This document shows positions 1-64,000 of a stretch of DNA of 64,000 nucleotides, piece by piece; positions within the stretch are counted from its first letter, which is position 1; every line of letters starts with the position of its first letter. The DNA lies in contig NZ_CP012332.1 in assembly GCF_001263175.1 (NCBI RefSeq), positions 3,411,501 through 3,475,500 on the forward strand, given 5' to 3'. The DNA is from Vulgatibacter incomptus. Lineage in GTDB: Bacteria > Myxococcota > Myxococcia > Myxococcales > Vulgatibacteraceae. Below the pieces are notes generated by a model. That model saw only the letters and a program-made list of their open reading frames with translations, made no database searches and was not told the DNA's origin. A program made the translations under genes and the position numbers.

Positions 1-857
1 AGCGAGCCGCCCGCGCCAGAGGTCGAGCCGCTCCCCACCTCCTCGTGATCATAGAGGCAGGCGATCTGGGTGGACTGCGCCGCCGGCGCGCGGAGGAGCG
101 CGGTCAGGGCGGCGTGGCAGGACGCCTGATTGTCGAGGCGGGGCGAGAAGATGAACTCACCGCGCAGACCGCCGACCGCGGGCGGCTGCACGTCCATCAG
201 CGAGAGATCCCACGAGAGGATCCGCTCCTCCTCGACCTCGAGCTCGGCGGCGAGGACTGCGCGGAGGTTCTTCGGAAGCGAGTCGTCCGTCAGCGCCAGC
301 ACCGGCGGGAGGTGGAGCTGGTTGTTCAGGATGAGGCCCTTCTTCGTGACCTCGCGGTCGAGGTGGATCGCGAGGGAGGCCACCCGTGCCATCGGACGCG
401 CCATGGTCACCAGGCGCCGCTCCAGGCCGCCGGGCTCGTCGCCGCGGAGCACCACCTTGCCGGCCAGGCCGAGGTCGCGGTCGAGCCAGGTGTGCGTGAG
501 CACGCCGCCGTAGACCTCCACGCCGAGCTGGCGGTAGCCGTCCTTGGTGAAGTCCGCGTTCGGCTTCACCCTGAGGTTGGGCGAGTCCGTGTGCGCGCCG
601 ACGAGGCGAAAGCCCGCGTCCGCCGCAGCGCCCATTCCCACCCGGAAGAGGACGATGGCTCCGCTGCGGGCCACCATGTAGCCGCGGCCGGGCTCGAGAT
701 CCCAGGCGTCGCCTTCTTCCACGCGCAGGAATCCCGCCGCGGCGGCGCGGCGCTCGACCTCCGCCACGCAGTGGTACGGCGTCGGGCTGGCCTCGATGAA
801 CGCGAGGAGGTCTGCCGTGGTCGAGTGGATCGAGGGAGGCGAGGAGGGCTTGCGCAA
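1..857 (-). CDS. apeB: M18-family aspartyl aminopeptidase, C-terminal part beyond the window
   Basis: Reading leftward from about 857, the translation matches M18 metallo-aminopeptidases, cytosolic dodecameric enzymes that remove N-terminal Asp/Glu. Visible landmarks are an N-terminal FIEASPTPYH block near residue 20, the zinc-ligand motif GAHTDSP near residue 89, a HLDREV block, RLDNQAS, and the catalytic DHEEVGS motif just before the window edge. The rest of the catalytic domain lies outside the window. No ATG sits near the expected N-terminus. The TTG at 857 gives the usual family start distance to the SPTPYH block, but the start is uncertain because the frame stays open upstream. It follows apaG on the same strand with about 160 bp between them. 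Confidence 0.88.
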   Translation of the reverse strand, partial: MRKPSSPPSIHSTTADLLAFIEASPTPYHCVAEVERRAAAAGFLRVEEGDAWDLEPGRGYMVARSGAIVLFRVGMGAAADAGFRLVGAHTDSPNLRVKPNADFTKDGYRQLGVEVYGGVLTHTWLDRDLGLAGKVVLRGDEPGGLERRLVTMARPMARVASLAIHLDREVTKKGLILNNQLHLPPVLALTDDSLPKNLRAVLAAELEVEEERILSWDLSLMDVQPPAVGGLRGEFIFSPRLDNQASCHAALTALLRAPAAQSTQIACLYDHEEVGSGSTSGAGGS

Positions 858-1019
858 GGGAGGTGCTCCGGAGAGAGACGTTCGCTCCGGATTACCCGCG
901 CCGGGAGGCCAGCGTCAACCGGCGTCGGGCTTCACGGACCTGCGCATGCCGGAACCCGTTCCGCTCCACGCGGGGTGAAGCGCCCGCGGCCACCAGTCGC
1001 CCCGCGCGGGGTGGGGTCC

Positions 1020-1403
1020 TCAGTGAAGCGCGTCAGGCAGCGCCAACACGAACTCGGCCACCTCGGCCTCGAAGGTGCTGCCGTCTGGCCGCTCCATCGT
1101 GAACGTGCCGCGCATCGTCCCGATGGGCGTCTGCAGGGGCACCCAGCTCGTGTATTCGAATGTTTCACCAGGAGAAAGATTGGGCTCCTTCCCCACGACG
1201 CCCGGACCCTCGACTTCCTCCTCCCGGCCCACGCCGTCCTGGATGAACCAGTGGCGGCGCCGGAGGCGGGCGGGCCCCTCACCCTCGTTGCTGATCCGGA
1301 TCGTGTAGGTGAACGCGTAGATCCCTCTTGCGGCGTCGGAACGCTCCGACCAGAAGGCCGGACGGACCTGCACGCGGATCCCCTGGGTGACGGCGATGGA
1401 CAT
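1020..1403 (-). CDS. apaG: ApaG domain protein
   Basis: A protein of 127 aa that is almost entirely one ApaG domain, a fibronectin-III-like beta sandwich. It carries the characteristic IRVQVRPAFW start, YAFTYTIRISNEG strand, RHWFIQDG segment, a PxLSPGExFEYTSW block and GTMRGTF near the end. ApaG in enterobacteria is linked to Co2+/Mg2+ phenotypes and Ap4A metabolism, but its biochemical role is unsettled. Length equals the usual ~125 aa when the ATG at 1403 (MSIAVTQ) is used. A longer in-frame start at 1439 would add 12 residues with no family similarity. Confidence 0.9.
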   Translation of the reverse strand: MSIAVTQGIRVQVRPAFWSERSDAARGIYAFTYTIRISNEGEGPARLRRRHWFIQDGVGREEEVEGPGVVGKEPNLSPGETFEYTSWVPLQTPIGTMRGTFTMERPDGSTFEAEVAEFVLALPDALH

Positions 1404-1520
1404 GGCAGAGGGTATGCCCCGCGGCGCGCCCAAATGCAAAGGCGCGCCGCGCGGTCGACACGTCCGATCGCCGAGGCCGCGCGGCCCGTCGAGGCTCGCG
1501 CGGACCCGGCACGGCAGCGC

Positions 1521-3011
1521 TCAGCGGTAGAGAGCCACGCCGACTCCCACGGAGATCAGCTCGCCGGATTCCAGGCCCCAGAGCGAGATCGTGCCGTTCG
1601 GCGCCGCCGGCATCGCGGTCCAGGTGGTGCCGTTCCAGCGCCGGAGCTGCTTCCCGGTGATGAGGAGGATGTAGGCCTCGTTCGGCGAGACCACCCAGAC
1701 ACCGCCGATGGTGTCGGTGGTGCCGGTGGGCACGTGGGTCCAGCTCGAGCCGTCCCAATGGACGGCGACGCCGTTCTCACCGACCGCCCACACGTCCGTG
1801 GCGCTGCTGCCGTGGATCGCGTTCAGCTTCGCAGTGGTGTTCGACGCCTGGGACAGCCAGCCGGAAGGACCATGGGCGAAGATCGTCCCCGCGTTGCCAA
1901 CCACCCAGGCCTCGCCGCTCGGCGCCGCCCAAAGGCCGTAGAAGCTCTCCGTGGTCGCGAGGGTCTCCTTCGTCCAGTCGCTGCCGCTCCAGCCGAAGAG
2001 GTTTCCCGAGGCTCCCGCGAGCCAGACGTTGCCGTTCGAGCCGCCGAGGGCGTTGAGCACCGGCGAGAGGGTCCCGCCCGCCTGGGTCCAATGGACGCCG
2101 TCCCATCGGAAGGTCCGATACGAGTTGTTGACGGCGAGCCAGAGGGTGCCCGCTCCGTCCGCCCAGATCGCGCGGACCGTCGAATTGGAGGACCCCGGCC
2201 AGCCCAGGCTGGTCCAGGTGGAGTCGCCGTCCCACTCGAAGATCTCCCTGCCGCAGGTGACCCAGAGGCCCAGCGCGTCACCCGCCACCTTCTGGCAGTA
2301 GCCCGGATCGGGGACGATCCACTGGAACGCATGGTCCCAGGCAGGAGGCGGCGGGACGAAGCACTGCTTTCGACCCTCGACCACGCCGCAGCGCTCACCC
2401 GCGCCGCAGGTGCCGCAAGCCACCTCGCGCTGCTCGCCACAGGCGTCCGTGACCAGGATCGGACCGCACGAGGCCTCGGCGATCAAGCAGAGCCCCGAGT
2501 CCGTCTCGGGGATGCACGCGCCAGCTCCTCCGGTGCCTCCGGTGCCGCCACTCTGGCCCGCGTCGCCGCCGGTGCCACCCTGGCCGGCATCGCCGCCGGT
2601 GCCACCCTGGCCCGCGTCGCCGCCGATGCCGCCCTGGCCTGCGTCACCGCCGCTGCCGCCCTGGCCCGCGCCGCCGCCGGTGCCGCCCTGGCCTGCGTCA
2701 CCGCCGCTGCCGCCCTGGCCTGCGTCGCCGCCGCTGCCGCCCTGGACTGCGTCGCCGCCGCTGCCGCCCTGGCCTGCGCCACCGCCGCTGCCGCCCTGGC
2801 CTGCGTCGCCGCCGCTGCCGCCCTGGCCTACATCACCGCCGCTGCCGCCCTGGCCCGCGTCGCCGCCCGTGCCGCCGGTGCCGCCCTGACCCGCGTCGCC
2901 GCCGCTGCCGCCGGGCTCCAAACCGTTAGAAATCGCCTCCGTGCCACCGCACGCAAAAGACAAAACGAGACATGCGACGCCCATGGCGCCGCCAATCGAT
3001 CGGAACTGCAT
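1521..3011 (-). CDS. Gly-rich secreted lipoprotein with Cys-rich knot and beta-propeller
   Basis: 496 aa. A hydrophobic signal ends in LSFACGG, an imperfect lipobox, so it is probably an outer-membrane or surface lipoprotein. Residues about 35-165 are a low-complexity linker made of GGxGGDAGQGG-type units. Next comes a short Cys-rich segment (about 165-220, some ten Cys). The C-terminal ~280 residues carry repeated W-DG--W and VWAVG-N blades typical of BNR/kelch-like propellers common in myxobacteria. I cannot assign a substrate. The ATG at 3011 is chosen because it begins the signal peptide; an upstream in-frame ATG (3224) would read through the riboswitch region. It is the first gene downstream of the cobalamin riboswitch at 3131-3338. 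Confidence 0.8.
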   Translation of the reverse strand: MQFRSIGGAMGVACLVLSFACGGTEAISNGLEPGGSGGDAGQGGTGGTGGDAGQGGSGGDVGQGGSGGDAGQGGSGGGAGQGGSGGDAVQGGSGGDAGQGGSGGDAGQGGTGGGAGQGGSGGDAGQGGIGGDAGQGGTGGDAGQGGTGGDAGQSGGTGGTGGAGACIPETDSGLCLIAEASCGPILVTDACGEQREVACGTCGAGERCGVVEGRKQCFVPPPPAWDHAFQWIVPDPGYCQKVAGDALGLWVTCGREIFEWDGDSTWTSLGWPGSSNSTVRAIWADGAGTLWLAVNNSYRTFRWDGVHWTQAGGTLSPVLNALGGSNGNVWLAGASGNLFGWSGSDWTKETLATTESFYGLWAAPSGEAWVVGNAGTIFAHGPSGWLSQASNTTAKLNAIHGSSATDVWAVGENGVAVHWDGSSWTHVPTGTTDTIGGVWVVSPNEAYILLITGKQLRRWNGTTWTAMPAAPNGTISLWGLESGELISVGVGVALYR

Positions 3012-3088
3012 GTACGTAAACCTCGCGCCCCCCTTCGCGCGGGGAGCCGCGACGGCGCCCGAGATCGGGCCGCCTGCGAACGTGCATC

Positions 3089-3105
3089 GGCGCGACCATC
3101 GCGCC
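3089..3105 (-). other. Perfect hairpin in the riboswitch-lipoprotein leader
   Basis: GGCGCGA and TCGCGCC arms separated by three bases lie between the riboswitch and the lipoprotein start. There is no T-run after the stem in either direction, so this is not a classical terminator. It could be part of the expression platform. Confidence 0.4.
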
Positions 3106-3130
3106 GAGGACGGGCACGTCTTCGTTTCAG

Positions 3131-3338
3131 CCTTGGGCAGGTTTCCTGGCTCTCGGGCGCAGGCCGCGCGAGGCGACCTGCAGCGCTCCCGGCCTTCCCC
3201 TCCCACGCGAGGGAGAGTGGCCACGTCCTTGGAAGCGCCTTGACCCGATTACAGTGGCGGAACCGCGCCGGCTTCGAACCGGCTTCCCTTTTCTCCGCGA
3301 CGAGCGGAGCACCCACGGCTTTCGTCCGGCGCGCAACC
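3131..3338 (-). promoter_or_regulatory. Cobalamin (AdoCbl-type) riboswitch
   Basis: On the minus strand the segment contains the conserved blocks of the B12 riboswitch in correct order: a GGTGCTC start near 3315, GAAAAGGGAAGCCGGT, then GCGGTTCCGCCACTGTAA, a GGGAAGGCCGGGAGC stretch, and GAGAGCCAGGAAACCTGCC near 3135. These are the near-invariant elements of the family, so identity is secure even though the edges are approximate. A perfect 7-bp hairpin (3089-3105) follows on the same strand and might take part in the expression platform. The first gene downstream is the Gly-rich lipoprotein starting at 3011. The gene upstream (ahcY) ends at 3466 and is not the target. Confidence 0.92.
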
Positions 3339-3465
3339 TAGGCGGAGGTCCCCTAGCCGTCAAGGCCGACGCAGTGCAACGGCTCGCGGCAGCGGCGGCA
3401 GCTCGCGGCCCGCCTGCATCGATCCGCCCCCTGCCGCGGCGGGGGGCGGATTATCGATACGTGGC

Positions 3466-4983
<1,518 letters not shown>

Positions 4984-5083
4984 GTGGACTTCCCTTTCGT
5001 GAGGAGTCGAGGCGGAGGGGATAGCGCGAGAGGAGCCCGACCGCAACCGCGACGGCACACCCCCCACAAGGTCGTTCGTAGGT

Positions 5084-5671
5084 TCATTCTTCGCCCCGTG
5101 GGGGCATCGGTCCCCAGAGCGCCTCGAGGTCGAGCTCCAGCTCTTCGAACGGCTCGGCCCGCGCCCGCTCGCTCTCCTCGAAACCCCCAACGATCAGAAA
5201 CCGACTGTGCTCGCTACGAAGGACCTGGAGCGAGCGCTCGAGCGGATCGAGGAGCCAGACATACCGGACGCCGGCCCGGGCATAGAGGCGAATCTTGCGG
5301 ATCCGGTCGAGGCGCGCGGTCGAGGGCGAGAGCACCTCGCAGACCCAGTCGGGCGGAAGCTCGAAGAAGGGCGCGTCCGGAGGTACGGGCAGGCTCTCCT
5401 TCCTCCATCCGGCGAGGTCCGGGACCAACACGTCCGAGCCAAGGTGCAGCTCCGGCTCGTCGACGATCCACCAGCCGCCCGGGCCGTTCCGACCGATCTG
5501 GAAGGGGCCATAGAGCTCCCCGCCCAGCGCGGAGCTCACCATGGCGTGGCGATTACCCGGGCGAGGCGATGCCCAAAGCTCGCCCTCCACGATCTCGCCG
5601 ATGAGGTGCTCGGGGAGCGCCTCGAGCTGCTCGTAGGTCGCTGGGCGTTTTCCGATCTTCTTCGCGGTCAT
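5084..5671 (-). CDS. Uma2-family (DUF820) restriction-endonuclease-fold protein, copy 2
   Basis: 195 aa with the Uma2 fold: an N-terminal [21 protein letters not shown] block, then a PD-(D/E)xK-like core with E in [17 protein letters not shown] and the [16 protein letters not shown] segment, and [16 protein letters not shown]. Such genes occur in many copies in cyanobacteria, Actinobacteria and myxobacteria. They are predicted nucleases of unknown role, often near mobile DNA. It is a close paralogue of the neighbour at 5782-6342, including its ~38 bp leader. The start at 5671 (MTAKK) aligns with the paralogue start and has a GGGGGA box upstream. Confidence 0.85.
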
Positions 5672-5709
5672 ACGAATCCCCCGAGTCTTGCATGCCCCCT
5701 CCGACACTA
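5672..5709 (-). repeat. Duplicated leader of Uma2 copy 2
   Basis: The ~38 bp before the start codon nearly match the leader of Uma2 copy 1 at 6343-6380, sharing the CCCCCGAGTCTTGCA segment and ending in CCGACACTAC on the plus strand. The two leaders probably arose with the gene duplication and share expression signals. Confidence 0.75.
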
Positions 5710-5735
5710 CCGCCCGACTGGCATCCCGCACGCGC
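5707..5735 (-). repeat. Degenerate third copy of the rlmN 3' end
   Basis: Between the two Uma2 genes is a short remnant that, read on the minus strand, gives A-C-G-M followed after four codons by TAG, as at the end of rlmN. It shares the 16-mer GCATCCCGCACGCGCC with the true rlmN tail (13971-14024). The remainder is diverged or deleted. Confidence 0.55.
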
Positions 5736-5756
5736 CGACGGATCGGCGAGGCGTAC

Positions 5757-5781
5757 CGTCGGGCAACCAAAATCCGACGGG
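5757..5781 (-). other. Hairpin directly after Uma2 copy 1
   Basis: CCGTCGG and CCGACGG arms with an 11-base loop begin immediately after the stop codon of Uma2 copy 1. There is no T-run, so it may only be an mRNA-stabilising or weak termination structure. Confidence 0.4.
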
Positions 5782-6342
5782 CTACGCCCAGAGCGCCTGG
5801 AGGTCGAGCTCCACCTCGTCGAACGGCTCCGCCCGCACCCGTGCGGCCTCCTCGTGGCCCTCGACGATCAGGAATCGGCCGTGGTCGTTTCGCAGCACCT
5901 CGAGCGAGCGCTCGAGGGGATCGAGGAGCCAGACGTGCCCGACACCGGCCCGGGCATAGAGTCGCATCTTGCGGAACCGGTCGAGGCGCGCGGTCGACGG
6001 CGAGAGCACCTCGCAGACCCAGTCGGGCGCCACCTCGAAGAAAGGGAGGCGGACGCTGGGAAGCCGCTCCTGCCGCCAGGCCGCCAGGTCCGGCACGAGA
6101 ACGTCCGGGCCCAAGTGGAGCTCCGGCTCGAGGAGGATCCACCAGCCTCCGGGGCCATTACGCCCGCGGTGGAAAGGGCCATTGAGCTCGTAGCCGAGCT
6201 GCAAGGCGGCAAACGAGTGCCGGCCCGAGGGCCGTGGGCTCGCGATCAGCTCGCCCTCCACGATCTCGCCGACGAAATGCTCCGGCAGCGCCTCGAGCTG
6301 CTCGTAGGTCGCCGGGCGCTTCCCGGATTTCTTTGCGGACAT
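5782..6342 (-). CDS. Uma2-family (DUF820) restriction-endonuclease-fold protein, copy 1
   Basis: 186 aa, clearly homologous over its whole length to the gene at 5084-5671 (shared [46 protein letters not shown] blocks). It holds the same predicted PD-(D/E)xK-type core (VPDLAAW and EVLSPST). The start at 6342 is preferred over 6348 because it aligns with the start of copy 2 and keeps the same distance to a GGGGGA box. The function of Uma2 proteins is not established. It sits between two rlmN-tail repeats (5707-5735 and 6386-6439). Confidence 0.85.
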   Translation of the reverse strand: MSAKKSGKRPATYEQLEALPEHFVGEIVEGELIASPRPSGRHSFAALQLGYELNGPFHRGRNGPGGWWILLEPELHLGPDVLVPDLAAWRQERLPSVRLPFFEVAPDWVCEVLSPSTARLDRFRKMRLYARAGVGHVWLLDPLERSLEVLRNDHGRFLIVEGHEEAARVRAEPFDEVELDLQALWA

Positions 6343-6380
6343 GCTCATCCCCCGAGTCTTGCACGCCCCTCCGACACTAC
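6343..6380 (-). repeat. Duplicated leader of Uma2 copy 1
   Basis: Counterpart of the leader at 5672-5709, differing at only a few positions. It links the gene to the rlmN-tail repeat that starts at 6386. Confidence 0.75.
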
Positions 6381-6385
6381 CCCGC

Positions 6386-6439
6386 CTACCCGCCCCCGGC
6401 GAGCATCCCGCTCGCGCCCTCGATCGACTTGCCGCTCGA
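6386..6439 (-). repeat. Second copy of the rlmN 3' end (att-like direct repeat)
   Basis: This 54 bp segment matches 13971-14024, the 3' end of rlmN, at about 50 of 54 positions, in the same orientation, with a 23-bp identical core. Read on the minus strand it encodes GKSIEGA-S-GMLAGGG followed by TAG, identical to the RlmN C-terminus except that the conserved catalytic Cys codon is now Ser. It is therefore a detached rlmN tail. Together with 13971-14024 it bounds the 7.5 kb lower-GC islet. Confidence 0.85.
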
Positions 6440-6493
6440 ACCGACTCCCGCCGGTTGGACCGGTCCGGCTGTACCCGCCCCCATGCCCCACTA

Positions 6494-7945
6494 TCAGTTG
6501 AATGGAACGCCGATGGAATCGAACTTCGACAGGTCGTATCGATACACGGAGTTGGCGTCTTTGCCCCAGTTGGCTCCCCAGCCGGAATAGGTGACGTAGA
6601 GGTATTCGCTCGTGAGCGTGTGGTCGATGGGGAGCTGCTCGCCTACAGAGCCGAACCAACGTTTCGACCAATCCGATGTACGAATGAGGATGAGACTTGT
6701 GTCGCGAGGACCACTCTCATTCCCGTTGAAGACTTCGACAGAAATGAAATCATCAGCGCTTTTTATTTTTTGCGGAAGGCCGACCAGGCCAGCCATCACA
6801 GGGCCAAGCGTGACTTTCGGCTCTTTTTCCAAAACTCGCGGAGCGAACCAAACAGCGATTGCCCCAGGAAGCCCATCAACTCCCCGTGCTGCACCGACAA
6901 TCCTGGCACGATCCAATCCAACTGCCCACGTCCGCCATGGGAGATCGGAGATGACGGTTCGCAAACCGCGACCGTCAGGAGCCCATGCCCGAATCCGAGA
7001 ACCGTTCTCGAAGGATTTCCTTTCAGCCCAAATGGCCAGATCTGCATCCTCCGCCCCAGACTCGACCATATACCCATCCTCCACGTCATCCAGGAGCGAA
7101 ACATCGCTCGACCCAGGAACCAGCGACGCGCTGATGGTTTGAGGGCAAAGAAAGAACGTTCGACCACCATTTCGGAACTCGAGCGTTGAACAATATTTAT
7201 CCCTGGCGTCGGCGAGCCGTGGTGGCTTCTGCCAAAGCCAGCGGCCGTATGAAATCTCCCAGGTCCCCTTTACGATCTTCAGCTCCCGCTCGTCGGTCTC
7301 GGTCGACATCATCACATGGAAAGCGTTGTCGAAGCTGTAAACACGATACGAACATGGTTGCATCAGTGGCTCGCGGATCCGCTGCAACGCTGCAACCGTC
7401 TTGCCGGTTCCAAGATCGATGATTCTCCTCAGACCTCGCGCGCTCTCACCCAAGGTCTTCGAATCGTAAAGAAAAGAATAAGACGTCGTTAGGACAGCCC
7501 GCTCTTCGCCCTCTGCAAACATGGTACTCAATCGAGGATTCAAACCCGAGCCGAACCCCTGAGACGTATCGGCTCTTTCGCAGCCTGAACCACAGTTCGC
7601 CCACTGAAGCGCCTGGACCGGAAGCTCGGCGGGATCGGCTTCGAGAATCCTACAACCGCTGGTATCGAATGGGCTCTCGAGACCTGACCTCCAGATCGAG
7701 TCGTCCCCGAGCCACAGCGGAAAGGGATCGGGGGCGCCGGCCGCTCCACCGGTTCCAGACGCCACTTCGCCCCCTGCGCCGCCGATCGAAGGATGTCCTC
7801 CGCCTCCGCCCTTACCGCCGCTCCCCGAAGGGCCGCTCGGAAGCGGCCCCCGGATGCCATCAGTGCAGGCAGCCATGCATAGGAATGAGGCCGCCGCACC
7901 GGTGATCACCGCAACAGCCAGCGAACCGATTATAGAGCGGTGCAT
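6494..7945 (-). CDS. Gly-rich secreted lipoprotein of the rlmN islet, unknown function
   Basis: 483 aa. A signal peptide ending CMAACTDG (lipobox-like) is followed by a Gly/Ser-rich linker to about residue 75, then about 400 residues with irregular W/G-rich strands (IWRSG, DLAIWAERKSF, IAVWFAP, YVTYSGWGANWG) suggesting a beta-propeller. I recognise no catalytic motif. The coding sequence is less GC-rich than the core genes around it, suggesting transfer. Its ATG lies inside the last codons of the interrupted upstream gene (stop at 7930), a stop/start overlap that implies translational coupling of the two islet genes. Confidence 0.75.
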   Translation of the reverse strand: MHRSIIGSLAVAVITGAAASFLCMAACTDGIRGPLPSGPSGSGGKGGGGGHPSIGGAGGEVASGTGGAAGAPDPFPLWLGDDSIWRSGLESPFDTSGCRILEADPAELPVQALQWANCGSGCERADTSQGFGSGLNPRLSTMFAEGEERAVLTTSYSFLYDSKTLGESARGLRRIIDLGTGKTVAALQRIREPLMQPCSYRVYSFDNAFHVMMSTETDERELKIVKGTWEISYGRWLWQKPPRLADARDKYCSTLEFRNGGRTFFLCPQTISASLVPGSSDVSLLDDVEDGYMVESGAEDADLAIWAERKSFENGSRIRAWAPDGRGLRTVISDLPWRTWAVGLDRARIVGAARGVDGLPGAIAVWFAPRVLEKEPKVTLGPVMAGLVGLPQKIKSADDFISVEVFNGNESGPRDTSLILIRTSDWSKRWFGSVGEQLPIDHTLTSEYLYVTYSGWGANWGKDANSVYRYDLSKFDSIGVPFN

Positions 7946-8193
7946 GGCTCCCCCTTAACGAACTCACGCGGCTCAAGGCTATCCATGCGGAGCTCCCCAT
8001 TGGCATCCCGGACCGGGAGCACTGGACCGAGCGTGCCCGTGACCGGAGCCTCGAGAGGCTCGCCGTCCCGACCGCGTTTGCCCAAAAAAGCCGGCAGGCC
8101 GTTTGGCTTTAGCTGGATCAGCCAAGATGTGTAGCTCGCAGTGTGGGCAGCAGTGAGAACGATCTCTCCCTCCAGGGTTACCGAGAGCGGTGA
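7930..8193 (-). pseudogene. 3' fragment of the IS-interrupted pseudoprotease lipoprotein gene
   Basis: Left of the IS3 element, an open frame of 87 codons on the minus strand begins directly at the IS boundary without a start codon. It reads SPLSVTLEGEIVLTAAHTAS and later LRMDSLEPREFVKGEPCTAL before TAA. It is in the same frame as the fragment at 9808-10932 on the other side of the element. This makes it the probable original C-terminus of that gene. The absence of a visible target duplication leaves some doubt that the two ends were contiguous. Confidence 0.6.
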
Positions 8194-8194
8194 G

Positions 8195-8215
8195 TGTCAA
8201 CATAGTTGTCGCCTC
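8195..8215. repeat. Left terminal inverted repeat of the IS3 element
   Basis: Matches the reverse complement of 9784-9804 at all but two or three positions, sharing TAGTTGTCGCCTC. Confidence 0.8.
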
Positions 8216-8220
8216 CCCGG

Positions 8221-9225
8221 TCATGCGGCCGCGGTCCTCTCTGGCGTGAGCCTTACGTGCTGAATGCGAGACCAGTTTCTCGTAGAACCGCTCCAGCGTT
8301 CGGGCCATCGCTCGCGCGCAGCCGCATAGACGCCAGCACGCTTCTCGAGAATCGCGAGGTCCTGTCCGGCATGGCGCTGCGCGGGAGTCACAAACCGGAT
8401 TCCACTGTGGAGGTGCGTCGCGTTGTACCAAGCGACGAAACTCTCGACCCAGGCACGTGCCACGGCGAGCGAGGCGAACGGCCTCGACGGGAAGTCAGGC
8501 CGATACTTCATCGTGCGGAAGTGCGCCTCCGCGAACGCGTTGTCGTTGCTCACCCGGGGGCGGCTGAACGACGGGACGACGCCGAGCACCTGAAGCGTGG
8601 CCTGCAAGGTCGAGCCTTTCATCGCCGCGCCGTTGTCGGCGTGGAACACCATGCCGTTCGGATTGACGTCCAAACGCCGGCAGGCCTCGACGAAGAGCTC
8701 CTTCGCAAGCTCCTCGGACTCGACGTCGTGCACGGCCCAGCCAACTACCTTCCGACTCCAGAGATCGAGGATCGTGTAGAGGCGAAAGAACATGCCGCGA
8801 ATCGGTCCCCGCAGATACGTGATGTCCCAAACCCAGACCTGGTTCGGCCCGGTGGCGACATGCTCAGGCCGCTTGCGACGCATCGGAGGCCGCGACGCCT
8901 GCCGGTGCTTCAGAAGCTTTTCCCTGCGGAGCAAGCGGTAGATCGTCGCCTCGGAAGCGACGTAGATGCCTTCATCCGCAAGGAGCGGAACGATCTGCGC
9001 GGGCGACAAATCCCGGAACTTGGGCGAGGTTACGAGCGCGAGAATCCTCTGCTGCTCGGCCTCGCTGAGCTTGTTTCGCGGCGCCGTCAGCGGCCCACAT
9101 CGGAGATCGTCCTCGGCTCCTGCGCGCCATCGCTGCACCGACCGAGCGCTCAAGCCAATCTCCTCGCAGGCTCTCTCGAATCTTGCGCCGCTGACGACAG
9201 CCTCGTCGAGGAGCTCGAGGATCAT
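8221..9225 (-). CDS. IS3-family transposase OrfB (DDE integrase core)
   Basis: 334 aa. It has an N-terminal helix-turn-helix-like region (ACEEIGLSARSVQRW), an HTH_21-type segment (YRLLRREKLL), and the rve/DDE core: D in VWVWDITYLRG, D in FHADNGAAMKG, and E in FAEAHFRTMKYRPDFP, followed by W and H residues of the C-terminal part. This is the catalytic half of the transposase. Its ATG overlaps the orfA stop as ATGA (9222-9225), but the frame is open back through the A9 run. An OrfAB fusion by -1 frameshifting is therefore likely to be the active product. It appears intact. Confidence 0.92.
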   Translation of the reverse strand: MILELLDEAVVSGARFERACEEIGLSARSVQRWRAGAEDDLRCGPLTAPRNKLSEAEQQRILALVTSPKFRDLSPAQIVPLLADEGIYVASEATIYRLLRREKLLKHRQASRPPMRRKRPEHVATGPNQVWVWDITYLRGPIRGMFFRLYTILDLWSRKVVGWAVHDVESEELAKELFVEACRRLDVNPNGMVFHADNGAAMKGSTLQATLQVLGVVPSFSRPRVSNDNAFAEAHFRTMKYRPDFPSRPFASLAVARAWVESFVAWYNATHLHSGIRFVTPAQRHAGQDLAILEKRAGVYAAARERWPERWSGSTRNWSRIQHVRLTPERTAAA

Positions 9226-9740
9226 CTTCCGCTCTTCCCGTCTGTGTCGTCGTCCTCGTCCCCCCAGATCTCCTGCACTTTTTTTTTGAGGACGAGGAGC
9301 GCGGCGGTCTCCGCGAGCGCCTTCTCCTTACGCCTGAGCTCGCGCTCGAGCTCGCGAACCCGCTTCGCATCAGGCCCAACAGAACGACGCGCTGCTGCGC
9401 TCCCAAGGCTAGCGACGGCAGTTGCGCGCCACTCATCGAGCTGGGCTTTGTGCAGTCCCTTCTGGCGGAGGTACGAGCCGAGCTCGTCATCACTCAAGCT
9501 CGCTGTCTCGATCAGGACCTGCAGCTTTTCCTCGCTGGTCCACTGGCGGGTGCTCTTGTCGTCGCGGTCGTCCATCTTGACGCCGAGCCTACCCGCATCC
9601 AGCAGCCAACGGGAGAGCGTCGCCTGGGCAATCCCGGACTGCCTTGCAAGCGCAGTCGCCGACATCGCGTGCGGCCCCGTAAGCTTCTCCACCATCTTCG
9701 CCTTGAACCCCTCGGAGTACGGAGTCCGACCCATCTCCAA
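9222..9740 (-). CDS. IS3-family transposase OrfA
   Basis: 172 aa. The N-terminal part is a Tn_8-type helix-turn-helix (YSEGFKAKMVEKL, ATALARQSGIAQATLSRWL) that binds the IS ends. The C-terminal part is a charged coiled coil (RVRELERELRRKEKALAETAALL), the usual oligomerisation leucine zipper. The coiled coil is followed by the slippery A9 at 9279-9287. Normal termination gives OrfA alone, while slipping back one base joins it to OrfB. Confidence 0.88.
   Translation of the reverse strand: MEMGRTPYSEGFKAKMVEKLTGPHAMSATALARQSGIAQATLSRWLLDAGRLGVKMDDRDDKSTRQWTSEEKLQVLIETASLSDDELGSYLRQKGLHKAQLDEWRATAVASLGSAAARRSVGPDAKRVRELERELRRKEKALAETAALLVLKKKVQEIWGDEDDDTDGKSGR
9279..9287 (-). other. A9 slippery run for programmed -1 frameshifting
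   Basis: Nine consecutive A on the coding strand near the 3' end of orfA. The -1 frame after the run is open (KSAGDLGGRGRRHRREERK) straight into orfB. IS3-family elements make OrfAB by this mechanism. Confidence 0.75.
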
Positions 9741-9783
9741 CCTGCTCTTCGCCCCCTACTTGATCGACCTACGCTGTCACGAC

Positions 9784-9804
9784 GAGGCGACAACTACGCT
9801 GACA
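9784..9804. repeat. Right terminal inverted repeat of the IS3 element
   Basis: Reverse-complement partner of 8195-8215. Confidence 0.8.
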
Positions 9805-9807
9805 CAG

Positions 9808-10932
9808 GGGGGTATCCAGGACGTAAAGCCTGGATAGGCGGGGATCATATGCCGCCCCAAGGATCGTTCCCGAGGGATTGACGCCCGTGAATTGGGTCGC
9901 GGTTGTCACGCCCGAATCGATCTCAGTCTTGAGAACTCCGCCGCTGTCGACCTTCGAGCTCCCCCATACCTGATAAATTGCCCCCTCACTCGCCGTGTAA
10001 AGCGCACGCCCGTTCGGCGGCAAAGATACCTTGGCAGTGGACATCGCTTCGGCCTGGGCTACCGCTTCGGCAGCCGAAAGGGCAGCGGCCGTATCACTAG
10101 TGCCGTGACGCATCGCACTAGCCATGCCACCAACCACCAAGCCCTTTCCCTTAATCGCTACGACCGGAATCACCGCGCCCTGAGACGTCACCATCACGGC
10201 GCGCGCCTCCAGCCCCGCGGTGGCGAGGGCATCCGCGCTCTCCACAGCGGTGATCCAGGTAATCTCGGACCCGTTGCTCAGGATCTTCTGAAGATCGGAA
10301 TCGATTGAAGACTTCAGCTCCTGCCAGACGCCCCCGCCTCGCGAGATTACGAACTTATCCAGATCGTTCCATCCCAGCACGGCCGGATTGATGATCGAAT
10401 TTCGTCCTTCATTCGAAACGATCTCATACAAGTCCCTCGGATTCACGAAGGGCATACACCCAGGGACCAGGCATCGCCTCATCGTTACGCCTTGGAGTGG
10501 ATCAATCGCCCCCTCGATCATCACGAAAGACACCGAGGATCGAAGAGCGCCATCCCACTCGTTGTCCCTGCGGCTACGGTATTCGTCGGTCCGGACCAAC
10601 GTGGAGCCGAGGAATCCATACACACGCTGACCGGCGGCAAAAACCTTCCCGCTATCGATATCCTTTTCCCAATCCCATCGAAGGTCTTCCTGATTCCCTT
10701 CGACGCCGCCCGCGACGCCCTCGCGGACCCGCACATCCCCTCCTCCTCCATCTCCTCGATTCGTACCCCAGGTGCCGTCCGGCATCTGCCTGGATACATC
10801 AATCTTGACCCATGGCGTTTTGGAGTCATGCACGAGCTCCGCCCCGCAGCGGTCTAGGAGGCAAACGTCGTCGAAGATTGGCTTGCCATCGTCGTCATAG
10901 CAATCGCAAAACCGGTAGGCCATTTTTTCCAT
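9808..10932 (-). pseudogene. Middle fragment of the IS-interrupted pseudoprotease lipoprotein gene
   Basis: About 375 codons lie between the IS30 and IS3 elements, starting EKMAYRFCDCYDDDGKPIFDDV and ending YDPRLSRLYVLDTP at the IS3 end. Removing the IS30 element and one copy of its CAT duplication joins this fragment in frame to the 5' fragment ending at 12169. Visible features are a Cys-rich start (CDCYDDD, CLLDRC), an acidic/Gly stretch, and a Gly-rich segment toward the end with VYGFLG and IYQVWGSS strands. No known domain is recognised. GC content is below that of the core chromosome. Confidence 0.75.
10930..10932. repeat. CAT target-site duplication, left of IS30
   Basis: CAT next to the left IS30 end; the same triplet follows the right end at 12169-12171. 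A short duplication fits the IS30 family. Confidence 0.7.
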
Positions 10933-10957
10933 GGCGGTCTCAATCGGTGAACGCACC
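10933..10957. repeat. Left terminal inverted repeat of the IS30 element
   Basis: GGCGGTCTCAATCGGTGAAC and following bases match the reverse complement of 12144-12168 at most positions, including the first eleven. Confidence 0.8.
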
Positions 10958-11001
10958 ACGGGGTGCGTCTGTGGCACCCTCCGCCTGAGAGGTGCCGAGG
11001 A

Positions 11002-12161
11002 ATGTGGGCTCGTAGCAAGGCAAGTCGGCTGACCATCGACGATCACCTGGAGCTCCATCGCCGGTTCCGAAATGGCGATTCGCTAGCTGTCGCCGCGGCG
11101 GCGGTTGGGTGCTCGGCGAAATCGGTCCATCGCCTCCTCCGTAAGACAGGCGGCGTGGCCCCTCGGGCCCCCACGCGGTCGGAGGCAAGGCTCTCCGTGG
11201 TCGAACGCGAGGAGGTCTCACGCGGCATCCAAGCCGGCGAGTCGTTCCGAAAGATCGCCACGAAGATCGGGCGCGCGCCGTCGACGGTATCGCGCGAGGT
11301 CCGGGCGGCTGGGGGGCGTGAGGCGTACCGGGCGCACCTCGCTGAGAAAGGGGCGCGCCAGCGAGCCCGTCGGCCCAAGCCCTTCAAGCTCGTGGAGAAC
11401 GCCGGGCTTCGCCAGGCGGTAGAGGAAGGCCTGCGCCAGCGGTGGTCGCCGCAGCAAATTGCTGCGAGGCTGAAGGTCGACCACCCCAAGGCCCCGAGCT
11501 TCGCGTGTCACACGAGACCATCTACAGCTCCCTTTTCGTGCAGGCCCGCGGGGCTCTCCGGAAGGAACTCGCCACCTGCCTTCGGACGGGACGAACCCGG
11601 CGGCACCCGGGCAAGCGCACCGATCTCAGGGGCAAGATCAGCGACATGGTGATGATCAGCGAACGGCCGGCGGAAGCCGAAGACCGCGCGGTTCCTGGGC
11701 ATTGGGAAGGCGATCTGATCATAGGGAAGGACAGCAAATCGGCGATCGGTACGCTGGTCGAGCGCAAGAGCCGTTTCGTGGTGCTGTTCCCCTTGCCTAA
11801 CGGGAGGACCGCGGAGGATGTCCGCAAGGCGCTCGCCGCCGAAGTTCGGCGCCTCCCAGAGTGCCTCCGGCGCTCGATCACGTGGGACCAGGGGAAGGAG
11901 ATGGCTCAGCACACTCGCTTCTCCGTTGAGACGAACGTCTCCGTCTACTTCTGCGACCCGCACAGCCCCTGGCAGCGAGGCAGCAACGAAAACACCAACG
12001 GGCTACTCCGCCAGTACTTCCCCAAGGGCAAGGACCTCAGTGCGTACACCCGACGAGAACTCAATACGGTGGCAGCTCAACTAAACGGACGCCCAAGACA
12101 GACGCTCGACTGGAGGACGCCGGGTGAGGTATTCAGCACATTCGTTGCGTCGACCACTTGA
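11002..12161 (+). pseudogene. IS30-family transposase, one-base frameshift
   Basis: Residues 1-165 (from ATG 11002) hold the helix-turn-helix regions: AVAAAAVGCSAKSVHRLL, then SFRKIATKIGRAPSTVSREV and WSPQQIAARLKVDHP. The frame then breaks near the CCCC at 11492-11495 and continues one frame over with VSHETIYSSLF, the DDE core (GHWEGDLIIG, CDPHSPWQRGSNENTNGLLR) and the conserved RQYFPKG stretch. Restoring a single C gives 386 aa, the family length, and a continuous family-like sequence at the junction. It may be a dead transposase or a sequencing indel; compare other genes in this window with the same kind of defect. Confidence 0.85.
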
Positions 12162-12168
12162 GACCGCC
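12144..12168. repeat. Right terminal inverted repeat of the IS30 element
   Basis: Reverse-complement partner of 10933-10957, overlapping the last codons of the transposase. Confidence 0.8.
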
Positions 12169-12171
12169 CAT
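12169..12171. repeat. CAT target-site duplication, right of IS30
   Basis: Partner of 10930-10932. Confidence 0.7.
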
Positions 12172-13398
12172 CCGGTCGGGGACAAGCGCCCCATTTCCAA
12201 TCCATGAACGAGCCGTGAAAGAGAGTGGGTCGGATGTACCCCGAGTCCGAGGCACGGACTCGCCGAAAACAACCAACGGAACTGGATCGCAGCGATCGGC
12301 GAGGTACTTCATCCTTGTAGAAGTTCGGCCAAGGGCCTCTTCCGCGTCCAGGTTCGAATTGACGGTGCCGAGATGGCGCTGGTCCGATTCCGACGGACAG
12401 GGCTCGCCGTCCGTAAAATCGCCGAGGAAGGGACGAATCGCCTCCGCGTGATCGAAGGAAGGAACGTCTCCGGCCCGACCGAGATAAGTGAACCCAAAGG
12501 ATTCGCCGGTTCCATCCAAATCGAGGACACGTCCAACATAGGTTCCGACTACGACGTAGCGCCCAGAGCGTGAGTCACGGAGAAAGAGCGGCCCGCCACG
12601 ATCCAATCCGTCGATGCCAGGATCCGGCGATTCTGCGAAGATTGCTCCGGAATCTACGCCAGGGTTAGCAGGGACTCGAGACTTCAGCCATGGATGTCCG
12701 CTACTTCCCTCAAGCCGAACTGGGCTTCCAAGCGCGCCCATCCGACGATGTCCCCATACGGTGTGGCCATCACACCGCAGGCAATCAGGGCCGAAACCCG
12801 CAACAAACGCGCCGTCAGCAACCAGCGTTCCGTCCGCAAGAGCGGACTCGATATCACCGAGAAACACAGGCGCAACCTGCTCGATTCGTGTAGGATCGAC
12901 AGCTTCCTGTAGCTTGATAACCGCAAGGTCTTGCGACGAGGCGGCGGCCCCTCCGCTCCCAGGGGCGATCCAAACGTCGGACACAAACAGAAGATCCGGC
13001 GTCGGGTCGCCGTCCTTCGGCAAAGCGACCACAATCGCCGAAGGTGGGAAGATGGAGGGGCCTTTTGGATCCGAGATGCAAAGTGCCGATGTAAGCACCC
13101 GATCTCGGGCGACGAGGACGCCCGTACAGCGCATAGACACGGCGAACATACCACTGACGTACTGGTCGTACCCAATCTCGACAACGGTACCAGCGATCCC
13201 ATCGATCGTTTCCAGCTGTTGCGCCGTCGAACCATCGTATGTTTCCACACCCGGGCCGGTGAGCGCGTTGCCGACCGTTCCGATTGAGTCTGTCGCTGGC
13301 GTAGTACTTGCCCCACACGCGCCGGCAATGATCGCAAAGATCGTCGCGATCCCAGCTATCGCCGTGCTAGCGCAACGATTCATATGTCGACACTCCAT
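12169..13398 (-). pseudogene. 5' fragment of trypsin-like pseudoprotease lipoprotein gene, cut by IS30
   Basis: 410 codons starting MECRHMNRC at 13398, with GGGAGG six bases upstream. A signal segment ends IIAGACGAS, a probable lipobox. Residues about 55-300 follow the S1 (trypsin) layout: CTGVLVARDRVLTSALC, QDLAVIKL, VAGFGPDC----GHRRMG and GLDRGGPLFLRD. The catalytic His position of TAAHC is Leu here (TSALC) and the catalytic Ser of GDSGGP is Arg (LDRGGP). Only the Asp remains, so a peptidase function is unlikely. The original gene ran into 9808-10932 and probably 7930-8193, about 870 aa in total. Read-through into the IS adds ten foreign codons before a stop at 12133. Confidence 0.8.
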
Positions 13399-13970
13399 AT
13401 GAGACCTCCCTTTATGTTGGTACTTCTACTTCGACCACCACGGGAAACTACATGGAACCCTCGTGGCATGCTGACGTCAGCGCCACGATGATGTCAAGCG
13501 AAACGCTCTCCGCTTTTTTGTTTGAGTATCAACGGATCAAGAATTTTTCGGCGGGCACCTCGGAAGCGAAACGGAATCTACCGAGCCGTTTCGCACGCCG
13601 ACCCGGCATGTGATTTCCGACGACTCCTGCGGGGATACGCGTGTCGACTCCGCAGGTCTTTTTATCGGAGCCACCGTCGTCGACTGGCACCGGTGCAGGC
13701 TAAGTGGGCGTTTCGGGTCAGCGCGCACCTGCCAGGCGGGGATTTTCGTTCGACAAGGGTGTCTCAAGAGGTCAAGACACGGCGAACGGCAAAGTGAGCA
13801 CGCGCTCCGCCTAGTCGTAGCCTCGTTCGATCAGGAACCGATCGCGGACATTCCACAGCACATCGAGCGAACGCAGAGGGGCACCAGGAGCCAGAACCGA
13901 TGTCAGCGCGGAAACAGTCGCATCCTACGAAGTCAGTAGAGGACGAGAGTGCCTTGTGGAACTGGCGGTC
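13399..13970. other. Non-coding stretch upstream of the islet operon
   Basis: 572 bp between the pseudoprotease start and the end of rlmN. It is less GC-rich than the core, with T/A-rich patches around 13515-13550. I find no convincing gene; a 91-codon open frame on the plus strand (13522-13797) has no ribosome binding site or family resemblance. It should contain the promoter of the leftward islet operon. Confidence 0.6.
13626..13663 (+). terminator. Possible terminator-like hairpin with T-run
   Basis: CCTGCGG and CCGCAGG arms with a 17-base loop are followed by GTCTTTTT on the plus strand. No plus-strand gene ends here, so it may be a relic or a structure of the islet boundary. Confidence 0.3.
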
Positions 13971-14024
13971 CTACCCGCCCCCCGCAAGCATCCCGCACGC
14001 GCCCTCGATCGACTTGCCGCCCGA
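13971..14024 (-). repeat. rlmN 3' end, parent copy of the att-like repeat
   Basis: Intact coding tail of rlmN; direct repeat partner of 6386-6439 with about 50 of 54 positions equal. It keeps rlmN complete, as expected when an element integrates at the 3' end of a gene. Confidence 0.85.
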
Positions 14025-15026
14025 GTAGCGGCGCACCACCGGCGCGCCGAGGATCTGCAGGTGATCGCGGAAGCGCTCGAGCTCCTCCTTGTCCGGCGGG
14101 AGGTAGCGGCCCGAAGCGTCGTTCACCTCGATGAGATCGATCTTCACCGGCGTGTCGCCCACCAGCTCCTTGAGGGCCACCGCGTCCTCGTAGCCGGTGT
14201 TGAAGCCGCGGATCACCACGTAGGCGAGCATGGCTCGCGTACGACGGGCGATTGCGTGGCGCCGCACCGCCGCCATCAGGTCCGGGAGCGGCCAGCGCTT
14301 CTCGATCGGCATCACGTCGACGCGCTTCTCGGGGATCGCCGAGGTGAGGCTCACCGCGAGGCGATACGGATGCCCCTCGTCTGTGAAGCGCTCGATCATC
14401 GGGATCCAGCCCGCGGTGGAGATCGTGATCGAGCGTCCCTCGATCGCGCCGCCTGCTGGCGCCGAGAGGATCTGCGCCGCCGCGATCACGTTGCGGTAGT
14501 TGAGGAAGGGCTCGCCCATCCCCATGAAGACCACGCCCTTCACCGGGCGATCCGCCTCTTCACGGATGGTGAAGATCTGCTCCACAATCTCCCACGGCCG
14601 CAGGTTGCGCTTGAAGCCCATGCGCCCCGTCGCGCAGAAGTCGCACGCCAGCGCGCAGCCCACCTGGGAGCTCACGCAGACCACGTAGTGGGTGTCGAAG
14701 ATCGGGATCCGCACCGCCTCGACGCGCTGCCCGTCCTCGAGGCCGAAGAGGTACTTCGTGAAGCCGTCGGCGGGATCGGTGCGGCGCGCGATCACCTCGA
14801 GGCGCGGCGTCGCGCACGCGGCCTCCACCGCGTCGAAGACCGTGCGGCGCACCTGGGCGGTCTGGCGGATCTCGCCGATCAGACGCCGGCGCTTCACCGC
14901 GGCGGACCAGACCTTGCGGGCCTCGGAAGGCGTCGCGCCGAGGGCGCCGAGAGACTCGATGGCGCCTGCCTCGGTGAGATCCTGGAGCACGATCCGCGAC
15001 GGCGGCGCGAGAGGGAGGGCGTTCAA
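13971..15026 (-). CDS. rlmN: 23S rRNA/tRNA adenine C2-methyltransferase, radical SAM
   Basis: 351 aa. RlmN methylates A2503 of 23S rRNA and A37 of some tRNAs using a radical SAM mechanism. The iron-sulfur motif CxxxCxxC is present as CALACDFC, with GMGEPFLNY, STAGWIP and LAVSLTSA as further SAM-binding blocks. The second catalytic Cys is in the C-terminal SIEGACGMLAGGG. It starts four bases after the anti-sigma gene ends, so it is the last gene of the mpg-sigma-anti-sigma-rlmN operon. Its last 54 bp are repeated at 6386-6439 and, degenerately, at 5707-5735. Confidence 0.95.
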   Translation of the reverse strand: MNALPLAPPSRIVLQDLTEAGAIESLGALGATPSEARKVWSAAVKRRRLIGEIRQTAQVRRTVFDAVEAACATPRLEVIARRTDPADGFTKYLFGLEDGQRVEAVRIPIFDTHYVVCVSSQVGCALACDFCATGRMGFKRNLRPWEIVEQIFTIREEADRPVKGVVFMGMGEPFLNYRNVIAAAQILSAPAGGAIEGRSITISTAGWIPMIERFTDEGHPYRLAVSLTSAIPEKRVDVMPIEKRWPLPDLMAAVRRHAIARRTRAMLAYVVIRGFNTGYEDAVALKELVGDTPVKIDLIEVNDASGRYLPPDKEELERFRDHLQILGAPVVRRYSGGKSIEGACGMLAGGG

Positions 15027-15030
15027 GGCG

Positions 15031-15267
15031 CTACTTGCAGCTCTTGTTCAGGAACTCGCCGAGCTTGGCGGCGAGGGCGTCGGGCATATCGGTCTCGATG
15101 GCCTTCCGGCAGAGCGAGGACGACGCGCGGTACTGGTCGAGGAAGTCCAGGCACGGCGGGCAGGCCATGAAGTGCTCGTCCAGGGCCTTCTCGCGATCCT
15201 CGGGAAGCACACCCTCGAGGTAGTCGACCAGGAGATCGACGCAATCCCTGCAGCTCGTCTTGGCCAT
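15031..15267 (-). CDS. Zinc-finger anti-sigma factor
   Basis: 78 aa. A small ZAS/zf-HC2 protein: CVDLLVDYLEGVLPEDREKALDEHFMACPPC gives the HxxxCxxC zinc motif (H-FMA-C-PP-C) after a helical N-terminus. It lacks a membrane segment, so it is a cytoplasmic anti-sigma factor, likely redox or metal sensitive. It begins five bases after the ECF sigma stop codon. This placement identifies the sigma factor at 15273-15917 as its partner. Confidence 0.88.
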   Translation of the reverse strand: MAKTSCRDCVDLLVDYLEGVLPEDREKALDEHFMACPPCLDFLDQYRASSSLCRKAIETDMPDALAAKLGEFLNKSCK

Positions 15268-15272
15268 GGCGC

Positions 15273-15917
15273 TCACGCTTCCCTCCCCTCGAAGTAGAGG
15301 GCGAGGTCCTCGCGCAGCGCAAGCCGCGCGCGGTGCAACCGACTCTTGACCGCCGGGACCGAGGTCTCGAGGGCATCGGCGATCTCGTTGTACGACAGGC
15401 CGTCGAAGTCCCGGAGCATGAAGACCGCGCGGTGGGCCTCGGGCAGCTTCTCCACCGCGGCCACGAGCTTCTCGCGCAGCTCCGCGTCGAGGGCGAGGTC
15501 GTCGGCGCGGCGTCCCCACATGCCGGTCGGGTAGACCTCCCAGCGGCCGTCGCTCGAGAACATCCCGTCCTCGGTCTCGGTCTCGAGGGGCGCCTCGAAC
15601 TGATCCACCAGCTTCTTGCGGCGGAGCTTCATCAGCGCGAAGTTCGCGGCGATCCGGTGGACCCAGGAGCCGAAGAGCGACTCGCCGCGGAACTCGGGGA
15701 GCTTGCGGAAGACCTGGAGGAAGGTGTCCTGGACGATCTCCAGCGCCTCGTCCTCGTTCTTCATCATCCGCAGCGCGAGGGCGTAGACGCGGTTGCGGTG
15801 GCGCCGCACGAGCTCGTCGAACGCAAGCCGATCCTGCCCGTCCTGGAAGCGGGTCACCAGCGCGTCGTCCGTGACCTCGGGGGCCTGGGCGGCGAGGTTG
15901 GCGCTTGGCTTGCTCAT
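15273..15917 (-). CDS. ECF RNA polymerase sigma factor
   Basis: 214 aa. Region 2 is FDELVRRHRNRVYALALRMMKNEDEALEIVQDTFLQVFRKLPEF with FGSWVHRIAANFALMKLRR. Region 4 is LPEAHRAVFMLRDFDGLSYNEIADALETSVPAVKSRLHRARLALRE. A ~40 residue acidic linker joins them. The ATG at 15917 overlaps the stop of mpg (ATGA). It directs RNA polymerase to a regulon I cannot define from this window. The adjacent zinc anti-sigma factor suggests a stress input. Confidence 0.94.
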   Translation of the reverse strand: MSKPSANLAAQAPEVTDDALVTRFQDGQDRLAFDELVRRHRNRVYALALRMMKNEDEALEIVQDTFLQVFRKLPEFRGESLFGSWVHRIAANFALMKLRRKKLVDQFEAPLETETEDGMFSSDGRWEVYPTGMWGRRADDLALDAELREKLVAAVEKLPEAHRAVFMLRDFDGLSYNEIADALETSVPAVKSRLHRARLALREDLALYFEGREA

Positions 15918-16549
15918 GCTCGGTCGGGCCGGTCCTTTGCCGATCGCTGGAGGGAAGGCGCTTCTACCACGGGCCCCCGCGGCCGGCGAGGCACAACCGA
16001 GACCCAGCGGTTGCCCGAGAGCCAGAACCGCAAGGGGGCGTCCGCCCACTCCTTCGCGTACTCCACTCCGATCCGCTTCCCCACCTCGATGGGCTCGCGA
16101 GGACGGTCGGGCGCTTCGATCCACAGCTCCTCCCCGCTCGTGAGATCCCATCGGTTGAAGTCCCGATTGACCTCGAACACGCGGGTCAACCTCGCGGGGC
16201 CGTCGGTGCGCGCCTCCGGCGAGAGCCCCGAGAGCGGCTCGAGCGCCCGGATGAGCACGGCCGTCCCCGATCCGGGCCCCTCGGTCACCACGTTCAGGCA
16301 GTGGTGCAGCCCGTAGATCAAGTAGACGTACGCGTGGCCAGGGCTGCCGAACATCGGCTCGGTGCGCGGCGTCAGGCCTTTCGACGTATGACATGCGAGG
16401 TCCTCCGGGCCGACGTAGGCCTCGGTCTCGACCACCCGCCCGGAGAGGTGCCGCCCACCGATCCGGCGGTGGAGCACGCATCCGAGCAGGTCCCTGGCGA
16501 CCTCGACGGTCGGCCGGTCGTAGAACGAGCGGGGAAGAGGGAGGACCAT
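15914..16549 (-). CDS. mpg: DNA-3-methyladenine glycosylase, AAG/MPG family
   Basis: 211 aa. It excises 3-methyladenine, 7-methylguanine and related damaged purines from DNA. Family landmarks are LPRSFYDRPTVEVARDLLGC, RVVETEAYVGPEDLACH (catalytic Glu in the VETEAY block), GHAYVYLIYGLHHCLNVV, AVLIRALEP, and GPARLTRVFEV. The stop overlaps the sigma factor start by four bases, so repair and sigma genes are co-transcribed. The ATG at 16549 is placed where family members begin, although the AGAGGA box is unusually close; an upstream in-frame start at 16636 is possible. Confidence 0.92.
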   Translation of the reverse strand: MVLPLPRSFYDRPTVEVARDLLGCVLHRRIGGRHLSGRVVETEAYVGPEDLACHTSKGLTPRTEPMFGSPGHAYVYLIYGLHHCLNVVTEGPGSGTAVLIRALEPLSGLSPEARTDGPARLTRVFEVNRDFNRWDLTSGEELWIEAPDRPREPIEVGKRIGVEYAKEWADAPLRFWLSGNRWVSVVPRRPRGPVVEAPSLQRSAKDRPDRA

Positions 16550-16642
16550 TCCTCTGGAACGGCGATCCGTCGCCGACTCTTCCTTTCGAACATTCGATGT
16601 CGGAGGCGAGTGGAGGTTTCGGTCGCTTCCGCCCACGAGCGT

Positions 16643-17524
16643 TCAGCTCGCGAGGAGGCCGAGATCGGTGAGGAAGCCGTAGCCCCAGCGATCCTCCTTC
16701 GGGACGGGATGCAGGACCCTCGGCGCGTAGGTGCCAACGACGGCGCCGACCATCGCGCCAACCAACACGTCGCTCATGTAGTGACGATCGGACGCGATCC
16801 GCAGGTAGCCCGTGAGGCCGGAGGCGATGCCCAGGAGGAAGACGAGAGGCGTGCGGACGCGGCGGCGCGTGGCGATCTGGGAGACCGCGAACGCGAAAGC
16901 CGCGGTCGTGCTCGTGTGGCCGGAGAAGAACGAGAAGTCGTCGTCGTCGGCCTGGTTCCGGAGCGCGTCCTTAGACGGGCGAGCCGCCGGTCCATCTGGC
17001 GCAGCGGTGAGCTCGTCCGGGATGTGATGCTCGATGCCCGCCGAAGGGTCCGCCAGCCCGGACGAAGCGTAGCGGGCGAAGGGACGCTGCCTGCGGATCA
17101 GGAGCTTGGTCGCCTGGCTCATCATGCCCGCGTAGACCATCGCCTCGTTGACCGCGAGGACGTCGGCCATCGGCCCCCCGCCGCCGCGGATCCCTGCGCT
17201 GAGCGCGAGGCCCGCCGCACCCATCGGCACGAGGAAGTTCGCGAGGAGGTTCGAGTAGAAGCGGGCGCGCATCGGATCCTTCCAGAGGAGGCGCTCCCTC
17301 GCCGTGCGGTCGAGGCGATTGACGCGCTCGACGCCGTGCTCGTCCCGCTCGCTCCAGAAGAGCGTCTTCGCCGGGATCTTCTTTCGGAAGACGTGCGAGC
17401 CGCTCCAGACCACCGCGCACGCCACGAGCGGGAGCCCGTGGCGGATCAGGTCGAACTCGAGGTGGCCCGGAGCGCCAGCGCGGAAGAACCACCAGCGCCT
17501 GGGCGCTTGTCGCGGAGACCACAC
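16643..17524 (-). CDS. PAP2-family phosphatase
   Basis: 293 aa with the three PAP2 acid-phosphatase motifs: KLLIRRQRP, FFSGHTS, and RIASDRHYMSD (R-x5-H-x3-D). Several hydrophobic stretches (LIRHGLPLVACAVVW, LVPMGAAGLALSAG, LVFLLGIASGLTGYL, VLVGAMVGAVVGTY) make it a membrane-bound lipid phosphatase. Substrate could be undecaprenyl pyrophosphate, phosphatidate or similar. The N-terminus is uncertain because the first ~20 residues are basic and without clear similarity; it may begin further inside. It lies near murJ but about 75 bp away. Confidence 0.82.
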   Translation of the reverse strand: MWSPRQAPRRWWFFRAGAPGHLEFDLIRHGLPLVACAVVWSGSHVFRKKIPAKTLFWSERDEHGVERVNRLDRTARERLLWKDPMRARFYSNLLANFLVPMGAAGLALSAGIRGGGGPMADVLAVNEAMVYAGMMSQATKLLIRRQRPFARYASSGLADPSAGIEHHIPDELTAAPDGPAARPSKDALRNQADDDDFSFFSGHTSTTAAFAFAVSQIATRRRVRTPLVFLLGIASGLTGYLRIASDRHYMSDVLVGAMVGAVVGTYAPRVLHPVPKEDRWGYGFLTDLGLLAS

Positions 17525-17598
17525 GGGGGAACGGTGGTCATCCCGCCGGACCGCTTCCAGCCCCCACGCCTACCCTTCCGGCGCCGGCCCTCCTATCG

Positions 17599-19233
<1,635 letters not shown>

Positions 19234-19342
19234 CGCGGAAGGTGCGGGAGCAGGATCACGCGGCGGAGAATGCCAAAACCGTGGGCCCGCCGCCATTCGT
19301 CACGAGCGAGCGGGGCCTCGCCCGCCAGAAGCCGGGACGGGA

Positions 19343-20860
19343 TCAGCGCGCGGCGGCACGCTCGGCCGTGCGCTCCTCGCCATCCTCGAGGAAGCGCCGC
19401 GGGACGTCGGCCTCGACAAAGACGCGGAAGACCTCGGCGTCGAGCTTTCCGGACCGTACGTCCGCCGAGAGGATCTCCAGGGCGTCGTCGTGGGAGACGG
19501 AGCGCTTGTACGGTCGATCGCTCACCGTGAGCGCGTCGTAGATGTCGGCGATCGCCATCATCCGGGCCTCGAGGCCGATCTCCTGGCCGGCCTTGCCCAG
19601 CGGGTAGCCCGTGCCGTCCAGCTTCTCGTGGTGCCCGCAGGCGATCTCGGGGATGCGCCGCAGCGAGCGCGTCCAGGGGATCTGCTTCAGGAAGCGATAG
19701 GTATGGCTGACGTGGCTCTCGATCTCGAGGCGCTCGGCGGGCGAGAGCGAGCCCTTCGGGATCGAGAGGAGCTCGACCTCCTGCGCAGAGAGCAGCGTCT
19801 GCGGGAGGCCGTCGGGTCCGAGGAAGCTCAGGGCCGCGAGCTGCGCGAGAGGGGCGGAGATCCCGGCAGGGAGGACGGTCGGCCGGTTGCAGCGACGCAC
19901 CAGCTCCCGGGCCGCTTCGAGCTCCCGCAGCTTCGCCGAGAGGATCGCCTCCTCGTCCATGAGCACGGGATCGAGCCGCTCCCCCGCCGCGAGGCGATCC
20001 CGCTGCCGCCGCAGGGACTCGGCCTCGAAGCTCTTGCGGGCGTAGTCGAAGCGGTGTTCCACGAGCGTGAGCTCGTGGGGATGGAACTTGTTGGCCTTCA
20101 TCAGCACGTGCTCGCGCACGCCGACCTTGCCGAAGTCGTGGAGCAGCGCCGCGTAGCGGAGCTCCATCCGCTGATCCGGCGAGAACACGATGCCGGCGAA
20201 GGGGCCGCGCCCGTCGCGCTCAACCGCGTCGGCGAGGGCGAGGGTGAGACGTGCGACCCGCTCCGAGTGGCCCGCCGTGGTGGAATCCCGCGACTCGATC
20301 GCGACCACGGAGGCCTTCACGAAGCCCTCGAAGAGCTGATGGATCTCCTCGTGGAGGAGCGCGTTCTCCACCGCCGAGGCCGCCTGGCCGCCCAGCGCGA
20401 GGAGCAGCTCCTCGTCCTCGTCCGAGAAGGGGACGCCGCCCGCCTTGTTCAGCGCCTGGATGACGCCCGCGACGTCACCATCGGTGTTGAACATGGGCAC
20501 ACAGAGCAGCGAGGTCGTGCGGTAGCCCGTGGAGAGATCCACGGCGCGGTTGAAGCGCGAATCGGCGTAGGCGTCGGGGAGGTTGATCGGGCGACGGGTC
20601 CGCGCGGTGGCACCTGCGATGCCCACGCCCAGCGGGACCCGGATCCGGGGCGACGGGCCCATGCCCTGGGCGACCTTGGAGTAGAGGACCTTCTCCTCGC
20701 GATCCACGAGGAAGAGCGAGCAGCGATCGGCGTCCACCACCCTGCCGGCCTCGCGCACGATCATCCGTAGGAGCGCATCGAGGTCGCGCTGGGCGACCAT
20801 CGCCTTCGCGACGTCGAGGATCGACGTCAGCTTGTCGATGCGGCGCTGGGGTCCGTCCAC
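19343..20860 (-). CDS. GAF-HD-GYP cyclic-di-GMP phosphodiesterase
   Basis: 505 aa, soluble. Residues about 15-170 form a GAF domain (LRMIVREAGRVVDADRCSLFLVD, TSLLCVPMFNTDGDVAGVIQALNK). An HD-GYP domain follows: AGHSERVARLTLALA, the HD dyad in LLHDFGKVGV, then HHEKLDGTGYP and MMAIADIYDALTVSDRPYKR. The full metal-ligand and GYP signature argues for active c-di-GMP (or cGAMP) hydrolysis. A ~110 residue insert between the HD and HHE motifs, rich in charged helix, is longer than in minimal HD-GYP proteins. It is divergent from the propeller lipoprotein at 21013. Confidence 0.93.
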   Translation of the reverse strand: MDGPQRRIDKLTSILDVAKAMVAQRDLDALLRMIVREAGRVVDADRCSLFLVDREEKVLYSKVAQGMGPSPRIRVPLGVGIAGATARTRRPINLPDAYADSRFNRAVDLSTGYRTTSLLCVPMFNTDGDVAGVIQALNKAGGVPFSDEDEELLLALGGQAASAVENALLHEEIHQLFEGFVKASVVAIESRDSTTAGHSERVARLTLALADAVERDGRGPFAGIVFSPDQRMELRYAALLHDFGKVGVREHVLMKANKFHPHELTLVEHRFDYARKSFEAESLRRQRDRLAAGERLDPVLMDEEAILSAKLRELEAARELVRRCNRPTVLPAGISAPLAQLAALSFLGPDGLPQTLLSAQEVELLSIPKGSLSPAERLEIESHVSHTYRFLKQIPWTRSLRRIPEIACGHHEKLDGTGYPLGKAGQEIGLEARMMAIADIYDALTVSDRPYKRSVSHDDALEILSADVRSGKLDAEVFRVFVEADVPRRFLEDGEERTAERAAAR

Positions 20861-21012
20861 TCGGGGGCCTTCCTTCGGGTTCTCCCGTGCGATTCATACC
20901 ACGCCCGATCCTCGCGGCGCGAACGGGTCCGGTTGCAGCCGATGGGCGTCACACCAGGTTTCTGCGATCCATTGATTTGACCACAAATGATCTTTATGGA
21001 AGCCTGTCTTCC

Positions 21013-22392
21013 ATGAGCCATTTCATTCCTGCGAAAGCACCATTGCGATCCCTCTTCTTCTTGATCTCCATCCTTGCGCTGGCCTCCTGCAGCAGCAGCG
21101 ATTCGAAGACCGGCGACGACGGCGCGGCGGGCCACGGTGGCCACGGCGGCACGGCTGGCTCCGGCGGTGACGACGGCACGGCCGGCTCCGGCGGCGACGA
21201 CGGCACGGCTGGCTCCGGCGGCGAAGACGGCACGGGCGGCACCGGCGGCGACGACGGCACTGGAGGCACCGGCGGCGACGACGGTGAGGCCGGTTCCGGC
21301 GGCGAGGAGCACGGCTGCCGCGAGCCCGGCCCCGCCGATCGCGAGCGCATCGTGGTCGTCGGCGTCAAGGGCTCCCCGGTCATCGAGGGTTCATTCGACC
21401 ACTACCAGGTCCTGCGCCTGACCGAGGACGGCGCCCTCGAGGCCACCGGCAAGATCTTCGAGATGGGCCAGCCCTCGGATGACCCCATCGTCTTCACGCC
21501 CGACGGCAAGCTCGGCTTCGCGCCCCAGTCCAACGGCACCGTCGGCGTCTTCCGCGTCGCGGATGACGGCGAGATCGAGGTCCTCGACCCGGCACTCGGC
21601 GCCGGCCGGTTCTACGCCGGCCAGCTCGTGATGTCGCCCGCCGGTGACCACCTCTTCGTCAACGACGTGAATTGGCCCGACAACGGCGGCGGCCTCTACC
21701 GCGTCGATATCGGCTGCGACGATTCCCTGACCATCGCCGGCCGGATCATCGCAAGCAAGTCGGCGCGCGGTCTCGTTCTCCTCCCCGGCGACGAGGCGAT
21801 CTTCGGAGCCCGCGAGGTGGACGGCTTCGAGCCCCACGACATCTTCCGCGTCTCCCTCGCCGACCCGGCTGCGACGATCGCGGGCCTCGACCTCTTCCCC
21901 TACTCGCCGGACGACTGGTCCTTCGCCTGGATCTCGTCGATGGGCCTGATGCCCGACGGCAAGCACCTGCTGGTCGGCGACAACAACGAGTACACCGAGC
22001 TCCCGAACAGCGTCGCGATCGTCGAGGTCGGCGAGACGACCCTCGAGCACAAGGGCGCCATCGAGATCGAGGATCCCTACTCGATGGCCACCTCGCCGTT
22101 CGGTGACGCGGCGATTGTCGTCTCCGGCTACGGCGACAACGTCTTCGTCCTCGACTACGACGCGACGGCCGACGTGCCGTTCGCGCTTCGTGGCGCGGTC
22201 GAGTACGTGGGCGGGCGGCCCCAGGTCCCCGGCAAGCTCGCCATGGTCGCGCGCGGCTCCCAGCAGGGTCGGGTGCTGATCCCCGACGTTCGCGGCCTCT
22301 TCCAGGTCAAGTTCGGCGAGAGCGCCACCGTGACGGACCTCGGGCTTTTCCGGCTCGAGCGCATCCCGTCCAACGTGGGCGTGCAGCCGTAA
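21013..22392 (+). CDS. Gly/Asp-rich secreted lipoprotein with beta-propeller
   Basis: 459 aa. The lipobox LALASC ends a clear signal peptide. Residues about 28-100 are a repeat linker of GGDDGTAGSG-type units rich in Gly and Asp. The rest resembles lactonase/LVIVD-type propellers: repeated strands such as IVVVGVKGS, VFTPDGKLGFAPQ, VMSPAGDHLFVNDV, LMPDGKHLLVGDNNEY. It is likely an exported binding or enzyme-like protein of unknown substrate. The ATG at 21013 is preferred because it directly precedes the signal peptide. A strong terminator follows at 22444-22477. Confidence 0.82.
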   Translation: MSHFIPAKAPLRSLFFLISILALASCSSSDSKTGDDGAAGHGGHGGTAGSGGDDGTAGSGGDDGTAGSGGEDGTGGTGGDDGTGGTGGDDGEAGSGGEEHGCREPGPADRERIVVVGVKGSPVIEGSFDHYQVLRLTEDGALEATGKIFEMGQPSDDPIVFTPDGKLGFAPQSNGTVGVFRVADDGEIEVLDPALGAGRFYAGQLVMSPAGDHLFVNDVNWPDNGGGLYRVDIGCDDSLTIAGRIIASKSARGLVLLPGDEAIFGAREVDGFEPHDIFRVSLADPAATIAGLDLFPYSPDDWSFAWISSMGLMPDGKHLLVGDNNEYTELPNSVAIVEVGETTLEHKGAIEIEDPYSMATSPFGDAAIVVSGYGDNVFVLDYDATADVPFALRGAVEYVGGRPQVPGKLAMVARGSQQGRVLIPDVRGLFQVKFGESATVTDLGLFRLERIPSNVGVQP

Positions 22393-22443
22393 CGGCTCCG
22401 TGATCAGCGGAGCCAGGCTCTGGCTCCGCGACCACTCCCTTTT

Positions 22444-22477
22444 CCCCCGCTTGGGCTCGTCCCACGCGGGGGTTTTT
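22444..22477 (+). terminator. Rho-independent terminator
   Basis: CCCCCGC and GCGGGGG arms with a 15-base loop are followed by TTTTT. It ends the lipoprotein transcript just before the convergent histidine kinase gene. Confidence 0.8.
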
Positions 22478-22481
22478 CGTT

Positions 22482-23870
22482 TCAGGCGACCGCGAGCGGG
22501 ATCCGGATCGAGAAGATCGTGCCGACCTGCGCACCGCTCTGCGCCTCGAGCGTCCCGCCGTGGGCTTCGACGATCCGGCGCGCCAGAGTGAGACCGAGGC
22601 CGAGGCCGCCGGTCTTCCGGGTCCGGCTGCGGTCGGTGCGGAAGAAGGGCGAGAAGATCCACGGCAGGTCGAATCCGTCGATCCCGATCCCGCGATCCTG
22701 CACGGTGAGCTCGAGGAAGCTCCCTTCCCCCCGCAGCTCGACGATCACCTCGTCGTCCGAGTACTTGCGCGCGTTGTCGACGAGGTTGTCGAGCGCGCGG
22801 CGCAGGAGCATGGGATCGGCCGCGATCGCCGCAGGGATCCCTTCGCCGATTCGAACCTCCAGCGTCCGCTCCGGATACGCCGCGCGGAAACGCTTCGCGG
22901 AGAGCTCCACCAGCTCGCGCGGATCGATCGTCTCCGGCCGCAAGGGCGGCGCGCCGCTGGTGCCGAGGTCCATCCGGGCCACCAGGAGCACGTCCTCGAT
23001 CAGGCGGTCGAGCTCGACGAGATCGGAGCCGATCTCCTCCAGGTAGCGGCGCGCCTCGGGCAGATCGCCCTCCTGCGCGAGCTCGAGCGCCACCCGGATC
23101 CGCGCGAGCGGCGTGCGCAGCTCGTGAGACACGTTGGCGAGGAGCTCCTTCTCGCTGCGCACCAGGATCTCGAGCCTCTCCGCCATCTCGTCGAGGGCGA
23201 CCGCGAGGATGCCGACCTCGTCCTCGCGACGCAGGCCGCTGCGCACGTCGAGGTGGCCCTGCCCGAGCTGCTCGGCGGTGGCGGTGAGCCGCTCCAGCGG
23301 CGCCGCGATCGAGCGGGCGAAGGGGAAGGACACCAGCGCGAGCACCACGAGGATCGCCCCGAGGATCGCGGCGGGGCGCTCGAGGGGGACATCGGGTCTG
23401 GGGAGCCTCGCGACCAGGTAGGCGCTCGACCCGGGGATGGCTGCGGCGAGGACCGGCATCGGCGGCTCGTCGTCCTCCACGCGGATCGCGCCCTTCGCGA
23501 GGCTCAGGACCTGGCTCGCGCTCAAGGGTTCGATCGCTGGCTCCTCGGTGGTGCCCAGCCGGGTGCCGTCGTCGTCGTAGACCGAGAGCTCCATGCGGAG
23601 GCTCTCGCCGGCGCGGAGGAGCTCCCGCCGGAGCAGGTCGGGATCGTTCAGGGAGGGCCCGAGGCCCTCGGCCACGTAGGCCGTGAGCCGGCGCGGAAGA
23701 TCGCGCCGAGGGCCCTCCCGCCCCATCGCCGAGCCCACCAGGGCCGTGGCCAGGCCAGCCGAGATCAGCAGGAACGAGCCGAAGAGGTAGACCCGCCAGA
23801 AGAGGCGCCGCCGGGGCGCGGCGCCGGTACGTTCGCCGTGCCCGCCCGAAGCGTTAGCTGGGACGCTCAC
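22482..23870 (-). CDS. Two-component sensor histidine kinase (CpxA/EnvZ type)
   Basis: 462 aa. Membrane segments lie at about 23-48 and 168-190, flanking a ~115 residue periplasmic sensor region. A HAMP domain (about 190-242) is followed by the phospho-acceptor His 249 in NVSHELRTPLARIRV. The ATPase domain has N-box DNLVDNARKY, G1 DRGIGID and G2 GGLGLGLTLARRI. It starts within the stop of the response regulator (ATGA overlap at 23867-23870), so the two are coupled. Gene order with the Spy-like protein upstream parallels cpxP-cpxR-cpxA. Confidence 0.95.
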   Translation of the reverse strand: MSVPANASGGHGERTGAAPRRRLFWRVYLFGSFLLISAGLATALVGSAMGREGPRRDLPRRLTAYVAEGLGPSLNDPDLLRRELLRAGESLRMELSVYDDDGTRLGTTEEPAIEPLSASQVLSLAKGAIRVEDDEPPMPVLAAAIPGSSAYLVARLPRPDVPLERPAAILGAILVVLALVSFPFARSIAAPLERLTATAEQLGQGHLDVRSGLRREDEVGILAVALDEMAERLEILVRSEKELLANVSHELRTPLARIRVALELAQEGDLPEARRYLEEIGSDLVELDRLIEDVLLVARMDLGTSGAPPLRPETIDPRELVELSAKRFRAAYPERTLEVRIGEGIPAAIAADPMLLRRALDNLVDNARKYSDDEVIVELRGEGSFLELTVQDRGIGIDGFDLPWIFSPFFRTDRSRTRKTGGLGLGLTLARRIVEAHGGTLEAQSGAQVGTIFSIRIPLAVA

Positions 23871-24598
23871 GGCGCGTCCTCGGAAGCCGCGAGCACGTAG
23901 CCGACGCCTCGCACGGTCTTCAGCCAGCGCGGGCTGCGGGCGTCGTCGCCGAGCTTGTGGCGCAGCCGCGACACGTGCACGTCGATCGAGCGATCGAAGG
24001 CCTCCTCGGCGCTGCCCTTGGCCAGGTCGAGGAGCTGCTCACGGGAGAGCACCCTGCCCGCCCGCTCGGCGAGGGCGTGGAGCAGCGTGAACTCGTACGA
24101 GGTGAGCTCGAGGTCGGCGCCGCGGAGGCGGGCGCTCCTGGCGGCGGGATCGAGGCGAAGCGAGCCGACCTCCACCACGCGCAGCGCAGGGCCCGCCTGT
24201 CCCCTCGCTCGGCGGACGAGGGCCCGGATCCGGGCGAGGAGCTCCCGTGGCGAGAAGGGCTTGGCGAGGTAGTCGTCGGCGCCCAGCTCGAGGCCGATGA
24301 TCCGATCGGCCTCCTCGCCACGGGCGGTGAGGAAGATCACCGGCACGTCGGAGCGAGACCGGAGCTCCCTGCAGATCTCCAATCCGTCCCGGCCCGGGAG
24401 CATCAGGTCGAGGAGGATCACGTCGTAGCGGCGAGCGAGCGCTTCGCGCAGGCCCTTCTCGCCGTCGGCGAGCCACGAGACGACGATCCCGTGGCCGCCG
24501 AGGTAGCCGGAGAGGAGGCGCGCGAGCTTCTCGTCGTCCTCCACGAGGAGGGCGGTGACGGCGGGCTCGGCGCCGACTGGGAGGGCCTTGTCCATCAT
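23867..24598 (-). CDS. OmpR-family response regulator
   Basis: 243 aa. The receiver domain has acidic pocket VEDDEK, phospho-acceptor Asp 64 in ILLDLMLPGRDGL, T in VIFLTARG, and K in YLAKPF. The winged-helix DNA-binding domain (LTSYEFTLLHALAERAGRVLSREQLL, RSIDVHVSRLRHKLG, IKTVRGVGYV-like end) identifies the OmpR/PhoB class. It is co-transcribed with the kinase and lies just downstream of the Spy-like gene. The MMDK start offers two adjacent ATG codons. Confidence 0.96.
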   Translation of the reverse strand: MMDKALPVGAEPAVTALLVEDDEKLARLLSGYLGGHGIVVSWLADGEKGLREALARRYDVILLDLMLPGRDGLEICRELRSRSDVPVIFLTARGEEADRIIGLELGADDYLAKPFSPRELLARIRALVRRARGQAGPALRVVEVGSLRLDPAARSARLRGADLELTSYEFTLLHALAERAGRVLSREQLLDLAKGSAEEAFDRSIDVHVSRLRHKLGDDARSPRWLKTVRGVGYVLAASEDAP

Positions 24599-24625
24599 GC
24601 GAAGGCTCCAACAAACTCCGAGGCG

Positions 24626-25099
24626 CTACTCCTTCGCTCCACCGTGCCGGAAGTGGCCGCGGCCGCCGCGCTCGAAGCGCTCCTCGAGCAGCTGGCCGAC
24701 CTGGGCCCGCTGCGCCGGGGTGAGGATCCCGTGGACCTCGATCATCGCGTCGGCCATCCGGTTGGCGAAGACCCTGCGGGCCTCGGCCTTCTGGTCGATC
24801 TTCGCATGGATCGCCGCGGCATCGGGGCTCTCCTCGCTCCAGACGGAGAGGAGCTCGCGGGGGCCGCCATCCCGCTCAGGACGCTCGCTCCAGAGGCGCT
24901 CGGCGATCCCGTTGATCCGGGATCGTTGCTCGGGCGTCGCCTCGACCTTGGTGAGGATCTTGTCCAGCCGCGCAAAGATCTTGGCGTGGGCCTTCTCGGG
25001 ATCCATGGGCCCGTGGTGGGCGGCCTTGAAGCCCGAGAGGGCGAGGAACGCCGCGAGGCCGAGGCCGGCGGCGATGAGGCTCTTCCTGGTTCTCGTCAT
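24626..25099 (-). CDS. Spy/CpxP-like periplasmic protein
   Basis: 157 aa. A signal peptide or N-terminal anchor (LIAAGLGLAAFLALSGF) is followed by a wholly helical, charged domain with KILTKVEATPEQRSRI and, near the end, the LTxxQ motif (GILTPAQRAQV). It ends in a His/Gly tail (RGGRGHFRHGG). LTxxQ proteins such as Spy and CpxP are periplasmic chaperones or inhibitors of the Cpx sensor. Its position directly before a response regulator and kinase supports such a role. The ATG at 25099 has GGAGAACGAA upstream and is preferred over 25126. Its His-rich ends could bind metal. Confidence 0.8.
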   Translation of the reverse strand: MTRTRKSLIAAGLGLAAFLALSGFKAAHHGPMDPEKAHAKIFARLDKILTKVEATPEQRSRINGIAERLWSERPERDGGPRELLSVWSEESPDAAAIHAKIDQKAEARRVFANRMADAMIEVHGILTPAQRAQVGQLLEERFERGGRGHFRHGGAKE

Positions 25100-25205
25100 T
25101 TCGTTCTCCGTCAGGCCCCGGTCCATCCGAGGCGACAGGATGAACGATGCCGGCGCGAGGTTGCGACCGGTTGTGGGTCCCGTGAAGAACTGTGAAGACG
25201 AGGGC

Positions 25206-26390
25206 TCAGCGCGCCGCGGCGGCGCGATCGAGGGCCCCTGCGAGATCGGCCCAGAGATCCTCCGGATCCTCGAGGCCCACGGAGAGGCGCACCAGGGAGT
25301 CGGTGATCCCCGCCGCCAGCTTGGCCTCGGGGGCCACCACGCGGTGGGTCATCGAGGCGGGATGCTGGATCAGGGTGTCCACCGATCCGAGGCTCACCGC
25401 CGGGGTCGCGAGCTTCACGCTGCGAAGGAGCTCGCACGCCGCGGGGTAGCCGCCCTTCATCTCGAACGAGAGCAGCGAGCCCGGTCCCTTCATCTGGCGG
25501 CCGACGAGACCCTCGGGATCGCAGCCGGGGAGCTCCGGGTAGAAGACCTTCTCGATCGCGGGGTGCTCGGCGAGCCGCTTCGCGAGGATCCTCGCGACCT
25601 CCTGGGCGGCGCGGACGCGGATCGGCAGGGTCGAGAGGCCGCGGTGGAGCAGATAGCCGCCGAGCGGATGGAGCAGCGCGCCCGTGACCACCCGCATCTG
25701 GCGGAGGAGGGTCGCCCACTCCCCGTTGGTGGCGATGACACCGGCGATCACGTCGCCGTGGCCGCCGAGGAACTTGGTGGCGCTGTGGAGCACGAGGGTC
25801 GCGCCGTGGGCGATCGGCCGCAGCAGCACCGGCGTCGCGAAGGTGGCGTCGACGGCGACGGGGATTCCCTTCGCCTGCTTCACCACCGCCTCGACGTCGA
25901 GGAGCTTCAGCGTGGGGTTCGCCGGGGTCTCCACGTAGATGAGCGAAGTGTCCGGCCGGATGTGGGACGAGATCTCGTCGGGCGCGCTCCAGCTCACCTC
26001 CATGCCCAGGAGCCCGCTCGCGATCAGGTGGTCCGCGCTCCCGTACATGGGCCGCACCGCCACCATGTGGCCGCCCCGCTGCTTCGCCGCCATCAGGAGC
26101 GCCGTGAGCGCCGCCATGCCGGAGCCGAAGGCGACCGACTCCTCGGCGCCCTCCAGGCGGGCGAGGGCCGACTCGAAGCGGGCCACGGTCGGGTTGTGGA
26201 GGCGCGCGTAGACCGAGCCACCGTCGCCGGGCTTCGCGCCCATCGCCATCGAGCCCAGGCTCTCCCCGCCCTGCTCGGGGTCGCTCATCGGGTTGGTCGT
26301 CGAGAGGTCGAGCGGCAGGGCGTGGACGCCGAGCTCGGGGAGATCCTCACGGCCGGCGTGGATGGCGAGGGTGTCGAAAGAATGGCGCAT
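25206..26390 (-). CDS. Cys/Met-metabolism PLP enzyme (cystathionine/methionine gamma-lyase type)
   Basis: 394 aa of the trans-sulfuration family. It has SVYARLHNPTVARFESALARLEG, FGSGMAALTALLMA, YVETPANPTLKLLD, and the PLP-binding Lys in HSATKFLGGHGDV. True methionine gamma-lyases have a Cys after the PLP-contacting Tyr-Gly; here the segment is MYGSADH, with Ser. This leaves cystathionine gamma-lyase, methionine gamma-lyase or a synthase all possible. It is divergent from an Lrp-type regulator, the arrangement of Pseudomonas mdeA/mdeR. The cytosolic reaction releases 2-oxo acid, ammonia and a thiol if it is a gamma-lyase. Confidence 0.88.
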   Translation of the reverse strand: MRHSFDTLAIHAGREDLPELGVHALPLDLSTTNPMSDPEQGGESLGSMAMGAKPGDGGSVYARLHNPTVARFESALARLEGAEESVAFGSGMAALTALLMAAKQRGGHMVAVRPMYGSADHLIASGLLGMEVSWSAPDEISSHIRPDTSLIYVETPANPTLKLLDVEAVVKQAKGIPVAVDATFATPVLLRPIAHGATLVLHSATKFLGGHGDVIAGVIATNGEWATLLRQMRVVTGALLHPLGGYLLHRGLSTLPIRVRAAQEVARILAKRLAEHPAIEKVFYPELPGCDPEGLVGRQMKGPGSLLSFEMKGGYPAACELLRSVKLATPAVSLGSVDTLIQHPASMTHRVVAPEAKLAAGITDSLVRLSVGLEDPEDLWADLAGALDRAAAAR

Positions 26391-26417
26391 GGACGAACCT
26401 CCTGCGAGGAACCAGGT

Positions 26418-26429
26418 GAATCTTGATTC
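26418..26429. promoter_or_regulatory. Palindrome, candidate Lrp operator
   Basis: GAATC-TT-GATTC lies in the 94-bp region between the divergent PLP enzyme and Lrp-family genes. Lrp-type regulators commonly bind AT-richer imperfect palindromes in such positions. No experimental support. Confidence 0.45.
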
Positions 26430-26484
26430 TTCGGTTTGCGAAGCTGGAGTTCCAACGAATAGAATTCGGCCGGAGGCTGGACGA

Positions 26485-26961
26485 ATGGAGCTCGACCGAA
26501 TCGACTGCGATATCGTGGAGACCCTGCAGAAGAATGGTCGGCTCTCAAACAAAGAGCTGGCCGCCGCCGTGGGGCTCGCCCCCTCGAGCTGCCTGTCGCG
26601 GGTCCGCCGGCTCCTCGACGAGGGCGTACTCCAGGGCTTCCGGGCGGAGGTCGAGCCGAGGGCCCTGGGCATCGGCTTGCAGGCGCTGATCTCGGTGCGC
26701 CTGCGGCAGCACACCCGAAACGTGGTGGACGCCTTCCGCTCCCACGTCCTCTCGCTGCCCGAGGTCACGGCCGTCTACCACGTGGCGGGCGCCGACGACT
26801 TCCTCGTCCACGTAGCGATCCGCGACGCGGACCACCTGCGCGACCTGGCCCTGGACTCGTTCACCACGAGAGCGGAGGTCTCTCACATCCAGACCTCGCT
26901 CGTCTTCGAGCACGCCCGCTCACCGAGCCTCCCCATCTATCTGCGACCGAAGGGCGGTTGA
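26485..26961 (+). CDS. Lrp/AsnC-family transcriptional regulator
   Basis: 158 aa. N-terminal helix-turn-helix: LDRIDCDIVETLQKNGRLSNKELAAAVGLAPSSCLSRVRRL. C-terminal RAM ligand-binding/oligomerisation domain: LQALISVRLRQH, LPEVTAVYHVAGADDFLVHVAIRD and IQTSLVFEH. It is divergently transcribed from the PLP enzyme at 25206-26390 and very probably controls it in response to an amino acid. The ATG at 26485 follows GGAGGCTGG at a usable distance and starts the domain. Confidence 0.93.
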   Translation: MELDRIDCDIVETLQKNGRLSNKELAAAVGLAPSSCLSRVRRLLDEGVLQGFRAEVEPRALGIGLQALISVRLRQHTRNVVDAFRSHVLSLPEVTAVYHVAGADDFLVHVAIRDADHLRDLALDSFTTRAEVSHIQTSLVFEHARSPSLPIYLRPKGG

Positions 26962-27016
26962 CCGCGCGGCCCAGCCGCCCCACCCATGTGGGGAGGAGGC
27001 GTCGAAGCGAACGAAC

Positions 27017-27352
27017 ATGGCCGCTCGAATCGTGAACATGATCCTCGGGGCCTGGCTGCTGATCTCGGCCTTCGCCTGGTACCACCCGCCGGGTCAGCGA
27101 CTGGTCACGGCGCTGGTGGGGATCGCGATCTTCGTGGTCGCCGGCCTGTCGGCCTTCGTGCCGAACCTGCGGCTCCTGAACACGGCGATCGCGCTCTGGC
27201 TCTTCATCTCGGCGTTCATCTTCCCGAGCGCCAACGAGTTCACGATCCTCCACAACGCCTGCATCGCGATCATCGTCTTCATCGTGGCGCTGGCCTACGG
27301 CCGGAAGACCGCCCGCTTCGGCCTGGAGCACCGGAGACGCCAGCCGGCCTAG
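27017..27352 (+). CDS. SPW-repeat small membrane protein
   Basis: 111 aa made of four hydrophobic helices. Two similar halves resemble the SPW repeat: ILGAWLLISAFAWYHP and ALWLFISAFIFPSANEF, each followed by a second helix (LVGIAIFVVAGLSAF, ACIAIIVFIVALAYG). Function unknown; probably an inner-membrane protein. Its 3' end overlaps the convergent acyltransferase gene by four bases. Confidence 0.8.
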   Translation: MAARIVNMILGAWLLISAFAWYHPPGQRLVTALVGIAIFVVAGLSAFVPNLRLLNTAIALWLFISAFIFPSANEFTILHNACIAIIVFIVALAYGRKTARFGLEHRRRQPA

Positions 27353-28191
27353 CGGAAGATCCCCGTGCGCTCGGCGAGTCCCCTGTCCACGAGGGACTGC
27401 ACCGCCGCCTTCACCGTCGCGGCGGCCTCGCGGACCGCCTCGGCGTTGTCGGCGTCCGCCAGGCTGTAGCGCTCGTGGAGCGGGATCGGCTCGCCGTAGT
27501 AGATCCGGTAGCGCACGGGCAGCGGAAACGGCGTGAGCGTGATCGGCAGGTAGGGCGCGCCCACCAGCTTGCCGAGCTTCCGCAGCTTCGCGAGCTGCGG
27601 CATCTGCTCCTCGGCGCCGACGATCGCCACGGGGACCACCGGCGCGCGGTGGCGGATCGCGAGCTCGGCGTGCCCGACCCGCCAGTGCTGGAGCCGATAG
27701 CGCTCGTAGTAGGGCTTGCCGATCCCGGGCACGCCCTCCGGGAAGATCATCACGACCTCCCCGGCGTCGAGCAGCGCCCGGACGTTCTCGCGGGCGCCTC
27801 CCACCATCCCCGCGCGATTGAAGAAGGTCCCGATGAACGGCAGGTCGGAGACGAAGAAATCGCCCACGGGCCGCGCGACCCGCCCAACCTTCCGGACCGA
27901 GTCCGTCCAGAGCATCGCGGCGTCGAAGGGCAGCGTCCCCGAGTGGTTCGCCGCGAGGATCACCGGCCCCTCGGTCGGGACGTGCTCCGCGCCGTGGGAG
28001 AGCACCCGGAAATAGCGCTCGTAGAAGGGCCTCGCCGCCGCGAGGGCGATGGCCACCGAGTCGAGGCTGAGGCCGAAGGCGTCGTAGCCGGTCCCCGGGT
28101 CGCGCACGGGAAGCTCCCGCAGGCGCTCCCGCTCTTCGTCGGAGAGGAGGTTCTCGGCAAGCTCGGTCACTGCATTTGCGATGGAGCTCAA
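27349..28191 (-). CDS. PlsC-family acyltransferase
   Basis: 280 aa. It has the lysophospholipid acyltransferase motifs: NHSGTLPFD (Nxx/HxxxxD block I with His and Asp), GMVGGARENVRALLDAGEVVMIFPEGVPGIGK (FPEG block III), and RAPVVPVAIVGAEE (block IV). Likely transfers an acyl group to a glycerolipid at the inner membrane. Starts MSSIANAV at 28191, diverging from cyaY. Confidence 0.87.
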   Translation of the reverse strand: MSSIANAVTELAENLLSDEERERLRELPVRDPGTGYDAFGLSLDSVAIALAAARPFYERYFRVLSHGAEHVPTEGPVILAANHSGTLPFDAAMLWTDSVRKVGRVARPVGDFFVSDLPFIGTFFNRAGMVGGARENVRALLDAGEVVMIFPEGVPGIGKPYYERYRLQHWRVGHAELAIRHRAPVVPVAIVGAEEQMPQLAKLRKLGKLVGAPYLPITLTPFPLPVRYRIYYGEPIPLHERYSLADADNAEAVREAAATVKAAVQSLVDRGLAERTGIFR

Positions 28192-28297
28192 GCGGGCGCC
28201 CTTCGGATCGCGGTCGGGACGTATCTACCACGCCAACGTCCGCGGCGCCGCTCGCGCCGGTGGCACGCTCCGCGCGGCGCCGCTACAGTCCCCCGCC

Positions 28298-28615
28298 ATG
28301 GACGAATCCCGCTTCCTGCAGCTCGCCGATCAGACCTTCCGCCGCCTCCAGGACCTCCTCGAGCCGATCGACCCCGACCAGGTCGACTACGAGCTCGCCG
28401 GCGACGTCTTCAAGCTCTCGTTCGCCAACGGCGTGAAGAGCGTGCTGAACACCCAGCGCCCCACGCGGCAGCTCTGGCTCGCCGCCCGTTCGAAGGCCTG
28501 GCACTTCTCGTACGACGAGGCGACGGGCCGCTGGATGGACGACAAGGGCGAGGGCGTCGAGCTCTTCGCCTGCCTCCGGGAGCTGGTCCGCGACTTCGCC
28601 GGCGCCACGCTCTAG
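28298..28615 (+). CDS. cyaY: Frataxin-like iron donor protein CyaY
   Basis: 105 aa, exactly the bacterial frataxin length. The fold signature is visible: an acidic N-terminal helix (DESRFLQLADQTFRRLQDLLEPID), then DYELAGDVFKLSF, TQRPTRQLWLAARSKAWHFSYD and the C-terminal helix LFACLRELV. It binds iron and modulates Fe-S cluster assembly by IscS. It faces the heme A synthase gene convergently. Confidence 0.93.
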   Translation: MDESRFLQLADQTFRRLQDLLEPIDPDQVDYELAGDVFKLSFANGVKSVLNTQRPTRQLWLAARSKAWHFSYDEATGRWMDDKGEGVELFACLRELVRDFAGATL

Positions 28616-28652
28616 GCGAGCGCCGGGGTCGAGCTCTAGGCGAGCGCCGGGG
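28610..28652. repeat. Two 19-bp direct repeats spanning the cyaY and ctaA ends
   Basis: CTCTAGGCGAGCGCCGGGG occurs at 28610-28628 and 28634-28652. The first copy carries the cyaY stop codon and the second the ctaA stop codon on the opposite strand, so it looks like a local slippage duplication. Confidence 0.8.
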
Positions 28653-29580
28653 AAGACTCTTCGCTCTCACGCGGCCGCGCGGAGAGCGCCGAAGCGGAGA
28701 GCAACACCAGCGCGATCCAGACCAGGTCCGCCAGGAGCAGGTGGACGAGCTGCATCCACACCGGCGCCAGGAGGACGAGGTTCAGCAGCCCCGCCCCGAG
28801 CTGTGCGACGAAGAGCACGCAGAGTGAGATCGCCGCGAGGCGGACGCTCCGTGCCGGTCGGGCGATGGCCGCCGTCACCGAGACGAAGAGGAGGAGGCCG
28901 CCGGTCCCCAGCGCCAGGAGCGGATGGAGCACGCGCAGCCTCACGAGAAAGTGCGCCGTCGGGGAGAAGTCCTGGATCATCCCCTCCCGCAGGCTCCCCG
29001 CCGGGTAGAGCGTGTCGCCCAGGGCGGTGACGGCCCCGCTCGCGCCGAGCACCATCATCGCGGCGAGACCGGCGAGGACCGTCCAGCCCAGGACCCCCTG
29101 CCCGCGCAGCCGGAAGCGCGGTCCGCCCGAGGCCCACCAGGCCGTGAGCGTGAGCGCGCCGAGGAGCAGGAGCGTGTTCAGCAGGTGGAGCGACATCGCG
29201 ATCGCGCGCGCGACCGAGTCGTTGTCCTCCACGAGGCCCAGGAGCACGAGCCCGGCGCCGAGCAGAGCCTCGAGGATCATCGTACCGAGGGAGAGGGCGG
29301 CGCCGAGGCGCGCCGGGTGGCCGCGGGGATGGATCCGCCTGGCGGCCAGGGCGATCAGGATCACCAGGAGGAGCGCGACGCCGCTGGTCAGGCGGTGCGT
29401 GAACTCGATCAGGGTGGCCATCGCCGGCGCGCGAGGGATGGGAACGCCGTTGCAGAGGGGCCAGTGCTCGCCACAGCCGGCGCCGGAGCCCGTGGCGCGC
29501 ACGTAGGCGCCCCACGCGATCACGCCGAGGTTGTAGGCGAGGTTCGCCCAGGCGAGCCTCCGGAAGCCGATCTCCTTCAC
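28636..29580 (-). CDS. ctaA: Heme A synthase, COX15/CtaA family
   Basis: 314 aa with eight hydrophobic helices. It has the family motifs GAYVRATGSGAGCGEHWPLCNG (Cys pair of the first extracellular loop), IEFTHRLTSG (heme-ligand His), and HLLNTLLLLGALTLTAW (second His). The third/fourth His fall in AHFLVRLRVLHPLLALG and LVHLLLADLVW. It converts heme O to heme A for aa3-type cytochrome oxidase. The start overlaps the LysR gene stop by four bases (29577-29580). Confidence 0.92.
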   Translation of the reverse strand: MKEIGFRRLAWANLAYNLGVIAWGAYVRATGSGAGCGEHWPLCNGVPIPRAPAMATLIEFTHRLTSGVALLLVILIALAARRIHPRGHPARLGAALSLGTMILEALLGAGLVLLGLVEDNDSVARAIAMSLHLLNTLLLLGALTLTAWWASGGPRFRLRGQGVLGWTVLAGLAAMMVLGASGAVTALGDTLYPAGSLREGMIQDFSPTAHFLVRLRVLHPLLALGTGGLLLFVSVTAAIARPARSVRLAAISLCVLFVAQLGAGLLNLVLLAPVWMQLVHLLLADLVWIALVLLSASALSARPRESEESSPALA

Positions 29581-30494
29581 TTCGAAGCTCCTGCGCCAGC
29601 GAGGATCTCTTCCGCGCGGCCGCCCACGAAGACCTCGAGGAGGGCCTCCGCCGCCCTCGAGAGCGAGCGGTTCCGGCGCACCAGGATCCCGATCGGGCGG
29701 ATGAAGTCGCCGTCCGCGATCGGCAGCGCCACCAGCGAGCCCGCCTGGATCTCCGGCTGCACAGCCGCGCGGGGGAGGACCGAGACCCCGAGGCCGATCT
29801 CCACCGCCCGCTTCACTGTCTCGATGTTGTCGAGCTCCATCCGCACCTCGACCGAGGCCCCGTGATCGCGCAGGAGCTTGTCCACCGCGCGCCTCGTGGG
29901 GATGTCGCGGTCGAAGGCGACGAAGTTGATGCCGTCCAGGCGGGAGAGCGGGATCTCGCCCTTCCTCGCGAGGGGGCTGTCGGGCGGGACCACCACCACC
30001 AGCCGATCTTCGCTGAAGGGGATCGCCGCGAGCTCCCGCTTCTCGCGCGGATACGCGACCAGCCCGACGTCGGCCTCGCCAGAGGCCACCTCTTCGTAGA
30101 CCTCGTCGCTCCGCCGGTAGGCCACGCGCACGTTCACCCGCGGGTAGCGGCGCAGCAGCTCCTTGAGGTGCGACTGGATCTCGTGGAGCCCCACCGAGTG
30201 GATCGTGGCGACGGTTACGGGCCCTTCCGCCTCCTCGCTCTGGGCGCGCATCCCCGCCTCGAGCGCCTCGAAGCGCACCAGCACCTCCCGCGCCGCCTCG
30301 TAGAGCTTCTCACCGGCGCGCGTCGGCTGGATCGCCCTGGGCGCCCGGTCGAGGAGCTTTCGATCGTAGCGCTTCTCCAGCGAGCGGATCTGCTGCGAGA
30401 CCGCGCTCTGCGTCACGCGGTTGAGCCTCGCCGCCTTGGAGAACGACTTGGACTCCACCACGTCGCAGAAGACCTTGAGCGTCTCGAGCTGCAC
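29577..30494 (-). CDS. LysR-family transcriptional regulator
   Basis: 305 aa. Helix-turn-helix at the N-terminus (LKVFCDVVESKSFSKAARLNRVTQSAVSQQIRSLEKRY), then a periplasmic-binding-protein-like effector domain starting at VTVATIHSVGLHEIQSHL. Resembles the CysB/CysL subgroup by its effector start. It is translationally linked to ctaA downstream and follows the creatininase-like gene by three bases, so the three genes probably form one transcript. The effector is unknown. Confidence 0.92.
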   Translation of the reverse strand: MQLETLKVFCDVVESKSFSKAARLNRVTQSAVSQQIRSLEKRYDRKLLDRAPRAIQPTRAGEKLYEAAREVLVRFEALEAGMRAQSEEAEGPVTVATIHSVGLHEIQSHLKELLRRYPRVNVRVAYRRSDEVYEEVASGEADVGLVAYPREKRELAAIPFSEDRLVVVVPPDSPLARKGEIPLSRLDGINFVAFDRDIPTRRAVDKLLRDHGASVEVRMELDNIETVKRAVEIGLGVSVLPRAAVQPEIQAGSLVALPIADGDFIRPIGILVRRNRSLSRAAEALLEVFVGGRAEEILAGAGASK

Positions 30495-30497
30495 CGA

Positions 30498-31250
30498 TTA
30501 CTCCGCCGAAAGGACGAGCGCCGCCACGTGGCGCGCCAGCTTGTCGAAGAGGGCATTACCCTCGGCGGCGGAGGCCGCAGCGGGATCGCCGAAATACGCG
30601 CGATCGCCGCCGAGCTCGAGGAAGCTCGTCGCGCCTCCCTTGATCGCCTTGCCGAGGTCGAGATGGAACGGCTCCAGCGCCTCGCGCGCCGCGCGCACCT
30701 CGCCGGGGGCGGCGGCGAGCATCAGCGAGGTCTCGTAGCTGCCGGCGTGGCTGCCGCCCCTGCAGAACTCCTCGCCCAGCTCCAGCGCCCAAGGCTTCTT
30801 CCGGTGGTCCGGAACGATTACCCTGGCCGGCGCCGCACGGGCCGCCGCGCTTGCCGCTGCTCGGTGGAGCGCGGCGAAGTGCTCGGGCTCCAGGTGATGA
30901 TTGACCAGCACCAGCGGTGAGAGGCCCTGCCCGTGGAGCGAGGCCGCGATGTCGATCACCAGCGCCTCGAGGGTCGACGCGCCGATGGAGACCGTGCCGC
31001 TGAAGCCCTTGGCGAACTCCGTGACCCCGTAAGCGAGGGGCGGCAGGACGATCGCCCGCTTCCCCGCCTCCTCGAGGAGGCGCCGCGCGCGATCCGCGAC
31101 CTCCTCGGCGATCACGACGTCGGTGTGCAGCGGGAGATGCGGGCCGTGGGCCTCCGTCGATCCCACCGGGAGGAGCGCCACCGCCCCGCCATCGGCGGCA
31201 TCGCGGAGCTCCTCCCATGTGAGGCTCGAAGCTGCGGGGCGGCGTTCCAT
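30498..31250 (-). CDS. Creatininase-family amidohydrolase
   Basis: 250 aa. It has the creatininase metal motifs: LLPVGSTEAHGPHLPLHTDVV (E, H and D ligands), the VNHHLEP segment in place of the usual NGHGGN, and GSHAGSYETSLML (H and E). Family members include creatinine amidohydrolase, MftE peptidase and riboflavin/F420-pathway formamidases, so the substrate is open. The altered NGHGGN block makes creatinine hydrolysis unlikely. It lies directly before a LysR regulator and ctaA. Confidence 0.86.
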   Translation of the reverse strand: MERRPAASSLTWEELRDAADGGAVALLPVGSTEAHGPHLPLHTDVVIAEEVADRARRLLEEAGKRAIVLPPLAYGVTEFAKGFSGTVSIGASTLEALVIDIAASLHGQGLSPLVLVNHHLEPEHFAALHRAAASAAARAAPARVIVPDHRKKPWALELGEEFCRGGSHAGSYETSLMLAAAPGEVRAAREALEPFHLDLGKAIKGGATSFLELGGDRAYFGDPAAASAAEGNALFDKLARHVAALVLSAE

Positions 31251-31296
31251 GGCCCCATCGGGTAGCGCGCCGGCGCCTTTCGCGCAAGTCGGCGGT

Positions 31297-34215
31297 TCAG
31301 GAGCCGCACCTCTTCGTGTAGTGGACCTCGAACGAGGTCCCGGGCGGGGGCGCGGCTCCGGGCGCGAAGCTCACCTGGTTGTTGGCCCGATCGAAGCGAA
31401 ACGCGCTGGCCGGGAGCTCGTTGCCGCCCACGAAGACGTGGATTCCCAAGTTGTCCGGGGGCTCGCTGAGCCGGAAGAACGAGGGAAGCGGCGCGAAGGC
31501 GGCGTCCGCGATGCGGCGGAACGCCGGAGTGAAATCCCGGTCGCAGATGGAGGAGACCGTGCCGCCCGTCAAATGGGCCGCCTCGATCATGCGGAAAGCG
31601 ACGCCGTCCGAGCAGTTCGGACCGGTATCGACGATCGCGTTCAACATCGAGCCGCCGATCCCCTTGAGGCCCCTGAGGAAGTCCGAGTAGGTGGCCGGTG
31701 GATATCCGGAGTGGTCGTCCTCGTCGCCCACGAGGACCACGGAGAGGTTGGCCTCCGGCCTGAGGAAGCCGCGGTTCGCGCCGCTCGTGAGCGGCTCGCT
31801 CAGCGCCAGGCGCATCGCCTCCAGATCCTGGACCAGCTCGTGGCAGAGGCCGACCTGGGTGTTGTCCTCCAGCACCTGGCGCGCGTTCGGCGTGTTCCTC
31901 GTCACGATCCGAGGCCGGCTCTCGTCCACCGGAAAGAGCCTGCCGGCCTCGTTCCCGTTAGCGCCGCCCGGGCACACCGCGACGTCGCCGGGCGAGACGG
32001 ACACACCGGTGGTCGTCACGCCGACGTGGAGATCCACGCCGAGGCGCGCCGCCTCGTCCAGGAGGACGTGCGCCGCCGAACGGAGCCGGGGCTGCTTGTC
32101 CACCATCGACCCGGAGTTGTCGACGACCAGCAGCATGTCGGTGGTCAACGGCCGATGCTGTACGAAGCGATCGATCACGCGTCCGTCGTCCAGGAGCTCG
32201 CCCAGGACCGGAATCGTGAGCGGCAGATCCGTCCGGCCGTCCTCGTAGAGATAGAGCGGTGCGGAGTTGATCCCCCGAACCAGCGTGTTCCAGTGCACCG
32301 CGACGTCGAAGCTCGCGCCCGAACCGAGGAGGAAGGGCGTCGTCGGCTGCTGGGCGATCGTGAACTCCCCTTCGCTCGACTGCGCGCCGAGCAAGATCGG
32401 TCCCACGTTCACTTCCACCGGGCAGGTGTTGGTGATCCTCACCGTGCGGTCGCTGGTTCCGCAGTTGTTCGCCGCCGTGCCGAAGTCGAGGAAGTTGGGT
32501 GTCGCCCGCAGGCAGCCGTTCAGGCTCCCCGCCACCAGCGGGATCGCGTAGCGACGTTGGGCCGCGTTCGCGGCGAAGAGCTCGAGCTCGCCCCGAAAGT
32601 AGCCTGTGCCCGCCCCCACCGCGTGCGGATCGAAGGCCACCATCCACCCGAACCACTGGTAGCCCGGGATGACGAAGCTCGAGACCGGCCGGGTGGTGAA
32701 GACCGGATCGGATCCGGCGGCGATGCGCAGGTCGCGCATGATGCAGAGCTCGGGGCCGGGGTTGAAGATCTGGAAGGAGAGCACCCCGCCCCAGCCCTCG
32801 TCGAACGAGCCGAAGTCCAGGAAGGGCGGCGTGAGCACGAGGCTGCGGCAGGTCGGCGCGCCGAAGGCGCTGCCCGACATCGGGATCCGGACCTCCGGGA
32901 AGCTGTCGTCGTTCGAGACGATCACCAACTCGGCATGATCGCCCGCGTCGTCGCTCACCTGGGTGGGCTCGTACCCGATCAAGATGGTCTCCGAGGTCCC
33001 GCCCGGGATCGCGACCGGCTGCGCCACGAGGTCGCGATCGGCGCCGAAGATGGTGGTGGCCGGGTTCTCCACCCGGAACGCGGTGATCCGGAGCGCCGGA
33101 CCGGGATCCGTCCCCGCGTTCGTCACGATGAGAGGGAGCTGTCCCCTCGCGCCGATCGGCACCGAGCCGAAGGCGAGGGCACGGGGCGTCACCTGGATCT
33201 TGGGCCCGCCTCCGCGGCCCAACAGGTGCACCGGGATCACGGGCGAGCGCCTCGAGTCCGAGGCGATGTCGATGAAGTCCTCCTCGGGATCGTTCTGGAC
33301 GGGCGCGAACCTCACGTCGAAGGTCCGCGTCTCCCCCGGCTGGAGCGTCCCCGTGAACGGCGTGAACGTGAAGACGGGCCGGTGCATCCGGGTGTTCATC
33401 GAGGTGATCTGCACCGGATGCGAGCTCACGTTCGACATCGTGAAGCTGCGATGCGATTGGCGCTCCACCGGGATGTAGTCGAAGTCGATCGTGGTCGGCG
33501 TCACCACCAGGGCCTGGTCGATCCCGATCCCCGCCATCGGGACCTCGACCTCGTCGCAGATCGGGCACGGGACCATGGTGACCTGCCCGCCTGCGACCCC
33601 CAGGCGGGTCGGGAGGAAGACGACGTTCACGTTGATCTTCCCGTTGGCCGCAATCGGCACGGATCCCGATGGCGACATCGAGAACTGGGGGTCGCCCCGC
33701 TGGCCGAGGACCACCTCCACCGGGATGTCGAAGTCGTTCTCCAGGAGCAGCGGCATCGTGAACGGCGAGCCGAGCTCCACCTTCCCGAAGTCGAGAGAAG
33801 CGGGGGTCGCGACGACCCGGGGCCGCACCCCCACGCCGGTCACGGGGATCTGGAGCGTCGGGCGGCGGGGATCGTTCGTCTGCACCTCGAGCATCCGCGA
33901 GAGGACGGCCTCCTCCTTCGGGGTGAAACGCACCGAGAGCGTCGAGGTCTGCCCCTCTCGCAGGCGAGTCCGGGAGTCGGGGAGCAGCTCGAAGTCAACG
34001 CCGCTTCCCGGGATGGAGAAGCCGTCGAGCGAGAGCGGCGCGCGCCCGCCGTTGTGGATCTCGAGCTTTCGAACCACCGTGGCCCCGAGACCGACCCGAC
34101 CGAAGTCGAGGGCCGCCGGGGCCGCCAGCGCGATACCGTCGGATTGAACCACCCGATCCCTGCCGCATCCAACCGAGAGGTACGCGAGCGCCAGGACCCC
34201 CACCCACCTCCGCAT
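31297..34215 (-). CDS. Large lipoprotein with tandem ASH/Hydin-type domains and a vWA domain
   Basis: 972 aa from ATG 34215. After a signal peptide ending LSVGCGRD come about six repeats of ASH (choice-of-anchor D) immunoglobulin-like domains, each marked by LDFGxVxxG---L-N-G (for example LDFGRVGLGATVVRKLEIHN and LDFGKVELGSPFTMPLLLEN). From about residue 685 there is a von Willebrand factor A domain with the metal-site motif MLLVVDNSGSM and later VVLVGDEDDHSG. The C-terminus ends with a small beta domain (LPASAFRFDRANNQVSF). It is probably a surface adhesion or scaffold protein. No neighbours indicate a partner. Confidence 0.85.
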   Translation of the reverse strand: MRRWVGVLALAYLSVGCGRDRVVQSDGIALAAPAALDFGRVGLGATVVRKLEIHNGGRAPLSLDGFSIPGSGVDFELLPDSRTRLREGQTSTLSVRFTPKEEAVLSRMLEVQTNDPRRPTLQIPVTGVGVRPRVVATPASLDFGKVELGSPFTMPLLLENDFDIPVEVVLGQRGDPQFSMSPSGSVPIAANGKINVNVVFLPTRLGVAGGQVTMVPCPICDEVEVPMAGIGIDQALVVTPTTIDFDYIPVERQSHRSFTMSNVSSHPVQITSMNTRMHRPVFTFTPFTGTLQPGETRTFDVRFAPVQNDPEEDFIDIASDSRRSPVIPVHLLGRGGGPKIQVTPRALAFGSVPIGARGQLPLIVTNAGTDPGPALRITAFRVENPATTIFGADRDLVAQPVAIPGGTSETILIGYEPTQVSDDAGDHAELVIVSNDDSFPEVRIPMSGSAFGAPTCRSLVLTPPFLDFGSFDEGWGGVLSFQIFNPGPELCIMRDLRIAAGSDPVFTTRPVSSFVIPGYQWFGWMVAFDPHAVGAGTGYFRGELELFAANAAQRRYAIPLVAGSLNGCLRATPNFLDFGTAANNCGTSDRTVRITNTCPVEVNVGPILLGAQSSEGEFTIAQQPTTPFLLGSGASFDVAVHWNTLVRGINSAPLYLYEDGRTDLPLTIPVLGELLDDGRVIDRFVQHRPLTTDMLLVVDNSGSMVDKQPRLRSAAHVLLDEAARLGVDLHVGVTTTGVSVSPGDVAVCPGGANGNEAGRLFPVDESRPRIVTRNTPNARQVLEDNTQVGLCHELVQDLEAMRLALSEPLTSGANRGFLRPEANLSVVLVGDEDDHSGYPPATYSDFLRGLKGIGGSMLNAIVDTGPNCSDGVAFRMIEAAHLTGGTVSSICDRDFTPAFRRIADAAFAPLPSFFRLSEPPDNLGIHVFVGGNELPASAFRFDRANNQVSFAPGAAPPPGTSFEVHYTKRCGS

Positions 34216-34388
34216 GCCCACCGACCTCGCCTTCGCGGGAAGCTCCTGCGAAGAAAAGCTAGGGAGTGGCGTCGGACGTGGCGGTGCCTACGACGCGCAC
34301 ATGGGTGTGGGTCGGGTGCACACGTTCGGGGGCGTTCCCGAACGGCGGGTGCGGCGGCGGCCCTGCATCGGGCCGCCAGCTGGATCGA

Positions 34389-36940
<2,552 letters not shown>

Positions 36941-37045
36941 CTACACCAAAGCCGGAAAGCGCGGAACCGATCCTTCGGGAACGGGCCCCGGCGCCTTTCT
37001 CGACCGCATGGCGGTGCCCATCTTCATGAGGAAGGAGGCCCAACC

Positions 37046-37498
37046 ATGGCAGACGAGACGCCCGACGTGAGCGCGACGCCCGTGCCCACGCGGCACGAGC
37101 CGGCAGACGACTACCGCGCCTTCGTCGACGAGCTCCGCTGGACCCATCCGATCGAAGATCCCGAAGACGCCGCGTACGCCGCCGCCGTGGTCCTCTGCCA
37201 GCTCGAGCGGCGGCTCACCGGCGAGCGGCGCGATGAGCTGGCCTTCCGCCTCCCGGAGGAGTTTCAAATCCTGCTGGCGGCCTGCCCCCGGGTCGACGGC
37301 TCGGGTGCCCAGCGCACGAACGCCCGCACCTTCCTCGCCGACGTAGCCGACCTCCTGGGCACCGAGCCGACCGCCACCTTCCAGATCGTCTCGGCCGTCT
37401 TCACCGCGCTGCGGGATCGGCTTCCCGACGAGGACGTGCACTGGGTCGCCAGCCAGCTCCCGCCCGACCTCGCCGACATCTGGCGCCGGCCGGTGTAG
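37046..37498 (+). CDS. DUF2267-family protein
   Basis: 150 aa with an AAGGAGG box upstream of ATG 37046. Helical DUF2267 pattern: YRAFVDELRWTHPIEDPEDAAYAAAVVLCQLERRLTGERRDELAFRLPEEFQILL followed by FLADVADLLG and FTALRDRLPDEDVHWVASQLPPDLADIW. Family function is unknown; members are soluble and sometimes stress-associated. A hairpin at 37518-37545 may end the transcript. Confidence 0.82.
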   Translation: MADETPDVSATPVPTRHEPADDYRAFVDELRWTHPIEDPEDAAYAAAVVLCQLERRLTGERRDELAFRLPEEFQILLAACPRVDGSGAQRTNARTFLADVADLLGTEPTATFQIVSAVFTALRDRLPDEDVHWVASQLPPDLADIWRRPV

Positions 37499-37517
37499 GC
37501 CGCATTCGCACGAAGCG

Positions 37518-37545
37518 CGAAAGGGACGCCTGAGCGTCCCCTTCG
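37518..37545. terminator. Strong hairpin between convergent genes
   Basis: CGAA-GGGACGC and GCGTCCC-TTCG arms close a 4-base loop with a single mismatch. It lies between the DUF2267 gene and the convergent gene ending at 37580. No T-run, so termination is plausible but not certain. Confidence 0.5.
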
Positions 37546-37579
37546 GACCTTGCGAGGAACCAACCCGCAAAGGTGCAAG

Positions 37580-38854
37580 TTACGGCGTTACGATCCTGCC
37601 GATACTCCCGTAATACCCTCGGGTCCCCAAGTAAGCGACGTGCAGGTTGTAAGGATCGCGAATGACCTTGGACGAGGCCGGGGTCCCTGCATCCACCGGC
37701 AAGGAATCGCTCCAGTTTAGATGGCCGGTGGTATCGAACCGGTCGATCACGCCCCAACCTCCCAAAACGGTCGAGTACACGACATAGAAGGCAGTTCCGG
37801 CATCGACCAACTTGATTGGCCCAACCGCCGCGCGAGACAGATTCGACTGCCAGACCTGCCTATCGGAGAAATTTGTCACCCACGGATCCGTCGTATCCAC
37901 CAGCTCCAGGGTATGGCCGGATCCGGTTTTCCAAACGATCGAGAGTCCCTGCGACCAGCTTTCGAGCGGCCTTCCGGAGAATGCAACGATCTCCCCGGGA
38001 AAGCTCAGATCGTCCTGGTGAACCTTCTCCAACACCCCAGAGACGAGGTTGTACCGAAGAATGAACGAAGGAACGTCACTCGGATAGTTGTAGTAGAATG
38101 AACCGTCAGTCCGTCCCGCAACGAATACCGCTAGTTTCCCGTTCTCGTCGGGCGCTACAGCCACCCCCACCGGTCGATCACTTTTCAGCGAGCCGATCTG
38201 CTTAATCCATGCCCAGGTGCCCGCTGACGTAGCATTGGCGACGAAGACGTCCTCTTTACCGACGTTGGTTGGCCGGCCAACCGGAGTGTTGGTGTACCCA
38301 GTTATGATCACATTCCCGCCGGGTCCCCCGACGGTGACGATGCCGGTCGGAACAATTTTAGGAGACGGACATAAAAACCCCTCACAACCCTCGAGCGAGG
38401 CAATAAACCGGATCCAAACGAGGTCACCCTTCCAATCCAACTTCGCCAGAAAGACTTCGTCTCTGGAACCCGTACCCAAACCCGAACAGCTTGCGATAGA
38501 CATTCCGACGACGTACGTCACCTCATCGAAACCTTCCCCAACCTGCTCCATGCCAACGGGATCGAGACCGCAGTGGCTGCGGGGTACACCGGGGCTGATC
38601 GTTTTCTGATATTCCAAACTACCATCGAGCCACTTGGACACAGATGCGGAAGTAGAGACGCCTGAGCCTTGCCGCGTGAGCACCGTGGTGTACGTCGACA
38701 GTCGCCCGACGCCAGGCTTGGCCGCGAGCGCAATCAGCGTGGTAGAAGACCCAACCCCGCTTACCCTGCCGATCTCGGCGTATTTGGCCTCGGCGAATGC
38801 GCTCGTCGAGATCAGAAGGAACAGAACAGCGACTGCGCGAATCATACCTCGCAT
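37580..38854 (-). CDS. Secreted beta-propeller (SBBP-like) protein, AT-richer
   Basis: 424 aa. A classical signal peptide (MIRAVAVLFLLISTSAFAEA) is followed by a propeller-like body with repeated strands such as VFLAKLDWKGDLVWIRF, GNVIITGYTN, VFVANATSAGTWAWIKQIG and IDRFDTTGHLNWS, which resemble SBBP repeats. Function unknown. Its base composition is clearly less GC-rich than the flanking genes, suggesting acquisition. The ATG at 38854 is preceded by AAGGGGAAAT. An in-frame upstream extension to 38941 has no support. Confidence 0.78.
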   Translation of the reverse strand: MRGMIRAVAVLFLLISTSAFAEAKYAEIGRVSGVGSSTTLIALAAKPGVGRLSTYTTVLTRQGSGVSTSASVSKWLDGSLEYQKTISPGVPRSHCGLDPVGMEQVGEGFDEVTYVVGMSIASCSGLGTGSRDEVFLAKLDWKGDLVWIRFIASLEGCEGFLCPSPKIVPTGIVTVGGPGGNVIITGYTNTPVGRPTNVGKEDVFVANATSAGTWAWIKQIGSLKSDRPVGVAVAPDENGKLAVFVAGRTDGSFYYNYPSDVPSFILRYNLVSGVLEKVHQDDLSFPGEIVAFSGRPLESWSQGLSIVWKTGSGHTLELVDTTDPWVTNFSDRQVWQSNLSRAAVGPIKLVDAGTAFYVVYSTVLGGWGVIDRFDTTGHLNWSDSLPVDAGTPASSKVIRDPYNLHVAYLGTRGYYGSIGRIVTP

Positions 38855-39318
38855 GATTTCCCCTTGCGGCCACGCCGCTCTACAGCGAGTGATCTGCGTT
38901 ACTACCATAACACCAGTAGCAAGATCTCTAACGCAGGTCAAGTCGCCTACGCGCCGTCGCGCCGTCGCGCTGGCAGTCGGTCGCGCTCGGCCCTGATCGA
39001 CATGCGAGTCGTTGTCCCTGAGAACGAGCAGCGTTCTTGCTTTCTCCGGGTGTACGCGGGCAACAATCGAGCAGCTAGATCAGTCGGCGCATCACGGACC
39101 CCGATCACTACGCCAGCCTGCACCGAGCATGGAGAGCGTAGGACTCGCAGGTGGGCGCGGCTGCCAAGATCGGGCCGAGCCGACGGTTCGCCCAGCGCGG
39201 GGGAGATCGCCTCGAATCGGCGATTGGGCGGGATCCACGTTGCTGCCACGAGTAACCGCAGTTCCATGTCGCGCGGATTGGCGCCGGCGGTGACGGGTTG
39301 GCGGAGCCCCTTAACGGC

Positions 39319-39352
39319 GAAGGGGACACCGTTTCCGGCGTCCCCTTCGTTT
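39319..39352 (+). terminator. Hairpin with T-run
   Basis: GAAGGGGAC and GTCCCCTTC arms (perfect 9 bp, 12-base loop) followed by GTTTT on the plus strand. No plus-strand gene is apparent before it. Confidence 0.5.
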
Positions 39353-39379
39353 TGTACCGCTGTCTTGCCAAGAGGAGCA

Positions 39380-39411
39380 CTCGACCCGCCCTTACTCTGG
39401 GACGGGTCGAG
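39380..39411. terminator. Hairpin after the Cys-repeat lipoprotein gene
   Basis: CTCGACCCG and CGGGTCGAG arms (9 bp, 14-base loop) lie about 27 bp past the stop codon of the minus-strand gene ending at 39438. It is the probable transcript end although the T-run is weak. Confidence 0.5.
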
Positions 39412-39437
39412 ACCCTACGTTGGCATGAGCGAGCGAG

Positions 39438-40676
39438 TTACGGGTTCGCGGCGAAGCAGGCCTGCATCGTTTCCTTGACGCAAGGCGCATCGAGGATGCA
39501 CCCGATCAGATCGTCCGAGAACTCCTCGGTGCCGCAGATGTACTGGCAGTGCGTCTCGGTGAAGCCAAGCGAAAGCTGACACGAGGTGATGTGAGCGCAC
39601 ATCTGGACGCACTCGGCCGAGGGCTCGAACGGAGCCGGGGCGAGGCAACCATCAATCGCCTCGGGATCGCAGGCGACCTCACCCCAGCACGCGATCTGGG
39701 CGTCGTCGAACTGGTTGGGGTCCATGCAGATGTCGCTGCACTCATCCCGGGTCAGGCCCTCGAAGATGGTCCCGTCGGTCCCACACTCGTCGAGATTGTC
39801 GCACATGGCCTTGCACTCCGGCGACACCGTGGGCTTGAAGCACTCGTTGATCACGGGCGGGTCACCAGCGCATTCGGCATTCGCGGCGCACTCGAGCATC
39901 TCGGGGGTGTAGCCGAAGCTGCCGTTCGTGCACTTCACGCCGCAATCGACGCGGGTGTTCGAGCCCATGGTGTAGCCGCAGTCGAGGTAGGCGTGGTCGC
40001 AGAACGCCGAGCACGCCTCCGACTCGCCCGGGTGGAAGCACGTGGCGACCGCGTCGGTGCCACACGCCGCCTCGGTCAGGCAGGCGATCTTCGGGGCCTT
40101 GCCGAGCGCACCGTTCGAGCAGACCTGGCCGCACTGGACGCGAGTCAGCTCACCGAGGCCGCTGTCGCAGGTGGTGTAGAGGTGATCGCACATCGCGGTG
40201 CACGCCGCGGTCTCCTGGATCGGAGCATTGAAGCACTCGTCGAGCTGATCCGTGTCGCACCAGGGGACCATGGCCTCGACGATGCAGGAACGCAGTTTGC
40301 CGTCGAAGGGCAGGCCCCCCGACTCGCACTGCCTGGTGCACTCGTCGGCGTCCCACGTGCCCTGGTTGAACGCCAACCCGCAGTCGGCGACGGCGTCGCA
40401 CATTTCGCGGCAGGACGCCTCGGTGCCGGGGCCGCCGGTGCCGCCGGTGCCCGTGCCGCCGGTGCCGCCTGTGCCCGTGCCGCCGGTGCCGCCGGTGTCC
40501 GTGCCGCCAGAGCCGGCCTCGCTACCAGCAGTGCCGCCGGTGCCGCCGCCGGCAGTACCGCCGGTGCCGCCCGTGCCACCACCGGTGCCGCCGGTGTTAT
40601 CGGGATTGTTGCTGCCGTTGCACGCCGTGCCGACGGCGAACAACATGGCCACCAGGAAAATAGATTTGCGCAACAT
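39438..40676 (-). CDS. Secreted lipoprotein with Gly-rich linker and five Cys-rich repeats
   Basis: 412 aa. Signal peptide MLRKSIFLVAMLFAVGTAC, a linker of GGTGGTGTGG units to about residue 75-80, then five tandem ~60-residue repeats. Each repeat has the pattern C-x2-MC/FC-x(4-8)-C...C-x3-C...C...C...CF, seen at EASCREMCDAVADC, TACTAMCDHLYTTC, SEACSAFCDHAYLDC, SPECKAMCDNLDEC and SAECVQMCAHITSC. Even cysteine numbers suggest disulfide-bonded modules displayed outside the cell. No named domain is recognised. Start chosen at 40676 because it opens the signal peptide. Confidence 0.82.
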   Translation of the reverse strand: MLRKSIFLVAMLFAVGTACNGSNNPDNTGGTGGGTGGTGGTAGGGTGGTAGSEAGSGGTDTGGTGGTGTGGTGGTGTGGTGGPGTEASCREMCDAVADCGLAFNQGTWDADECTRQCESGGLPFDGKLRSCIVEAMVPWCDTDQLDECFNAPIQETAACTAMCDHLYTTCDSGLGELTRVQCGQVCSNGALGKAPKIACLTEAACGTDAVATCFHPGESEACSAFCDHAYLDCGYTMGSNTRVDCGVKCTNGSFGYTPEMLECAANAECAGDPPVINECFKPTVSPECKAMCDNLDECGTDGTIFEGLTRDECSDICMDPNQFDDAQIACWGEVACDPEAIDGCLAPAPFEPSAECVQMCAHITSCQLSLGFTETHCQYICGTEEFSDDLIGCILDAPCVKETMQACFAANP

Positions 40677-40836
40677 GAAAAGCCTGCTCCTAGTGCTTCG
40701 GGTTGGGATCGGCCATCCGCCAATCCGGGCCACCCTAGCACGATCGCAACGCTTGCCAATAGCCCCTGCGATGATCGTTCGGCCGGCCCATTCGGGTATG
40801 AGGACCGCGACACGCACCGAGCGAGTGGCCTTCGGT

Positions 40837-41691
40837 TCAGGCTCCTCGGCCTACGGCGGTCAGCGCCAGGACCTCGGCGGGCTCCAGCTGAATCCGCGTG
40901 GCGCCGACGTTGTCCTCGAGGTGCTTCACGGAGCCGGTCCCAGGGATGGGGAGCATCACCGGCGAGTGGACCAGGATCCACGCCAGTGCGATCTGAGGCA
41001 ATGACGCATTGTGTCGTTTCGCGATCGCCGCGATCGGCCCGCCCTCGAGCCCTTCCGTCGACAACGGCCTCCAGGGGATGAAGGCGATGCCCCGCCGCTC
41101 GCACCATTCGAGCACCGGCTGTGAAGCGCGATCCACGAGGTTGAAGCGGTTCTGGACGGAGATGATCTTCGCGATGCCCGACGCGCGTTCGAGCTGCTCT
41201 ACGTCAAAGTTGCTCACGCCGATGAAACGGATCTTGCCCTCATTCTGCAGCCTCACGAGCTCGCCCATCGAGTCCTCGAGGGGGACCTTCGGGTCGGGCC
41301 GGTGGAACTGGTAGAGCTCGATCCGGTCGAGGCGGAGCCTGCGGAGGCTGCCCTCGCAGGCGCGGCGGATGTGCGCCGGGTCTCCGTTCGGCACCCACGT
41401 GTTCGGACCGGGCCGCGTCAGACCGGCCTTGGTCGCGACGACGAGGTTCGACGGATAGGGCGCGAGGGTCTCGCCGATCAGGCGCTCCGAGACGTCGGGA
41501 CCGTAGGAATCGGCGGTGTCGATCAGGTCGATGCCCAGCTCGACCACCCGCCGCAGGACGCGCTTCGCCTCGTCGAGATCCGGCGGCTCGCCCCAGATCC
41601 CCTCGCCGGTGATCCGCATCGCCCCGAAACCCAGGCGGTGGACGGGGACCTCGCCGCCGAGACGAAGGATTCCGGCCTGTTCGACGCTCAT
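40837..41691 (-). CDS. Aldo/keto reductase
   Basis: 284 aa TIM-barrel oxidoreductase. The AKR tetrad is seen as Asp and Tyr in LIDTADSYG, Lys in VVATKAGL, and His in YQFHRPDP. GVSNFDVEQL and an NADPH-binding end (GTGSVKHLEDNVGA) complete the family pattern. Reduces aldehydes or ketones with NADPH; the physiological substrate is not evident. Confidence 0.92.
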   Translation of the reverse strand: MSVEQAGILRLGGEVPVHRLGFGAMRITGEGIWGEPPDLDEAKRVLRRVVELGIDLIDTADSYGPDVSERLIGETLAPYPSNLVVATKAGLTRPGPNTWVPNGDPAHIRRACEGSLRRLRLDRIELYQFHRPDPKVPLEDSMGELVRLQNEGKIRFIGVSNFDVEQLERASGIAKIISVQNRFNLVDRASQPVLEWCERRGIAFIPWRPLSTEGLEGGPIAAIAKRHNASLPQIALAWILVHSPVMLPIPGTGSVKHLEDNVGATRIQLEPAEVLALTAVGRGA

Positions 41692-41808
41692 CGGTAGGCT
41701 CTCCTGGGTTCGGAGGTAGGAGTCTACCGGAGTGCCCGGATATTGGGCGAGAGAATCGTTCGCCCAAACGAACTTGACGAGCGAAGGCGCCTCGGAGGGG
41801 GGCCTGGG

Positions 41809-42434
41809 TCAAGCCACCTGCGAATGCGCCGGCTCGCTTCCCGCGACCTCGAAGTTCTCGACGCCGCCAATGACCTGGACCTCGAACCGGCCCGTGCCGT
41901 CCCCGCCTTTGACGTCGCCGTAGCGAAAGATGCCTCCGACCGAGTCGAGGCGGAGGTTGTCCGCGTGGACGGACTCCGCGCCCCCGAACATGCGGATCGA
42001 GACCGGGACGTCCTTCGGACGCGCGATGCGGAGGCACTCCATTCCGCCGATGATCTGGATCGGGACGATGCCTTCGGGGCGTCCGAGGCGGAGCTCCAAC
42101 CGGCCGACCCCCCGACGAAGGAGATCCGACGGATCTGGAGCGCCGAGAGATCGGCGCTGAGCTCGGACATGCCGCCGAGGACCCCGATCTCCCACGGGAT
42201 GGAGGACTGGAGGGCGATCTTGGAGTGGCACGACCTGGGAGGACCGAACACGCCGTATCGCAGGCGCACCTGGTTGCCCGAGTGGATGACCCTTGGTGGA
42301 TGCCCGTCGAACTCGGCCCGGTAGAGCTCACCCGGCTCGTCCAGGGACGAGATGGCGAGGTCCGTGGTGCCGCCGAAGATCTTGAGCCGCCCGCTCGTCG
42401 CCGAGCCGAGGGGTGCCGACTGCCTGCCGCTCAT
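41809..42434 (-). pseudogene. LiaF-like/cell-wall-active response domain protein, one-base frameshift
   Basis: The first ~109 codons (from 42434, MSGRQSAPLGSATSGRLKIFGG) run to ISFVGG and then shift frame at the C6 run (42108-42113 on the plus strand). They continue as VGRLELRLGRPEG, VIGGVENFEVAG and a stop at 41809. Restoring one base gives 208 aa. The repeated short beta motif with IGG/FGG turns (IQIIGGMECL, VSIRMFGGAE, VQVIGGVENF) resembles the LiaF/toast-rack fold of envelope-stress proteins. It could be a sequencing indel rather than a true pseudogene. Confidence 0.65.
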
Positions 42435-42507
42435 GGTGTACCTGCTCCTCGCTCCGTCGAGCGGAGCTTTATGGCTTTCGAATATCTTAGAGACTAAGAC
42501 TCTCTCG

Positions 42508-43236
42508 TCAAGCTTGCGCCGGAAGCTCCGGGAAGAACCGGGCGAGGCCGCGGTCGACGAACCGCACGAGGTTGGGCTTCGACCTGGCGTAGGTGCAGAC
42601 CGGCCCCGGCAGGCCGGAGCGGACGGTCACCGCCAGGAGCCCCAGCGCCGTCGCGTCGGCCTTCGTCGGCTCGTCGGCGACGAACCACTCGCGGTCCCCG
42701 AGCCAGGTCGCCAGCGCATCGATGTCGGCCTTTCCCAGCGCTTCGATCTCGTCGGCCGAGTGCCGCGCGATGCCGCGCTCGAAGAGGTGACGTCGGAAGC
42801 CTCGGCGGATGATCGGCCCAGCGACGGCGAGCGCCAGGGGCGGGATGGCCGCGGACAGGTGTCGCTTCATCGCGGCCCACCCGTCGTCGCGGACGAGCAG
42901 CTCGTACTCGAACACCTGGTGGAAGTGCTCCTCGAGCATCTTCCGCAGCACGTGGGCCCGCGAGCGCTGGTCGGGATCGAGACCTCGATCGAGGACCTTG
43001 CCGTACCGCTGCTCGAGGTAGCGGAGGATGAGCTCGGTGTCTCCGAGGCGCACGCCGCCGTCCTCGATCCACGGGCTCTTGCGCTTCGGGCCTTTGCGCG
43101 AGTTGTCCGCGACGACCCGCTCGTAGGGCACGTCGAGCATGCGCAGGCAGACCTCGAGCTTCAGCCCGAAGGGCCCTGCGGTCGGCAGGCCGAACGCGGG
43201 CGAGAAGGTGTAGAGACGCAGGGCACTCTCTGTCAT
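42508..43236 (-). CDS. Glutathione S-transferase-like protein
   Basis: 242 aa. Thioredoxin-like N-terminal half (LRLYTFSPAFGLPTAGPFGLKLEVCLRMLDVPYE) followed by KSPWIEDGG--LGDTELILRYLE, where the conserved Glu/Ser position is D-T/E. A helical C-terminal domain follows (AIDALATWLGDREWFVADEPTKADATALG). It resembles the failed-axon-connections (Fax-C/metaxin) GST subgroup. The role is probably detoxification. ATG 43236 (MTESALRLY) is the family start. Confidence 0.83.
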   Translation of the reverse strand: MTESALRLYTFSPAFGLPTAGPFGLKLEVCLRMLDVPYERVVADNSRKGPKRKSPWIEDGGVRLGDTELILRYLEQRYGKVLDRGLDPDQRSRAHVLRKMLEEHFHQVFEYELLVRDDGWAAMKRHLSAAIPPLALAVAGPIIRRGFRRHLFERGIARHSADEIEALGKADIDALATWLGDREWFVADEPTKADATALGLLAVTVRSGLPGPVCTYARSKPNLVRFVDRGLARFFPELPAQA

Positions 43237-43422
43237 GGGGATCCTCCCGGGATGCATGCAGCCGCGAAGCTGCCGGATCCGGTCCCCTTTGGTCATGAGT
43301 TCCGGAGGCGGAGAGTCGAGCATCGAACACTGCGGTTCGGCGCCCGCCGGCCAGGCTCGACCTCGCGCGGAATCGGGAACTGCCTTGCACGAGCGTCTGT
43401 GCGCCGCTAGCTTCGCCGGCCC

Positions 43423-43782
43423 ATGACCCAGCCCCTCATCCTCTCCTACGCCGGTTGCTCCACGTGCAAGAAGGCGCTGAAGTGGCTCGCAGAGCACGGC
43501 ATCGACGCGGAGGTGCGGCCCATCGTCGAGCAGCCTCCGACGCCCGCCGAGCTCGAGCGGTGGATCCCCGCGAGCGGCCTCCCCGTTCGCAAGTGGCTGA
43601 ACACCAGCGGGCAGAGCTATCGCGCGATCGGCAAGGAGCGGATCGACGCGGCCGACGACGCGACGCTGGTCCGCTGGCTCGCCGCAGATGGCAAGCTCGT
43701 GAAACGCCCGGTGCTGGTGCACGGCGATCGCGTGCTCGTCGGTTTCCGCGAGGAGCAGTACGGCGAGCTCTTCGCTCGCTGA
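43423..43782 (+). CDS. ArsC/Spx-family thioredoxin-like protein
   Basis: 119 aa. The N-terminal CxxC (YAGCSTCKKALKWL), the PIVEQPPTP loop, and KLVKRPVLVHGDRVLVGFREEQY mark the ArsC/Spx/YffB group. The R after RPV is where arsenate reductases place a catalytic Arg, but arsenate reduction is not assured. The genes around it are not ars genes. Confidence 0.87.
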   Translation: MTQPLILSYAGCSTCKKALKWLAEHGIDAEVRPIVEQPPTPAELERWIPASGLPVRKWLNTSGQSYRAIGKERIDAADDATLVRWLAADGKLVKRPVLVHGDRVLVGFREEQYGELFAR

Positions 43783-43903
43783 TCATCCCTCGCAACGAAC
43801 CGGCTTGCCGAACGAGCCCAATCGTCGGATGGGGTGGCCCAGCGCGAGTGCGCGTTTCCCGGGAGTGGGAGCCGGGTGTAGTCTGAGCCTCCGGTTCGAC
43901 CAA

Positions 43904-44572
43904 ATGACCAAAGCCTCCGCCGCCCGCCCTCAGAAGTCATCGTTCCACGACGCCGAGAGCGTCCTGCGCGAGTCCGATCCGCGGCTCGGGCGCCTGATCG
44001 ACGCGGTGGTCGAGCGGGCGGGACGGCAGCGATTCCCGCCCTCCCCCGCCGCGACGCACTTCGAGGCGCTCGCGCGTTCGATCGTTTACCAGCAGCTCTC
44101 CGGCAAGGCCGCCGCGACGATCTGGGGGCGCGTGGTCGGCGTCCTCGGGGGAGCGGTGACGCCCGAGCCGATCCTGTCCGCCGCCGACGAGACGCTACGC
44201 GCCGCGGGCTTGTCGAACTCGAAGGTCCGCTACGTGCGAGCCCTCGCCCGCGCCGTGCACGACGGCGAGGTCGATCTCGACCACGTGGAGTCGCTCCCCG
44301 ACGACGCCGTGATCCGCACGCTGACCGCCGTCTCCGGCATCGGCGTCTGGACGGCGCAGATGTTCCTGATGTTCCGCCTGCACCGCCCGGACGTCCTCGC
44401 CACCGGCGATCTCGGGATCCAGAAGGGGCTCCAGATCGCGCACTGCCTGAAGAATCCGGCGGCGCCGGGCTACGTGCTGCGGGCCGGCTCCCGCTGGGCG
44501 CCGCATCGCAGCCTCGCTTGCCTCTACCTCTGGGCCGCGCTCGACCTGAAGGTCTCGCTCACCGAGGACTGA
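43904..44572 (+). CDS. DNA-3-methyladenine glycosylase II (HhH-GPD family)
   Basis: 222 aa. Helix-hairpin-helix LTAVSGIGVWTAQMFLMF and catalytic Asp in VLATGDLGIQKG identify the AlkA/MAG1-type HhH-GPD glycosylase; FEALARSIVYQQLSGKAA is the usual first helix block. It removes alkylated purines from DNA. A second, unrelated glycosylase (mpg) lies at 15914. The ATG at 43904 opens MTKASAARP. It is followed eleven bases later by tam. Confidence 0.9.
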   Translation: MTKASAARPQKSSFHDAESVLRESDPRLGRLIDAVVERAGRQRFPPSPAATHFEALARSIVYQQLSGKAAATIWGRVVGVLGGAVTPEPILSAADETLRAAGLSNSKVRYVRALARAVHDGEVDLDHVESLPDDAVIRTLTAVSGIGVWTAQMFLMFRLHRPDVLATGDLGIQKGLQIAHCLKNPAAPGYVLRAGSRWAPHRSLACLYLWAALDLKVSLTED

Positions 44573-44583
44573 GAGGAGATCCG

Positions 44584-45348
44584 GTGGACTGGAATCCGAC
44601 TCGCTACCTCACCTTCGAGGCGGAGCGCACAGCCCCCTTCGAGGACACCTTCGGCCTCGTGCATCCGCGCACCGGGATGCGGGTCGTGGACCTCGGCTGC
44701 GGTACCGGCGCCCTCACCGCGCAGCTCGCCGAGCGCCTGCCCGGAAGCCGGGTGCTCGGCGTCGACTCGTCGCCGGCGATGCTCGAGCGAGCGAAGCCGC
44801 TCGCGGGCCCGAACCTCCGCTTCGAACGAGGGGAGCTGCAAGCGCTCGAGGGCGAGTGGGATCTGATCTTCGCCCACGCCTCGCTCCAGTGGGTCGACGA
44901 TCATCCCTCGCTCCTCGCCCGCCTGCGGGAGCGCCTCGCGCCGGGCGGCCAGCTCGTCGCGCAGGTCCCCGCCAACCACGGGCACTACACGCATGTCGAG
45001 CTCGCCTCGGTCGCGGGGGAGCCGCCATTCCGAGAGGCGTTCGCCGGATGGGCCCGCAAGTCCGCCGTGCTCGGGCCCTCGGAATACGCCCGACTCCTCT
45101 TCGACCTCGGCTTCGAAGCGATCGCCGTTCGGCTCGTCGTCTACCCTCACGTGCTGGCGGACGCCGACGCCCTGGTGGAGTGGATGCGCGGCACCGGCAT
45201 GAGGCCCTATGTCGAGCGGCTGAAGGAGCCGCTTCGGCAAGCCTTCCTCGACCGGTACACCGAGGTCCTCCGGGAACGCGCCCCGGAGCGGCCCGTTTTC
45301 TTCCCTTTCGAGCGGATCCTCCTCGCCGGCACGCGCCCGGGGAACTGA
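44584..45348 (+). CDS. tam: Trans-aconitate 2-methyltransferase
   Basis: 254 aa with GTG start (44584) after a GGAG box. Rossmann methyltransferase: VVDLGCGTGALTAQLAERLPGSRVLGVDSSPAML, then DLIFAHASLQWVDDHP, typical of Tam (ASLQWVPDH). Methylates trans-aconitate, an inhibitor of the TCA enzyme aconitase, with SAM. Length equals the family. Closely follows the glycosylase gene. Confidence 0.85.
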   Translation: MDWNPTRYLTFEAERTAPFEDTFGLVHPRTGMRVVDLGCGTGALTAQLAERLPGSRVLGVDSSPAMLERAKPLAGPNLRFERGELQALEGEWDLIFAHASLQWVDDHPSLLARLRERLAPGGQLVAQVPANHGHYTHVELASVAGEPPFREAFAGWARKSAVLGPSEYARLLFDLGFEAIAVRLVVYPHVLADADALVEWMRGTGMRPYVERLKEPLRQAFLDRYTEVLRERAPERPVFFPFERILLAGTRPGN

Positions 45349-45361
45349 AGACGGCTCGCGT

Positions 45362-46009
45362 CTACTGGTCGATCTCGCGCTTCGCGAGCTCCGCGATCGC
45401 CTTCAGGTCAAAGCGAATCTGGAGGGGACGGCCGTCCCGCCAGGCGCCGACGTGGATGTGCGGATGCCGCGACTGGCCGTTGTTTCCCACGAGCCCGATC
45501 GGCTGCCCCGCGGCCACCCGATCGCCGACTTGAACGCGGATCTCCTGGAGGTGGACGACCCACACGTGCACGCCGTCCGCGCGCTGGAGCTCCACGATCG
45601 TAGCCATGCCCTCTCCCAGCACGCCGGGCTCGTTCGTCTTCGGATTCTCGTGGATCTTCACGACCTCGCCGGAGATGGGCGACAGCACCTCCCGCCGCCA
45701 GCCGTACCAGTCCTCGTTCCGCGCCCCATCTCCGCGATATTTTCGAAGCCAGAGGCGGCCATTTTCCTCGACCAACCTGGCCACTACGCAGTCGCTGCCG
45801 AGGGCGTCCCCCGGTTCGCTGACCTGACCCGCCCAGTGCTCGTTGGTCTCGAACCTCGACGCGAAGATGGGATGCACCACCACCGCCTCGATCGACTCCG
45901 CGTCGTCGGCTCGGGACGTCGCTTCTCCGCGCGCGGGCGCCGTGGCGCAGCCAGGTAGAAGCGCCAAGGCGGCGCACGACATCGACACCAGCATTCGCGC
46001 GAGCTGCAT
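45362..46009 (-). CDS. M23-family peptidase lipoprotein
   Basis: 215 aa. Lipobox LLPGC ends the signal peptide. The C-terminal LytM/M23 core is visible: GEVVKIHENPKTNEPG, VHVWVVHLQEIRVQVGDRVAAGQPIGLVGNNGQS and the terminal HPHIHVG (HxH). The first zinc ligands (HxxxD) are not obvious, so catalytic competence is uncertain. It could cleave or bind peptidoglycan in the periplasm. ATG 46009 begins the signal peptide. Confidence 0.8.
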   Translation of the reverse strand: MQLARMLVSMSCAALALLPGCATAPARGEATSRADDAESIEAVVVHPIFASRFETNEHWAGQVSEPGDALGSDCVVARLVEENGRLWLRKYRGDGARNEDWYGWRREVLSPISGEVVKIHENPKTNEPGVLGEGMATIVELQRADGVHVWVVHLQEIRVQVGDRVAAGQPIGLVGNNGQSRHPHIHVGAWRDGRPLQIRFDLKAIAELAKREIDQ

Positions 46010-46165
46010 TCGAGGAACCTCTCCGGACGACGAGTCGAGCCTTACAGGGTGTGTCACGGGGAACGATTCAACGTGAGCGGCGTCCAGGCGTCAACCCCAG
46101 GTCTTCGCATACACGCAGCGCCGCAGCCCGTATCTAGAGACATGCTCACGGCAACGTTTGGATTT

Positions 46166-46905
46166 TCAGGCGAAGAAGCGGGCGATAGCGTCCACCAGGC
46201 GCGCGCGGGCCTCCGGGCGCACGGCGAGATCCTGCCGGACCTCGAGCTCGAGCGCCTTCCGCCCGTGCGTGCCGGCGTGATGCTCGGCCGCGTAGATGAG
46301 CCCGGCCTTCCCGAGTAGGGCTCGTTCATCGCGGTCACGAAGCCCGCGGCCCGGATCGCGGCGGCCACCCCTTCGGCGAGCTCGTCCTGGGTGTCGAACA
46401 GGACCCCGACCTCCATCGGACGAATCGCGCCTTCGTACACCGGCGTGAACGTGTGGATGGAGAAGAGGACCGGCGCCCCGTGGGCGGCGAGGCGCGCGTC
46501 TAGAGCACGGTGATACGGCCGGTAGAACCGATCGATCCGCCGCGTGCGCTCGGCGTCGGTGAGATCGCGGTTCAGCGCGACGGCCGCCCCTTCCGCCTCC
46601 GCGCGGAAGAGGGTCTCCGAGTCTTCCGGCCTGTTCGGATCGACGAGGAGGCGGGAAAAGCGGGAGAGGACGGCAGGCGCCCTCATCGCTTCAGCGAGGT
46701 CGAAGACGAGCTCTCTCGCCCCGAGGTCGAAGGCCCAATGCGTCCCGACTAGACGCGCGTCGTCGCCGTGCCAGGCGTAGCCCTCGGGGAGGCGCTCGGA
46801 CGCGTGCTCGCAGGTGAGGAAGACCGTGGCGTCCGGCGCGCCTTCCAGCGCCTCGTAGGCGTCCGTCACCTCGGAGATCACCACCTGCTTCGTGCGTCCG
46901 ATCAC
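46166..46905 (-). pseudogene. N-formylglutamate amidohydrolase family, one-base frameshift
   Basis: GTG start at 46905 with AGGAGG nine bases upstream. Residues 1-198 match the family: VFLTCEHASERLPEGY, VGTHWAFDLGARELV, RLLVDPNRPEDSET, GAPVLFSIHTFTP and EVGVLFDT. After AMNEPYSG the frame shifts at 46308-46309 and continues as AGLIYAAEHHAGTHGR, LELEVRQDLAV and a stop at 46166. One extra A restores 246 aa with the proper C-terminus. In the observed sequence the C-terminus would be replaced by an unrelated Ser/Arg-rich tail. Possible sequencing error. Confidence 0.85.
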
Positions 46906-47008
46906 CGCTTCCTCCTGCGCCCCCGAGCGAGCCAACGTTGTAGCCGCCGCGTTCCGGGGCGACAAGCCGGCGTCGGTCCGAGAGCCACCCAGTGGCCGCC
47001 GGCTCGCG

Positions 47009-47887
47009 CTACGCCGGCGGGCGCTGCGGCTCGACGGGCGCCAGCTCGGGCAGCAGGTGGTTCTCCCAGAGGGAGGTCGCGAACTGGGCGCGGAAGAAGC
47101 CGAAATGTCCGATCGCCTTGGCGCCGATGTCCTCCGGCGCGAGCCGCTTGTGGGTTTTCGGCGCACCGCCATAGAAGCGATGCATCGACTCGGTGTTCCG
47201 CCCGGACATCATCTCGTCGTCGGTGAAGGAGATCGTGGTGATCGGCGTTTCCACCGAAGCGAAGGCGGAGCGCGCTGCCTCCCCCTCGACGCCGACCGCG
47301 TAGTCCGGATGCAGGCACCAGCGCCGCCATTGCTCGATCACGCCCCGCGGCAGATCTCCGACCATGCCCAGGCGGTTGCCGGGGAAATAGCCAACCAGCG
47401 GCGTGACGAGCGGCGCCACCACGAACCAGAGCAGCCAGACGCGGCGCCTGAGCTCGGGGGTGTTCTCCCTCCAGTAGCCGCTGCCCGAAGCGATGGTCAG
47501 CATCCGGCTGATCCGCTGGCGGCCCCTCACGAACGGGATGATCTGCGCGCCCAGGCTGTGACCGATCCAGTAGAGCGGCCTCTCGCCGGTCTCGGCGGCG
47601 AGCGCGTCCAGGACGGCGCCGCAGTCGAAGCGCGCCCAATCGAGCACGTTCACGTCCAGGCGGCGCAGATCCATGGTCCGCGACTGCCCGATGCCGACGT
47701 AGTCGAAGGTCACCGTCAGGAAGCCGCGCTCCGCCAACCATCGGGCGAGGGCTGCGTAGAAGCGCTGTTCGACACCCATCGCCGGCGCGATCAACACCGA
47801 GCCGCGAGACTCGACGTCGGGTCGGAACCACCGGCTCGCGACGAGCTGGCCGTTCCCGTTGTCAATGAGTCGCTGTGGCTCGACCAT
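47009..47887 (-). CDS. Alpha/beta hydrolase
   Basis: 292 aa. N-terminal VLIAPAMGVEQRFYAALARWLAERGFLTVTFDYVGIGQS, the nucleophile elbow GHSLGAQ, and a C-terminal HFGFFR with a plausible catalytic His. It resembles the alpha/beta hydrolase-4 / serine aminopeptidase-like group. A hydrophobic helical insert (LLWFVVAPLVTPLVGYF) lies in the cap. Substrate unknown; perhaps an esterase. Confidence 0.86.
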   Translation of the reverse strand: MVEPQRLIDNGNGQLVASRWFRPDVESRGSVLIAPAMGVEQRFYAALARWLAERGFLTVTFDYVGIGQSRTMDLRRLDVNVLDWARFDCGAVLDALAAETGERPLYWIGHSLGAQIIPFVRGRQRISRMLTIASGSGYWRENTPELRRRVWLLWFVVAPLVTPLVGYFPGNRLGMVGDLPRGVIEQWRRWCLHPDYAVGVEGEAARSAFASVETPITTISFTDDEMMSGRNTESMHRFYGGAPKTHKRLAPEDIGAKAIGHFGFFRAQFATSLWENHLLPELAPVEPQRPPA

Positions 47888-47997
47888 GGGCTGCCTCCGG
47901 GACGGGACGAGCCGATGGTAGCTGCGCTCGCCCGACGTGACGATCGGACGAGCGCGAGGCGGGTCGAGTCGGCGACAGCGCCGATCGACGAGGCCGA

Positions 47998-49242
47998 TCA
48001 GCCCGGCGAGACGGTCGCCGCCTGCGCGGCGCGCCGGGTCACCCGGGCGCCGAACACGGCGCCCGAGAGAAGCACCAGGGCGGCGATCAGGAAGGCCGAG
48101 CCGGGATGCGGCAGGAGCGCGTCCGGTCCAACGGAGGCCGCGTAGACGGAGCCGAAGAACAGGGGCGACAGCACGCCGGCGATGCTCCCGACGCTGGTGT
48201 TGGCCCCCTGGAGCTGACCCTGCTCGGATTCGGAGACATGCTGGGTCATCAGCGACTGAAGCGTCGGCATCGCCACGCCCCAGAGCGCGTTCGGGAGCAC
48301 CGTCAGCGCGAACAGCCAACCGTTGGGCGCGAGGCCCATGCAGGCGATCCCGACCGCGCCCATCGAGAGACCGAAGACCATCGTCCGGCGGTCCCCGAGG
48401 CGCTTCGTGATCGGTCCGACCAGAAGGCCCTGCACGGCCATGTCCAGGACGCCGACCATGGCGAGCAGCATGCCGACCTGCCACGCGGTCCATCCGAAGC
48501 GATACCCGGCGTAGAGCACGAAGACCGCGGAGAAGACGTGGTGGGCGAAGTAGAGCAGGAAGTTCACCATGGCCAGGCCCGTCAGCTCCGCGTGCGTGCG
48601 GAGCAGCCGCAGCGCGCCCAGCGGGTTGGCGCGGCGCCAGGAGAACGCCATGCGCCGCTCGGGCGGCAGCGATTCGGGGAGGATGAACGCGCCATAGGCG
48701 AAGGAGACGGCGCTGAGCCCCGCCGCCACCCAGAACGGTGCGCGGGGCGACCACTCTCCGAGGACGCCGCCCAGCAACGGGCCGGCGACGAAGCCGGCGC
48801 TGAACGCGGCCCCGATCAACCCGTAGCCACGCGCGCGGTTCTCGGGCGCCGTGATGTCCGCCATGTAGGCGAACGCGGCGCTGAAGCTGGCCGAGGTGAC
48901 GCCGGCGACGAGACGTCCAACCGCGAGCCACCAGAGGTTCGGCGCCAGCGCCATCAGCACGTAGTCGGCGGCGAGGCCGACGGTGGAGAGGAGGATCACC
49001 GGGCGGCGGCCGAAGCGATCCGAGAGCGAGCCGATGATCGGCGACGCGACGAACTGCATCAGGGCCCAAAGGGCGATGAAGATGCCGTTCATCACGCCGG
49101 CGCGGGCGTTGGAGCCGGAGAACTGCTCGATCAGCGTCGGCAGCACCGGGATGACGATGCCCATCGCCACGACGTCGAGCATCGCGGTGACGAGGATGAA
49201 CGCGATCGCGGCTTTGCCGGCGCGAAAGGCGGGGGAAGACAT
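47998..49242 (-). CDS. MFS efflux transporter of the TetA group
   Basis: 414 aa, twelve membrane helices. Motif A-like GSLSDRFGRRPVILLS after helix 2 and the TCR-type motif GLIGAAFSAGFVAGPLLGGVLGEW, plus helix 1 VVAMGIVIPVLPTLI. Typical of the tetracycline/H+ antiporter (TetA) branch, including chromosomal relatives with other substrates. No TetR-type repressor is adjacent. Confidence 0.88.
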   Translation of the reverse strand: MSSPAFRAGKAAIAFILVTAMLDVVAMGIVIPVLPTLIEQFSGSNARAGVMNGIFIALWALMQFVASPIIGSLSDRFGRRPVILLSTVGLAADYVLMALAPNLWWLAVGRLVAGVTSASFSAAFAYMADITAPENRARGYGLIGAAFSAGFVAGPLLGGVLGEWSPRAPFWVAAGLSAVSFAYGAFILPESLPPERRMAFSWRRANPLGALRLLRTHAELTGLAMVNFLLYFAHHVFSAVFVLYAGYRFGWTAWQVGMLLAMVGVLDMAVQGLLVGPITKRLGDRRTMVFGLSMGAVGIACMGLAPNGWLFALTVLPNALWGVAMPTLQSLMTQHVSESEQGQLQGANTSVGSIAGVLSPLFFGSVYAASVGPDALLPHPGSAFLIAALVLLSGAVFGARVTRRAAQAATVSPG

Positions 49243-49426
49243 GGCGGGTGATCCGAGGAGTGCGCGCGCAGTGGACGCGCGATGGAAGAGGAAGCGAGGC
49301 CGGTCGAGCGGTGTCAGGACGCGGTGTTCATGGGAGGCCTCGGCTTTCTCGGCCGAAGTCTACACGAGCCCACGGGACGGCAGAAAGACGATCTCGAGAG
49401 CGCGCTGAAGCTCCCCGGAACGACCC

Positions 49427-50470
49427 TCAACCGCCCGCGTGAAGCACCACCTTGATCGCTCGCTCACGGGACGCGGCGGCGAAGGTGTCGTAGGCCTTCA
49501 TCATCTCCGTCAGCGCGTAGCGGTGGGTCGCCATCCGGGCGGGCTCGAGCTTTCCGGCGTTCACCATGTCGAGAAGCCGCGGCGTGCTGAAGGTGTCGAC
49601 GAGGCCGGTCCGCAGCGTGATGTTTCGGATCCAGAGCTTCTGGAGCTCGAGCTGCACCGGCTTTCCGTGGACGCCCACGTTCGCGATGTGACCGCCAGCT
49701 GCCACGATCTGCTGGCAAAGGTCGAAGGTGGCCGGGATGCCAACCGCCTCGATGGCGACGTCGACGCCGTCGCCGCCCGTATGCTCGAGGATCGCTTTCA
49801 CGACGTCCGGACGCCCGGCGTCGATGGTCTTCGTGGCGCCCAGGCTCCGCGCCACCTCCAGGCGGTTCGGATCGAGGTCGATCATCAGGAGCTCGGCGGG
49901 CGAGTAGAGCTGCGCCGTCACGAGCGCCGCGAGGCCGATGGGCCCGGCGCCGACAATGGCCACCACGTCGCCCGGCGCGACCTCGCCGTTCAGGACGCCC
50001 ACCTCGAAGCCCGTGGGGAAGATGTCGCTGAGCATCACCATCGCTTCTTCGTTCGCGTCCTTCGGCAGCCGGTAGGTGCTCGTGTCCGCGAAGGGGATCC
50101 GCACGTGCTCCGCCTGCGTGCCGTCGATCAGATGCCCCAGGATCCAGCCGCCGTTGCGGCAATGCGAGTACATGCTCCGCTTGCAGAAGTCGCAGCGCCC
50201 GCAGGACGAGATGCAGGAGATCAGCACCTTGTCGCCGACGGCGACGTTGCTCACCGCCGAGCCGACCTCCTCGACGATCCCCACCCCCTCGTGGCCGAGG
50301 ATCCGGCCGTCCTCCACCTCCGGGACGTCGCCCTTCAGGATGTGAAGGTCCGTGCCACAGATCGTGGTGGTGGTGATCCGGACGATCGCGTCCGTGGGCT
50401 CCTGCAGCTTGGGCTTCGGCTTCTCCTCCCAGCTTCGCTTTCCGGGGCCGTGGTAGACGAGCGCCTTCAT
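49427..50470 (-). CDS. Zinc-dependent alcohol dehydrogenase
   Basis: 347 aa medium-chain dehydrogenase. Catalytic zinc motif GTDLHILKGDVPEV with GHEGVGIVEEVGSAV; structural zinc Cys-set CISSCGRCDFCKRSMYSHC; NAD-binding GAGPIGLAALVTAQ followed by MIDLDPNRLE. Resembles the ADH / glutathione-independent type with a long C-terminal end. Diverges from the copper ATPase 175 bp away. Confidence 0.93.
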   Translation of the reverse strand: MKALVYHGPGKRSWEEKPKPKLQEPTDAIVRITTTTICGTDLHILKGDVPEVEDGRILGHEGVGIVEEVGSAVSNVAVGDKVLISCISSCGRCDFCKRSMYSHCRNGGWILGHLIDGTQAEHVRIPFADTSTYRLPKDANEEAMVMLSDIFPTGFEVGVLNGEVAPGDVVAIVGAGPIGLAALVTAQLYSPAELLMIDLDPNRLEVARSLGATKTIDAGRPDVVKAILEHTGGDGVDVAIEAVGIPATFDLCQQIVAAGGHIANVGVHGKPVQLELQKLWIRNITLRTGLVDTFSTPRLLDMVNAGKLEPARMATHRYALTEMMKAYDTFAAASRERAIKVVLHAGG

Positions 50471-50581
50471 CTTGCGATCCTCGTTGGCAGGAGACCGACG
50501 GTAGCCGGACCGAGCGCCGGAGCTCCACGACGCAGACGGGGGGCGAGGGCTTCGTCTGCCGAGGTCCCGTAACGATTTGAC

Positions 50582-50598
50582 CTTTCCATCGTTGAAAG
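50582..50598. promoter_or_regulatory. Candidate MerR-type operator before the copper ATPase
   Basis: TTGACC followed by CTTTC--GAAAG arms separated by seven bases lies ~50 bp before the ATPase start. CueR-like regulators bind such spaced palindromes, but no regulator gene is nearby. Confidence 0.35.
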
Positions 50599-50644
50599 CC
50601 TCAGCGTGGCCGTTAGACAACGGATCGAGCCGAGGAGTCGACGA

Positions 50645-52917
50645 ATGGAAACCTCCGGGACCACCCGCATCGAAGAGACCGTCAGCCTGCCCGTCGAGGG
50701 AATGAGCTGCGCCTCCTGCGTGGGCCGCGTGGAACGGGCGCTGAAGGCCGTCCCCGGAGTGGCCTCGGCCAGCGTGAACCTCGCCACCGAGCGCGCAGAG
50801 GTCACGCTCTCCGAGCCGATCGAGCGCGTGTCGCTCGTGCGGGCGATCGAGAGGGCCGGCTACATGGTCCCGGGCTACGTCCCTGGGCCGCTCGAAGGGT
50901 CCTCCGAGACCGACGGGGCAGAAGAGCGCCGCGCAGCGGCGGACCGAGCCCTCCGGCGCGACCTCCTCCTGGCCGTGGCCCTGACCTTGCCGAGCGTCGC
51001 GCTGGACATGGGCACGCATCTCTTCCCCGCCTTCCACCACCTCGTCGTGCGCGGGGTCGGCCTGCAGCTCAGCTGGTGGATCCAGTTCGCGCTGACCACG
51101 GCGGTGCTGATCGGCCCCGGCCAGCGCTTCTTCCGGACGGGGATCCCCGCGCTCCTGCGCCGTGCGCCGGACATGAGCTCCCTCGTCGCAGTCGGCACGA
51201 CGGCGGCCTACGCCTTCTCGGTGGTGGCGACCTTCGCCCCCTCCCTCCTCCCGGAAGGCACGGTCCACGTCTACTACGAGGCGGCCGCTCTAATCGTCAC
51301 CCTGATCCTCTTCGGCCGCTTCCTGGAGGCGCGCGCCAAGGGGCGGACCTCCGAGGCGATCAAGCGCCTGATCGGCCTGCAGCCGAAGACCGCGCGCGTC
51401 CGAAGGGGCCGACGCGTCGTGGAGATCGCCGTGGCGAACGTCTCCCCCGGAGACCTGGTCGAGGTTCGCCCCGGCGAGCGGGTTCCCGTCGACGGCGAGG
51501 TCGTCGAAGGCGGGAGCTTCATCGACGAGTCCATGATCACCGGCGAGCCCGTCCCGGTAGAGAAGCGCCCTGGCGCCCGGGTCGTGGGCGGCACGATCAA
51601 CCAGACCGGCGCATTCGCCTTCCGGGCCACCGCCGTCGGCGGCCAGACCGTCCTCGCCCAGATCATCCGCATGGTGGAGCAGGCGCAGGGCTCGAAGCTC
51701 CCGGTCCAGGCCGTGGTGGACAAGGTGACGATGTGGTTCGTTCCCGCCGTCATGGCGGCGGCTGGGATCACGTTTGTCGCCTGGCTGGTCTGGGGCCCCG
51801 AGCCCGCCCTCACCTTCGGCCTCGTCAACGCGGTCGCGGTGCTGATCGTCGCGTGCCCCTGCTCCATGGGCCTGGCCACGCCGACCTCGATCATGGTGGG
51901 CACCGGCCGCGGCGCCGAGCTGGGCGTCCTCTTCCGGAAGGGCGAAGCCCTGCAGCTCCTCCAGGAGGCCAAGGTCGTCGCCGTCGACAAGACCGGAACC
52001 CTCACCGAGGGGAGGCCCGCGCTCACCGATCTCGAGGTGGCGGACGGCTTCGATCGGGTCGAGGTGCTGGCGAAGATCGCCGCCGTCGAGAACAATTCCG
52101 AGCATCCCATCGCCCGCGCGATCGTCGATGCGGCCGGAGGCCTCTCCCTTCCGGTGGTCGAGGGCTTCGAGTCCGTGACCGGTTTCGGCGTCGCCGCCCG
52201 GGTGGGCGACACCCGGGTCGCGATCGGCGCCGATCGTTACATGAAGCGGCTCGGCCTCGATCCCTCCGCGTTCGCGGACGTCGCGCGGCGGCTGGGCGAC
52301 GAAGGGAAGACGCCGCTCTACGCCGCCATCGACGGCAGGCTCGCCTGCATCCTCGCCGTGGCCGATTCCATCAAGGAGTCCACGCCGAGGGCGATCGCGG
52401 CCCTGCACGCGCTCGGCCTGAAGGTCGCCATGATCACGGGCGACAGCCGCCGCACCGCCGAGGCGATCGCCAGGCGCCTCGGGATCGACGAGGTCGTCGC
52501 GGAGGTCCTCCCGAGGGCAAGGTGGAGGCGGTCCGCCGGCTGAAGGCGGAGCACGGCCGGCTGGCCTTCGTCGGCGACGGGATCAACGACGCGCCGGCGC
52601 TCGCCGAAGCCGACGTCGGCCTCGCGATCGGCACCGGCACCGACGTCGCCATCGAGGCGGCGGACATGGTGCTGATGTCGGGGAGCCTGGAGGGCGTGCC
52701 GAACGCGATCGCCTTGTCTGCATCGACGATTCGGAACATCCGGCAGAACCTCTTCTGGGCGTTCGCGTACAACGTCTCGCTGATCCCGATCGCAGCCGGC
52801 GTCCTCTACCCGGTGAACGGCGTGCTGCTGTCCCCGATCTTCGCCGCCGGCGCCATGGCGCTCTCCAGCGTCTTCGTCCTCGGCAACGCGCTGCGGCTGC
52901 GCCGCTTCCACCCGTGA
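50645..52917 (+). pseudogene. copA: Copper-type P1B-ATPase, one-base frameshift
   Basis: Translating from 50645 ([11 protein letters not shown]) gives an N-terminal heavy-metal domain with GMSCASC, then six to eight membrane helices, the TGEP phosphatase motif, the transmembrane CPC motif in [14 protein letters not shown], and DKTGTL (Asp about 447). The reading frame is lost at CCC 52510-52512 (EVLP then ARWRRSAG). The adjacent frame continues as [35 protein letters not shown] to a stop at 52917. Adding one C gives 757 aa, the normal length. Without it the hydrolase domain lacks GDGIND and the last helices. It exports Cu+ from the cytoplasm. Confidence 0.88.
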
Positions 52918-52960
52918 GATTGGGTCGCGGCGCGTCCGCGACTCGTCTATTTTTCGGACC

Positions 52961-53500
52961 ATGCTTGGACCCACGCTCTACACCGACCGCCTGATCCTCC
53001 GCCCGCCAGTCCGGGAAGACCTCGACGGATGGGCGGCCTTCATGGCCGACCCGGAGAGCGCCCGCTTCGTAGGCGGCCTACAGTCCCGCCACGGCTCCTG
53101 GCGCGGCCTGGCGGCGGTCACTGGCTCCTGGGCGCTGCAGGGCTTCGGCATGTTCTCCGTCATCGAGAGGGCGAGCGGCCGGTGGATGGGCCGCCTGGGC
53201 CCCTGGCAGCCGGAGGAATGGCCCGGCACCGAGGTCGGGTGGGGCCTCGCTCGCGAGGCCTGGGGCAAGGGCTACGCCACCGAGGGCTCTGCCGCAGCCA
53301 TCGACTGGGCCTTCGAGCGCCTCGGCTGGACCGAGGTGATCCACACCATCGACCCCGCCAACGAGGGTTCGAGGAAGGTGGCGGCGCGGCTCGGCTCGAC
53401 CCTCCTCAGGCTCGGCCGGCTCCCGGCTCCCTTCGACAACGTCGAGATGGAGATCTGGGGCCAGAGCCGCGACGCGTGGAGAGCGAGACGGCGGGCTTGA
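52961..53500 (+). CDS. GNAT-family acetyltransferase (RimJ/RimL type)
   Basis: 179 aa. Acceptor-side LYTDRLILRPPVREDLDGWAAFM, the acetyl-CoA block VGWGLAREAWGKGYATEGSAAAIDWAFERLGWTEVIHTIDPANEGSRKVAARLG, and the usual C-terminal strand. It acetylates an N-terminus or small molecule. Followed 34 bp later by an MFS pump, perhaps co-transcribed. Confidence 0.92.
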   Translation: MLGPTLYTDRLILRPPVREDLDGWAAFMADPESARFVGGLQSRHGSWRGLAAVTGSWALQGFGMFSVIERASGRWMGRLGPWQPEEWPGTEVGWGLAREAWGKGYATEGSAAAIDWAFERLGWTEVIHTIDPANEGSRKVAARLGSTLLRLGRLPAPFDNVEMEIWGQSRDAWRARRRA

Positions 53501-53534
53501 CGGCGCCACCGCTTCGTCGCGATCTGGGCCGCCC

Positions 53535-54749
53535 ATGAAGACACCGTCGACGCGCCGCCTGACGCTGGTGCTCGGAACCCTCTCCGCTATCGGCCCCTTC
53601 TCCATCGACATGTACCTGCCGAGCTTCCCCACGCTCGCGCGCTCGCTCGGCACCTCGGTGTCGTCGGTGCAGCTGACTCTCGCGACCTACCTCGCGGGAC
53701 TCGCGGCCGGACAGCTCCTCTACGGCCCCCTGGCGGATCGCCTCGGCAGGCGCACGCCCCTCCTCGCAGGCCTTGCGCTCTACGTCGCGGCCTCCCTCGC
53801 CTGTGCGGCTGCGCCGGACCTGCCCTTCCTCGCGGCGGCCCGCTTCGTCCAGGCGCTGGGCGGATGCGCCGGAATGGTGATCGCGCGCGCCGTGGTCCGG
53901 GACTTCTTCGACGAGCGGGAGTCGGCGCGGCTCTACTCGTCGCTGATGCTGGTGATGGGTGCAGCGCCCATCCTCGCGCCGCTGGTCGGTGGCCAGCTCC
54001 TCGCCCACGCCGGCTGGCGGGCGATCTTCGTCACCCTCGCCGGCATCGGCGCGGCCATGTTCACCCTCGTGGCGACGTCGCTGCCCGAGAGCCTCCCCGT
54101 CGACGCGCGCCGACGCCAGGGCTTCCGCGAGATCGCGCGCTCCCTCGGCGAGCTCCTGCGCCAGCTTCCCTTCGTTCGCCTCAGCCTCGCCGGCGGCGCG
54201 ATGCAGGCGGCGATGTTCGCGTACATCGCCGGGTCGCCCTTCGTCTTCATCGAGCTCCACGGCGTCCCCGCCGAGCGCTTCGGGCTCATCTTCGGCACCA
54301 ACGCCTTTGGCCTGATCGCGGCCTCGCAGATCAACCGCTGGCTGGTTCCCCGCCTCGGCGTCCTTCGGGTCCTCCGCACGGCCATCGCCGGTGCAGCGCT
54401 CGCCTACGTGGGCCTCCTGATCGCCGCCGGCAGCGGCGCGGGCCTGCCGGTGATCCTCCCCCTGATCTTCGTGGGCATCGCGTCCGTTGGCTTCGCGCTG
54501 CCGAACTCCACCGCCCTCGCAATGGCGCCCCAGGGCAAGCGCGCGGGCCTCGCCTCGGCGCTCCTCGGGACCCTGCAGACCACCTGCGGCGCTCTCGCCT
54601 CTACCTTGGTGAGCGCGCTGGCGGACGGCTCCGCTCAGCCCATGGCGGCGGTCATGCTCGGTTGCGGACTCCTCGCCCTCGTCGCCGCCGCCCCCTTCGG
54701 CTGGAAGGGCATCTCTTCCGAGCGGGGCGAGCTTCGGCCGAGCTCGTAG
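53535..54749 (+). CDS. Bcr/CflA-family drug-efflux MFS transporter
   Basis: 404 aa with twelve membrane helices. Bcr/CflA start FSIDMYLPSFPTLARSLGTSVSSVQLTLATYLAGLAAGQLLYGPLADRLGRRTPLLAG and the FVQALGGCAGMVIARAVVRDFF motif of the family. Exports drugs such as bicyclomycin or chloramphenicol, or other small molecules. The ATG overlaps no other gene. Confidence 0.94.
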   Translation: MKTPSTRRLTLVLGTLSAIGPFSIDMYLPSFPTLARSLGTSVSSVQLTLATYLAGLAAGQLLYGPLADRLGRRTPLLAGLALYVAASLACAAAPDLPFLAAARFVQALGGCAGMVIARAVVRDFFDERESARLYSSLMLVMGAAPILAPLVGGQLLAHAGWRAIFVTLAGIGAAMFTLVATSLPESLPVDARRRQGFREIARSLGELLRQLPFVRLSLAGGAMQAAMFAYIAGSPFVFIELHGVPAERFGLIFGTNAFGLIAASQINRWLVPRLGVLRVLRTAIAGAALAYVGLLIAAGSGAGLPVILPLIFVGIASVGFALPNSTALAMAPQGKRAGLASALLGTLQTTCGALASTLVSALADGSAQPMAAVMLGCGLLALVAAAPFGWKGISSERGELRPSS

Positions 54750-54844
54750 CCTCGAGCTGGTCAGGTGTCGGCTACTGGCTCTTCGACACCTGCTGACGGT
54801 TTGCGGTTCGAACACATGGGCTATGATCGGACGAGGAGGTCCCG

Positions 54845-55300
54845 ATGCCGCCCAAGGAACCCAAGCCCCGCTCCAAGGCAAAGACGAAGGCAGGCGACGG
54901 CCGAACCGCTCCCGCCGTCGTCGCCTTCCTGCAGGGCCTCGAGCATCCGCTGAAGGGCGAGCTCGACCGGCTGCGCCAGCTCATCCTCGGACTCGACCCC
55001 GCGATCCACGAAGAGATCAAGTGGAACGCGCCCAGCTTCCGCACAGAGGATCACTTCGCCACCTTCCACCTCCGCGCGAAGGACCGCCTCTCCCTCATCC
55101 TGCACACGGGCGCCAAAGTGAAAGGCGCCGCCACCACGGGTGTACAGGTAGCCGATCCCGACCGCATCCTGGATTGGCTCGCAAAGGATCGAGCGGTCGT
55201 GACGATCCGAAGCGCCGAGGAGCTCGAAGCGAAGCGCGGCGCTCTCGAAGCGCTCTTGCGGAACTGGATCCGTGCCCTGCCCAGTCGAGGTGAGTCGTGA
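54845..55300 (+). CDS. DUF1801-family protein
   Basis: 151 aa. A Lys-rich N-terminal ~30 residues, then the DUF1801 fold: VVAFLQGLEHPLKGELDRLRQLILGLDPAIHEEIKWNAPSF, ATFHLRAKDRLSLILHTGAKVKG. The family resembles the YdhG/YdeI fold, of unknown function. The stop overlaps the GTG start of the next gene (GTGA, 55297-55300). GAGGAGG upstream of ATG 54845. Confidence 0.85.
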   Translation: MPPKEPKPRSKAKTKAGDGRTAPAVVAFLQGLEHPLKGELDRLRQLILGLDPAIHEEIKWNAPSFRTEDHFATFHLRAKDRLSLILHTGAKVKGAATTGVQVADPDRILDWLAKDRAVVTIRSAEELEAKRGALEALLRNWIRALPSRGES

Positions 55301-56199
55301 GCAGTCCGATCGTTCCTTGTCTCTGGTTCGACGATCAGGCCGAGGAAGCCGCAAGCTTCTATACGAAGACCTTCCCCAAGGGTCGCGTCACGGCCGTGTC
55401 GCACTATTCGGAGTCCCGCGACAACCCCGGCGGCAAACCGCGCGGGAGCGTCCTCACGGTGGAGTTCGAGATCGCCGGGCAGCGCTTCACCGCGCTCAAC
55501 GGCGGACCCATTTTCGTCATCAATCCGAGCATCTCGTTCTTCGCCCACGTCGACGAGGTGGGCGAGGCCGAGCGACTCTTCGGCTTGCTCTCCGACGGCG
55601 GCGACGTGCTCATGCCCTTCGGCTCCTATCCCTGGAGCGAGGGATTCGGCTGGGCGAAGGATCGCTTCGGCGTCTCGTGGCAGGTGATCGCGGGTCGGCG
55701 CGCGCCCGGCAGTGCCTCGATCGTGCCGTGCCTGATGTTCACGGACGCCCAGAAGGGGAAAGCGAACGAGGCGATGGAGGCCTATGTCCGCATCTTCCCC
55801 GGCGGAAAGATCCAGAGCGTGGAGCGCTACGCCGCCGGCGAGGGACCGACGGGCACCGTCAAGCACGCGCGATTCGTCGTGGCCGGCCAGGACCTGATCG
55901 CGATGGACAGCCCCATCGAGCACGGCTTCGGGTTCAACGGAGCAGTCTCGCTGCAGGTGATGTGCAAGGACCAGGGCGAGGTGGACCGCTACTGGGAGGC
56001 GCTCTCGGAAGGAGGCGAGCGCGGCCCCTGCGGATGGCTGAAGGATCGCTTCGGCCTCTCCTGGCAGATCGTCCCGATCGCCATGGTCGAGTGGATGGCC
56101 AGCCGGGACGCCGCGGCACGCGACCGAGCGTTCGAGGCGATGTTGGGCATGAAAAAGCTCGATGTCGCCGCACTCCAGGCGGCGTTCGAGGGGCGGTGA
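55297..56199 (+). CDS. VOC-family protein, tandem PhnB-like domains
   Basis: 300 aa with GTG start. Two homologous halves, each of the PhnB/3-demethylubiquinone-methyltransferase-like VOC fold: PCLWFDDQAEEAASFYTKTFPKGRV and PCLMFTDAQKGKANEAMEAYVRIFPGGKI, with matching FGYPWSEGFGWAKDRFG and RGPCGWLKDRFGLSWQIVP ends. Function unknown. Translationally coupled to the DUF1801 gene. Confidence 0.88.
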   Translation: MSSPIVPCLWFDDQAEEAASFYTKTFPKGRVTAVSHYSESRDNPGGKPRGSVLTVEFEIAGQRFTALNGGPIFVINPSISFFAHVDEVGEAERLFGLLSDGGDVLMPFGSYPWSEGFGWAKDRFGVSWQVIAGRRAPGSASIVPCLMFTDAQKGKANEAMEAYVRIFPGGKIQSVERYAAGEGPTGTVKHARFVVAGQDLIAMDSPIEHGFGFNGAVSLQVMCKDQGEVDRYWEALSEGGERGPCGWLKDRFGLSWQIVPIAMVEWMASRDAAARDRAFEAMLGMKKLDVAALQAAFEGR

Positions 56200-56203
56200 C
56201 CCG

Positions 56204-56581
56204 TCAGGCGCTCGTGATGTGGAAGATGTTCCCGTCCGGATCCTTGAACCACGCCATCTTCCGGCCGTCCGCCACGTGGAAGTCGCCCTCTCGCTTGAGC
56301 CCCGGCATGTCGTAGTGCTCGAATCGGACGCCACGGGATCCGAGCCAGCGCATGACGGCGTCGAAGTCGTTGCCGACCCTCCACGCAAGCGCGGTGGCCT
56401 TGTTCGTGCCGGCGTATTCCGACTGGTAGACGATGATCTCGGTGTGTCCCGCCTTGTAGACGACCGCTCCGCCGCCTACGTCGGCTACGCGGGTCAGGCC
56501 AAGGGTGCCCTCGTAGAAGGCCTTCGCGCTCTTCACATCCCGCACGGCAAGGCTCGCGATCGCATCCCGCTCCGCCAGCAT
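56204..56581 (-). CDS. VOC-family (glyoxalase-like) protein
   Basis: 125 aa from ATG 56581. One VOC domain: IASLAVRDVKSAKAFYEGTLGLTRV, FDAVMRWLGSRGVRFEHYD and AWFKDPDGNIFHI, where H/E/E metal ligands could form a site. Could be a glyoxalase, fosfomycin or bleomycin-type resistance protein. An in-frame ATG at 56623 is possible but adds 14 unrelated residues. Convergent with the PhnB-like gene. Confidence 0.85.
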   Translation of the reverse strand: MLAERDAIASLAVRDVKSAKAFYEGTLGLTRVADVGGGAVVYKAGHTEIIVYQSEYAGTNKATALAWRVGNDFDAVMRWLGSRGVRFEHYDMPGLKREGDFHVADGRKMAWFKDPDGNIFHITSA

Positions 56582-56670
56582 CCCGGCCTCCTCCCTTCGA
56601 TGGGTCGAGCGAAATCTGGCCACCGCCCCGCAGGCGGCAACCGAGCCGGATCGAGGACGCTCGGACGGCC

Positions 56671-57030
56671 TCAGAGCAACGAAGCGAGCACCTCGAGCTG
56701 GAGCCTGAGCTTGCGGGCTTCGTCATCCCGCCCCAGCGCCGCATACGTCTCGGCCGCCTCGCGCCTCTCCTGCATCTCGCGCTCGACGATCGCGGCCACC
56801 GCTTCCGGGCTCAGCACCCGTCGCGCGACCTCGCCTGCGCCGACCCCCGCGACGCCGCCAGCGATCACGCCGTGCTGAACCGGCGGGGCCGCGCTCGAGT
56901 CCGCCGCTTCGGCGTTGTCGATTGCCGCCAGCGTCTCGCGAATTACTGCCACCGCGTGCGATTGCCGAGCACGGAGCGCTTCTCGCAACGCCGCGCGCAA
57001 CAAGCTCTTCCACTCCTCGACGCCTCTCAT
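56671..57030 (-). CDS. YqeY-like (GatB/YqeY domain) short protein
   Basis: 119 aa from ATG 57030. N-terminal helix WKSLLRAALREALRARQSHAVAVIRETLAAIDNAE and C-terminal LSPEAVAAIVEREMQERREAAETYAALGRDDEARKLRLQLEVLASLL resemble the YqeY family, which is related to the tRNA-binding tail domain of GatB. A GGVAGVGAGE insertion in the middle is unusual. It ends in SLL rather than the usual YLP. Function unknown. Confidence 0.7.
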   Translation of the reverse strand: MRGVEEWKSLLRAALREALRARQSHAVAVIRETLAAIDNAEAADSSAAPPVQHGVIAGGVAGVGAGEVARRVLSPEAVAAIVEREMQERREAAETYAALGRDDEARKLRLQLEVLASLL

Positions 57031-57187
57031 CCTTGATCCTCCGGGGTACGGTTTCCGCTCATAACGCCAGCTTGCCCAGCGCGCATCATTGGACGCCCCA
57101 CCCCACGCGGAACTCGGTTGACTCCTGGGCCGGCGAGCCACTAAGAGGCGCGCGCGTTGATACGGGGAGTATCAGGGGAGAAACATC

Positions 57188-58813
57188 ATGCGCGCACGTC
57201 TCGTCCTACCCATGCTCGTGGCCGCCCTCTTGGCCGGCTGCGAATCCACCGAAAACCCAACAGAGCCGGCCTGCGATTCCGCGGAGTGCGCCCTGGACTG
57301 CGCGGACGTGGTCGGCGGAACCGCCTACCTCGACGAATGCGGCACCTGCGTAGGCGGCACCACCGAGCTGGAACCGTGCACGCTGGACTGCAACGGCGAC
57401 CAGGACGGCACGGCCTTCCGCGACGAGTGCGGCAAGTGCGTCGGCGGCAACACCGAGCTCGAGCCCTGCACGCTGGACTGCAACGGAGATCAGGACGGCA
57501 CGGCCTTCCGCGACGAGTGCGGCAACTGCGTCGGCGGCAACACCGAGCTCGAGCCCTGCACGCTGGACTGCAACGGCGACCAGAACGGCACCGCCTTCCG
57601 CGACGAGTGCGGCAAGTGCGTCGGCGGCAACACCGACCTCGAGCCCTGCGCGCAGGACTGCAGCGGCGAGTGGGGCGGCACCGCCTTCCGCGATGAATGT
57701 GCTGCCTGCGTGGGCGGAACGACCGGTCTCGAGCCCTGCGCCCAGGACTGCAACGGCGATTGGGGCGGTTCCGCCCTCGTCGACGAGTGCGACGTGTGCG
57801 CGCGCGGCAACACCGACCTCGAGCCCTGCGCCCAGGACTGCAACGACGATTGGGGCGGCACCGCTGCCATCGACGGTTGCGGCGAGTGCGCTGGCGGAAA
57901 CACCGGCATCGATCCCTGCATCCTGGACTGCAATGGCGACCGGGACGGCACCGCTACCCTCGACGAGTGCGGCGCCTGCGTGGGAGGCGAGACCGGCCTC
58001 GAGCCTTGCGTAATGGACTGCAACGGCGACCGGGACGGCACCGCTACCCTCGACGAGTGCGGCGCCTGTGTGGGAGGCGAGACCGGCCTCGAGCCTTGCT
58101 TCAAGGACTGCAACGGCGACCGGGATGGCACCGCCTTCGTCGACGAGTGCGGCGCCTGCGTAGAAGGCGAGACCGGCCTCGAGCCCTGTCTTCTGGACTG
58201 CAACGGTGTCCCCGGCGGCTCCGCAGCCTTCGACGGCTGCGGCGTGTGCGCGGGCGGCAACACCCGCATCGAGCCTTGCGAGACCTGGTGCGGCGCGACG
58301 ATGGTCAGCCTGGCCGATCTTGGCCGGATCCACGCGGGGTATTTCTCGGAGGTGAGCACCAGCGAATCGCCGTTCGGTCACATCCTGGTGGCGAACGCAG
58401 GCCTCTTTTGGCTCCAGCTCGAAGGCGGGCCGTCGATCTGGCTGCCTGCAGGCCGCTACGTGGCCGACTTCCGACTCATGCAATCGGAGAGCTCGAACAC
58501 GAGCATGGGCGTGCGCCCGACGAACGGCGCCGACTGCATCGTCGGCGGCGGCCTGTCCTGGACCTCACCGGGCGAGCTGTCCTGGAGTACGACGCCCGCC
58601 ATCCCCTTCGAGGTCACTTCGTCTGACTGCCGGGTTCAGCTCTACGTCAATGACTTCAACTCGACCTACAAGTTCGGTTGGAGGTTCGACTGGGCCCGCA
58701 TCCGCCGGACGTGCGACGCCGACGCCGACTGCCCGAGCCTCGACAGCGGCGCGGTCTCCGGCACGTGTGTCGAGTCCGTGTGCTCCTACGCCCCGGAATG
58801 CGTCGGCCCCTGA
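57188..58813 (+). CDS. Secreted lipoprotein with eleven 30-residue Cys/Gly repeats and a C-terminal domain
   Basis: 541 aa. Lipobox LLAGC at residue 18. Residues 37-366 are eleven consecutive 30-residue repeats with consensus DCNGD--GTA--DECG-CVGG-T-LEPC--. Each repeat has four Cys and several Asp/Glu, suggesting disulfide-bonded modules with possible Ca2+ sites. The C-terminal ~170 residues (FLQLEGGPSIWLPAG, YVADFRLMQSESSN, VNDFNSTYKFGWRFDWARIRR) look like a jelly-roll-type carbohydrate-binding domain, and the last 30 form another Cys-rich tail. I do not know its role; surface display or adhesion is plausible. Confidence 0.86.
   Translation: MRARLVLPMLVAALLAGCESTENPTEPACDSAECALDCADVVGGTAYLDECGTCVGGTTELEPCTLDCNGDQDGTAFRDECGKCVGGNTELEPCTLDCNGDQDGTAFRDECGNCVGGNTELEPCTLDCNGDQNGTAFRDECGKCVGGNTDLEPCAQDCSGEWGGTAFRDECAACVGGTTGLEPCAQDCNGDWGGSALVDECDVCARGNTDLEPCAQDCNDDWGGTAAIDGCGECAGGNTGIDPCILDCNGDRDGTATLDECGACVGGETGLEPCVMDCNGDRDGTATLDECGACVGGETGLEPCFKDCNGDRDGTAFVDECGACVEGETGLEPCLLDCNGVPGGSAAFDGCGVCAGGNTRIEPCETWCGATMVSLADLGRIHAGYFSEVSTSESPFGHILVANAGLFWLQLEGGPSIWLPAGRYVADFRLMQSESSNTSMGVRPTNGADCIVGGGLSWTSPGELSWSTTPAIPFEVTSSDCRVQLYVNDFNSTYKFGWRFDWARIRRTCDADADCPSLDSGAVSGTCVESVCSYAPECVGP
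57296..58285 (+). repeat. Eleven tandem 90-bp coding repeats
   Basis: The 30-codon units of the lipoprotein at 57188. Units 8 and 9 are almost identical in DNA as well as protein, suggesting recent expansion by unequal recombination. Confidence 0.9.
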
Positions 58814-58826
58814 GCCTCGAATGGTC

Positions 58827-58854
58827 GGCGCCCGGCCTCGGTCGTCCGGGCGCC
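58827..58854. terminator. GC-rich hairpin between convergent genes
   Basis: GGCGCCCGG and CCGGGCGCC arms close a 10-base loop shortly after the repeat lipoprotein stop. No T-run follows, so it is probable but not proven as a terminator. Confidence 0.45.
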
Positions 58855-58961
58855 GCACCACCAAAGCGTTGTCGTTCCCAAAGCGTCGCCCGAGAGGGTT
58901 TGCGGCCGTTCCGCTCGAGAACCACCCTTGGTGATGCTCGGAGCGGAGCCCGGTACGAGCG

Positions 58962-60098
58962 TCATTCGCCGGGCGAGAAGGGCCATGTCGCCGGATACTC
59001 GTCACACCAGTTGACGGTGTACCCTCCGGTTTCGCTCTTCACCCACGAAGGGTCCCATCGCTGGGCGAGATCAGCCGGGACGACGAGATCGAGCGGTTCG
59101 CATCTGGACCACTGAGGGTGCTCGACGAAAGCGAGGTCGCCGTCGCGAACCGCGTCGGCAACCTGCCAGAGCTGCGAATACGGCGGTCCGAGGACGAATG
59201 CCAGCGCGGGGGTCGATGGGATGCCCCTCCAGCACGATGCCCGAACCGGATGCTCCTGGGTCTTTTTGTCCCGCATGACGAACGAAAAGCGCCGGATATA
59301 GCCGGACAGCACTCGCACATCCCCGTAGAACGGCCGAAGGAAGCTCGATACGTCTCGCCAAAGGCCTCGGAGCGCCTGCTCCCATCCCGGCTGCTGGAGC
59401 GCCGAAACCTCGACCTGCAGAGAAAACCGATTGCTCCGAAAGTTACGGGTCGGGGACTTCGATTCGCCGCGGTCCGAGAGGCTGAATCCCAGGACGGGCC
59501 GAGACGGGTAGAACACGGCATCTCGATTCTTCGCCATGAAGCTCACGAGGGCGTCGATGCCCGTCCGGTCCGTCTTGTACTCCGGCGGCTCCCACAACCC
59601 ATACCGCCGTGGAACTGCCTCCGGGAGGTGACGGGCGAGGATGCTCAGGAACTCGGACAGGCCGCCCTCGGTCCGGAGCGGCGACTCCATGAACCACCAC
59701 GACAGCTCGACGACCGAAAACCGCTTCTCGGGTTTCGGCTTCTCGTACCTCACCTCTCCGCGCGGAAGGGCCAGCGAGCCTCGCTGCGGGTCTTCGACGA
59801 GCCCGGCAAATTCGGCGGCGATGGATCGAGCGATTGAACGGAGCTTCAGGCGCGCTCCCAACCATGCGGAGACCGGTTCCAGCGAGAGCTCCACGAGCAC
59901 CGATACGCCGGGCAGCAGCTCGGCTGCCCCTGGTGGAACGTCCTCTGGCTCGACGGATTGAGCGGTCGTCACGACGATCTGCCACGAACGTTTCTCGAGC
60001 GTCCAGGTGCCGTCGTGCTCGGTCCATCCTCGCTTCGCGCTCAGACATGCGGACAAATCGCCTGGTTTGCGGCCCCATACTCGCAGGTCGTAGCTCAT
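58962..60098 (-). CDS. Conserved-looking soluble protein of unknown function
   Basis: 378 aa from ATG 60098 (MSYDLRVWGRKPGDLS). No signal peptide or membrane segments. Trp/Arg-rich with blocks WWFMESPLRTEGGLSEFLSILARHLPEAVPRRYGLWEPPEY, VFYPSRPVLGFSLSD, WRDVSSFLRPFYGDVRVLSGY and CDEYPATWPF. The compact SYDL-type start and size resemble some immunity proteins of polymorphic toxin systems (for example Imm52-like), but this is only a weak impression. It follows the propeller lipoprotein on the same strand by about 60 bp. Confidence 0.6.
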   Translation of the reverse strand: MSYDLRVWGRKPGDLSACLSAKRGWTEHDGTWTLEKRSWQIVVTTAQSVEPEDVPPGAAELLPGVSVLVELSLEPVSAWLGARLKLRSIARSIAAEFAGLVEDPQRGSLALPRGEVRYEKPKPEKRFSVVELSWWFMESPLRTEGGLSEFLSILARHLPEAVPRRYGLWEPPEYKTDRTGIDALVSFMAKNRDAVFYPSRPVLGFSLSDRGESKSPTRNFRSNRFSLQVEVSALQQPGWEQALRGLWRDVSSFLRPFYGDVRVLSGYIRRFSFVMRDKKTQEHPVRASCWRGIPSTPALAFVLGPPYSQLWQVADAVRDGDLAFVEHPQWSRCEPLDLVVPADLAQRWDPSWVKSETGGYTVNWCDEYPATWPFSPGE

Positions 60099-60159
60099 CG
60101 TTCCTCCGCAAGGCTTCACGGCCCCGCTCATGGCCCAGAGCCGCAGCTCCCGAGAGCGG

Positions 60160-61245
60160 CTACGGCAGCGGGAAGGCCTTCAGGCCTCCGCTGTCCGCGA
60201 CGTAGGCGGTCTTGCCGTCCGGGCTCAGGGCGAGCCCAGCGACGCTGCTCACGTCCGCGACGGCGATCGGCCCCTCGTCCGCGTCGACGAGGACCGCGCT
60301 GCCCACGAGGATGGTGACGTCGCCGCGATTGTCCACGACGCCGACTCCGCCCGATGCGGCGAGTACCTGGCGCTTGCCGGGCCGTAGCGCGAGGGCCACG
60401 GGTCCCGTCGGCAGGTCGAGCTCCGTGAGCGCCTTCGCAGAGGGCGCCGCGCCCACCAGCGCGAGCTCGTAGAGGCCGATGCGGCCGACGGCGACCTCGA
60501 CCGCCGCGACCGTCCACCCTTCGGCGGACGCGAGGGCCACCACCGGCTTCGGAAGCTCCAGCGTCGCCCGATCGTCCGTGGCTGCGTTCCAGCGGACGAC
60601 GGTGCCGGTCTTGTCGAAGGCGCCGGTCACGTTCACCACGTACGTGGATCCGTCGACGTGCGTGACCTGGCGCACCACCGAGCCGAAGTCGAAGGTCTCC
60701 GCCAAGGCGCCGTCCGGCTCGACCACGCCCAGGGAAAACGCCGCCACGAAGATCCGCTCGCCGTCGGGCGCCAGCGCGCTGCTCCCGTCGACACCGAAGA
60801 TCCCCATCGAGACGCCGCTCCGATCGTCGATCGACACGAGCGTGTGCGCGTTGTCCGCGCCAAGGCGGAAGAGGTTGTGGCTGTAATCGCCGAGCCAGAC
60901 GTCGCCGGCTCGGGTTGCCAGCGGCTGCTTCGGATAGAAGTGCTGGCGGATGCAGATGTCGCAGCTTCGCGGCAGGACCATGGGCAGCTCGGCGACCACT
61001 CGGCCCGAGGGCTCGAAGACCACCGCCCCGCCGCCCTCGTCGAAGGGCGCCGGCCCCATACCCACAGCGAGCACCACCTCGCCGTTGGGCCGCACCGCGA
61101 CGCCGCTCGCGCGCCCGGAGGCCTCGTAGGACCAGCTCGACGAAAGGGCCTTCACTTCCGATGAAGTGCCGGATCCACAAGCGGCGAGAACGGAGGCTGA
61201 AAGAACCAGGACCGTGAGGCGAAGCAGGCTCGACGAGGCGTACAT
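60160..61245 (-). CDS. Beta-propeller lipoprotein
   Basis: 361 aa. Clear lipobox VLAAC after a signal peptide. The body has repeated propeller blades: GVAVRPNGEVVLAVG, DVWLGDYSHNLFRLG, ALAPDGERIFVAAFS, LALRPGKRQVLAASG and LALSPDGKTAYVADSG. A CDICIR segment adds two Cys. Similar in build to other exported propellers in this window, without a Gly-rich linker. Function unknown. Confidence 0.82.
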   Translation of the reverse strand: MYASSSLLRLTVLVLSASVLAACGSGTSSEVKALSSSWSYEASGRASGVAVRPNGEVVLAVGMGPAPFDEGGGAVVFEPSGRVVAELPMVLPRSCDICIRQHFYPKQPLATRAGDVWLGDYSHNLFRLGADNAHTLVSIDDRSGVSMGIFGVDGSSALAPDGERIFVAAFSLGVVEPDGALAETFDFGSVVRQVTHVDGSTYVVNVTGAFDKTGTVVRWNAATDDRATLELPKPVVALASAEGWTVAAVEVAVGRIGLYELALVGAAPSAKALTELDLPTGPVALALRPGKRQVLAASGGVGVVDNRGDVTILVGSAVLVDADEGPIAVADVSSVAGLALSPDGKTAYVADSGGLKAFPLP

Positions 61246-61358
61246 GCCCGCCAGAAATCATGCGGGAAGTTCGGCGGCAAGGACTGCGTGCGCCCGGACG
61301 CGGCGCCGAGCATCTCGGGGGCGCGGAGCGTGTCTTCGAGCGCTCTTCCAGAACCAAT

Positions 61359-62606
61359 TCAGCCTGGATCGCTCTCTTCCAACCGAGCCGCCTGCATCAG
61401 GAGGTAGCTTCTCTCGGTCAGGCTCGTGGTTCGGGCCGCGGCTCGTCGGTAGTGCGCGATCGCGGCCTCTCGATCGCCCTTCCGTTCCAGCAGGTGTGCT
61501 CGAACCGCATCGACTCGAAAATGTTCCGAGATGCGCCGATCTCCCGCAAGCTCGTCGAGGCGAGCGAGGCCCGCCACCGGTCCGTGCACCATCGCCAGCG
61601 CGACGGCGTGGTTGAGCGCCACCATCGGATTGTCCGACATCTGGATCAGGAGGCCGTAGAGCGCGAGGATCTGCGGCCAGTCCGTCTCCTCGGCCGTGGC
61701 CGCCTCGTCGTGTACCGCCGCGATCGCCGCTTGGAGCTGGTAGGGGCCAATCGATCCCCGCGACAACGCAGTGGAGACGAGCTCAACGCCCTCCTCGATC
61801 GCGCTTCGATCCCAGAGAGATCGGTCCTGCTGGTCGAGGGCGATCAGCTCTCCCGTCGGACCCGTGCGCGCCTCGCGGCGAGCGTCGGTGAGGAGCATCA
61901 ACGCAAGGAGCCCCTCCACCTCGCTCTCCCCAGGGACGAGGCGATGGAGCATGCGGGCGAGACGGATCGCCTCGCCCGAGAGATCGGTGCGGACGAGCGC
62001 CGGGCCGGACGAGGCCGTGTATCCCTCGCTGAAGATCAGATAGAGCACGTGCAGCACGGCCCCCAGCCGCTCGGCGCGTTCCTCCTTCGTCGGCTCCTGG
62101 AAGGCGATCCCCGAAGCCTGGATGCTCTGCTTGGCCCGGCTGATCCGCTGGGCCATGGTCGCTTCCGGAACCAGGAACGCCCTGGCGATCTCGAGCGTGG
62201 TCAGGCCGCCCACCGCGCGAAGCGTGAGGGCGATGGCCGACGACGGCGAGAGCGCCGGGTGGCAGCACATGAAGAGGAGGTCGAGGGAATCGTCCCGACC
62301 GGCTCCATCCTCGTCAGGGGCGAGGGCGATCTGCTCCTCCGGAGGCACGAGGCTGACCACGATCGCCTCGCGGTGGCGGCGCGCCGCCTCGGCCCGGACC
62401 TGATCGGTCAAGCGCCGCGCCGCGACGCGGATCAGCCACGCCCGGGGGTTCTCTGGAAGACCGTCACGAGGCCATTGGGTGGCCGCGGCGAGGAGCGCCT
62501 CCTGGACCGCGTCCTCCGCCGCGGCGAAGTCGCGGAAACGACGGGTGACCGCGCCCAGCACCTGGGGCGCGATCTCCCGAAGCAGGGTCCGCAAATCCTC
62601 GGGCAT
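61359..62606 (-). CDS. ECF42-type RNA polymerase sigma factor with C-terminal TPR-like extension
   Basis: 415 aa. Sigma-2 (LREIAPQVLGAVTRRFRDFAAAEDAVQEALLAAATQWP--GLPENPRAWLIRVAARRLTD) and sigma-4 (ALTLRAVGGLTTLEIARAFLVPEATMAQRISRAKQSI) are followed by a ~200 residue extension (YLIFSEGY, IRLARMLHRLVPGESEVEGLLALMLL, IAAVHDEAATAEETDWPQILALYGLL, NPMVALNHAVALAMVHG) typical of the ECF42 group (DUF6596/TPR-like). The extension is needed for activity in that group and replaces an anti-sigma factor. ATG 62606 overlaps the stop of the DGPF gene, so they are coupled. Confidence 0.93.
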   Translation of the reverse strand: MPEDLRTLLREIAPQVLGAVTRRFRDFAAAEDAVQEALLAAATQWPRDGLPENPRAWLIRVAARRLTDQVRAEAARRHREAIVVSLVPPEEQIALAPDEDGAGRDDSLDLLFMCCHPALSPSSAIALTLRAVGGLTTLEIARAFLVPEATMAQRISRAKQSIQASGIAFQEPTKEERAERLGAVLHVLYLIFSEGYTASSGPALVRTDLSGEAIRLARMLHRLVPGESEVEGLLALMLLTDARREARTGPTGELIALDQQDRSLWDRSAIEEGVELVSTALSRGSIGPYQLQAAIAAVHDEAATAEETDWPQILALYGLLIQMSDNPMVALNHAVALAMVHGPVAGLARLDELAGDRRISEHFRVDAVRAHLLERKGDREAAIAHYRRAAARTTSLTERSYLLMQAARLEESDPG

Positions 62607-62998
62607 CAGAGCTCGTTGGGAGGAGGACTCATCACCTGGCGCACCTCGATCGCCATGTTGAGAGGCGCCCCACCAGGACCTGGCGCCGCAGATGCCTCCG
62701 CGGCGATCTCGTAGGCACGCTCGGGGCTTTCCACGTCCACGATCCAGTACCCCGCGAGGAACTCCTTCGTCTCGGGGAAGACGCCGTCCGTGATCGGCGC
62801 GCCGTCCTTCCCGGCTCGCACGAGTCGAGCCTGATCCGGGCCGGCGAGCCCCTCCCCCGCAACGAGCTCCCCGGATTCGGCCAGCTTCTTCGAGAAGCGG
62901 ATCATGAAGTCGATGTGGGCCCGGAAGTCCTTCTGCGGCCAGTTCATGATCTGGTACGGCCCCCCGCTCGGCGTGTGCATCATCAGCATGTACTTCAT
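62606..62998 (-). CDS. DGPF/YCII-domain protein, copy 1
   Basis: 130 aa. KYMLMMHTPSGGPYQIMNWP, SKKLAESGELVAGEGL, DGVFPETKEFLAGYWIVDVESPERAYEIAAEASAAPG and EVRQVM mark the DGPF/YCII family, a ferredoxin-like fold that accompanies ECF42 sigma factors. Enzymatic role unproven. Its stop overlaps the sigma factor start by one base. A promoter-like ECF42 motif lies at 63050-63076. Confidence 0.9.
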   Translation of the reverse strand: MKYMLMMHTPSGGPYQIMNWPQKDFRAHIDFMIRFSKKLAESGELVAGEGLAGPDQARLVRAGKDGAPITDGVFPETKEFLAGYWIVDVESPERAYEIAAEASAAPGPGGAPLNMAIEVRQVMSPPPNEL

Positions 62999-63049
62999 GG
63001 TCGACTCCCTTCGTGCGAGCGCCCCAATCTGGAGCGCGGTCTACCCGTA

Positions 63050-63076
63050 GTCGGAGCCGGGCCGCGTCTCTCGACA
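63050..63076 (-). promoter_or_regulatory. Promoter-like motif TGTCGA-N17-CGAC before DGPF copy 1
   Basis: Minus strand TGTCGA and CGAC separated by 17 bases, matching the -35/-10 pattern reported for ECF42 targets in Streptomyces. The same arrangement occurs upstream of DGPF copy 2. Confidence 0.6.
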
Positions 63077-63104
63077 TCGGCCCCGAAATTTTTGTTCCTG
63101 GGCA

Positions 63105-63494
63105 TCAGAGCAGGTCTTCGGGAGGACCGCTCATCACCTGACGCACCTCGATCGCCAGGTTGAGGGGCGCCCCGCCAGGTCCTGGCGCCGCAGAGGCCTC
63201 TGCGGCGATCTCGTAGGCACGCTCGGCGTGGTCGACGTCCACGATCCAGTAGCCCGCGAGGAACTCCTTCGCCTCGGGGAAGACACCGTCTGTGACGGGC
63301 GCGCCGTCCTTCCCGGCTCGGACGAGTCGGGCCTGTTCCGGGCCGGCCAGCTCTTCCCCCGCCACGAGCTCCCCGGCCTCGCCCAGCTTCTTGGTGAAGC
63401 GGGTCATGAACGCCATGTGCGCCTGGAGGTCCGTCTGCGGCCAGCTGAGCACCCGATACGGCCTCGGCGTGTGAATCATCAGCATGTACTTCAT
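63105..63494 (-). CDS. DGPF/YCII-domain protein, copy 2
   Basis: 129 aa, a close paralogue of 62606-62998 (shared KYMLM--TP, GEL-AGE-LAGP-QARLVRAGKDGAP, FLAGYWIVDV, RAYEIAAEASAAPGPGGAPLN). The leader has also been duplicated. It is co-oriented with the sigma factor and likely belongs to the same regulon. Confidence 0.9.
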   Translation of the reverse strand: MKYMLMIHTPRPYRVLSWPQTDLQAHMAFMTRFTKKLGEAGELVAGEELAGPEQARLVRAGKDGAPVTDGVFPEAKEFLAGYWIVDVDHAERAYEIAAEASAAPGPGGAPLNLAIEVRQVMSGPPEDLL

Positions 63495-63547
63495 GGTCGG
63501 CTCCCTTCGTGTTCCAGCGCCCTACCCTGGAACGCCCTCTACCGGTA

Positions 63548-63574
63548 GTCGGAGCCGGGCCGCGTCTCTCGACA
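63548..63574 (-). promoter_or_regulatory. Promoter-like motif TGTCGA-N17-CGAC before DGPF copy 2
   Basis: Same motif and 17-base spacing as at 63050-63076; flanking sequence is also similar. Confidence 0.6.
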
Positions 63575-63659
63575 TCCGCCGCATTTTTCGCCAACCCGGA
63601 CTCGAGGCGCCGATCCCGCCTTCAGGCGAGGCGGTCCGCCACGGCAATGCGCAGGTGTT

Positions 63660-64000
63660 TCATGGTGCGGGTCGCTCTGGCGATTTCGGCGGGATCTCGC
63701 CGCGGAGCTGGAAGAGCTCGAAGCGGAGCTCGGCGCCGCCCTCTCGCAACAGGTTCGCGAGCCGGGGCTCCATCACGGTCAACGAGATCCTCTCGACGCC
63801 CGGTGCGTGCGACTGCAGCGCCGCAAGCATCGGACGCGCGAGCGTCAGCCTCTCCACGCCAAAGAACGACGCACCAGGGAACGATGGGCTGAAGAGGGCC
63901 AAAGCCTCGAGAGTGCCATCCAGGCGGACGGGCAGCTCGCCTCGTGCGCGGGCCGCCGAGACGCTGCCGGGCAATAGCGACCATCGCTCCTCGAGCGCCG
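63660..64000 (-). CDS. C-terminal part of an unrecognised gene, 5' end outside window
   Basis: Open to the right edge on the minus strand, 112 codons ending PPKSPERPAP and a stop at 63660. A TTG near 63974 exists, but the frame continues to the window end (ALEERWSLLPGSVSAARARG), so it is probably truncated by the edge. Strand-like segments (ISLTVMEPRLANLLREGG, LRFELFQLRGE) suggest a compact alpha/beta domain. No family recognised. Confidence 0.5.
   Translation of the reverse strand, partial: ALEERWSLLPGSVSAARARGELPVRLDGTLEALALFSPSFPGASFFGVERLTLARPMLAALQSHAPGVERISLTVMEPRLANLLREGGAELRFELFQLRGEIPPKSPERPAP

Follow-up and report, generated by a model that had tools for sequence, protein, structure and literature searches.

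Pseudoproteases with a trypsin fold are familiar from animals. The serine protease homologs of insects are described, in the literature excerpts found, as secreted trypsin folds without the catalytic triad that regulate active proteases; these are animal immune proteins, and the likeness considered here, to the bacterial protein described below, is one of fold family. The closest worked bacterial precedent among the literature found is MamO (PMC4794232), which the excerpted text of that paper presents as a trypsin-like protein of magnetotactic bacteria with Thr at the Ser position, in which catalysis was lost beside an active MamE, and with a surface di-histidine metal site for which metal binding was shown. 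So far as that excerpt goes, the gene analysed here (gene C) resembles MamO in encoding a bacterial trypsin-like protein apparently without catalysis next to an active relative, and its paralog B shares the Thr at the Ser position, but MamO is an HtrA-type magnetosome protein whereas C carries an S1-type domain in a lipoprotein, in an unrelated setting. Among the matches listed in our literature searches on this question there was no bacterial trypsin-like pseudoprotease besides MamO, and the family formed by C and its paralogs A and B was not named among the matches listed.

The window, by which we mean the whole 64,000 nucleotide stretch of DNA analysed, covers bases 3411501-3475500 of the single-contig genome (4,350,553 bases) of a soil bacterium. 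Gene C occupies positions 7930-13398 of the window on the minus strand and encodes a pseudoprotease-like lipoprotein with two insertion sequences (ISs) inside, its three open pieces being ordered as in paralogs A and B. The front piece, C1 (12169-13398, minus strand, 410 codons), holds the signal, the trypsin-fold domain and the start of a linker. It lies in a 421-codon frame (12133-13398, minus strand) of which the final 11 codons are sequence of an IS30-like element, hence only 12169-13398 is gene C's own part of that frame. An earlier, sequence-only reading had settled on the same interval, which is indeed open and whose lower coordinate is the exact edge of the IS30-like element, but it takes in just the first part of gene C, with the remainder beyond the two ISs. 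Read off the translation, a lipobox-like AGAC ending at Cys28 (13315-13326, minus strand), which we take to be the lipobox, corresponds to LAAC and LASC in the paralogs.

Searches of the bacterium's own genome found only A, B and C as members of the family. Paralog A (2544001-2547006 of the same genome) is a 1002-codon frame that shares with C the lipobox signal, the trypsin domain, a C-terminal half ending PCT.L and partner lipoprotein genes behind it, but its His-Asp-Ser triad is complete and it carries TSP3 repeats, two features that C lacks. Paralog B (locus L032, 4262868-4267131 of the same genome) shares with C its architecture, the replacement of the catalytic Ser and an interrupting IS30 element of the same kind, but keeps the His and has Thr for Ser (His-Asp-Thr); its IS30 sits near the front of the trypsin domain, behind some 80 residues, and the 927 codons after it are open. 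The TSP3 repeats (PF02412) scored above cut-off in A and B, whilst C1 and C2, the second piece, gave no Pfam match to them. A and B are 58% identical, much closer to each other than to gene C, which shares 22-25% identity with them (A vs. C1: 22% over 329 columns, E 4e-8).

Against the Pfam Trypsin family (PF00089), C1 scored 21.8 bits (curated cut-off 20.6), with the match confined to residues 88-190. A local alignment of C1 with paralog A scored 127 (shuffles 43.8, s.d. 5.7, none of 300 as high), and a profile of the three paralogs matched solved trypsin structures (best hit 2fmj_A, E 8.6e-11), whose GDSGGP falls in the same column. The catalytic columns were read in two separate alignments, one with paralogs A and B the other with 38 trypsin-like genes taken from viral contigs, and both place Leu106 (TSALC; 13081-13083, minus strand) at the catalytic His position, Asp157 (12928-12930, minus strand) at the catalytic Asp position, and Leu265-Asp266-Arg267 (LDRGGP; 12598-12606, minus strand) in place of Gly-Asp-Ser. 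Arg267 (codon 12598-12600) stands in the catalytic Ser column, and the oxyanion Gly of trypsins, two residues before it, has become Leu265. Among the 38 viral rows, His and Asp are present in all and Ser in 37 (one gap), a conservation that is partly built in because the loci were found through His- or Ser-motif patterns. C1 keeps the cysteines and other framework residues in the alignment with A and B. The two alignments agree with the sequence-only reading that two of the three catalytic residues have been lost from an otherwise conserved trypsin frame whilst the Asp motif remains, and they offer no replacements elsewhere of the kind that would have spoken against it: the His residues in the first 340 of gene C (His5, 212, 217, 235 and 317) all fall outside the His column, and in neither alignment does C1 have a Ser, Thr or Cys at the nucleophile column. 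Of the residues of an active S1 peptidase, C1 has the Asp (Asp157) and lacks the His, the Ser and the oxyanion Gly; homology to a protease family combined with the loss of its catalytic residues is what marks C as a putative pseudoprotease. At the level of sequence, the loss of catalytic residues in gene C is well supported.

Prediction of the C1 domain from its single sequence gave no usable model (mean pLDDT 31.1), and a model built with the 38 viral rows reached pTM 0.68 and mean pLDDT 63.9. A scan of viral contigs with a seven-trypsin alignment (A4) yielded 79 loci, used only to feed this second model. Foldseek matched the C1 model to 842 chains at E 0.001 or better, the best 50 of which were mostly thrombins with some Streptomyces trypsins, and VIA-align superposed it on 7arx_B, the catalytic fragment of MASP-1, over 212 residues with an rmsd of 2.9 (Z 20.9). 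The two-barrel trypsin fold predicted for C1 is partly imposed, because the alignment rows supplied were active trypsins. Among the VIA-align matches of the C1 model is a structure which, by its title, holds thrombin S195T with a covalent-type inhibitor; as such a structure exists, the Thr in paralog B may not abolish all chemistry, and paralog B is less certain as an inactive protein than C.

Between the ISs, piece C2 (9812-10932, minus strand) would hold most of the C-terminal domain and, beyond them, piece C3 (7930-8187, minus strand) its tail, which ends EPCTAL-stop at the position of the PCTGL ends of paralogs A and B. C3 aligns with the A and B tail at 33% identity over 60 columns (hhalign E 0.0017, probability 15.7), and none of 300 shuffles scored as high against either paralog, which makes its place as the C-terminal tail good by shuffles and modest by hhalign. 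C2 is the weakest link of gene C: the hhalign match to A and B spans 334 columns at E 0.0084 with a probability of only 4.8, and shuffles scored as high in 0 of 300 cases against B and 7 of 300 against A. Its assignment, less well supported than that of C3, also draws on its order, cysteines and position.

Of the two elements that separate the pieces, the IS30-like one (10933-12168, plus strand; rve and HTH_38 domains) has inverted ends GGCGGTCTCAA/TTGAGACCGCC and a possible 3-bp target repeat, CAT. It is present in six genome copies, the other five being three at 99-100% identity, one at 95% and one in two pieces (86 and 91%). The IS3-like element (8188-9811, minus strand; rve and HTH_Tnp_1), which has two transposase frames and was delimited by comparison with its five other copies, has inverted ends at 8194-8215 and 9783-9804, and all five others of its six genome copies are 99-100% identical to it. 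Because the ISs have such near-identical copies in the genome whilst gene C is far from its paralogs, the active-site substitutions are older than the insertions, and the earlier suggestion that the protein was non-enzymatic before the ISs arrived is upheld (gene C 22-25% identical to its paralogs; the IS3-like element 99-100% identical to five of five other copies and the IS30-like element to three of five). IS30-like elements in two of three paralogs, plus an IS3-like element in C, fit either dispensability or chance. No case emerged for a preference of the IS30-like element for the family: of its six copies two sit inside family members, and the other four, judged by eye, have no member adjoining.

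Homologues with the same substitutions, which the sequence-only reading had suggested looking for, did not turn up among the loci read: A has His-Asp-Ser, B has His-Asp-Thr, and of 29 relatives from the phylum (non-own loci, no more than one from each genome) 28 retain all three triad residues, the other (L091) being cut by a contig end. The 29 amount to fewer independent cases because they include near-copies (L105, L106 and L108; L102, L107 and L110; L096 and L099). Since A and these 28 relatives keep the triad, the ancestor most likely had it and the catalytic loss is most likely a derived state in gene C. A tree of 31 trypsin domains unites A, B and C in a single group (support 98/96), with branch lengths of 3.48 changes per column for C, 0.34 for A and 0.68 for B, long rows being placed unsurely according to the tool's warning.

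Outside the own genome, no further member of the family could be confirmed in the sets searched. Gene C as query matched 4 of 145 genomes of the order at E 0.01 and full-length A matched 19 of 145 at E 1e-8 (own genome included in both), and the non-own matches of A cover the TSP3 region (within residues 231-465), not the C-terminal half. That C-terminal half was found in the own genome only, one of 195 phylum genomes at E 0.001 (194 others searched). Two pattern scans of genome contigs, a set that may leave out the own genome, gave 30 matches, and 74 for trypsin domains, and three scans of viral contigs gave 51, 19 and 1 matches; no relative was confirmed in either. No Pfam family scored above cut-off for the family's C-terminal half or for the partner lipoproteins, and NCBIfam and PADLOC searches gave no match.

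The partner lipoprotein gene of C (6497-7945, minus strand) shares 16 bases with the end of gene C. Related lipoprotein genes with a Gly-rich linker lie behind each paralog, two for A, one for B and one for C, and those of A and B are 26-30% identical to C's partner. The two behind paralog A stand in tandem (locus L036, 3141-5875). C's partner has matches in 9 of the 145 genomes of the order at E 0.01, counting its own; those in other genomes are short and fall within its first 155 residues. Elsewhere in the window, two overlapping frames at 5090-6348 (minus strand) each match the Uma2 family (PF05685).

Third-position GC is 0.60 in C1, 0.68 in C2, 0.68 in C3, 0.62 in the partner gene, 0.72 in A and 0.69 in B, whereas two neighbouring genes (a radical-SAM gene at 13974-15026 and MurJ) have 0.93, so the family has a base make-up of its own; this would reflect import or weak codon selection, and gene C has not left it. 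Overall GC falls to 0.60-0.63 in 2-kb steps across window positions 6001-14000, compared with 0.66-0.72 across most of the window, which would suit an operon that was imported or is under weak selection. Another low-GC patch (0.61-0.62) lies at 37001-40000 and contains a 453-codon frame (37583-38941, minus strand) with a signal-like start and no Pfam match at E 0.01.

We consider it probable that C is a pseudoprotease lipoprotein that arose by duplication, went on being made long after its catalytic loss, probably as a binder or regulator, and was later cut by ISs. The protein would have sat at the surface or in the periplasm as a lipoprotein, and the alignments show that its trypsin-fold domain lost its catalytic residues after gene duplication; the open, codon-structured pieces suggest that the protein was still made long afterwards. 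It probably worked by binding, in concert with its partner lipoprotein, either holding a peptide or partner protein on the inactive trypsin face or competing with or activating the intact paralog A. Two recent IS insertions then split the gene into three pieces and, because they cut it, at most a truncated 421-residue protein with an inactive domain would be possible today.

The main rival is that C had already lost its use and was drifting as a duplicate by the time the ISs inserted, its active-site changes being decay rather than adaptation. The long branch of C points this way and weakens the case for the reading we favour, because relaxed selection would also give a long branch; B is likewise changed at the active site (Ser to Thr) and carries an IS30, C has no TSP3 repeats, and the sets searched gave no confirmed relative of the family, as would be the case for dispensable genes. 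Against drift, the 870 codons of the three pieces contain no stop despite 22-25% identity to the paralogs, whereas 2,000 shuffles of the same bases per piece averaged 12.6, 13.8 and 2.5 stops in C1, C2 and C3 (minima 3, 4 and 0, C3 alone being too short for the count to tell because its minimum is 0), and the cysteines and other framework residues are retained. These stop, GC and shuffle tests predate the refined IS3 edges, hence C2 and C3 there include about two IS codons at the IS side. The open frames and retained base make-up of C fit with selection continuing after the catalytic loss, as read from one sequence, and we regard a drifting duplicate as unlikely, if still worth serious consideration.

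It is improbable that the IS did no more than trim the protein, leaving a truncated 421-residue product that the cell continues to make and that keeps working as a binding domain: the frame does reach from its start across the full trypsin domain, stopping 11 codons into the IS, but the C-terminal part (C2 and C3) would be lost and a search immediately upstream turned up no promoter-like site, although such a test is weak in this kind of bacterium. Very doubtful, too, is the idea that C kept some other chemistry through its own His residues (212, 217, 235, 317) or Asp157 in another geometry. The place of His212, 217 and 235 is not fixed, because residues 176-207 of the model form a low-confidence stretch with pLDDT under 50, but the nucleophile position is without Ser, Thr or Cys and the oxyanion Gly is Leu. 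That the two active-site codons are mistakes of sequencing or assembly is scarcely credible, for although a single genome is at hand, the oxyanion Gly is also changed, divergence runs all around the site and the frame is unbroken.

Returning to the pseudoprotease lipoprotein that we favour, a wider version of it can be put forward tentatively, as a possibility we think unlikely to hold in full: a surface system of three copies, private to one myxobacterial lineage, where A would be the active protease and B and C evolved pseudoprotease partners, with a graded loss from His-Asp-Ser through His-Asp-Thr to Leu-Asp-Arg and a partner lipoprotein for each, two of the three copies now being switched off through one kind of IS30 element. 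By analogy with MamO, C may have been a binding protein in the service of A or of a common target, as perhaps was B. Gene C documents on a small scale how nature turns an enzyme into a non-enzyme, and the loss of catalysis can be read and tested here because the intact A, the Ser-changed B and the His- and Ser-less C share one genome.
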